NCBI GenBank assembly: GCA_009773155.1 | Contig: WOVA01000027.1 | Span: 1-32,572, forward strand | Source: Elusimicrobiota bacterium | GTDB taxonomy: Bacteria; Elusimicrobiota; Elusimicrobia; Elusimicrobiales; UBA9959 | Length of the DNA: 32,572 nt | Direction of reading: 5' to 3' | Part shown: in pieces, positions 1-32,572 of the stretch | Numbering within the stretch: position 1 is the first letter of the stretch | How the letters are laid out: the number at the start of each line of letters is the position of its first letter | Notes under the pieces: model-generated | Database searches by the model: none | Told to the model about the DNA's origin: nothing | Seen by the model: the letters and a program-made list of their open reading frames with translations, nothing else | Program-made: the position numbers and the translations under genes

Positions 1-1
1 G

Positions 2-61
2 CTATTCAAGAAACCGCTGGAACAGCGGCCACCGAGGCAGCAACAAAGCGGACATTTCTAA
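2..61 (+). CDS. C-terminal end of a probable IS transposase/integrase (5' part outside window)
   Basis: Frame 2 is open from the window edge and ends in TAA at 59-61, giving a 19-residue basic, Gln/Pro/Arg-rich tail that finishes SGHF. The stop codon lies inside the first of two near-identical 17-bp repeats (49-65 and 74-90). A transposase gene running into its own terminal repeat is common in IS21- and IS481-type elements. Only the tail is visible, so the family is a guess, and frame 1 is also open across this stretch. Confidence 0.3.
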   Translation, partial: LFKKPLEQRPPRQQQSGHF

Positions 62-90
62 TTGCCGCTACCCCGGACATTTCTATTTGC
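49..90. mobile_element. Right end of an insertion sequence, with two 17-bp repeats
   Basis: Positions 49-65 and 74-90 match at 16 of 17 bases (CGGACATTTCTAATTGC against CGGACATTTCTATTTGC) with a 25-bp period. Tandem repeats of about 20 bp just inside the terminus are typical transposase-binding sites of IS21-like elements. The AT-rich repeats stand out from the flanking GC-rich DNA. The left end and most of the element are outside the window, and no target duplication can be checked. Confidence 0.45.
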
Positions 91-143
91 TTGCAACACC
101 CCCGGAAAGGGCCCGGAAAGGGCCTGTGTAACCGGCCGGAGGC

Positions 144-172
144 TTGAAAATCCGGGGAACGTCAGCTATACT
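144..172 (+). promoter_or_regulatory. Sigma70-type promoter of the choice-of-anchor-D gene
   Basis: TTGAAA (144-149), a 17-bp spacer and TATACT (167-172) make a good -35/-10 pair. Transcription would start near 179, leaving a leader of about 50 nt that carries the Shine-Dalgarno GGAGGA at 218-223. The promoter lies just downstream of the IS end. Confidence 0.55.
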
Positions 173-230
173 TGTAAAAGGCGGGCGGAAGGGGTGCATC
201 CTTTTCAACCCAATGCCGGAGGATTAATTT

Positions 231-1916
231 ATGAAAGGCAGGAACGAGACGGTCAACTGGAAACTGGTACTAATCCCGGTGGCCGCTCTTAGCGTGGCCT
301 TCGCGGCCGGGACAAAATTCTTCTTCGGCGACGGACAGACGACGAAGAACACTACGGCGGAAACCATCGACTTCGGCGCCGACCGCGCCGGGGAACCGGA
401 AGAGCTGGCGACCAGGAAGATATCGGTCTCCCCCGGAGCGCAGGGGTCCTCGCTGGAGATGTTCCAGGAAGTGAACAAAGATTACACTTCGTATACCGGC
501 AAAAAACCGGGGACCGCCGCCGCCAAACCGCCCGAGTCCTCCCCGGGCGCCGCCGCCGCGGACGGTGTAGACCCCTATGAGCAGTACGCCAGGGCGCAGA
601 CCGGGGACCTTGAGGCGCCGGGCATACCGGACCTGCCCAAAGAACCCGCCCCCTGGATGAAGGGCGCGCCCGGCACGGGCTCTCCCGGCGACCCCGCGCT
701 CTCGCTCAAGACCGCGGTGACCGCCGCGGGGCCGGAGAGCAGGAAAGCTCTCGCCTCCTCGCGCAATTTCGGCAGGGCCGGCTTTACCTCCGGCAGCGGC
801 CAGGCAATGGGCAGGGACAGGATGGGCTCGGGCGGCAGCGCCGACTTCGGACGGGGCTCCGGGCAGCGCGGCACGGCCAATACCGTCTCAAACACCAACT
901 TCAGTTCCCCGGGCTCCGACGGCGAGGGCGGCGGCGACGGGCTTTACTCAGAGGGCGGGGCCTCTTCCTCCGGCGGCTCTTCGTCCCAGTCGGGAGAATC
1001 GGGCGGCTCCAAGAGCGGGGGCGAGCTGACCACGCAGCAGCAGGAAAAGCCTTTCCCGTTCCTCGCCGTATGGCCCAACCAGGTGAATTTCGGCAAGCTC
1101 AGGATGCACGAGACGGCCTATCGCGCGATCTCCGTGACCAATACCGGGAGCGCGGCCCTCAAGATCAGAAAGGTGGACAACCTGGACCCCGACGCTCCGT
1201 TCGGCCTGGCCGACAACAACTGCAACGGCAAGACCCTCAAGCCGGGGGAGTCATGCTCCTTCCGGGTGAAGTTCAATCCAAAGTCCATAAAGGGCGAGTT
1301 CATCTCCGGTTTCGAAGTGGAGACCGACGACACCGAGAACAACTACTACAACGGCCTTGTCGAGGTGAAGGGAGGGTCGGCCTATAACTACTGGGCCTAT
1401 CTCCTTCACCACTACAAGCTCGCCGGCACCCTGGGCAAGGCCGACTTCGGACAGATGAGCGCCGGCGCTTCCAGCACCCAGAACATCTATGTAATGAACA
1501 CCACGAGCCACAAATGGCGCGACATCAAGCTGGACAAGAAGGGCCTCCCCTCCGCCTACTCGATAACTTCCGAGACCTGCTCCGGAAAGGCCTTCGGCGC
1601 CTGGGGCTATTGCAGGATCACCGTGAAATTCACCCCTACGGACGCGAATGTCGGCCGGCTCAACCGCAACTACGGGAAATACAACACTTACAACATGAAC
1701 ACCAAGGCCAAGGGGGTAAGCGCCAGCCCGCGCTATCCCGAGGTCATAGAGAGCCTGAACTTCTCCAAGCCCGACGGGACCATACGGCTAATCGCCAACA
1801 AAGGAATTCTCAAGGTAAAGACAACGGTCGCGATCGCATCCGTGAAGGGCGAGGCCTGCGCGAAGTTCCCCGTGAAGGGAGCCCTGCGGTCGGGAATATA
1901 CTGGTACTTCAGGTAA
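231..1916 (+). CDS. Secreted or membrane-anchored protein with Hydin/choice-of-anchor-D-like domains
   Basis: 561 residues of unknown role. The N-terminus (about residues 10-32) is a hydrophobic segment after a short basic stretch: an uncleaved anchor or signal peptide into the envelope. Residues about 90-275 are low-complexity, rich in Gly, Ser, Pro and Ala. Two Ig-like repeats of the ASH/choice-of-anchor-D type follow, at about 277-380 and 400-505. Each carries an N-terminal F-G-K/Q-containing strand, a conserved Cys pair around a G-x-SC or W-GYC segment, and a V-K-F-N/T-P strand. The start is set by GGAGGA seven bases upstream of the ATG. The gene is alone behind its own promoter and ends at a bidirectional terminator. 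This fold usually mediates protein-protein or surface contacts; the partner is unknown. Confidence 0.75.
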   Translation: MKGRNETVNWKLVLIPVAALSVAFAAGTKFFFGDGQTTKNTTAETIDFGADRAGEPEELATRKISVSPGAQGSSLEMFQEVNKDYTSYTGKKPGTAAAKPPESSPGAAAADGVDPYEQYARAQTGDLEAPGIPDLPKEPAPWMKGAPGTGSPGDPALSLKTAVTAAGPESRKALASSRNFGRAGFTSGSGQAMGRDRMGSGGSADFGRGSGQRGTANTVSNTNFSSPGSDGEGGGDGLYSEGGASSSGGSSSQSGESGGSKSGGELTTQQQEKPFPFLAVWPNQVNFGKLRMHETAYRAISVTNTGSAALKIRKVDNLDPDAPFGLADNNCNGKTLKPGESCSFRVKFNPKSIKGEFISGFEVETDDTENNYYNGLVEVKGGSAYNYWAYLLHHYKLAGTLGKADFGQMSAGASSTQNIYVMNTTSHKWRDIKLDKKGLPSAYSITSETCSGKAFGAWGYCRITVKFTPTDANVGRLNRNYGKYNTYNMNTKAKGVSASPRYPEVIESLNFSKPDGTIRLIANKGILKVKTTVAIASVKGEACAKFPVKGALRSGIYWYFR

Positions 1917-1934
1917 ACCCCGGGCCGGGCCGGT

Positions 1935-1971
1935 GAAGAAGCCCGTCCGCGGGAAGCGGACGGGCTTCTTC
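1935..1971. terminator. Bidirectional terminator between convergent genes
   Basis: Perfect 16-bp stem (1935-1950 with 1956-1971) around the loop GGGAA. The stem has GAAGAA/TTCTTC at its base, so either strand gives a GC-rich hairpin followed by a short T-rich tract. It separates the plus-strand gene ending at 1916 from the minus-strand DUF192 gene, whose TAG stop (1971-1973) touches the stem. Confidence 0.8.
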
Positions 1972-2435
1972 TATTCTGAAAGGAAGGAAACGCGGGCCCC
2001 GGGCTCCGCGCCGCAGGCCGCGGCCGCGCCGGAAGCGACCTCCAGAACATAAGCCCCGTAGCCTGAAACTCTGGCGATTTCCGCGTCCGGCGCGCCCGGC
2101 CGCGTGCGCGGCACCCCGGCGGAGACGGAAGAGATCCTCAGCGCCCCGTCTATAAAAATCATGTCCAGGTCGACCAGGGTGTTCTTCATCCAGAACAGGC
2201 GGTTGCCGCCCGAAGTAAAAACGAAGAGCATGCCCGAGTCCGGGGCGAGACGGGGCCTGTCCATCAGGCCCCGGGCGTGCTCCTCCGGGGTGAGCGCGAG
2301 CTCCACGCTTATCTTCTTTCCGCAGGGGAGAACTGCGTATCTTATCTCCGTGATATCGTCCGCGCGGGCCGGGCCGCCGCCGGAGGACCCGCCGCAGGCG
2401 GCAAGAGCGAGGACAAGGAAAAGCGTCTTTTTCAC
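1971..2435 (-). CDS. DUF192 family lipoprotein
   Basis: 154 residues. The N-terminus VKKTLFLVLALAAC is a lipoprotein signal with an L-A-A-C lipobox, so the mature protein should be acylated by the Lgt/LspA/Lnt route (lnt is nearby). The rest is a DUF192 domain: R-G-L-M-x-R (about residue 55), a GMLFVF strand, the W-M-K-N-T-x-x-x-L-D-M-I-F-I-D core and a V-L-E-V strand. DUF192 proteins are small, often secreted beta proteins of unknown biochemical role. The frame stays open further upstream, but GTG at 2433-2435 is preferred because it begins the signal peptide and overlaps the upstream stop as GTGA, indicating translational coupling. Last gene of a minus-strand operon. Confidence 0.85.
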   Translation of the reverse strand: MKKTLFLVLALAACGGSSGGGPARADDITEIRYAVLPCGKKISVELALTPEEHARGLMDRPRLAPDSGMLFVFTSGGNRLFWMKNTLVDLDMIFIDGALRISSVSAGVPRTRPGAPDAEIARVSGYGAYVLEVASGAAAACGAEPGARVSFLSE

Positions 2436-2935
2436 GGCGGCGTCTCCCCGCCCGGCGCGGTATCGCTGGAGGAGGAGACCTCCTCCGGGGGCAGCGCGGC
2501 CTCGGCCGCGTCGAGGCGCCGCTTTATGACTCCCGCGCGGCGCCAATAGTAGGGCAGGTCGAGGCCGTATACCCGGAAAACACCTTCCAGTCCGCCGGTC
2601 TTTTTATAAAGCGCGGCGGCCTCCCCCAGGGGGACGCCCCTTTCAAGCGCCAGCCCGGCGAGGGCGATCAGTTCCTGCCGGTGGAAGCCTCTCTCGCCAA
2701 GAGAAAGTATTTCCCTGACCGGCTCGCTGCCGCCGAAAAGGGAATAGGCGGAAGCCGTTCCCAGCTCTACGGCGTAAAGCCCGGCGAAACGCCGGAGATG
2801 GTTTTTCGGGGGGACTTCTCCATCGTCCCGGACGAGGCCGCCCGGGTTCACTTCCCCGCCCATATACACCTGCGCCGCGGCCGGCGCCGCGAACAGCGGC
2901 GCGGCCAGCAGAGCCGTGAGGAGGGTCGCTTTCAC
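2432..2935 (-). CDS. Small secreted protein of unknown function
   Basis: 167 residues starting with GTG. Residues 1-21 are a clear cleavable signal peptide (basic start, Leu/Ala-rich core, AAAQ-type cleavage site). The mature part has no family I recognise. It is mostly helical, with a F-H-R-Q-E-L-I-A-L-A-G-L-A-L-E-like helix around residues 85-100, then a Y-K-K-T-G-G-L-E-G-V-F segment, and ends in a Ser/Glu/Pro-rich tail. It lies 10 nt downstream of the AsnC-domain gene and overlaps the DUF192 lipoprotein gene by 4 nt, so the three are probably co-transcribed. Export is the only property that can be inferred. Confidence 0.7.
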   Translation of the reverse strand: MKATLLTALLAAPLFAAPAAAQVYMGGEVNPGGLVRDDGEVPPKNHLRRFAGLYAVELGTASAYSLFGGSEPVREILSLGERGFHRQELIALAGLALERGVPLGEAAALYKKTGGLEGVFRVYGLDLPYYWRRAGVIKRRLDAAEAALPPEEVSSSSDTAPGGETPP

Positions 2936-2945
2936 GTCAGGGCCG

Positions 2946-3179
2946 TCAGATAGAGGTGGTCACCAGCGTTTCGGTGGTAAGCACGCCGGGGATGGGCCGG
3001 ATCTCCTGAACGACGGTGTTGGAAAGGGCGGGGAGATCGTCGGTCTCCATGTCGAGCACCAGGTCCCAGCGGCCGAACACCGCCGACATGTGGACCACGC
3101 TCTTGAGCGCCTTCAGCCTGGAGAGCGCCTGCTTCTCCTTGCCGGGCATGAGTTTCACCAGCACAAGACCTGTAACCAT
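2946..3179 (-). CDS. Stand-alone Lrp/AsnC ligand-binding (RAM) domain protein
   Basis: 77 residues comprising only the alpha-beta effector-binding domain of Lrp/AsnC regulators. It begins with the V-T-G-L-V-L-V-K strand, then a M-P-G-K-E helix start, V-V-H-M-S-A-V-F-G-R-W-D-L-V-L (the turn that forms the amino-acid pocket) and a C-terminal I-P-G-V-L-T-T-E-T-L-V strand. The helix-turn-helix that normally precedes this domain is absent. Stand-alone RAM proteins form oligomers that bind amino acids and can modulate full-length Lrp proteins or enzymes. The ATG start has AGGAG a few bases upstream, so it is not a truncated reading. First gene of the minus-strand operon, transcribed from the box at 3217-3227. 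Confidence 0.8.
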   Translation of the reverse strand: MVTGLVLVKLMPGKEKQALSRLKALKSVVHMSAVFGRWDLVLDMETDDLPALSNTVVQEIRPIPGVLTTETLVTTSI

Positions 3180-3216
3180 TTTTTTCTCCTGGACCGCGGG
3201 GGTGATCCCCTCACAG

Positions 3217-3227
3217 ATTATATCAAC
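3217..3227 (-). promoter_or_regulatory. Extended -10 promoter for the AsnC-domain operon
   Basis: On the minus strand this reads GTTGATATAAT: a perfect TATAAT preceded by TG-N, the extended -10 form. There is no clear -35, as expected for this class. Predicted start is near 3210, giving a leader of about 30 nt with an AGGAG Shine-Dalgarno. The same TTGATATAAT decamer occurs at two other promoters in the window. Confidence 0.6.
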
Positions 3228-3279
3228 GAAAAGCCGCCCCGGGAAAGCCCCCGGGGGCGGGCGCGGGCGCCGATTATTC

Positions 3280-3285
3280 TATAAT
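3280..3285 (+). promoter_or_regulatory. -10 box directly upstream of dtd (leaderless-type)
   Basis: A perfect TATAAT ends 10 nt before the dtd ATG, and no Shine-Dalgarno lies between them. A start site 6-8 nt after the box would leave only a few bases of leader. No convincing -35 is visible in the GC-rich stretch upstream. Confidence 0.55.
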
Positions 3286-3295
3286 GTAAGTTCAT

Positions 3296-3766
3296 ATGAG
3301 GGCACTTCTACAGCGCGTAACGGAAGCTTCGGTGACGGTGGACGGCGCCGTCGCCGCCTCCATCGGCCCGGGTCTGCTAGTTCTCCTGGGGGTGGGGCAC
3401 GACGATACCGCCGACGACGCCGTCTCCCTCGCCGCCAGGACGGCCTCTCTGCGGATATTCTCCAACGCGGAGGGGAAATTCGATCTCTCGGTCCTGGACG
3501 CCGGCGGCGAGGCCCTGGTGGTATCGCAGTTCACTCTCTACGCCGACTCTTCAAGAGGCAGGCGCCCGGATTTCACCGCCGCCGCCAAACCGGACAAGGC
3601 CGAAGCCCTCTACCTTGATTTCGCCGACGCCCTGCGCTCCAGGGGCGTCACGGTAAAGACCGGGGTGTTCGGGGCGGACATGAAAGTGTCCCTCGTCAAC
3701 GACGGGCCCGTCACTATCTGGCTGGACACGGATAAGGGCGTGAAACCCGCGGAGGCACGCGCATGA
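3296..3766 (+). CDS. dtd: D-aminoacyl-tRNA deacylase
   Basis: 156 residues, the usual Dtd length. The enzyme hydrolyses D-aminoacyl-tRNA (and glycyl-tRNA-Ala) in the cytoplasm, recycling tRNA and preventing D-residue incorporation. Family landmarks are present: the M-R-A-L-L-Q-R-V-T-x-A-S-V start, SQFTLY at residues 77-82, and N-D-G-P-V-T at 135-140 with the Gly-cisPro motif (137-138) that enters the partner subunit's active site. The ATG lies 10 nt after a TATAAT box without a Shine-Dalgarno. It is the first gene of a four-gene run in which each stop overlaps the next start. Confidence 0.95.
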
Positions 3767-4932
3767 ATATCGCCATAGACCGTAGGCGCATCAAAGAATC
3801 GTTCATGGAACTCGCCCGCATCCCTTCCCCCTGCGGCGGCGAAGGGGCGCTGGCGCGCCGTCTGGAACGCGAACTCAAAGGCCTTGGGGCGCGCGTCATG
3901 ACCGACGACGCGGGCCGCAAGACCGGCGGCCGCTGCGGCAACCTGCTCGCTTTTTTACCGGGGACGGTCCCGGCCGAGCCGCTGCTCCTGGCGGCCCACA
4001 TGGACACCGTCGGGCCCTGCTCCCGGATCACGCCGCTGGAGAAGGGCGGCCGCATAACCTCCGACGGCACCAGCGTGCTGGGCGCCGACTGCAAGGCGGG
4101 CATAGCCGCGATGCTTGAGGCAGTGCGCGCCCTGCGCGCGGCCGGCGCCCCGGTGCCGCCGCTGGAACTGGTCTTCACCGTCAGCGAGGAGATGGGGCTG
4201 CTGGGCTCCCGCCACCTGGACTATTCCCGGCTGTCGGCGAAAAGAGGAATGGTCCTGGACAGCGAGCGCCCCCTGGACCAGGTGACCGTCAGCGCGCCCG
4301 CGGCCGACCGCGTCGAGATAAAGGTTTACGGCGTGGCGGCGCACGCGGGCGTCGCGCCGGAAAAAGGACTTTCGGCCATCAAGCTGGCCTCCGAGGCGCT
4401 CGCGATGATGCGGCTGGGCCGCATAGACCGCGAGACGACGGCGAACATAGGCGTGATACGCGGAGGCGACGCCATCAACGTGGTGACGCCGCTCGTCGAG
4501 CTCAAGGGCGAGGCCCGCAGCCACCGGCTCTCCCGGCTGAAAAAACAGACCGGCCACATGGAGGACTGCTTCCGCCGCGCGCTGAACGGGAAATGGGTGA
4601 AGTCGGAGGGCGGCAGGCTGAAGCCCTCATACGAATTTTTCGCCGAGAGAAAGTATCCCAACATGAAGATCCCGGGCTCCAGTCCCGTGCTGCGGCTTAT
4701 CTCGGAAGCCATGAGGAAGAGGGACATGGGCATGAAGAAGATAGCGTCCGGCGGCGGCACCGACGCCAACGTCATGTACGGGCACGGGATAGAAGCGCCC
4801 GTGCTGTCCACCGGCATGAGGGAAGTCCACACCACCGGCGAATACCTTATCCTCGACGAATTCTACGCCTGCGCGGAGATAGCCGCGGACGTCATAGCGG
4901 GCTGGGCCTCGCGCGGCCCGGGGGTCTCGTGA
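3763..4932 (+). CDS. M20 family metallopeptidase (PepT-like)
   Basis: 389 residues. Cytoplasmic di-zinc aminopeptidase or deacetylase of the M20 clan. Zinc and catalytic residues are visible in order: H79-x-D81 in AAHMDTVGP, bridging D109 in L-G-A-D-C-K-A-G, the E142/E143 pair in [10 protein letters not shown]166, and H356 in E-V-H-T-T-G-E-Y. The dimerisation (lid) domain spans roughly residues 175-285, including the A-H-A-G-x-x-P motif. This motif set is closest to the PepT/YgeY-like tripeptidase branch; the true substrate cannot be read from sequence. The start ATG overlaps the dtd stop as ATGA, and the stop overlaps the lnt GTG, so translation is coupled through the operon. Confidence 0.85.
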
Positions 4933-6347
4933 GTACCGCCCCGCTCCCTTTCCTCGCGGGCGCTCTCTCCGGCGTCCTGCTGGCCGTCTCGTTCCCGCCG
5001 CACGGGTTCTGGCCGCTGGCCTGGTCGGCCCTGCTGCCGCTCTTCTTCGCCTCCGTGCGCTCGGCCTCGCCGGCGCGCGCCGCGGCCCTCGGCGCCGTGG
5101 CCGGGGCCTTCTTCTACCCGGCCGCGCTGAGCTGGATGACCAATATCTTCAACCCGGCGCTCTCGCTGCTGTTCTGGGCGATATTCGTTCTCTGGCTGGC
5201 CCTGCACTCCGCGCTGCTCAAGTTCCTCTGGGACCGGCTCGGCGCCGGCGGCTGCGGACAGCGGGGAGCCCTTCTCTGGGCGCTGCTGGCAGGGGTGACC
5301 TGGGCCGGCCTGGAATATTTCCGCTCCGAGGCCTGGCCGCTGGCCTGCCCCTGGCTGGGGCTGGGCTACAGCCAGACGGCCGCGGCGCCGGCGCTGCAGA
5401 CGATGAGCGTCTGGGGCGTGTACGGCCTCTCGGCCTTCATGGCCTCCGTCAACGCGGCCTGGACCCTGCTGCTGGCCAGAAAACATCTTGCGCCCCTACT
5501 CGCGGTGTTCCTCTGCGCCGTGATCTCGGCCTGGGGCCGCGACCGCCTGGCGTCCTTCGACGCGGAGGCCGGCCGGCCCGTTAAGGCCGCGCTGCTGCAG
5601 GATGAGACGCTCGACCTGGAAAGCCTGCTGGAACTGAGCCTCTCTCCGGAGGCCGCCGGCGCCGACCTGCTGGTCTGGCCGGAGTACGCTTTCTACATGA
5701 AGGGAGGCGAAGAGGAAAAATATTCGGCGCTGATATCGGAGCGTCTGAAAGCTCTTTCTTCCGTCAATATTATCGCCTCCGGCGTGCAGGACCCCGACGA
5801 AGTCGCGGCGGGACGCGGCGTCAATTTCGTACTGGCGCTGGGACCCGGGGGGGAGAACTACGGCCGCTACGATAAGATGCGCCCCGTTCTTTTAGTCGAC
5901 AAAGGACTCACTCCCAACACTTCGCCCTCGCCGATAACCTCGCCCCTCGGCAGCCTGGGCGTGCAGATCTGCTACGACCTGGCCTTCGAGGACGGGCCGC
6001 GCAAGGTGACGGTCAAAGGCGCGGAGATACTGATCAGCCCCACCAAGGACCCGATGAGCTGGGGCCTCAATCAGCATCTGCAGCATTCCGACATGTCCGC
6101 CGCGCGCTCCGTAGAGACCGGCCTCTGGCTGCTGCGCCCGGCGACTTCCGGCGTCTCGCAGATCATAGACCCGCTCGGCGAAGTGCGGGCGGAACTGGAG
6201 ACCGGAGCCCGGGGCGTGCTGGCCGGCACGGCCAGGCTGCGCGCCGGCGGGACCTTCTACACCTCTTACGGCTGGCTGTTCGGCCCGCTGAGCATGGCGC
6301 TGACGCTGGCGCTGGGGCTCTGGGCGCTTTTCCCCCGCCGCAGATGA
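4929..6347 (+). CDS. lnt: Apolipoprotein N-acyltransferase
   Basis: 472 residues, a normal Lnt length. This inner-membrane enzyme transfers the third acyl chain from phospholipid to the N-terminal Cys of lipoproteins. An N-terminal bundle of about six hydrophobic segments (residues 5-205) precedes a nitrilase domain. The E-K-C triad is seen at E252 (W-P-E-Y), K316 (Y-D-K-M-R-P-V) and C348 (G-V-Q-I-C-Y-D). A last membrane segment is near the C-terminus. The frame is open further upstream, but that extension overlaps the peptidase gene. GTG at 4929, overlapping its stop as GTGA, gives the proper N-terminal membrane start. The loop after K316 is M-R-P-V-L rather than the usual R-H-L-V-P-F-G. Confidence 0.92.
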   Translation: MSTAPLPFLAGALSGVLLAVSFPPHGFWPLAWSALLPLFFASVRSASPARAAALGAVAGAFFYPAALSWMTNIFNPALSLLFWAIFVLWLALHSALLKFLWDRLGAGGCGQRGALLWALLAGVTWAGLEYFRSEAWPLACPWLGLGYSQTAAAPALQTMSVWGVYGLSAFMASVNAAWTLLLARKHLAPLLAVFLCAVISAWGRDRLASFDAEAGRPVKAALLQDETLDLESLLELSLSPEAAGADLLVWPEYAFYMKGGEEEKYSALISERLKALSSVNIIASGVQDPDEVAAGRGVNFVLALGPGGENYGRYDKMRPVLLVDKGLTPNTSPSPITSPLGSLGVQICYDLAFEDGPRKVTVKGAEILISPTKDPMSWGLNQHLQHSDMSAARSVETGLWLLRPATSGVSQIIDPLGEVRAELETGARGVLAGTARLRAGGTFYTSYGWLFGPLSMALTLALGLWALFPRRR

Positions 6348-7711
6348 AGCCCGCCCGCGCCCATGAGCCGGGGGGGATGAGGGAGTTGATAGCCACAGCC
6401 TACCCGCTGATACTTTCCACCGCCTCCACCACGGTGATGCAGTTCGTCAACCGCGTCTTCCTGGCCCATTACGGTCCCGACGAGCTGGCGGCCTGCGTGC
6501 CGGCCGGCCTGCTGTCCTTCGTCTTCGCCTGCTTCTTCGTCGGCACGGCCGCCTACACCAACGCTTTCGTCTCGCAGTACCACGGCAGGGGCAAGTCCGC
6601 CAGCGTCTCCGTGGCGGTCTGGCAGGGCGTCTGGCTGGCCATAGCCGCCGGACTGCTGCTGATGACGCTTACGCCGTTCGGCTACTGGATAATCTCCGTC
6701 TCCGGCCACCCGCCGGCCGTGATAGAGCTGGAGAAAAAATATTTCCTGATACTGAACTCGACGGGGATCATCTTTCTCTGCAACGTAGCGCTCTCCTCTT
6801 TCTTCACCGGCCGAGGTCTGACCAAGGTCCCCATGGCCGTCAACATGACCGGCAGCGCCTTCTGCGTCCTGCTCTCCTGGCTGCTGATCTTCGGCAAGGG
6901 GCCGCTGCCCGAGCTGGGCATAGCCGGCGCGGCCTGGGCCATGGTCGGCGGACAGCTGCTGATGCTGGTCCTCTACCTGCGGCTGACGCTGTCTCCCTAC
7001 AACCGCGCGCGCTACCGCACCAGCCGGCTGGTGACCTTCCACCGCCCGCTTTTCCTGCGGCTGATAAAATACGGCACGCCCAACGGCGTCGGCTTCTTCC
7101 TGGACATAGCGGCCTTCGCCGCTTTCATCTTCATCGTCGGCGCTATGGACAAGATCTCGCTGGCGGCCAGCAACATCATAGCCTCGCTCAACCAGCTGGC
7201 CTTCATGCCGATGATAGGCCTGGGCATGGCCGCGCTGACGCTGGTGGGCAGGTATATCGGTATGAGGCGGCCGGAGCTCTCCGTGCGCGTCACGACGAAC
7301 GCCGCCGGGCTGGCCGCGCTTTACGGAGCCGTACTCGGGGCGCTCTTCTTCTCCTTCCCCGGCGTCTTCGTCGACATCTTCGGCTCGGGTCAGGAGGGCC
7401 TCTACGCGGCGATACTCGCCGAGAGCCGGCCGGTCATGCGCGTGCTGGCCTTCTTCATCTTCTTCGACGCGATAGGGATAGTCTACGCCGACGCGCTGCG
7501 CGGGGCGGGGGACACGCGGTTCCAGATGCTGGGGGCGAGCGCGGCGGCGTGGATACTCTTCGTGCCGGGCATCTGGTACATCACGCACGGCGGCGGCGAA
7601 CTGATACACGCCTGGGTCTGGGCGGCCTTCTACATCTTCCTGCTGGCCGTCTTCTTCTGGCTGCGCTGGCGCTCCGGCCTCTGGCGCCGCATCGACATCC
7701 TGAAGAAATAA
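6344..7711 (+). CDS. MATE family multidrug/Na+ antiporter-type exporter
   Basis: 455 residues with about 12 hydrophobic segments in two homologous halves, typical of the MATE/NorM fold. The start of the first half (T-A-Y-P-L-I-L-S-T-A-S-T-T-V-M-Q-F-V-N-R) and the central N-G-V-G-F-F-L region of the second half match family patterns. MATE proteins export cationic compounds or metabolites across the inner membrane using Na+ or H+ gradients; the substrate here is unknown. ATG overlaps the lnt stop (ATGA), making it the last gene of the dtd operon. The TAA stop directly abuts the inverted-repeat element at 7712, which may end the transcript. ATA is the common Ile codon throughout. Confidence 0.88.
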   Translation: MKPARAHEPGGMRELIATAYPLILSTASTTVMQFVNRVFLAHYGPDELAACVPAGLLSFVFACFFVGTAAYTNAFVSQYHGRGKSASVSVAVWQGVWLAIAAGLLLMTLTPFGYWIISVSGHPPAVIELEKKYFLILNSTGIIFLCNVALSSFFTGRGLTKVPMAVNMTGSAFCVLLSWLLIFGKGPLPELGIAGAAWAMVGGQLLMLVLYLRLTLSPYNRARYRTSRLVTFHRPLFLRLIKYGTPNGVGFFLDIAAFAAFIFIVGAMDKISLAASNIIASLNQLAFMPMIGLGMAALTLVGRYIGMRRPELSVRVTTNAAGLAALYGAVLGALFFSFPGVFVDIFGSGQEGLYAAILAESRPVMRVLAFFIFFDAIGIVYADALRGAGDTRFQMLGASAAAWILFVPGIWYITHGGGELIHAWVWAAFYIFLLAVFFWLRWRSGLWRRIDILKK

Positions 7712-7860
7712 GGAATAACCATTCCGGGGGCCGGCGGGGGCGCCTCGGAGCCGCGAGCATCGTAAGCGCGAGCGGCGAGAGCCGAGGACCGACGCGCTAT
7801 GCGCGCGGGTCCGTACCCCGCGGGCTGTCACGCCGCCATGCCCCCGGAATAGTTATTCCG
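7712..7860. repeat. Composite inverted-repeat element (MITE- or regulatory-like)
   Basis: The 20-bp outer arms 7712-7731 and 7840-7859 are inverted copies with one mismatch. Each arm also contains its own small palindrome of the form GGAAT-N4-ATTCC (7712-7725 and 7846-7859). The GC-rich 108-bp interior can form two further hairpins: CCTCGG 7743-7748 with CCGAGG 7782-7787, and GGACC 7786-7790 with GGTCC 7808-7812 around a GCGC-TAT-GCGC core. The element fills the whole gap between the MATE stop and the next gene and has no credible ORF. No target-site duplication is visible. It may be a non-autonomous repeat, a structured transcript end, or paired operators. Confidence 0.6.
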
Positions 7861-7875
7861 ATTGTCCTATTTTGC

Positions 7876-7881
7876 TAATAT
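7876..7881 (+). promoter_or_regulatory. Possible -10 box for the methyltransferase gene
   Basis: TAATAT ends 11 nt before ATG 7893. A weak -35 candidate, TTATTC (7853-7858), lies 17 bp upstream and inside the right arm of the inverted-repeat element, so the element may supply part of the promoter. There is no Shine-Dalgarno between the box and the ATG. Confidence 0.35.
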
Positions 7882-7892
7882 TGACTTCCGAT

Positions 7893-9053
7893 ATGAAGCT
7901 GCCAAGAGTGAAGTTGTCCAGCGCGCCGGCCGGCCCCAACGCCTTCCGCCGCATGATAGACTCCGCCGACCGCGAACTGCGGCCCGGCGACCTCGCCGCC
8001 GTCTACGACCGCAACGGCCAGCCCTACGGCGTGGGACTCTTCAACCCCCGCAGCCAGATAGCCGTGCGCATCTTCACCCGGGATAATCCCGAAACCTTCG
8101 ACATAGACGACTGGCTGGCCGCGCGCGTGGGCCGCGCCGTGGAGTTCCGCCGAGAAGTGCTGCGGCTCCCCGAGACCACCGACGCGTACCGGATGGTCCA
8201 CGATTACGGCGACGGCCTGCCCGGCCTTACCGCCGACATCTACGGGAACCACCTGGTGCTCGAGTTCTATTCGCTGGGCATGTTCAAGATGGCCGCCTCC
8301 ATAGAAAAAGCCTTCCGCCTCCATTACCCCGACGCCGTCTTCCATCACCGCGCCACCTCCTTCACCCAGGAGATGGAAGGCTTCGAGCTGCAGCCCGAGG
8401 CCACGCGCCCCCGGGTACGGATAAAGGAGAACGGCGTCCTCTTCGAAGTGACCCCCTCGGGCGGCTACAAGACCGGCTTCTTCTGCGACCAGCGCGAGAA
8501 CCGCCTGCTGGCCGCCTCCCTCGCCGGCGGCAGGAGCGTGGTGGACCTCTGCGCCTATACCGGCGGCTTCGGCATATACGCCGCCAAACTGGGCGGCGCC
8601 AAAGACGCTACCTGCGTCGAACTGGACCCCGAGGCCTCGGCCCAGTGCAAGCGCAACGCCAATATAAACAAGGTCAAAGTGGACGCGGTCTGCGTCGACG
8701 CCTTCGCTTACCTGCGCCAGATGCAGGCCAACAAAAGAAAGTTCGGCCTGGTGGTGCTGGACCCTTACAAGGTGGTCTCGTCGCGCGAGGAGAAAGAGAA
8801 GGGGCTCTACAAATACAAGGATTTCAACCGCCTGGCCATGGCGCTGGCAGACGAGGGAGCGGTGTTCGTCACCTGCTCGTGCAGCGGCATGGTCTCAATG
8901 CAGGAATTCTCCCAGGTAGTGCGCGCGGCCGCGGCCTCCTCGGGCAAGCGGCTGCAGATCTTCAAGAAGACCGGCGCCGGGTCCGACCATCCCGTCGCCG
9001 CCGACTACCCCGAGGGGGAATACCTTAAGGCCATCTGGGCGAGGGTTTACTGA
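7893..9053 (+). CDS. rlmI: RlmI-like SAM-dependent 23S rRNA (cytosine-C5) methyltransferase
   Basis: 386 residues from ATG 7893. TTG at 7872 is a possible earlier start; neither has a Shine-Dalgarno. Domains in order are an N-terminal PUA RNA-binding domain (to about residue 70), an RNA-contacting central region, and a Rossmann methyltransferase domain with the SAM motif DLCAYTGGFGIYAA. Further RlmI signatures are Y-K-D-F-N-R-L-A, the catalytic CSCSG, and near the end DHPV-A-x-YPEGEYLK. RlmI makes m5C1962 in E. coli 23S rRNA; the target base here is inferred. The usual DPPKF motif IV reads DPYKV, replacing the second proline with tyrosine. Followed after 10 nt by the HD-GYP gene. Confidence 0.85.
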   Translation: MKLPRVKLSSAPAGPNAFRRMIDSADRELRPGDLAAVYDRNGQPYGVGLFNPRSQIAVRIFTRDNPETFDIDDWLAARVGRAVEFRREVLRLPETTDAYRMVHDYGDGLPGLTADIYGNHLVLEFYSLGMFKMAASIEKAFRLHYPDAVFHHRATSFTQEMEGFELQPEATRPRVRIKENGVLFEVTPSGGYKTGFFCDQRENRLLAASLAGGRSVVDLCAYTGGFGIYAAKLGGAKDATCVELDPEASAQCKRNANINKVKVDAVCVDAFAYLRQMQANKRKFGLVVLDPYKVVSSREEKEKGLYKYKDFNRLAMALADEGAVFVTCSCSGMVSMQEFSQVVRAAAASSGKRLQIFKKTGAGSDHPVAADYPEGEYLKAIWARVY

Positions 9054-9063
9054 GGGAACCAGG

Positions 9064-10047
9064 ATGAAGCGAGCCTGCCGCATACTCTGCGTCGACGACG
9101 AGGACTTCAACCTGGACCTGCTCGAAAGTCTGCTGGTCCCCAACGGCTTCGAGACTTTCACGGCGCAGGACGGCAAGCGGGCGATGGAGATCATAGGCCG
9201 GAAGAACATAGACCTGGTGCTCCTGGACATCAACATGCCGATAATGAACGGGCACGAGGTCTGCCGGGCCATCAAATCGAACCCGGAGACCAGCCATATC
9301 CCGGTCATCATGATCACCTCGCTCGACTCGAAAGAGAACAGGATGAAAGGCATGGAGGCCGGGGCCGAGGAGTTCCTGCCCAAGCCGATAGACCTGCCCG
9401 AGCTGCTGCTGCGCGTGAAGAACATCCTGCGCGCCACCGAATTCGAGGACGCCTTCAACTACGTCATACACGCGCTGGCCCGCGCCGCCGAGGCCAACGA
9501 CGTGGACACCGGCAACCATATCCTGCGCGTCGGCGAGTTCGCCGCGCTGCTGGCCCGCGAGCTGGGGCAATCCGAGAAGTTCATAGAGGATATCCGGGCC
9601 CAGGCCACGCTGCACGACGTGGGCAAGGTCCACATCCCCAGTCATATTTTAAAAAAGCCCGGCAAGCTCGACGAAGCCGAGATGGACGAGATGCGCAAGC
9701 ACCCGACCTTCGGCGCCATGATAATCGGCGACCATCCCCACCTTGAGATGGGCCGGCGGATAGCGCTCTGCCACCACGAGCGCTGGGACGGCACCGGCTA
9801 CCCCAACGGGATAAGCGGCGAGGCGATACCGCTGGAGGCGCGCATCTCCTCCGTGGCCGACTGCTACGACGCGCTGCGCGCCTCCCGCGTATATAAGCCG
9901 AACTACGACCACACCGGCGCCGTTAAGACGCTGCTGGAAGGCGACGGCCGCATGATGCCGGCGCATTTCGACCCGCGCGTGCTCGAAGCCTTCTCCCGCC
10001 TGGTCCCCCAGTTCGAAGCCCTCTACGACAAAATGAAGGATTCTTAA
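9064..10047 (+). CDS. Response regulator with HD-GYP output domain (RpfG-like)
   Basis: 327 residues. The receiver domain (about 5-122) has the acidic pair D11/D12, phospho-acceptor D55 in L-L-D-I-N-M-P, T85-S86 and K107 in the PKP motif. The HD-GYP domain (about 130-320) has H184-D185 in L-H-D-V-G-K-V and GYP at 245-247 within H-H-E-R-W-D-G-T-G-Y-P-N-G. HD-GYP proteins are metal-dependent phosphodiesterases that degrade cyclic di-GMP (some act on cGAMP), so phosphorylation probably controls second-messenger turnover. No histidine kinase is adjacent, so this is an orphan regulator. A GGGA stretch overlapping the previous stop region may serve as ribosome-binding site. It is probably co-transcribed with the methyltransferase, which may be incidental. 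Confidence 0.92.
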   Translation: MKRACRILCVDDEDFNLDLLESLLVPNGFETFTAQDGKRAMEIIGRKNIDLVLLDINMPIMNGHEVCRAIKSNPETSHIPVIMITSLDSKENRMKGMEAGAEEFLPKPIDLPELLLRVKNILRATEFEDAFNYVIHALARAAEANDVDTGNHILRVGEFAALLARELGQSEKFIEDIRAQATLHDVGKVHIPSHILKKPGKLDEAEMDEMRKHPTFGAMIIGDHPHLEMGRRIALCHHERWDGTGYPNGISGEAIPLEARISSVADCYDALRASRVYKPNYDHTGAVKTLLEGDGRMMPAHFDPRVLEAFSRLVPQFEALYDKMKDS

Positions 10048-10052
10048 GTCTT

Positions 10053-10111
10053 GGGGACGTTGTTTAGTTGTTTAGTTTTTTGCAAAAACTAAACAACTAA
10101 ACAACGTCCCC
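10053..10111. repeat. Perfect 28-bp palindrome with GGGGAC/GTCCCC ends (REP-like)
   Basis: Arms 10053-10080 and 10084-10111 are exact inverted copies around a 3-nt loop (TGC). The outer six bases are GGGGAC; the inner 22 are AT-rich and include two GTTTAGTT-like units, unlike the surrounding DNA. No T-run follows, so a simple terminator role is not evident, although it may block read-through from the HD-GYP gene. The ends match those of the palindrome at 32405-32431. REP elements mobilised by RAYT/Y1 transposases have such hairpins; that link is inference. Confidence 0.8.
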
Positions 10112-10143
10112 GCCCGCACAAGGTCCTTTTCAGGAGCAAAAAT

Positions 10144-12861
<2,718 letters not shown>

Positions 12862-12869
12862 CCGCCGCC

Positions 12870-12880
12870 TTTGATATAAT
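12870..12880 (+). promoter_or_regulatory. Extended -10 promoter, leaderless-type, for the acyl-CoA ligase
   Basis: TTTGATATAAT contains a perfect TATAAT (12875-12880) preceded by TG-N. It ends 9 nt before ATG 12890 with no Shine-Dalgarno between, so the transcript would start within about three bases of the start codon. The same 11 bases occur on the minus strand at 27920-27930. Confidence 0.6.
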
Positions 12881-12889
12881 TATCCACCT

Positions 12890-14473
12890 ATGAACCCCCA
12901 CTTCAAGGACCTTTATTCCAGCCTGGCCCACGTGGCCTCGCAGGAGCCCGAGAACACGGCCTTCATAACCGGCGACAAGCGCACCACATACCACGAGCTG
13001 CTTTATTCGACCGACAGGGCGGCCGATATGTTCTGGCAGCTGGGCGTGCGCAAGGGAGACCGTGTCGCCATAGCGCTGCGCAATTCGGTCGAGTTCGTGA
13101 TCGCCTATTACGCGCTGGCCAAGCTTGGCGCCGTAGCCGTGCCGATAAATTTCATGATCTCCAAGGAGGAGGAACTGTTCTTCATCCTGGACAACTGCCG
13201 CGCCAGGGGCGTGGTTACGGAAAAGGAATTCGCGAAGAACTACCTGCGCGTCCGGCCGCGGCTGCCGGAGATGAACTTCCTGCTCTCGGCCGACTTCACG
13301 GGCCTCGACGGCGTCGACGATTTCTGGCAGCGGCTCAAGAAGGCCCATTACCACCCGCAGACGCAGAAGTCCTGGGCCGACGAGCACGACATAGTGTCCA
13401 TACTCTACACCTCAGGCACCACCGGCAATCCCAAGGGCGTCCTGCTCTCCCATCACAACCAGCTCGAGAACGCGAGAGCGGCCATCGACGGCCTGCAGCC
13501 AGTGAAGAAGGACGTCTTCATGTGCCTGCTGCCGATGTTCCACACCTTCGCCTGGACCGGCAACGTGGTCACCCCGCTGCTCATAGGCGCCAAGACCCTC
13601 ATAGTGAACAGCCTCACCCCGCCCAAACCCTGGCTGCAGGCCATGGGCCGGGAAGGCGTCACCATCATGCTGGCCGTCCCTCAGATCTACGGTGTGCTGG
13701 CCAGGGAGGCCAGGGGCCTTAAGAAATTCTTCCTTAAGTACTGGGCCTTCCGCCGGGTCCGCCTCTGCCTCTCCGGCGCCGCCCCTCTTACCCACAGCGT
13801 GAAGAACCTCTTCGAGGAGGCCTTCGGCATACCGATACTGGAAGGCTACGGCCTCACCGAGACCAGCCCCGTCGTCTCCATCAACCTGCCCATGGCCCGC
13901 AAGCACGGTTCCGTCGGGCGCCCCATCGCCGGGGTCCGGGTCAAGATAATAGACGAGCAGAGCCGGGAAGTGGCCTGCGGCGAGGAGGGGGAGATCTGCG
14001 TGCACGGCCCCAACGTCACGCGCGGCTACCACGCCGACGAGGACGCCACTAAGGCGCTGTTCACCGACGACGGCTGGCTGCGCACCGGCGACATCGGCGT
14101 GGTGGACCAGGAAGGCTACATCTTCATCCGCGACCGCAAGAAAGACATGATCATCGTTAAGGGGCTCAAGGTCTTCCCCGCCCAGGTGGAGCAGGTCATC
14201 TGCCACCACCCCAAGGTGCAGGAGGCCGCCGTCATCGGCATCCCGGACGAATTCGGCAATGAGACCATCAAATGCTTCTGCGTGACAAAGACCGGCGAAA
14301 AACTGGAGCGGGCCGAGCTCAGCCATTACATGAAGGAAAATCTCGACGGCTACAAGCGCCCCCGCGACGTGGAATTCGTGGAATCGCTGCCCAGGAACAG
14401 CCTGCAGAAGGTGCTCAAGCGCGAGCTCATACGCCTGGAGCTCGAGAAGCGCCTTAAAATGAAACTCTCGTGA
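12890..14473 (+). CDS. AMP-forming acyl-CoA synthetase (long-chain fatty acid-CoA ligase-like)
   Basis: 527 residues of the ANL superfamily. It activates a carboxylic acid with ATP to an acyl-adenylate and then a CoA thioester, probably a fatty acid for lipid synthesis or degradation. The P-loop Y-T-S-G-T-T-G-N-P-K-G is at residues 173-183, G-Y-G-L-T-E-T-S-P is the A5 motif, W-L-R-T-G-D-I-G the A7 motif, and the catalytic Lys is at about 507. That A10 motif reads N-S-L-Q-K-V-L-K: the usual Gly before the Lys is Gln. Chain-length preference cannot be told. No other fatty-acid genes are adjacent; the stop overlaps the CCA-adding enzyme's GTG by 4 nt. The start follows a TATAAT box by 9 nt. Confidence 0.85.
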   Translation: MNPHFKDLYSSLAHVASQEPENTAFITGDKRTTYHELLYSTDRAADMFWQLGVRKGDRVAIALRNSVEFVIAYYALAKLGAVAVPINFMISKEEELFFILDNCRARGVVTEKEFAKNYLRVRPRLPEMNFLLSADFTGLDGVDDFWQRLKKAHYHPQTQKSWADEHDIVSILYTSGTTGNPKGVLLSHHNQLENARAAIDGLQPVKKDVFMCLLPMFHTFAWTGNVVTPLLIGAKTLIVNSLTPPKPWLQAMGREGVTIMLAVPQIYGVLAREARGLKKFFLKYWAFRRVRLCLSGAAPLTHSVKNLFEEAFGIPILEGYGLTETSPVVSINLPMARKHGSVGRPIAGVRVKIIDEQSREVACGEEGEICVHGPNVTRGYHADEDATKALFTDDGWLRTGDIGVVDQEGYIFIRDRKKDMIIVKGLKVFPAQVEQVICHHPKVQEAAVIGIPDEFGNETIKCFCVTKTGEKLERAELSHYMKENLDGYKRPRDVEFVESLPRNSLQKVLKRELIRLELEKRLKMKLS

Positions 14474-15957
14474 AACACGATCCCGCCGCCGGGGTGGAAA
14501 AGGTGTTCGGACCCTCCTACCTTGTCGGCGGGGCGCCGCGCGACCTGCTGCTCCGCCGCCCCGTAAAGGACCTCGACTTCGCCGTCCCGCCCTGCCGCGA
14601 CCTCCGGGCGCGGGCGGCCTCCCTGGCCCGCCTGCTGGGCGCGGCCGTCTTCCCTCTCGACGCGGAGCGCTCCATCTACCGCCTCTCTCCCCGCGGCGCC
14701 GGGGGAGCGCAGATAGACCTGGCGCCCATGGAAGGCGGCTCGATACTGCCCGACCTGGGGCGCCGCGACTTCACCATAAACGCCATGGCCGCCCCGGCCT
14801 GGAAGCTAAAAGCCCGCTGGACCGGCGCTGCCTTCGCGGTGGCCGGCGTGAAGCCGGACTCACTCATCGACCCTTTCGGCGGACTCAAGGACCTGCGCGC
14901 CCGCCGCCTCAGGCTGGCCTCCGCCTCCGCGATAAAGGACGACCCGCTCCGGATGCTCCGAGCCTTCCGCTTCGCCGCCGAACTCGGCTTCGCGCCGGAC
15001 CGCCGGCTGCTGGCGGAGACCACCGCCAGGGCGCCCATGATAAAGTCCGCCGCCGCGGAGCGCATACACGAGGAACTTTCCCGCATCTTCGCCACGCCCG
15101 CCGCAGCGGACACCCTGCGGGCCATGCATAAGGCGGGGCTCCTTCTGGAGATCCTCCCCGAACTGTCCCCGCAGGTAAAATGCGCCGAGGTCTATTACGG
15201 AAAAGGCGGCGTGCTCAAGCACACCTTCAACGTGGTGGAGAGGATGGATTACCTCCTCTCGCACCTGGGCACGGCCATCGCGGGGGGGAAGGAGATCGCG
15301 GCCGCCGGCCCGCCGGCGCGCGCCCTCAAGACGGCCGCCCTGCTCCACGACATAGCCAAGCCGGCCCGCGCCAAAACGGTGGGCGACCGCCTGCGCTTCT
15401 TCGGCCACGAGGAGCACGGCGCCGGCATGGCGGAAAAGGTCATGGAGCGCCTGCGCTTCTCCCGCGCCGACATACGCCTGGTCTCGGCCGTGACGGCCCA
15501 GCACCTCCGGGTCGGCAACCTGGCCCACAACGACGAAATATCGGACCGCGCGATCTACCGGTTCTTCCGCGAGATGGGGGAATATTCGCTGCCGCTGCTG
15601 CTGCTCTCCTGGGCCGACCATTCCAGCTATGTCCGGCCGGCCGATCTCCTGCGCGCCCTGCCGGCCACTAAGAAGCCTCCTTTCCGCATACCCCCGAAAG
15701 GCCTGCCGCGCACCGGCCTGAAAAAGACCCTGCGCTTCCTGCAGGCCGTCAACCTGCTCTTCAGGACCTACCTGTCCAAGGGCATAGCCCGCCGCACCGA
15801 CCGCCTGCTCAACGGCAACGAGGTCATGAAAGCGGCCGGCGTACCCGAAGGTCCCGAAATAGGCCGCCTGCTGGACCAGGTCAACCTGCTCCATTTCGAA
15901 GGCCGGCTAAAGACAAAAAAAGACGCTCTCAACTGGCTCCGTAAGCGCCGCAAGTAA
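14470..15957 (+). CDS. cca: CCA-adding tRNA nucleotidyltransferase / poly(A) polymerase family protein with HD domain
   Basis: 495 residues, class II nucleotidyltransferase. The head has G-G-A-P-R-D at 20-25 with the metal-binding D34-x-D36 in K-D-L-D-F-A-V, and R-R-D-F-T-I-N-A-M-A near residues 97-107, followed by the D-P-x-R-M-L-R-A-F-R-F-A signature. A C-terminal HD domain begins near residue 290 (L-L-H-D-I-A-K) with G-H-E-E-H. It adds CCA to tRNA 3' ends; the tRNA-Gly in this window has no encoded CCA, which fits. A CC-only, A-only or poly(A) activity cannot be excluded by eye. GTG start overlaps the ligase stop as GTGA, so translation is likely coupled. Confidence 0.88.
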   Translation: MKHDPAAGVEKVFGPSYLVGGAPRDLLLRRPVKDLDFAVPPCRDLRARAASLARLLGAAVFPLDAERSIYRLSPRGAGGAQIDLAPMEGGSILPDLGRRDFTINAMAAPAWKLKARWTGAAFAVAGVKPDSLIDPFGGLKDLRARRLRLASASAIKDDPLRMLRAFRFAAELGFAPDRRLLAETTARAPMIKSAAAERIHEELSRIFATPAAADTLRAMHKAGLLLEILPELSPQVKCAEVYYGKGGVLKHTFNVVERMDYLLSHLGTAIAGGKEIAAAGPPARALKTAALLHDIAKPARAKTVGDRLRFFGHEEHGAGMAEKVMERLRFSRADIRLVSAVTAQHLRVGNLAHNDEISDRAIYRFFREMGEYSLPLLLLSWADHSSYVRPADLLRALPATKKPPFRIPPKGLPRTGLKKTLRFLQAVNLLFRTYLSKGIARRTDRLLNGNEVMKAAGVPEGPEIGRLLDQVNLLHFEGRLKTKKDALNWLRKRRK

Positions 15958-16044
15958 AACCTGCCCTAAAGTCCTATCCCGTCCTGGGCCTTTTTAGCGC
16001 CCGGCGAGGGGAACTATGGCCCGTGAAAGCCTCCGCCCGAACCT

Positions 16045-16056
16045 GTAGACTATATA
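16045..16056 (+). promoter_or_regulatory. Promoter -10 region with GTAGACTATA motif
   Basis: GTAGACTATATA contains a TATATA -10 candidate (16051-16056). GTAGACTATA recurs exactly at 18196-18205 before the kelch gene. The Shine-Dalgarno GGAGG lies at 16076-16080, so the leader here is about 20-25 nt. Between the previous stop at 15957 and this point I see no gene. Confidence 0.4.
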
Positions 16057-16084
16057 CGCGGCAGACACTGGCCCGGAGGATACG

Positions 16085-16702
16085 ATGAAGATAAAAGGCA
16101 ACCATATAATACTGGCCATAGCGGCTTGCTTTATTTTCTCATACTCTCCCGCCGCATCGGCGGAGGACGCCCAGGATATCACTCAGGTCTCCGCCGCAGG
16201 CGACCTGTCCGGACTCAAGGATATACTTTTTAAGCTGGTGCGCCAGGACGAACTGCTCGACGAGGCCATCGAGAACCTGGAAGGCGCCAGCGGCCCCGTG
16301 ACCGTGAAAGGACTCGCCGGCATAAAGAAGACCCTGGGCGTGGTGCGCAAGAACCTCGACCATATCTCCTGGCTCAACAAAAAGCATTTCACCGGGGTGC
16401 AGCCCGGCTCAGAGACCGAAAAATACACCCGCACCATACTCAGTTACAGCGACAAGATAAGCCGCAAATCCGCGCAGATAAACGCCATCGCCGCCCGGGC
16501 CGCGTCGGCGAAGAACAAGTCCGCGCTGCGCGACGCGCCCTCTTCCAAAAAGTCCGGCAAGTCCGCCAGGGCGAGGAGCGTGACCCGGATACTGGCGGAA
16601 AAGGACGCCTGGACCGGCATCTCCGCCGAGACCAAAAAACTGAAAGGCTCGTCCCACAAGCTCAAGGCCACCAGCCGCTGGCTCCACGTGGCTTCCAGAT
16701 AA
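16085..16702 (+). CDS. Secreted protein of unknown function
   Basis: 205 residues. Residues 1-26 form a signal peptide (K-I-K-G-N-H then a hydrophobic core ending S-Y-S-P-A-A-S-A). The mature part is helical, with a D-L-S-G-L-K-D-I-L-F-K-L-V helix at about 40-55 and a long Ala/Lys/Ser-rich, strongly basic stretch from about 130 on, ending in helical K-L-K-G-S-S-H-K-L-K-A. I recognise no family. The start is set by GGAGG five bases upstream of the ATG. It is a single-gene unit between its own -10 region and the strong terminator at 16726-16752. The basic tail could contact nucleic acid, lipopolysaccharide or another acidic surface, but nothing shows this directly. Confidence 0.7.
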   Translation: MKIKGNHIILAIAACFIFSYSPAASAEDAQDITQVSAAGDLSGLKDILFKLVRQDELLDEAIENLEGASGPVTVKGLAGIKKTLGVVRKNLDHISWLNKKHFTGVQPGSETEKYTRTILSYSDKISRKSAQINAIAARAASAKNKSALRDAPSSKKSGKSARARSVTRILAEKDAWTGISAETKKLKGSSHKLKATSRWLHVASR

Positions 16703-16725
16703 GCCGACCGCCCGCCGCCGGAAAG

Positions 16726-16752
16726 AAGCCCGCCGCCGGCGGGCTTTTTTTT
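16726..16752 (+). terminator. Rho-independent terminator
   Basis: A 9-bp GC-rich stem (16726-16734 with 16738-16746), a 3-nt loop GCC and a run of eight T residues (16745-16752). It ends the secreted-protein transcript immediately before folE; the folE -10 box begins two bases after the T-run. Confidence 0.9.
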
Positions 16753-16753
16753 G

Positions 16754-16759
16754 TAGAAT
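16754..16759 (+). promoter_or_regulatory. -10 box of folE (leaderless-type)
   Basis: TAGAAT ends 9 nt before the folE ATG. The intervening bases are A/T only and contain no Shine-Dalgarno. The box is packed directly against the upstream terminator, so any -35 would lie in the terminator stem and none is evident. Confidence 0.45.
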
Positions 16760-16768
16760 TTATTTATT

Positions 16769-17332
16769 ATGCCGCTCAATATCGAACCTCTTATCGAAAC
16801 GATACTCAAGGAGATAGGCGAGGACCCGGCCCGCGAGGGCCTCAAAAGGACGCCGGCCCGCGTGGCCAGGGCCCTGGAGGAGATGACCTCCGGCTATCGC
16901 GCCGACATAGACGCCATCTTCAACGGCGCCTTCTTCACCGTACCCTATCGCGAGATGGTGGTGGTCAAGGACATCGCTTTCCACTCGATGTGCGAACATC
17001 ACATGCTGCCCTTCACCGGCAAGGCGCATGTCGCCTACATACCCGACCACACGATAGTGGGCCTCTCCAAGATACCGCGCCTGGTGGACGCCTTCGCCCG
17101 GAGGCTCCAGATCCAGGAGCGCCTGACCATACAGATAGCCGAGACGCTGGAACGGAAGCTCAAGCCCAAGGGCGTGGGCGTCATAATAGAAGCCAGGCAT
17201 ATGTGCATGACCATGCGGGGGGCCAGGAACGAGACCTCCATAGCCGTTACCAGTTCGCTGCTGGGCTGTTTCGGCACCGACCCTAAGGTCAGGCAGGAAT
17301 TCCTGGCGCTGGCGGTGCGCCGCGATAGTTGA
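16769..17332 (+). CDS. folE: GTP cyclohydrolase I
   Basis: 187 residues, typical bacterial FolE length. It converts GTP to 7,8-dihydroneopterin triphosphate, the first step of folate (and queuosine or biopterin) synthesis, as a cytoplasmic decamer. The N-terminal G-L-x-x-T-P-x-R-V motif is at about 24-32. Zinc ligands are C75 and H78 in [10 protein letters not shown] and C146 in R-H-M-C-M-T-M-R-G. The substrate-pocket segments G-L-S-K-I-P-R and Q-x-Q-E-R-L-T are present, so it should be active. It is a single gene between a terminator and the tRNA. The tRNA promoter overlaps its stop codon. No other folate genes are in the window. Confidence 0.97.
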
Positions 17333-17356
17333 AAGATATCTTATTTTTACTATAAT
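17329..17356 (+). promoter_or_regulatory. Promoter of tRNA-Gly
   Basis: TTGAAA (17329-17334) and a perfect TATAAT (17351-17356) are separated by 16 bp. The -35 overlaps the folE stop codon. The predicted start is near 17363, about 10 nt upstream of the mature tRNA 5' end, leaving a short leader for RNase P. Confidence 0.65.
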
Positions 17357-17372
17357 ATCCGGGCGGATTTAC

Positions 17373-17443
17373 GCGGGCGTAGTTCAATGGTAGAACGAGT
17401 GCTTCCCAAGCATTAGACGTGGGTTCGATTCCCATCGCCCGCT
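17373..17443 (+). tRNA. tRNA-Gly, anticodon CCC
   Basis: A full cloverleaf can be drawn: acceptor GCGGGCG with CGCCCGC, D-arm with AGTTCAATGGT, anticodon stem AGTGC/GCATT around the loop TTCCCAA (anticodon CCC, reading GGG), and a T-arm with GGTTCGATTCC. The discriminator is T, as in other bacterial glycine tRNAs, and the sequence closely resembles E. coli glyU. CCA is not encoded (TAA follows). The downstream trailer holds an inverted copy of the tRNA 3' end. Confidence 0.95.
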
Positions 17444-17480
17444 TAAAAAACTCCCGTTTTTTTAAACGGGCGATGGGAAT
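17428..17480 (+). repeat. Inverted copy of the tRNA-Gly 3' end in its trailer
   Basis: The last part of the tRNA (17428-17441) and 17467-17480 are exact 14-bp inverted copies. Between them is a second hairpin, CCCGTTT (17453-17459) with AAACGGG (17464-17470). In the precursor RNA the downstream arm could pair with the T-arm and acceptor strand of the tRNA. From 17481 to 17634 I see no gene, only a short CAG-rich run and a weak hairpin (17554-17559 with 17566-17571). Confidence 0.65.
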
Positions 17481-17634
17481 GTTCCTGAGGGAAGAAGCTC
17501 GCTGACGCTCGCGGTCGCCCGCTCGCCGCCGCAGCAGCCGCAGCAGCAGCAAGCCGTAAGGCTCTTTACGGGATAGTCATGTAGCGCGTTTTTGACGGAG
17601 ATTTGTTGTACTTTCTTTTTAAGGATATTATTTT

Positions 17635-18150
17635 CTGCCCGCCAGACTGACCAATAGCAAATCCTTCTGGGCCGCCTCGGCCCTGCTGGGCCTTTTGATC
17701 CTGGCCGCCGCGGCCTGGTCGCTCTATGAACGCGTAAGCCTCTATTTCAGCGAAGACACCATAAGCGTCTCGCCAAAACCCGTACCCCTTCCGAAGTTCG
17801 AAGAAGAAGAAGAGGGGGAGAAGGCGCCGGCGGAGAAGCCCGCCGCCAGGGCGCCCGAACAGAAAACCGCCCCGGCCTCCGACAAGCCCGCGGCGGCCGA
17901 AGCGCCCGCCAGGACCAAGGCCGTAAAGACTTCTTTCGAATACAAGGGACCCGGGAAATCGGTCACCCTGGCCGGCAGTTTCAGCGTCTGGCGCGAGCTG
18001 AAGATGACCCGGAAGAACGGCTCCTGGCTGGCGGAAGTCTATATATTGCCGGGCACCTACACCTACCATTTCACCGTGGACGGCAAAAAAGCGGCCGACC
18101 CGGGCAAGCCCAAGGCCCCCACCGGGGACTCCATAGTGACCGTGGAATAA
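17635..18150 (+). CDS. Membrane-anchored protein with CBM48/AMPK glycogen-binding-like domain
   Basis: About 171 residues if initiated at CTG 17635. There is no ATG or GTG in frame near the start, and a TAA closes the frame at 17620-17622. AAGGA at 17621-17625 sits nine bases before CTG 17635. TTG 17695 is an alternative but would remove half the anchor. Residues about 10-30 form one membrane helix, followed by an acidic then Lys/Pro/Ala-rich linker (about 45-98). The C-terminal domain (about 99-171) has the AMPK-beta/CBM48 pattern V-T-L-A-G-S-F-x-x-W with G-T-Y-T-Y-H-F-x-V-D-G-K near the end. Such domains bind glycogen-like glucans or serve as protein-interaction modules. No glycogen enzymes are adjacent. 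Confidence 0.7.
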   Translation: MPARLTNSKSFWAASALLGLLILAAAAWSLYERVSLYFSEDTISVSPKPVPLPKFEEEEEGEKAPAEKPAARAPEQKTAPASDKPAAAEAPARTKAVKTSFEYKGPGKSVTLAGSFSVWRELKMTRKNGSWLAEVYILPGTYTYHFTVDGKKAADPGKPKAPTGDSIVTVE

Positions 18151-18195
18151 AGGGCAAATTTAAAAAATCGTTAACAATCCTGTAACAGGCTTCGG

Positions 18196-18207
18196 GTAGA
18201 CTATAAA
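18196..18207 (+). promoter_or_regulatory. Promoter -10 region of the kelch gene
   Basis: GTAGACTATAAA carries TATAAA (18202-18207) and shares GTAGACTATA with 16045-16054. The box ends 13 nt before the ATG, with no Shine-Dalgarno. A small palindrome, CCTGT-A-ACAGG (18179-18189), lies just upstream and could be an operator or a poor -35. Confidence 0.45.
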
Positions 18208-18220
18208 CGGACGCGGCTAT

Positions 18221-21200
18221 ATGAATTTCAGGAAAATCCTGGCCCTCTCACTGCTGGCCCCGGCCTTTTTGGCCGCGGGCGCGGCCGCGCTTGACACACC
18301 CACCCATAATCACGCGGTCACGCTGCTGGCCGACGGCAATATACTGGTGACCGGCGGCCGCACGGCGGTCAATATCGTCTCCGCCAGGGTCGAGATGTAC
18401 AATATGGCGACCAACCTCTGGGTGAATATGGCGGCGCTCTCCGTGCCCAGGTCGTCCCATACAGCCACGCTGATGTCCGACGGCCGCGTCCTGATAGCCG
18501 GCGGCTTCACGGGCGCCGGAACGCCCACCAGCAGCATCGAGATCTACGATCCCAAGAACGGGAGCCTGGCCGGCGGGGGGACGCTGACCCCGGCCCGCGG
18601 CGGCCACACCGCCACGCTGCTGACGGCCGGAACCCGCGCCGGAGAGGTGCTGATCTGCGGCGGCCAGTCCGGCGGCGCGACCACGATAACCCCTACCTGC
18701 GATTACGTCAGCATCACCGGCGCGGTGACCGACGGCCCCTCCATGGTCAGCGCGCGCGTCGGCCACGCGGCGACCCTGCTCCATTCCGGCCGGGTCTTCG
18801 TAAGCGGAGGCCGGCTCTGGAACGGTTCCGCCTGGGTCTACGAAGCGATGAACGAAATGTACGACCCCGCCGCCGGGAGCTGGACGCCGGTGGACTCGCT
18901 GAACCAGGGCAGGACTGACCATACCGTCACCGTGCTCAATAACGGCAAGATAATGATAGCGGGCGGCTACAACGCCACCAACAGGCTCCGCTGTATGTAC
19001 GCCGAGAACAGCCTTGAGGAAGATTGCTGGCACAGCTACAATCCGCTGGCCGCCATAGCCCAGAACGCCGGCAACCGGGGGTACCTGGACGGCGCCGAGT
19101 TCTTCGATCAGAACGGCGCCCGCGTCACGCTGATGGAAGACACCTTCAACCTGATGCCCTACAGGACCTCCCGCCATACCGCCGTCCTGGAAACCGACGG
19201 GCGCTGGCGCGCGCACCGCGGTTACGGCAATATCTACCCCACTTTCTTCACCAACAGCCCGACCCTGGCCGATACCGGGACGATAATACGCCTCGACACC
19301 GTCGCCGGGAGCAGCACCACGGCGACGGTCAGGCCGGACAGCGCCATAAATTTCCCGCTGGCGTTCAAGCTGGTCAGGCCGGTCTCGGGCAGACTGGTGG
19401 ACGCCGACCTCTTCATCTCCTCCCCGCCCAGCGCCGGGACGCCGTCCATCACCATAGCGAACGCGCAGTTCTCCCTGGGCCAGAGCACGGCCATAGCCGA
19501 CGGCAGGGCGGTCGGCAGGCTGCTCGGCGCCGGCTACGCTCCGGGCGACTTTAACGCCGTGGTATCGCTGAACAACCCGGCCGGCTCCGCCGTCTTCGAG
19601 CCGGTCACCGTGGACATAGCAGCCGGTACGCAGGGCAATACCGTCTCTTCCAGTTTTAGCGGGGCTGCCATCTACCCGACAGACGTAGGCGCGCTCTACA
19701 ACACCTCCACCATGACGGTGAACGTATCCTTCCAGCTTTCCGACGTCTACCGCTCCCGCGTCCGGGGAGCGGCGACCATAAGCTCGGCGACCCTGGCACA
19801 TACCGATTACACCATCAACCTCAACGGCGGCGTCGCCACTTTCAACTTTCCGGCCGGCGCCTGCAACGACACCGACGACGTCTGCACTTTCTCGGGCAAC
19901 CTCTATTTCCCCGCGTTAACGGGAACGCTGACGAACCTGACCGCTCTGGCGGGCGGCACGACTTTCTTCCACGCTGCCCAGTCTCCCCCGGCATACCGGG
20001 CCCCGATGAATGTCGGCGCCAGGCCCATCGAAATGACGCTGCGGCTGGATTTCACCGCAGACGAAGTCCACATCCGGGACAAGAACGCGACCTATTCTTT
20101 CGACCGGTCCACGGCGGTGATACGGGGGATGCTCTTCTCCAACCACCTGGCCTACAGCCCGCAGGATAACCGCTGGTCGGATCTTTCCAATATCGAGCTG
20201 GCCGGCCTGCACTCCGTCCCGTCTTTCGACCACACCGCGACCTACACGCCGGCCGCGGACACCCTGCTGCTGGGCGGCCGCAACTGCGAGACGGCGACAC
20301 CCCTCGTTCAGTGCGCGCGCCCCGGGACCTTCACTCCCAACACCGCCGATTACGGCCTCATCCCCGTGGTGGAGGGGAACTGGGCCACGGGCCCCAAGCT
20401 GGGCTCCAGGCGCGCCTTCCATTCCAGCACGCTGCTGCCCGACGGCAGGATACTCACCTGCGGCGGCACGGACGGCGCCAGCCCGCTCTCCACCTGCGAA
20501 CTGCTCGACCCGGCCACCAACAAGTGGGGGGCCACGGGCGGCATGAACTCGCACCGGGCCAATCACACGGCGACCCTGCTGCCCAACGGCCAGGTCCTGG
20601 CGGCCGGCGGCATAACGCCGGGCGGGACGGCCGTGGCCTCGGCCGAGATCTATTATCCCGATACGCGGACCTGGGTGCCTACCGGCTCCATGAGCAGCGT
20701 CCGGCAGCTGCACACCGCCACGCTGATGCCCGACGGCAATGTGCTGGTAACCGGCGGGGCGTCGATCAGCACCTATTCCGCCACGGCCGAGATATATATA
20801 ACCTCGGCCGCGCACTGGGCGGCCGGGGGGACCCTGGTCACGGGCAGGTCCCAGCATACCGCCACGCTGCTCAAGAGCGGCCTGGTCCTCATCGCCGGCG
20901 GCATAAACGGATCGGGCGCGATAGCCGCCGCCGAGCTGTATAACTACCTGACCCGCACCTCGCTCGCGACCGCGACCCCCATGTTTTCTCCCCGCTACAA
21001 CCATACCGCCAACCTGCTGCGCGACGGCAGGGTGCTGATTGCCGGCGGTTCGGACGGCATACAGAGCTCCAGGCGCACCGAGCTCTATACCGCAGCTGGG
21101 ACCTGGGTCGAGACCGCCCTGCTCAACCTCAACCGCGCCAGCCACCGCACCGTCCTGCTGCCCAACGGCAAGGTGATGCTCACCGGCGGCGAGATCTCCG

Positions 21201-23968
21201 GCGTAGTCCAGTCCATGCCGGAAAGCTTCGACCCGGACCTGCCCTCCTGGAGCGGGCAGGGGTCGGCCGAACCCCGCTCCCGCCACACCTCCGTACTCAC
21301 CCGGGACAACAGGATAATCAACATAGGCGGCTGGAACGGCGGCCAGTACCTCGACACTACCGAGTACACGGACTTCAATTTCTGGCCCGATTCGCGGGGG
21401 CTTACGGCCGGCACCACCCGCCAGCCGCTTATCTCCACCGGCACGGCCATGTTCGACCATGGCTGGCGGGCGACCCTGCTCAGCAATACCTCCAACTTCC
21501 ACGGCATAACCGAGGCGGCCGGCGGCGGCGCCGGGGCCATGACCTCCTCGCATTCCAACCCGCGCGTCTACATGCAGCAGATAGACAATCCCGGCGGCTT
21601 CATGATAGACCTCTCCACCCGCATCTACTCCCTTTACGGCGGCCCCAATACGGTCTGGAGCAGGACGCTTTCCTCCATAACGGTGATAACGCCCTCTCTC
21701 CCCAACGAAATGCCGCGCGGCTGGTATCATATGCGCGTGGCGGCCAACGGCGTCTTCTCCAACGGTTTCACCGTGCAGGTCTCTACGCCCAGGCCCGCCG
21801 GGCGGCCGGCCTTCGTCGAACCCAATGGCGTCGTACAGGGGATAAGTTCCATAACCTGGACCTGGAACAAGGGCGACGTCAACGCCGCGGACGGCTTCGC
21901 CGTATATTCGGCCAGCAACAGCGTCTTTATAACCACCGTGGCCTTCGTCGATCCGGGGGATGTCTTCTATACCCAGACCGGCCTGGCGCCAAACACCCCT
22001 GCCTCTATAATGGTCTCGGCCTATAACCAGGGCGGCCACAGCGGGCTCACCAGATCGGGCACCTTCTACACGCTGGCCGCCCCGCCGGCGAACCTGACGA
22101 TAACCGACGTCAGCTTCGAGACGGTCACGCTCGCCTGGAGCGCCAACGGCAACAGCTCCCTCACCCGCTACGAACTGAGCATGAGTACGAGCTCCAACTT
22201 CTCCATCAACATCTCCACGCCGGTCAGCTTCGACGACGGCTTCACCTCCACGACCTATACCGTGACGGGCATAGAGCCCAACAACCTCTACTACTTCCGC
22301 GTACGGGCCCGCAACGGCGACGGGACAGTTACTCTTTCCACCCCGGCCGCTCCGCCCTACATCTCCACGGTGACCGTGGCGCAGGTGCAGAGCCTGCAGG
22401 GCACCCCGCTCAGCGGCTACCAGATAAGCTGGTCCTGGGTGGAATCGGTCGGCGCGGATTACTACGAGATTTACGATATCAGTTCCGGGACGGACACCGC
22501 GGTCCTTATAAGTTCCCCGGTTTACGTCGCCGGCTACACACAGACCGGCCTCTCCACGAACACGGTACACCAGGTCATGGCCTACGCCGTAAAGACGACG
22601 GGCTACGGCCCCGTAAGGGGCTCCCCCGGCTACTCTCCCTGGATCTATACCCTGGCCAACCCGCCCGCGCCCTGGAGCTTCACCGGCGTCAGCACCAACA
22701 CCATAACTCTTAGATGGCTGGCCAACGGCAACCCGTCCTATACCGACTACGTGATAAATCACTCGCTCCATCCGGATTTCGCGGTCTTCACCAGCTCCCC
22801 GGTCCTCGCCGCCACCAGCTACCCGCTCGGCTCCCTGGTCCCGAACACTGTTTATTACGCCAGGGTCTACGCCCTAAACGGCAACGGCGTCCCCACGGCC
22901 GCGGTGAGCCTGGGCTCCAAATACACGCACGCCCAGCCGCCGACAGGCGTGACGACGGCGGAGATAGCGATGTCCGGCGTGACGCTGACCTGGAACCAGG
23001 GGAGAAATCCTTTACCCACCTACTACGAAGTACGCGGCAGCACCAATAATTTCGTCGACGTCTCCACCCATGTCCTCTTCGCCCAGTACTTCTCCGGGAA
23101 CACGGTCACGGTCACGGGCCTGCTCACCTCCACCACCTACCAGTTCGACGTGGCGGCAAAGAACGGCGAGAACGTGATAACGGCCCGGACCAGAGTGGTC
23201 CCGGACGTCTTCACGCTGGCCGGCCCCGCAGGGACGCCCTCCGGCGCGGTAGGCGGCACCGGCGTGCCGGGCGTCACCTCGGTCATCGCGGGCACGCTCC
23301 CCAACGGCCACAGTGTCTCCATGACCATCCCTCCGGCCGCTTTCCAGGCGGAAACGGCCGTAGCCATCTCCTCTCGTAACCTCAGCGTCATCTCGTCCAC
23401 CGACAACCCCTGCGGCGTGGACCGCAACACGCTCCCGGTGCTGGCCGTGGACATATACAGCGAAGGGGGAACTCAGCCTTTCGAACCGGTTTCGTTCACG
23501 ATAGGCTACGGGAACATGTCCTCCGTCCAGAGATCACAGATAAACCAGAACATCTCCAAACTTGTCTGGGCCAGGTACAACCCGGTCAACGGCCAGTGCC
23601 TGCCCCTGGAGACCAGCGTTAACACCGGGAACAGGACCATCACCGCCTCCCTCAACCACTTCAGCATCTTCCAGTTGATAATCAAGGACGCGGCCACGAA
23701 CCTGTCCGGCGTCCTGATCTATCCCAACCCCTTCTACCCCAACAGGGGACAGGGCTTCGTAACGCTGACGAATCTGCCGGCGGCCGCGAATATCAAGATC
23801 TACACGCTCTCCGGCACCAAGGTATGGGAAGGCACTGCCACCGGCTCCGGCGTGCTGATCTGGCGCGGCGTCAACGAGAGCGGTAATCCCGTAGGCAGCG
23901 GCGTCTATTTCGTGTCGGTCAAATCGACGGGGGGAGACAAGATCTTCAAGCTGGCGGTGGAGAGATGA
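18221..23968 (+). CDS. Giant secreted kelch-repeat / fibronectin-III-like protein with FlgD/T9SS-like C-terminal domain
   Basis: 1915 residues. Signal peptide 1-23. Kelch-type repeats (H-T-A-T-L-L-x-D-G-x-V-L-x-x-G-G, then E-x-Y-D/N-P) fill about 25-330 and 660-1070, with a different beta-rich insert at about 340-650. They should form one or two beta-propellers. About five Fn3-like units run from about 1187 to 1666, joined by a recurring Y-T-L-A-x-P-P linker. A beta domain with I-P-P-A-A-F (about 1670-1820) follows. The last ~90 residues hold the I-Y-P-N-P-F motif and G-N-x-V-x-S-G-V-Y-F end strand of FlgD-Ig/type-IX-sorting-like modules. The role is probably surface binding or adhesion. The stop overlaps the PorV-like gene by 4 nt. 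The start lacks a Shine-Dalgarno. Confidence 0.88.
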   Translation: MNFRKILALSLLAPAFLAAGAAALDTPTHNHAVTLLADGNILVTGGRTAVNIVSARVEMYNMATNLWVNMAALSVPRSSHTATLMSDGRVLIAGGFTGAGTPTSSIEIYDPKNGSLAGGGTLTPARGGHTATLLTAGTRAGEVLICGGQSGGATTITPTCDYVSITGAVTDGPSMVSARVGHAATLLHSGRVFVSGGRLWNGSAWVYEAMNEMYDPAAGSWTPVDSLNQGRTDHTVTVLNNGKIMIAGGYNATNRLRCMYAENSLEEDCWHSYNPLAAIAQNAGNRGYLDGAEFFDQNGARVTLMEDTFNLMPYRTSRHTAVLETDGRWRAHRGYGNIYPTFFTNSPTLADTGTIIRLDTVAGSSTTATVRPDSAINFPLAFKLVRPVSGRLVDADLFISSPPSAGTPSITIANAQFSLGQSTAIADGRAVGRLLGAGYAPGDFNAVVSLNNPAGSAVFEPVTVDIAAGTQGNTVSSSFSGAAIYPTDVGALYNTSTMTVNVSFQLSDVYRSRVRGAATISSATLAHTDYTINLNGGVATFNFPAGACNDTDDVCTFSGNLYFPALTGTLTNLTALAGGTTFFHAAQSPPAYRAPMNVGARPIEMTLRLDFTADEVHIRDKNATYSFDRSTAVIRGMLFSNHLAYSPQDNRWSDLSNIELAGLHSVPSFDHTATYTPAADTLLLGGRNCETATPLVQCARPGTFTPNTADYGLIPVVEGNWATGPKLGSRRAFHSSTLLPDGRILTCGGTDGASPLSTCELLDPATNKWGATGGMNSHRANHTATLLPNGQVLAAGGITPGGTAVASAEIYYPDTRTWVPTGSMSSVRQLHTATLMPDGNVLVTGGASISTYSATAEIYITSAAHWAAGGTLVTGRSQHTATLLKSGLVLIAGGINGSGAIAAAELYNYLTRTSLATATPMFSPRYNHTANLLRDGRVLIAGGSDGIQSSRRTELYTAAGTWVETALLNLNRASHRTVLLPNGKVMLTGGEISGVVQSMPESFDPDLPSWSGQGSAEPRSRHTSVLTRDNRIINIGGWNGGQYLDTTEYTDFNFWPDSRGLTAGTTRQPLISTGTAMFDHGWRATLLSNTSNFHGITEAAGGGAGAMTSSHSNPRVYMQQIDNPGGFMIDLSTRIYSLYGGPNTVWSRTLSSITVITPSLPNEMPRGWYHMRVAANGVFSNGFTVQVSTPRPAGRPAFVEPNGVVQGISSITWTWNKGDVNAADGFAVYSASNSVFITTVAFVDPGDVFYTQTGLAPNTPASIMVSAYNQGGHSGLTRSGTFYTLAAPPANLTITDVSFETVTLAWSANGNSSLTRYELSMSTSSNFSINISTPVSFDDGFTSTTYTVTGIEPNNLYYFRVRARNGDGTVTLSTPAAPPYISTVTVAQVQSLQGTPLSGYQISWSWVESVGADYYEIYDISSGTDTAVLISSPVYVAGYTQTGLSTNTVHQVMAYAVKTTGYGPVRGSPGYSPWIYTLANPPAPWSFTGVSTNTITLRWLANGNPSYTDYVINHSLHPDFAVFTSSPVLAATSYPLGSLVPNTVYYARVYALNGNGVPTAAVSLGSKYTHAQPPTGVTTAEIAMSGVTLTWNQGRNPLPTYYEVRGSTNNFVDVSTHVLFAQYFSGNTVTVTGLLTSTTYQFDVAAKNGENVITARTRVVPDVFTLAGPAGTPSGAVGGTGVPGVTSVIAGTLPNGHSVSMTIPPAAFQAETAVAISSRNLSVISSTDNPCGVDRNTLPVLAVDIYSEGGTQPFEPVSFTIGYGNMSSVQRSQINQNISKLVWARYNPVNGQCLPLETSVNTGNRTITASLNHFSIFQLIIKDAATNLSGVLIYPNPFYPNRGQGFVTLTNLPAAANIKIYTLSGTKVWEGTATGSGVLIWRGVNESGNPVGSGVYFVSVKSTGGDKIFKLAVER

Positions 23969-25017
23969 ACAGGCCCGCGCCCATCAGCCTTAAGGCGTCC
24001 TCCGCCCTGCTGGCGGCGGCCCTGCTGATCTGCGCGGCGCCCATCCCGGCGCCGGCCGCGGACTATTTCACCTCCAAGGCGGCGGGCATGACCTCCGCCG
24101 ACTTCCTCAACCTCCCCGTCGGCGCCCGCGCCGCTGCCATGGGCGGAGCCTACTCGGCCATAAGCGAAGAGGCCTCGGCCATCTACTGGAACCCGGCGGG
24201 CCTGGTGCAGATACCCAAGCTCTCGGCGGTATTCATGCGCTCCCAGTACGTGGCCGACACCAGCTACCAGTACGCCGCCTACGCGCACCGCCTCGGCTTC
24301 GACTCGGTGGTGGGCGGCTCGGTCTTCATGACCGACATCGGCGCCATAGACCAGACGGACATCTCGGGCACCCGGATCGGCTCCTTCACTCCCCGTGACC
24401 AGGTCTACACCCTCTCCTACAGCAAGGCCGTGCTCGAATTCTCGGACAAGGACATGGACGTCTCCATCGGCGTCTCGGGCCGGTACATCTCGTCGAGGAT
24501 ACTCAATACCGCCAAGTCCTACTCCGCCGACATAGGAGTGATGACCTATAACTTCACGGCCATCCCCTACAGGCTGGGCGTGGCGCTGACCAATCTGGGC
24601 AACGGCCTGAAGTACGACACGGAGTCCTCCCCGATCCCGCTCACGCTGCGCCTGGGCGGCGCGGTAAACCCCTTCCGCAATATGCTGGTCTCGGCCGACG
24701 CCGTGTTCCCCAAGGGCAATGAGCCCTATCTGTGCTTCGGCGGAGAGCTCTCCACCGAACCCAACGAGCTCACACGCCTCTCGCTGCGCGCCGGCCTCAA
24801 CACCGCCAGGCTGCGCGACGACCTCAGCGGCTTCTCGCTGGGCGCGGGCGCCACGCTGCACTTTTTCAGCCTGGACTACGCCTTCATCCCGCTGGGAGAG
24901 CTCGGCACGACCCACAACCTCTCCCTGACCTTCGACTTCCCGTTCCGCAGCCCCATCTTCCAGCGCCGGGACCGCTCTATCTTCACCAGGGTCCAGGACA
25001 TCTCCATAAAACAGTGA
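23965..25017 (+). CDS. PorV/PorQ-like (UPF0164) outer-membrane beta-barrel protein
   Basis: 350 residues. Signal peptide to about residue 32 (Ala-rich, ending P-A-P-A-A). The mature N-terminus is the PorV-family hallmark: A-D-F-L-N-L-P-V-G-A-R-A-A-A-M-G-G-A-Y-S and, shortly after, E-A-S-A-I-Y-W-N-P-A-G-L. Alternating beta-strand segments follow to an amphipathic C-terminal strand region. In Bacteroidota, PorV carries cargo with C-terminal sorting domains from the type IX translocon to the attachment complex. Many other phyla have relatives with less certain roles. ATGA overlap with the giant kelch gene couples their translation and suggests they work together. No other type IX components lie in this window. 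Confidence 0.85.
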   Translation: MNRPAPISLKASSALLAAALLICAAPIPAPAADYFTSKAAGMTSADFLNLPVGARAAAMGGAYSAISEEASAIYWNPAGLVQIPKLSAVFMRSQYVADTSYQYAAYAHRLGFDSVVGGSVFMTDIGAIDQTDISGTRIGSFTPRDQVYTLSYSKAVLEFSDKDMDVSIGVSGRYISSRILNTAKSYSADIGVMTYNFTAIPYRLGVALTNLGNGLKYDTESSPIPLTLRLGGAVNPFRNMLVSADAVFPKGNEPYLCFGGELSTEPNELTRLSLRAGLNTARLRDDLSGFSLGAGATLHFFSLDYAFIPLGELGTTHNLSLTFDFPFRSPIFQRRDRSIFTRVQDISIKQ

Positions 25018-25067
25018 ACTTGCGCCGGGGCCTCCTTTTTTTATAGATTCTCTGACCGGACTTAAGC

Positions 25068-25096
25068 GCAGGCGCTGGCTCCCTGGCAGCGCCTGC
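25068..25096 (+). promoter_or_regulatory. Hairpin/operator-like palindrome upstream of speD
   Basis: Exact 9-bp arms GCAGGCGCT (25068-25076) and AGCGCCTGC (25088-25096) flank an 11-nt loop. It lies seven bases upstream of the speD -10 candidate, overlapping where a -35 would be, so it may be an operator. It could instead end the PorV-gene transcript, but no T-run follows. The 103-nt gap it sits in contains no gene. Confidence 0.45.
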
Positions 25097-25102
25097 TGAA
25101 TT

Positions 25103-25108
25103 TATAAC
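25103..25108 (+). promoter_or_regulatory. -10 box of speD
   Basis: TATAAC ends 12 nt before the speD ATG, and the intervening bases show no Shine-Dalgarno. The predicted transcript would have a leader of only about six bases. Confidence 0.4.
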
Positions 25109-25120
25109 GGCCGCGATACC

Positions 25121-25474
25121 ATGAAATCCCTTGGACAACACCTGATAGTAGAGCTCTACAACTGCCCCTCCGGCCGTCTCTCGTCGGTGGACGAAGTACA
25201 GGAGGTCATGGTCAAAGCCGCCAGGGCCGCCAAGGCCACCATCATAGACTCGATATTCCACCATTTCAAGCCCCACGGCGTCTCGGGCGTAGTCGTCATA
25301 GCGGAGTCCCATTTCGCCATACACACCTGGCCGGAGCACGGCTACGCCGCCATAGACCTTTTCGCCTGCGGCGACTCCACCAGGCCCTGGGAAGCCTTCA
25401 AGGTTGTAAAGCGGCTTTTCAAGGCGGGACACTTCAGCGTCATGAAGATGGAGCGGGGTCTGCTCCCCAGGTAG
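25121..25474 (+). CDS. speD: S-adenosylmethionine decarboxylase proenzyme
   Basis: 117 residues, the size of class 1B bacterial SpeD. It self-cleaves between E62 and S63 in A-E-S-H-F-A-I-H-T-W-P-E, turning Ser63 into the pyruvoyl cofactor. H68 and C83 (F-A-C-G) occupy the processing and proton-donor positions known in the Thermotoga enzyme. It makes decarboxylated AdoMet, the aminopropyl donor used by SpeE, whose gene follows after 12 nt. The ATG lies 12 nt after a TATAAC box behind a hairpin. Six of its seven Ile codons are ATA. Confidence 0.97.
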   Translation: MKSLGQHLIVELYNCPSGRLSSVDEVQEVMVKAARAAKATIIDSIFHHFKPHGVSGVVVIAESHFAIHTWPEHGYAAIDLFACGDSTRPWEAFKVVKRLFKAGHFSVMKMERGLLPR

Positions 25475-25486
25475 GCACGGGCTTTC

Positions 25487-26455
25487 ATGAAAAATAAATT
25501 CGACTGGATAAAGGACTCCCGCAGCCTTCTCCCCAGGGGCCGCTGGTTCACGGAGTTCTTCTCGGCCGGCGAGATGCACGCCCACCGGATAAAGAAGGTG
25601 CTGGCCTCCTCCAGCACCGCCTTCCAGGACGCGGTGATGGTGGAGTCCGCCGCTTTCGGGAAGATCCTGGTCATCGACAGCGAGACCCAGTCCTCCGAGC
25701 GCGACGAGTTCATCTACCACGAGGCGCTGGCCGTGCCGCCGCTGCTCCTCCACCGCGACCCCCGATCCGTCCTGGTCATGGGCGGGGGGGAAGGCGCCAC
25801 CGCCCGCGAGTTCCTCAACTGCCGCGGCCTGCGCTCGGTGGTGATGGCCGACATAGACCACAAGATACTGCGCTTCGCCCGGGAGCATATGCCCTCCTGG
25901 CACCGCGGCGCCTTCGACGACCCCCGGCTGCGGCTGCTGGTGCAGGACGCGCGCCTGCCGGTGCTGCGGTCCCGCCGGCGCTTCGACATCGTCTGCTCCG
26001 ACCTGCCCAGCCCTATCGAGGGCGGGCCCGCCTTCAGGCTCTACACCCTGGAATTCTACCGCCGGCTGAAAGCCAGGCTGGCGCCCGGCGGGCTCTTCGT
26101 GACCCAGGCCGGGCCGGGCCTGCCCTCGCAGTTCGGCCTGCACGCCGCGCTGGCGGCCACCCTCCGGCGGGTATTCCGGCGCGTCTTCTCCTATCACGCT
26201 TTCATACCGTCGTACGATATGCCCTGGACCTTCCTGCTCTGCTCCGACGCGCCCGGCCTGGATCCGCTGGGTCCCTGCGCGCGCGAGCTGGACCGGCGGG
26301 CCGGGGCGAGGCTCTCCGGGAAGCCGCTGTTCGCCGACGGGCAGGCCATAGAGGGCATGTTCAGGACCCCGGCTTATTACAGGGAAGCGATGAGGAAGAA
26401 CCGCAGGATAATAACGGAGAGGTCGCCCATGTACTTCACGACCTCGCAGGGATGA
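25487..26455 (+). CDS. speE: Aminopropyltransferase of the spermidine/thermospermine synthase family (ACL5-like)
   Basis: 322 residues. Transfers the aminopropyl group of decarboxylated AdoMet to a polyamine. It has the N-terminal beta domain with F-G-K-I-L-V-I-D (57-64), D-E-F-I-Y-H-E (73-79), nucleotide loop M-G-G-G-E-G-A-T-A-R-E (98-108), A-D-I-D (121-124) and F-V-T-Q-A-G-P (204-210). The acceptor region D172-L-P-S-P-I-E-G-G-P-A-F-R-L-Y resembles plant ACL5 thermospermine synthases more than putrescine-specific SpeE. The second Asp of the usual D-x-x-D-P motif is Ser175, a notable change near the active site. With speD it forms a two-gene polyamine operon. The substrate (putrescine, agmatine or spermidine) is open. 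Confidence 0.88.
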   Translation: MKNKFDWIKDSRSLLPRGRWFTEFFSAGEMHAHRIKKVLASSSTAFQDAVMVESAAFGKILVIDSETQSSERDEFIYHEALAVPPLLLHRDPRSVLVMGGGEGATAREFLNCRGLRSVVMADIDHKILRFAREHMPSWHRGAFDDPRLRLLVQDARLPVLRSRRRFDIVCSDLPSPIEGGPAFRLYTLEFYRRLKARLAPGGLFVTQAGPGLPSQFGLHAALAATLRRVFRRVFSYHAFIPSYDMPWTFLLCSDAPGLDPLGPCARELDRRAGARLSGKPLFADGQAIEGMFRTPAYYREAMRKNRRIITERSPMYFTTSQG

Positions 26456-26472
26456 TCTCAGCAGGAGGACAT

Positions 26473-26940
26473 ATGAAAACCAGTAAAAGCAGGCCGGCCA
26501 AGAAAGCCGCCAAAACCGTAAAGAAAGCGGCGCCCGCGAAGGCCAAAAAGCCCGCGAAAAAAGCCGCGCCCGACAAGGGTCAGGCCGGCGGCGGCCGCAA
26601 AGAGGCCGAGCAGATAAAGAAGAAACTGCTGGTCCAGAGGGAAACCATCTCCCGCACCGTCGAGGCCAAGAAGAACCTGGACCTCAACGAGCCCGAAGTG
26701 GGGGATTCGATCGACCAGGCCACGCAGAGCCTGGACAAGGAGATACTCTTCGAGCTCTCCGACAACGAGAGACTCATGCTGGAGGACATCGAGGCGGCCC
26801 TGCGCAAGATAGACCACGGCATCTACGGCGTCTGCGAGCAGTGCCAGAAGCCGATAGCGCCCAAGCGGCTCAACGCGCTCCCCTCGGCCCGCTACTGCCT
26901 GACCTGCCAGGCGGGCGCCGAAAAGCGCCGCTCCTACTGA
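26473..26940 (+). CDS. DksA/TraR-type C4 zinc-finger protein with Lys/Ala-rich N-terminal tail
   Basis: 155 residues. Residues 1-35 are a Lys/Ala/Pro repeat tail resembling histone H1 C-termini. A helical segment (about 43-115) is followed by the C4 finger: C121, C124, C142 and C145 in C-E-Q-C and C-L-T-C, preceded by I-D-x-G-I-Y-G-V. DksA-family proteins insert into the RNA polymerase secondary channel and adjust initiation with ppGpp; many short relatives have unknown targets. The basic tail could add DNA or RNA contacts (inference). An in-frame ATG at 26452 exists, but AGGAGG at 26463-26468 points to 26473. Located 17 nt after speE, probably in the same transcript, and ends at the bidirectional terminator. 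Confidence 0.85.
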   Translation: MKTSKSRPAKKAAKTVKKAAPAKAKKPAKKAAPDKGQAGGGRKEAEQIKKKLLVQRETISRTVEAKKNLDLNEPEVGDSIDQATQSLDKEILFELSDNERLMLEDIEAALRKIDHGIYGVCEQCQKPIAPKRLNALPSARYCLTCQAGAEKRRSY

Positions 26941-26952
26941 GGAGCCGGCCGT

Positions 26953-26996
26953 AAAAAAAAGGGCGGCCGTCCGCGGCAGCGGACAGCCTCCCTTTT
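26953..26996. terminator. Bidirectional terminator between convergent genes
   Basis: A run of eight A (26953-26960) precedes GGG, and an interrupted GC stem centred on GTCCGC/GCGGAC leads to CCCTTTT (26990-26996). On the minus strand the hairpin is followed by eight T, a strong terminator for the RDD gene. On the plus strand four T follow, a weaker one for the zinc-finger gene. Confidence 0.75.
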
Positions 26997-27000
26997 GCGC

Positions 27001-27021
27001 GCCCCGCCCGCCCGGCGGGGC
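27001..27021 (-). terminator. GC-rich hairpin directly after the RDD gene stop
   Basis: Arms GCCCCGCC (27001-27008) and GGCGGGGC (27014-27021) are exact inverted copies with a 5-nt loop and end one base from the RDD stop codon. No T-run follows on the minus strand here; the tract that would complete termination belongs to the larger hairpin at 26953-26996. It may stabilise the mRNA 3' end. Confidence 0.5.
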
Positions 27022-27867
27022 CTATCTTTTATCCCGGCTGGAGGAGGCGACCTCGGTCTTGCGCCAGTTCTTCGCCTTGGCCCTGACCACGTACTCGCTC
27101 CCGTCGGTCGCTATGACCAGCGAGGCCGGATCTATGCAGTCCACCAGCTCCTGCCTGAACCGGCCCACGTCGCCGCTCATCGCCGCCAGGCGCCTGATAT
27201 CGTCGGTATAGACGCCGTAGGAATCCATATGCATCTCCTGCAGCTTCGCGACCGCGTCTACGCCGCGGCGGGCCTGCGCCACCAGGCGTTTCTCGGAGGG
27301 CGTCATGGACAGGAAGGTCTGGTTCAGCCAGGTCACGCCGAAGAACAGCATAAGCGCCCAGGACACGGCGAAGACCGCGCCCTGCGCTAAATCCCCGCGC
27401 TCCTTTATGCTTATGACGCGGCTGCCGCCTATGTAATCGTGAAGAGCGCGCTTGTCGGGGGTGAAGAGGGCCAGCACATAGCCGAGGTTGATAGGGGTGG
27501 CGCTGACGAAATATCCCAGCGAGCGGAAGAAAGCCTTGGGGACGGAAAGATCTGAGCCGTCCTTCGCCCTCACCCGTATGCCCATGAGCAGTTTGCCCAC
27601 GGTAGCCCTGCCGCCGGAAGAAAGCCAGGTCTCGTAAACGACGTAAAGAGCTATCCAGACCAGCTTCCACATGAACTGGCCGGCCGTAGTGTCGGCCAGG
27701 CGGCCGGAGGCTATCATCATGCCCATCGTCCAGTAAGCGGCCAGGACGAAGGGCAGCGCGTCTATCACATAGGCGATGAAGCGCTCGTTGAAGCCGGCGG
27801 ACCTGGGGCCGGCGTCCTCCGTGACCGCCCCTATAGGGGCCGCCGAGGGCAGAATGTCTTCTTGCAT
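27022..27867 (-). CDS. RDD-family membrane protein with a pilin-like C-terminal region
   Basis: 281 residues. The RDD domain (about 25-155) has the R-F-I-A-Y-V-I-D-A-L motif at 29-38, three membrane helices and G-K-L-L-M-G-I-R-V (91-99). A fourth hydrophobic helix (163-183) is followed by an Ala/Val/Leu helix and D-S-Y-G-V-Y-T-D-D-I-R-R-L (215-227), then a short beta region ending Y-V-V-R-A-K-A-K. That order (helix, Y-x-x-Y-T-x-D, strands) resembles the globular head of type IV pilins, giving an RDD-pilin fusion; this is inference. RDD proteins are poorly defined, some being transporters. The frame runs 35 codons further upstream, but GGGAGGAGAG just before ATG 27867 decides the start. The mRNA would begin near 27913. 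Confidence 0.75.
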   Translation of the reverse strand: MQEDILPSAAPIGAVTEDAGPRSAGFNERFIAYVIDALPFVLAAYWTMGMMIASGRLADTTAGQFMWKLVWIALYVVYETWLSSGGRATVGKLLMGIRVRAKDGSDLSVPKAFFRSLGYFVSATPINLGYVLALFTPDKRALHDYIGGSRVISIKERGDLAQGAVFAVSWALMLFFGVTWLNQTFLSMTPSEKRLVAQARRGVDAVAKLQEMHMDSYGVYTDDIRRLAAMSGDVGRFRQELVDCIDPASLVIATDGSEYVVRAKAKNWRKTEVASSSRDKR

Positions 27868-27919
27868 AATCTCTCCTCCCGTTGTCGCGCCGCCGGTAAG
27901 GGCGGGGCGCCCGGATTTG

Positions 27920-27930
27920 ATTATATCAAA
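27920..27930 (-). promoter_or_regulatory. Extended -10 promoter of the RDD gene
   Basis: The minus strand reads TTTGATATAAT, identical over 11 bases to the box at 12870-12880 and sharing TTGATATAAT with 3217-3227. No -35 is apparent. It lies about 50 nt upstream of the start codon, whose Shine-Dalgarno is strong, so this transcript has a normal leader. Confidence 0.55.
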
Positions 27931-27979
27931 ACCCGCCACACGGCGCACAAGCCGGAGCAATGATATCTCCATTGACTCC

Positions 27980-28008
27980 TTGAAGCGTGCCGAAAAAATT
28001 GATTAAAT
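27980..28008 (+). promoter_or_regulatory. Promoter of the glutamine amidotransferase gene (leaderless-type)
   Basis: TTGAAG (27980-27985) and TTAAAT (28003-28008) are 17 bp apart. The -10 ends 11 nt before ATG 28020 and no Shine-Dalgarno is visible between them. It is divergent from the RDD-gene promoter in the same 152-nt gap. Confidence 0.45.
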
Positions 28009-28019
28009 AGTCCCTGCCT

Positions 28020-28880
28020 ATGTGCAGAATGGCCGCATCAATCTCGTCGGGAAAAACGGACCTCACGGCTCTTTTCGCCGGCGGCCCGCTGTCCCTGCCC
28101 GCACAGGCCTCGGCCGACCCGTCACGGCGGCAGGCCGACGGCTGGGGCGTCGGCCGCGTCGCGCCTGACGGCGGAATAGCCGCCCTGGAGCGCAGCGCGT
28201 CGCCGCTGGCGGACGCGGTCCCGTCTTTCACGCGGACCCTGCGGCGCGCGGCCGGTCCCGGGACTCTTATAGCCCATGTCAGGGACGCTTCCAACCCCCT
28301 CGGCCTCTCCAGGGCGCGCCTCGTCCGCCCGGAGAACAATCACCCTTTCGCCGGGGAAGGGCTCCTGTTCGCCCATAACGGCACTCTCAGCATCTGCCCC
28401 GAGATACGCGAGAACCTGGGCTCCTGCGCCGCCCGGCTGCGCGGCGCCAGCGACAGCGAGGTGCTCTTCTGGCAGCTCGTCAAGATGCGCGACGCCTACG
28501 GCGACCTCGCGCTGGCCGTTGAGATGGCCCTCGACGAGATCTGGACGGTCTGGGGGTCCTGCTCCGGCGACAGGCCCGGCGTGAAAGCGCCTTACCGCGG
28601 CCTGAACATTTTCGTTTCCGACGGCAGCAGGCTCTGCGTCCTCTGCCACTACCCGCTGAAGAAAAAGAAAGACTCGCTGCTGACCCCGGGCTGGGACTGG
28701 GGGGAGATAGCCTGGAGGACCTCGCCCGGCGGCGCGGTCTTCTCCAGCGAACCTCTGGACGCGGGACCCTGGCGCAGGCTCAGGGAAGGCGAGCTGGCCG
28801 ACGCCGTTCTGTCGGGCGGTAAAATCAAGGTATCCGTGCGCGGGATAGCCGCGGCGCGCGGCAAGGCGGCTCTCAAATGA
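28020..28880 (+). CDS. Class II glutamine amidotransferase (YafJ/GATase_4-like)
   Basis: 286 residues. The N-terminal nucleophile Cys2 follows the initiator Met (M-C-R-M). The Ntn-hydrolase fold shows D-G-W-G-V-G, L-I-A-H-V-R-D-A-S, N-H-P-F, F-A-H-N-G-T and S-D-S-E in the order seen in YafJ-type stand-alone amidotransferases. Such proteins hydrolyse glutamine to release ammonia or act as amidohydrolases on gamma-glutamyl compounds; no synthase domain is fused, so the acceptor is unknown. The exact ATG matters because Cys2 must become N-terminal, and it lies 11 nt after a -10 box without a Shine-Dalgarno. The stop overlaps the HEAT-repeat gene by 4 nt. Confidence 0.85.
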   Translation: MCRMAASISSGKTDLTALFAGGPLSLPAQASADPSRRQADGWGVGRVAPDGGIAALERSASPLADAVPSFTRTLRRAAGPGTLIAHVRDASNPLGLSRARLVRPENNHPFAGEGLLFAHNGTLSICPEIRENLGSCAARLRGASDSEVLFWQLVKMRDAYGDLALAVEMALDEIWTVWGSCSGDRPGVKAPYRGLNIFVSDGSRLCVLCHYPLKKKKDSLLTPGWDWGEIAWRTSPGGAVFSSEPLDAGPWRRLREGELADAVLSGGKIKVSVRGIAAARGKAALK

Positions 28881-29488
28881 AATGGATCGTATTGCTCCTG
28901 ATCTTCATCGGCGGTATCTACTACCTGGTCCAGCAGGACAAGCGGGAAAAGGCCCGCGTACAGCAGGCTGAGCAGGTCAAGAAAGACCACACCACAGAGG
29001 CGCTCCCGGTCAAGACCGAGAAGGCCTACAACCTCAAGTTCTCTCCGGACACCGTCAAGACGCTGCGCGGCCTGACGCAGGACGCCAACGATAAGGTGCG
29101 CTACGCCGCCGCCGAGCTGCTCTGGCAGCTGCAGGACGAGATGGCCCCGTCGATACTAAAGAAGATGCTCCAGGAGGAGACCGAAGCGGCGACCAAGCAG
29201 GCCCTGATAAAAATGCTCTCCAGCGACAAGACCCAGGTCAGCCTGGCCCTGCTGGCGGAGGCCCTCAACGACTACGACAAGGATACCCGCCTCAAGGCGG
29301 TCGAGGCCATCAGCGGCTTCACCAACAAGGAAGCCATCCCGGTCCTGGGCCGCTCGCTCAACGATTACGACGAGGAAGTGCGCCTAAAGGCCCTGGAAGC
29401 GATAAACAAGGTCCGCAAGAACCTGGAAACGCAGAAGGAACAGCAGTTAAAAGAGCTCAAGCCAGAGCCGATATTCAGCCCCAAGTAG
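28877..29488 (+). CDS. Membrane-anchored HEAT-repeat protein
   Basis: 203 residues. An N-terminal membrane helix (about 2-18, W-I-V-L-L-L-I-F-I-G-G-I-Y-Y-L-V) is followed by a charged linker and HEAT/PBS-lyase-type helical repeats at about 55-178. Repeated D-x-x-x-R-x-x-A-x-E-x-L or L-K-A-V/L-E-A-I units include two near-identical copies, N-D-Y-D-K-D-T-R-L-K-A-V-E-A-I and N-D-Y-D-E-E-V-R-L-K-A-L-E-A-I. The tail is Lys/Glu-rich. Such solenoids scaffold protein contacts; location is probably at the inner membrane facing either side. ATGA overlap with the amidotransferase gene implies a shared transcript. The 109-nt gap after it holds no gene, only GC-rich hairpins (about 29555-29581) ahead of moxR. 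Confidence 0.8.
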   Translation: MKWIVLLLIFIGGIYYLVQQDKREKARVQQAEQVKKDHTTEALPVKTEKAYNLKFSPDTVKTLRGLTQDANDKVRYAAAELLWQLQDEMAPSILKKMLQEETEAATKQALIKMLSSDKTQVSLALLAEALNDYDKDTRLKAVEAISGFTNKEAIPVLGRSLNDYDEEVRLKALEAINKVRKNLETQKEQQLKELKPEPIFSPK

Positions 29489-29597
29489 GCCGTCTGAGGC
29501 GCATAGCGCTTGTTACGGCACAGCCATAGTCTGGAAGTTTCGCCGGCCGGGGCGCGGGCCCCGGCAAAGGGCCCGGCGGGCCCAAAGGAGTCGTCGG

Positions 29598-30587
29598 ATG
29601 GAACTGGATATAACCCAGCTTAACAGGAAGGTCCGGGAGGAGAGTCTTTTCCTCCAGGACCTGAGAAAAGAGATAGCCAAGGTCATCGTCGGTCAGGAGG
29701 ACCTGGTCAACGGCCTCATGGTGGCCCTGCTGGCCAACGGACACGTCCTGGTGGAAGGCCTGCCCGGCCTGGCCAAGACCCTGACCGTCAAGACGCTCTC
29801 CGAAGCGGTCGCCGCGCAGTTCCAGCGCGTGCAGTTCACGCCTGACCTGCTGCCGGCCGACATCGTCGGCACGCTGATCTTCAATCCGAAGGAAGGAACC
29901 TTCGCGGTCAAGAAGGGCCCGGTCTTCACCAATATCCTGCTCGCCGACGAGATAAACCGCGCGCCGGCCAAGGTGCAGAGCGCGCTGCTGGAGGCCATGC
30001 AGGAGCGCCAGGTCACCATCTCCGACACCAGTTTCAAGCTGCCGGAGCTCTTCCTGGTCCTGGCCACGCAGAACCCGATCGAGCAGGAAGGCACCTACCC
30101 GCTGCCGGAAGCGCAGGTGGACCGCTTCATGCTCAAGATAAAGATCACCTACCCCACCCGCGAGGAGGAGGCCAGGATCCTGGAGACCATGTCGCGCCGC
30201 GACACGCCCAAGGTCGGCTCCTCCATACCCGTGGAGACCATACTCAAGGCGCGCGAGACCTGCGACCAGATCTACATCGACGAGAAGATCAAGAAGTACA
30301 TCCTCGACCTGGTCCTGGCCACCCGGAACCCGGCCGAGTACGGCCTGGAGAAGATCAAACCGTGGATACTCTACGGCGGCAGCCCGCGCGCCACCATCTT
30401 CCTGGTGCGGGCCGCCAAGGCCTACGCCTTCCTCAACGGCCGGGGCTACGTGACGCCCGAGGACATCAAGGCCGTCGGCTACGACGTGATGCGCCACAGG
30501 ATACTGGTGACCTACGAGGCCGAGGCGGAGAACGTAAAATCCGAGGACATCCTCAAGACCGTCTTCGAGACGATAGAGGTGCCGTAA
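29598..30587 (+). CDS. moxR: MoxR-family AAA+ ATPase
   Basis: 329 residues, standard length. Walker A G-L-P-G-L-A-K-T at 54-61, Walker B L-L-A-D-E at 114-118 with the MoxR signature I-N-R-A-P-A-K after it, sensor-1 region A-T-Q-N-P, and E-Q-E-G-T-Y-P-L-P-E-A-Q-x-D-R-F. MoxR ATPases act as chaperones that mature or insert metal into protein complexes, usually with DUF58 and von Willebrand-type partners encoded downstream, as here. The start follows AAGGAG (29585-29590) at eight bases. First gene of a four-gene run continuing beyond the window. Confidence 0.95.
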   Translation: MELDITQLNRKVREESLFLQDLRKEIAKVIVGQEDLVNGLMVALLANGHVLVEGLPGLAKTLTVKTLSEAVAAQFQRVQFTPDLLPADIVGTLIFNPKEGTFAVKKGPVFTNILLADEINRAPAKVQSALLEAMQERQVTISDTSFKLPELFLVLATQNPIEQEGTYPLPEAQVDRFMLKIKITYPTREEEARILETMSRRDTPKVGSSIPVETILKARETCDQIYIDEKIKKYILDLVLATRNPAEYGLEKIKPWILYGGSPRATIFLVRAAKAYAFLNGRGYVTPEDIKAVGYDVMRHRILVTYEAEAENVKSEDILKTVFETIEVP

Positions 30588-30599
30588 GGGGCGCGTCCC

Positions 30600-31478
30600 A
30601 TGAACACCGCAGAGATACTCAACAAGGTGCGCCAGATAGAGATCCGGACCGGCAAGCTGGTCTCGGAGACTTTCGCCGGCGACTACCTGAGCGTCTTCAA
30701 GGGCCGCGGCATGGAATTCGCGGAGGTGCGCGAGTACACGCCGGGCGACGACGTGCGCTCGATAGACTGGAACGTCACGGCCCGCTTCTCCAGGCCCTTC
30801 GTCAAGCGCTTCATGGAGGAGCGCGAGCTGACGCTGATGGTGCTCTGCGACCTCTCGGGTTCGCAGTTCTTCGGCAGCCGCGGCCGGTTCAAGAACGAGG
30901 CCGCGGCCGACCTGGCGGCTCTGTTCGCCTTCGCCGCGCTCAAGAACAACGACAAGACGGGGCTGATGACCTTCACCGCGGAGCCCGAGCTATACATCCC
31001 GCCGCGCAAGGGCCGCACGCACGCCCTGCGCATCATCCGCGAGATGCTGGCGCACGTCCCGAAGGGCCGCGGCACCGACATCACGGCCGCCCTCGACGCC
31101 GCCAACAAGATCCTCAAGCACCGCAGCATCCTGATACTCATCTCCGACTTCGACGGCCCCGACTACGAGGGTGCGGTCAGGCGCGCCGCCCTGCGCCACG
31201 ACCTGATACCGGTGATGGTCAACGACGAACTGGAAAAGGAACTGCCGGCCCTGCCCGCCGTGCTGACCGCCAGGGGCCTTGAGGACGGGGCTCTCTACAC
31301 CGCCGACCTCTCCGACCCCGGCGTGCGGCGCGCCTACGCGGAGGAGCGGCGGCGCAGGACGGAGCGGGCCGAACAGGTCTTCCGCCTCTGCGGCGTAGAG
31401 CCGATACGCATCAGCACGGCCGGGGAGATCTTCGACCCCGTCGTCAAGTTCTTCAGGAGAAGGGAGAAGAAAAAGTAG
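30600..31478 (+). CDS. DUF58 domain protein (MoxR partner)
   Basis: 292 residues. The DUF58 signature F-A-E-V-R-E-Y-T-P-G-D-D-V-R-S-I-D-W-N-V-T-A-R lies at about 40-62, preceded by G-R-G-M-E. The following region has a degenerate von Willebrand A fold: D-L-S-G-S at about 83-87 is a MIDAS-like D-x-S-x-S site, and I-S-D-F-D is further on. There is no N-terminal membrane helix, so this is the short soluble type. It probably acts as an adaptor binding MoxR and the Bat-like membrane proteins encoded next. A 12-nt gap after moxR and a 3-nt gap before the next gene indicate an operon; AAGGGG upstream can serve as ribosome-binding site. Confidence 0.92.
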   Translation: MNTAEILNKVRQIEIRTGKLVSETFAGDYLSVFKGRGMEFAEVREYTPGDDVRSIDWNVTARFSRPFVKRFMEERELTLMVLCDLSGSQFFGSRGRFKNEAAADLAALFAFAALKNNDKTGLMTFTAEPELYIPPRKGRTHALRIIREMLAHVPKGRGTDITAALDAANKILKHRSILILISDFDGPDYEGAVRRAALRHDLIPVMVNDELEKELPALPAVLTARGLEDGALYTADLSDPGVRRAYAEERRRRTERAEQVFRLCGVEPIRISTAGEIFDPVVKFFRRREKKK

Positions 31479-31481
31479 CCG

Positions 31482-32462
31482 ATGCTCCTCCGCGCCCTCG
31501 CCGCCCTCCTCTTCTGCGCGGCGGCCGTCCAGGCCGCCCCGACCGTCTCTTTTTCCGTCTCCAAACCAGCGGAGAACCCGGTGCTGGGCGAGCCTTTCAG
31601 GCTGGAATTCGAAGCCTCCTGGCCCGCTGGCTATTCGCTGGCGCTGGACACCTCCTCCCTGCCGACGGGCGACTTCGGCGTCCTGGAATATTCGTTCAAA
31701 AAGCGCGGGGATAACGGCGGAGTATTCCGCCTGAAAGCCGTTCCTTTCGCCCTGGGCGTCTCCACCTTCCCGGCTCTCGCTTTCGCTCTCTCCGGCCCAG
31801 GGGGGGAATACTCCGCCCGCGCGCCGGAAGTCCCCGTGGAGATCGAGCCGTTCATAAAAGAGCAGACGCCGCCCACCGAAATACGCGACATCTACCCGCC
31901 CTTCGCTTTCGGCGTTCCCCGGTGGGTCTGGTGGCTGGCCGCTCTGCTGGCCGCGGCCGCCGCGCTTTTGTGGTGGTATAAACGCCGCCGTTCCGGGACC
32001 GGCAACGCGGGCGGCCCGGGGGAGGGCCCGCCGCTGCCGCCCTATGAGAACGCGCTGCGCGGCATAGACCGGCTGCTGGCCTCGGGAACCTGGGACGAGG
32101 CCGCGCCCAAGAATTTCTACGCGGAGCTCGCCGATATATACCGCTCCTATCTCGCCGGGGAAGGCGGGGTGGACGCGCAGCTCATGACCACCGCGGACCT
32201 CCTCAAGGCCCTCAACAAAAAAAAGCTCCCCGCGGACCTGATATCGGGCTCGCGGGTGTTCTCGGGCAAGGCGGACCTGGTCAAATTCGCCAGGCTGCCG
32301 GCCTCGGAGACCGAGCGGGACTCCGATATAGAGCGGCTGCGCGCGCTGCTCGGCGGCCTGCACGGCTTCTTCGCGCCTCCTCCTCCGCCGCCCCCGCAGC
32401 AGCGGGGGACACCATGCGGCATGGTGTCCCCGTACAATCTGCCGAAAGGGGACGGGCGGTGA
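31482..32462 (+). CDS. BatD-like membrane protein with DUF4381-like C-terminal region
   Basis: 326 residues. Signal peptide 1-20, then one beta-rich domain (about 22-130, E-N-P-V-L-G-E-P-F-R-L-E-F-E) similar to the start of BatD, one membrane helix (about 147-165) and basic residues after it. A cytoplasmic helical region (about 185-300) has Y-A-E-L-A-D-I-Y-R-S-Y-L and T-T-A-D-L-L-K-A-L as in DUF4381/BatD tails. Shorter than typical BatD, with only one extracytoplasmic Ig-like unit. The last ~30 residues are odd: a run of seven Pro, then a segment encoded by the palindrome at 32405-32431. It follows DUF58 by 3 nt, and its stop overlaps the next GTG. Confidence 0.75.
   Translation: MLLRALAALLFCAAAVQAAPTVSFSVSKPAENPVLGEPFRLEFEASWPAGYSLALDTSSLPTGDFGVLEYSFKKRGDNGGVFRLKAVPFALGVSTFPALAFALSGPGGEYSARAPEVPVEIEPFIKEQTPPTEIRDIYPPFAFGVPRWVWWLAALLAAAAALLWWYKRRRSGTGNAGGPGEGPPLPPYENALRGIDRLLASGTWDEAAPKNFYAELADIYRSYLAGEGGVDAQLMTTADLLKALNKKKLPADLISGSRVFSGKADLVKFARLPASETERDSDIERLRALLGGLHGFFAPPPPPPPQQRGTPCGMVSPYNLPKGDGR
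32405..32431. repeat. GGGGAC-ended palindrome inside the 3' end of the BatD-like gene
   Basis: Arms 32405-32417 and 32419-32431 are perfect 13-bp inverted copies around a single central G. The outer GGGGAC/GTCCCC matches the palindrome at 10053-10111, but the core (ACCATGC) is different. It is translated in frame and adds residues near the protein's C-terminus. It lies 28 bases before the BatA-like GTG, so it could influence that start. Confidence 0.75.
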
Positions 32463-32572
32463 CGGACCTTTCCTTCCGCGACCCCGTCTTCCTGCTGCTG
32501 GCGCTGCCGGCGCTGGCCGCGGCCCTCTACGCCTGGCGCGGCGGCCGCGCGCGCGGCGCCGCCATTTCGCTG
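32459..32572 (+). CDS. BatA-like von Willebrand factor A membrane protein, N-terminal fragment
   Basis: Only 38 codons are in the window and the frame runs off the edge. GTG 32459 overlaps the upstream stop as GTGA and has AAGGGGA (32446-32452) at normal spacing. The N-terminus V-T-D-L-S-F-R-D-P-V-F-L-L-L-A-L-P-A-L-A-A-A-L-Y followed by Arg residues is the BatA-type start: a short F-x-x-P motif then a membrane helix. Its place after MoxR, DUF58 and BatD-like genes supports a BatA/VWA protein. The VWA domain itself is not visible, so the call depends on context. Confidence 0.65.
   Translation, partial: MTDLSFRDPVFLLLALPALAAALYAWRGGRARGAAISL

What the first reader, a model, noticed from the sequence alone, without database searches (positions are those of the whole stretch)
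18221..25017. Translationally coupled giant kelch/Fn3 protein and PorV-like barrel: candidate cargo-shuttle pair of a type-IX-like route
A 1915-residue secreted protein ends in a FlgD/T9SS-like module with I-Y-P-N-P-F. Its stop codon overlaps the start of a PorV/UPF0164 outer-membrane protein. In Bacteroidota, PorV shuttles proteins bearing C-terminal sorting domains. Such tight one-to-one pairing suggests a dedicated barrel for this cargo, possibly in a lineage without a classical type IX machine. The C-terminal module and PorV hallmark are seen; the functional pairing is inference.
Basis: partly seen in the sequence, partly recalled or inferred. Interest (0 to 1): 0.6.

Follow-up and report, generated by a model that had tools for sequence, protein, structure and literature searches.

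The report
Elusimicrobial type-IX-like cargo and carrier pair
A large predicted surface protein and the outer-membrane barrel encoded right after it are one of about eleven matched pairs in this genome, and the phylum (Elusimicrobiota) also carries a distant version of the giant type IX secretion pore, a machine the papers read here place only in Bacteroidota and their relatives.

Summary
A 1915-residue kelch/Fn3 protein ends exactly in a type A T9SS sorting domain (TIGR04183, 35 bits, cut-off 23). Its stop overlaps the start of a PorV-family barrel (NF033709, 160 bits, cut-off 90) by 4 nt. The pair is not unique: 11 of 14 PorV-like genes in this genome adjoin a CTD gene on the same strand. 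In 17 other Elusimicrobiota, at least 72 of 150 listed PorV genes have a CTD just upstream (0.36 expected). Barrel and CTD types co-vary within genomes. The lineage is not translocon-less: a divergent, about 1800-residue SprA homologue is present in 56 of 60 phylum genomes. A profile of 21 of them finds only SprA in the PDB (E 4e-33), and a predicted model finds SprA first (E 6e-41, next 1e-5). Three of four SprA-less genomes have no CTDs. The sortase PorU is absent in 40 of 41 genomes, and GldL, GldM and GldN were not detected. Best reading: a divergent type-IX-like export route in which each cargo has its own PorV-like carrier, probably also its permanent anchor. Translocon, signal and pairing are shown by sequence; transport, specificity and energy source are inferred. 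Literature found restricts T9SS to Bacteroidota/FCB.

The parts
18221..23968 (+). cargo: 1915-aa secreted kelch/Fn3 protein with C-terminal type A-like sorting domain
   Evidence: ORF; Pfam kelch and fn3; TIGR04183 over cut-off; N-terminus reads as a Sec signal peptide by eye
18287..18979 (+). first kelch beta-propeller region (residues 23-253)
   Evidence: PF24981/PF13418
20411..21331 (+). second kelch region (residues 731-1037)
   Evidence: PF24681/PF13964
21788..23260 (+). Fn3 region (three fn3 matches within about residues 1190-1680; limits approximate)
   Evidence: PF00041
23717..23965 (+). C-terminal sorting domain (residues 1833-1915), YPNP start, Gly of the beta3-beta4 loop, Lys of the last strand (KLAVER end)
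   Evidence: TIGR04183 35.4 bits, 40 bits in the genome search; alignment A2; column conservation
23965..23968 (+). ATGA stop/start overlap
23965..25017 (+). PorV-family outer-membrane barrel, proposed dedicated carrier/anchor
   Evidence: NF033709 160 bits over cut-off 90; PF19572 over cut-off
24091..24939 (+). PorV_fam domain match (residues 43-325)

Best explanation
The two genes encode a cargo and its own carrier in a divergent type-IX-like export route of Elusimicrobiota. The cargo enters the periplasm by Sec. Its C-terminal domain is the sorting signal that takes it through a single-copy, SprA-like giant barrel encoded elsewhere (C10 of this genome). The PorV-family barrel made from the same message closes the lateral side of that pore, binds the C-terminal domain and carries the cargo out. 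Because no PorU-type sortase is found, the signal is probably not cut off and the cargo probably stays on the surface bound to its own barrel. That would explain why cargo and barrel are encoded one to one. Shown by sequence: domains, overlap, repeated pairing, co-variation of barrel and signal, SprA homology. Inferred: the transport route, the specificity of binding, the permanent anchoring and the energy source.
For: CTD over cut-off and ending at the stop codon. PorV_fam over cut-off. 11 of 14 PorV-like genes in the genome adjoin a CTD gene on the same strand. 72 of 150 listed PorV genes in 17 relatives have a CTD 72-686 bp upstream, none on the opposite strand within 900 bp, 0.36 expected; PorV and CTD counts per genome correlate (Spearman 0.96). 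23 of 30 PorV-centred loci have an upstream CTD. Barrel and CTD distances correlate within genomes (r 0.65, P 5e-4; own genome r 0.48, P 0.002; others r 0.57, P 0.011). CHU_C/type B-like CTDs sit with the barrel that also matches PorP_SprF over cut-off. SprA homologue in 56/60 genomes; its profile hits only SprA in the PDB, E 4e-33; its AlphaFold model (pLDDT 86) hits four SprA entries at E 6e-41 to 6e-34, next best 1.5e-5. SprA-less G008, G017 and G050 have zero CTDs; 22 of 22 SprA-positive genomes tested have them. The functionally required Gly and Lys of Bacteroidota type A CTDs are kept in 41/44 and 40/44 (PMC11285876, PMC10994853).
Against: No direct evidence of binding or secretion. GldL (own genome), GldM and GldN (41 genomes) were not found, so the energy source is unknown; these models had no true positive control here and a divergent motor could be missed. 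PorU is missing in 40/41 genomes. SprA homology by sequence covers mainly the first two thirds and is far below NCBI's cut-off. Three of 14 PorV-like genes have no CTD neighbour and three CTDs have no PorV beside them on the same strand. Co-variation could reflect duplication of whole operons. SprA-less G048 has 7 CTDs (110 contigs, possibly a gap). The SprA model is of a truncated protein from a relative (pTM 0.48).
Confidence: 0.75

Rival explanations
1. The SprA-like pore exports the cargo, but PorV-like barrels are interchangeable carriers as in Bacteroidota type A secretion; operon pairing only keeps expression balanced.
For: In F. johnsoniae one PorV serves all type A CTDs (PMC12618676). 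Orphan CTDs without a neighbouring PorV exist here (C15, C27), so some barrel must serve them or they are not exported.
Against: One barrel per cargo and within-genome co-variation of barrel and CTD are not needed for interchangeable carriers; type B-like CTDs sit with the PorP-like barrel.
Confidence: 0.3
2. The cargo leaves by another route (for example type II secretion) and the PorV-like barrel is only its surface anchor; the SprA-like protein does something else, such as envelope biogenesis.
For: SprA-like genes lie next to an LptF/LptG pair in 43 of 77 loci; motor and sortase not detected.
Against: CTDs disappear in three of four SprA-less genomes and are present in all SprA-positive genomes tested; residues needed for T9SS export are conserved in the CTDs.
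Confidence: 0.12
3. Ordinary genes: an Ig-like C-terminal repeat and a FadL-like transporter that happen to be neighbours.
For: The C-terminal domain also resembles FlgD Ig-like domains weakly (PF13860 16.5 bits); PorV belongs to the FadL-like barrels (general knowledge).
Against: Pairing is about 200 times more frequent than chance across relatives' genomes; matches sit at the very C-terminus (own 14/14 within one residue, relatives 47/57 within three).
Confidence: 0.03

Closest known systems
Type IX secretion system of Bacteroidota (SprA-PorV translocon, type A CTD cargo)
   Same: SprA-homologous giant barrel, PorV-family barrels, type A CTDs with the conserved Gly and Lys
   Different: Non-FCB phylum; SprA about 1800 instead of about 2400 residues; PorU absent in 40/41; GldL/M/N not detected; many PorV paralogues, most beside a cargo gene, instead of one general PorV
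Type B CTD cargo with cognate PorP/SprF-like shuttle (F. johnsoniae SprB-SprF; PMC12618676, PMC9143113)
   Same: Shuttle gene directly downstream of its cargo gene; orphan cargos exist; barrel proposed to anchor uncleaved cargo
   Different: Here most pairs combine PorV-family barrels with type A-like CTDs; one locus (C66) has a PorP_SprF-matching barrel with CHU_C-like CTDs
PorQ/PorZ/PorU attachment complex
   Same: Barrels also score against the PorQ model (to 119 bits) and CTDs against the PorZ C-terminus, all below cut-off
   Different: No sortase PorU found

Membership tests
Type IX secretion system | SprA/Sov translocon | tested here: met
   Homologue in own genome (L048:8414-13828) and 56/60 phylum genomes, below the 200-bit curated cut-off; PDB profile hits only SprA; fold search SprA first
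Type IX secretion system | PorV carrier | tested here: met
   PorV_fam subfamily cut-off passed (160 vs 90), but the narrow equivalog T9SS_OM_PorV is not (74 vs 250)
Type IX secretion system | Cargo with C-terminal type A domain, conserved Gly (beta3-beta4 loop) and Lys (beta7) | tested here: met
   TIGR04183 35.4 vs 23; Gly 41/44, Lys 40/44
Type IX secretion system | PorU sortase (Peptidase_C25) | tested here: not met
   0 in own genome, 1 of 41 phylum genomes
Type IX secretion system | GldL/GldM motor | tested here: inconclusive
   No GldL in own genome; no GldM over cut-off in 41 genomes, three sub-threshold hits; no T9SS-bearing genome among the controls, divergent homologues may escape
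Type IX secretion system | GldN/PorN ring | tested here: inconclusive
   0 of 41, but the model rang nowhere, controls included
Type IX secretion system | GldK/PorK ring, SprE/PorW, PPI, Plug | not tested
Type IX secretion system | Cargo export depends on the translocon | not testable with these tools
   phyletic proxy only: SprA-less genomes G008, G017, G050 lack CTDs
Type B CTD / PorP-SprF cognate pairs | TIGR04131 CTD and PorP/SprF barrel | tested here: not met
   For the window pair: CTD is type A, barrel is PorV_fam. At C66 the barrel passes PF11751 (36.2 vs 22.3) and the neighbouring CTDs are CHU_C-like below cut-off

The most novel reading that the evidence does not exclude
Elusimicrobiota, outside the FCB group, have an ancestral, phylum-wide type-IX-like export route with a SprA-type pore but without PorU and without the GldLM motor, in which most cargos are translationally or operonically paired with a private PorV-like barrel that acts as carrier and permanent surface anchor.
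Probability: 0.45. Interest if true: 0.85.

Novelty: new variant of a known kind. Interest (0 to 1): 0.75.

Why it matters
Papers read here state that T9SS genes are absent outside Bacteroidota or the FCB superphylum (PMC11285876, PMC4793230, PMC12618676). A SprA-type translocon across Elusimicrobiota would move the origin of this machine outside that group or show an old transfer. It would also give a reduced system, possibly lacking the known motor and sortase, in which to ask what the minimal translocon needs, and a natural set of dozens of carrier/signal pairs for reading the recognition code.

Tried and rejected
AlphaFold of the window PorV without an alignment failed (pLDDT 32) and was not used. 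phmmer of the PorV against the PDB gives only a weak PorV hit (6h3i_F, E 0.31); phmmer of the single SprA-like sequence finds nothing, only the family profile does. SprA_N (PF14349) missed the own-genome SprA homologue, so a Pfam-only search would have wrongly concluded absence. The idea that the last 90 residues are an ordinary internal Ig repeat was rejected because matches end at the stop codon. The idea of a lineage without any type IX translocon was rejected. Structure prediction of cargo-barrel complexes was not possible with the tools. The one genome-contig scan returned only its best 80 loci, all labelled Elusimicrobiota or unnamed bacteria, so the spread of this SprA type to other phyla is untested. 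One search was an empty script.

Full report
Observation. The two ORFs, their 4-nt ATGA overlap, the kelch and Fn3 domains, the C-terminal T9SS-like domain and the PorV-family barrel are all as described. TIGR04183 (type A sorting domain) scores 35.4 bits against a cut-off of 23, and NF033709 (PorV/PorQ family) 160 bits against 90. Pfam's Por_Secre_tail and CHU_C models stay below cut-off.

Where it is. The window is contig C53 of a 2.76-Mb, 93-contig genome rated 100% complete. The closest named relative by the SprA-like protein is an Elusimicrobiales MAG, Ess09-09 (89% identity), and the best 80 loci of that scan are labelled Elusimicrobiota or are unnamed bacterial bins.

The pair is one of many. 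The own genome has 14 PorV-like genes and 14 CTD proteins. Eleven PorV-like genes adjoin a CTD gene on the same strand: C53 (window), C2, C34 twice, C17, C49 twice (once with the barrel first), C50 (barrel downstream of an 8413-codon open frame), C27, C85 and C66. PorV-like genes at C54, C51 and C35 have no CTD neighbour; CTD proteins at C15 (a subtilisin-like protease) and C27:27743 are orphans, and one at C66 is divergent from the pair there. CTDs were aligned as A2 and end within one residue of the stop in 14/14.

Phylum. In 17 other genomes PorV_fam and the A2 profile match in all 17. Of the 150 listed PorV places, 72 have a listed CTD ending 72-686 bp upstream on the same strand, one has a CTD downstream, none on the other strand; 0.36 are expected. 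Lists were truncated, so 72 is a lower bound; a direct look at 30 PorV-centred loci finds 23 upstream CTDs. Counts per genome correlate at Spearman 0.96.

Co-variation. Distances between CTDs and between their barrels correlate: own genome r 0.48 (P 0.002, 11 pairs), within-genome comparisons r 0.65 (P 5e-4), without own r 0.57 (P 0.011). Pairs therefore evolve as units. Duplication of whole operons gives the same signal, so this is compatible with, but does not prove, binding specificity. One telling case: the barrel at C66 passes Pfam PorP_SprF (36.2 vs 22.3) and the CTDs beside it are of the CHU_C/type B kind; the C34 CTD of that kind passes PF13585 (32.8 vs 27).

Translocon. Pfam SprA_N found nothing in the own genome, but TIGR04189 matches 56 of 60 phylum genomes at E down to 5e-23, none over the cut-off. 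In the own genome it is L048:8414-13828, 1804 aa. Twenty-one homologues align with 36% mean identity (A1). The A1 profile hits only Flavobacterium SprA among 177,635 PDB sequences, E 4e-33, in three significant colinear stretches. A model of the C-terminal 1200 residues of the Ess09-09 homologue (38 sequences, pLDDT 85.8, pTM 0.48) finds the four SprA entries first, E 6.5e-41 to 5.5e-34, with the next hit at 1.5e-5.

Co-occurrence. Four of 60 genomes gave no SprA. G008, G017 and G050 have no CTD and at most two weak PorV matches. G048, in 110 contigs with PorV matches cut at contig ends, has 7 CTDs and may simply miss the gene. All SprA-positive genomes tested have CTDs. G017 and G050 are one genus, so this is about two independent losses.

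Other type IX parts. PorU (Peptidase_C25) 1 of 41. GldL none in the own genome. GldM none over cut-off in 41. GldN none in 41. The 14 control genomes contain no clear T9SS bearer, so motor and ring absence is provisional, the more so as SprA itself is far diverged.

Mechanism. In F. johnsoniae PorV sits over the lateral opening of SprA and grips the CTD inside the pore (PMC10994853). The CTD residues known to matter, the Gly of the beta3-beta4 loop and the Lys of the last strand (PMC11285876), are kept in 41/44 and 40/44 elusimicrobial CTDs (the correspondence of columns was judged from position and context, not from a structure). Without PorU the CTD has no known way of being removed. For type B cargo in Bacteroidota, uncleaved CTDs stay bound to a PorP-like barrel, proposed to be the anchor (PMC9143113), and the cognate barrel gene lies directly downstream (PMC12618676). 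I infer the same logic here for type A-like pairs: a carrier that cannot be unloaded must be supplied one per cargo, which the coupled genes would do.

Known or new. Papers read here say T9SS is restricted to Bacteroidetes (PMC4793230), exclusive to Bacteroidota (PMC12618676), or found in FCB phyla and absent from others (PMC11285876). Searches joining Elusimicrobiota with T9SS, PorV or SprA found no report; the library lacks subscription papers and preprints. Verdict: a new variant of a known kind, works like a T9SS, not filed as a canonical one because PorU was tested and not met.

Noticed in passing
G000:C50 (L032/L033); G028:C11:39363, G037:C6:90173, G030:C6:189635: CTD proteins can be enormous: open frames of 8413 codons (own genome), 17613, 17343 and 13077 codons in relatives.
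   Followed up: no
L048:6148-8408 and L071-L150: The SprA-like gene lies divergently beside an LptF/LptG pair (Pfam PF03739) in 43 of 77 loci and before a ComF-like/double zinc ribbon gene in 38; functional link unknown.
   Followed up: partly
window:32406; L048:8399; L032:2112, 6775; L041:3374 and others: A dispersed palindrome close to GGGGACACCATGCGGCATGGTGTCCCC, 14 matches in 303 kb, one of them just before the SprA-like gene. The ORF at C2:47154-47822 (L027) reads by eye like a REP-associated tyrosine transposase.
   Followed up: partly
L032:8574-10184, L031:9422-11257, L039:7222-9432, L040:7866-9197: Some PorV-like barrels carry C-terminal extensions: TPR repeats at C50 and C66, a LysM motif at C35, and a long TPR-like tail at C49; possible cell-wall or partner anchoring.
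   Followed up: no
window residues about 1680-1825 of 18221-23968; L027, L030, L031: Several cargos share a module just before the CTD ending in a motif like HFSxFQxM (by eye).
   Followed up: no
G006:C83:8486 and C55:15182 (L069, L070): The only phylum genome of 41 with Peptidase_C25 (PorU/gingipain-like) matches; could be real or a contaminant of that 260-contig assembly.
   Followed up: no
window:17695-18150: Gene upstream of the cargo encodes a glycogen-binding (AMPK1_CBM) domain protein.
   Followed up: no
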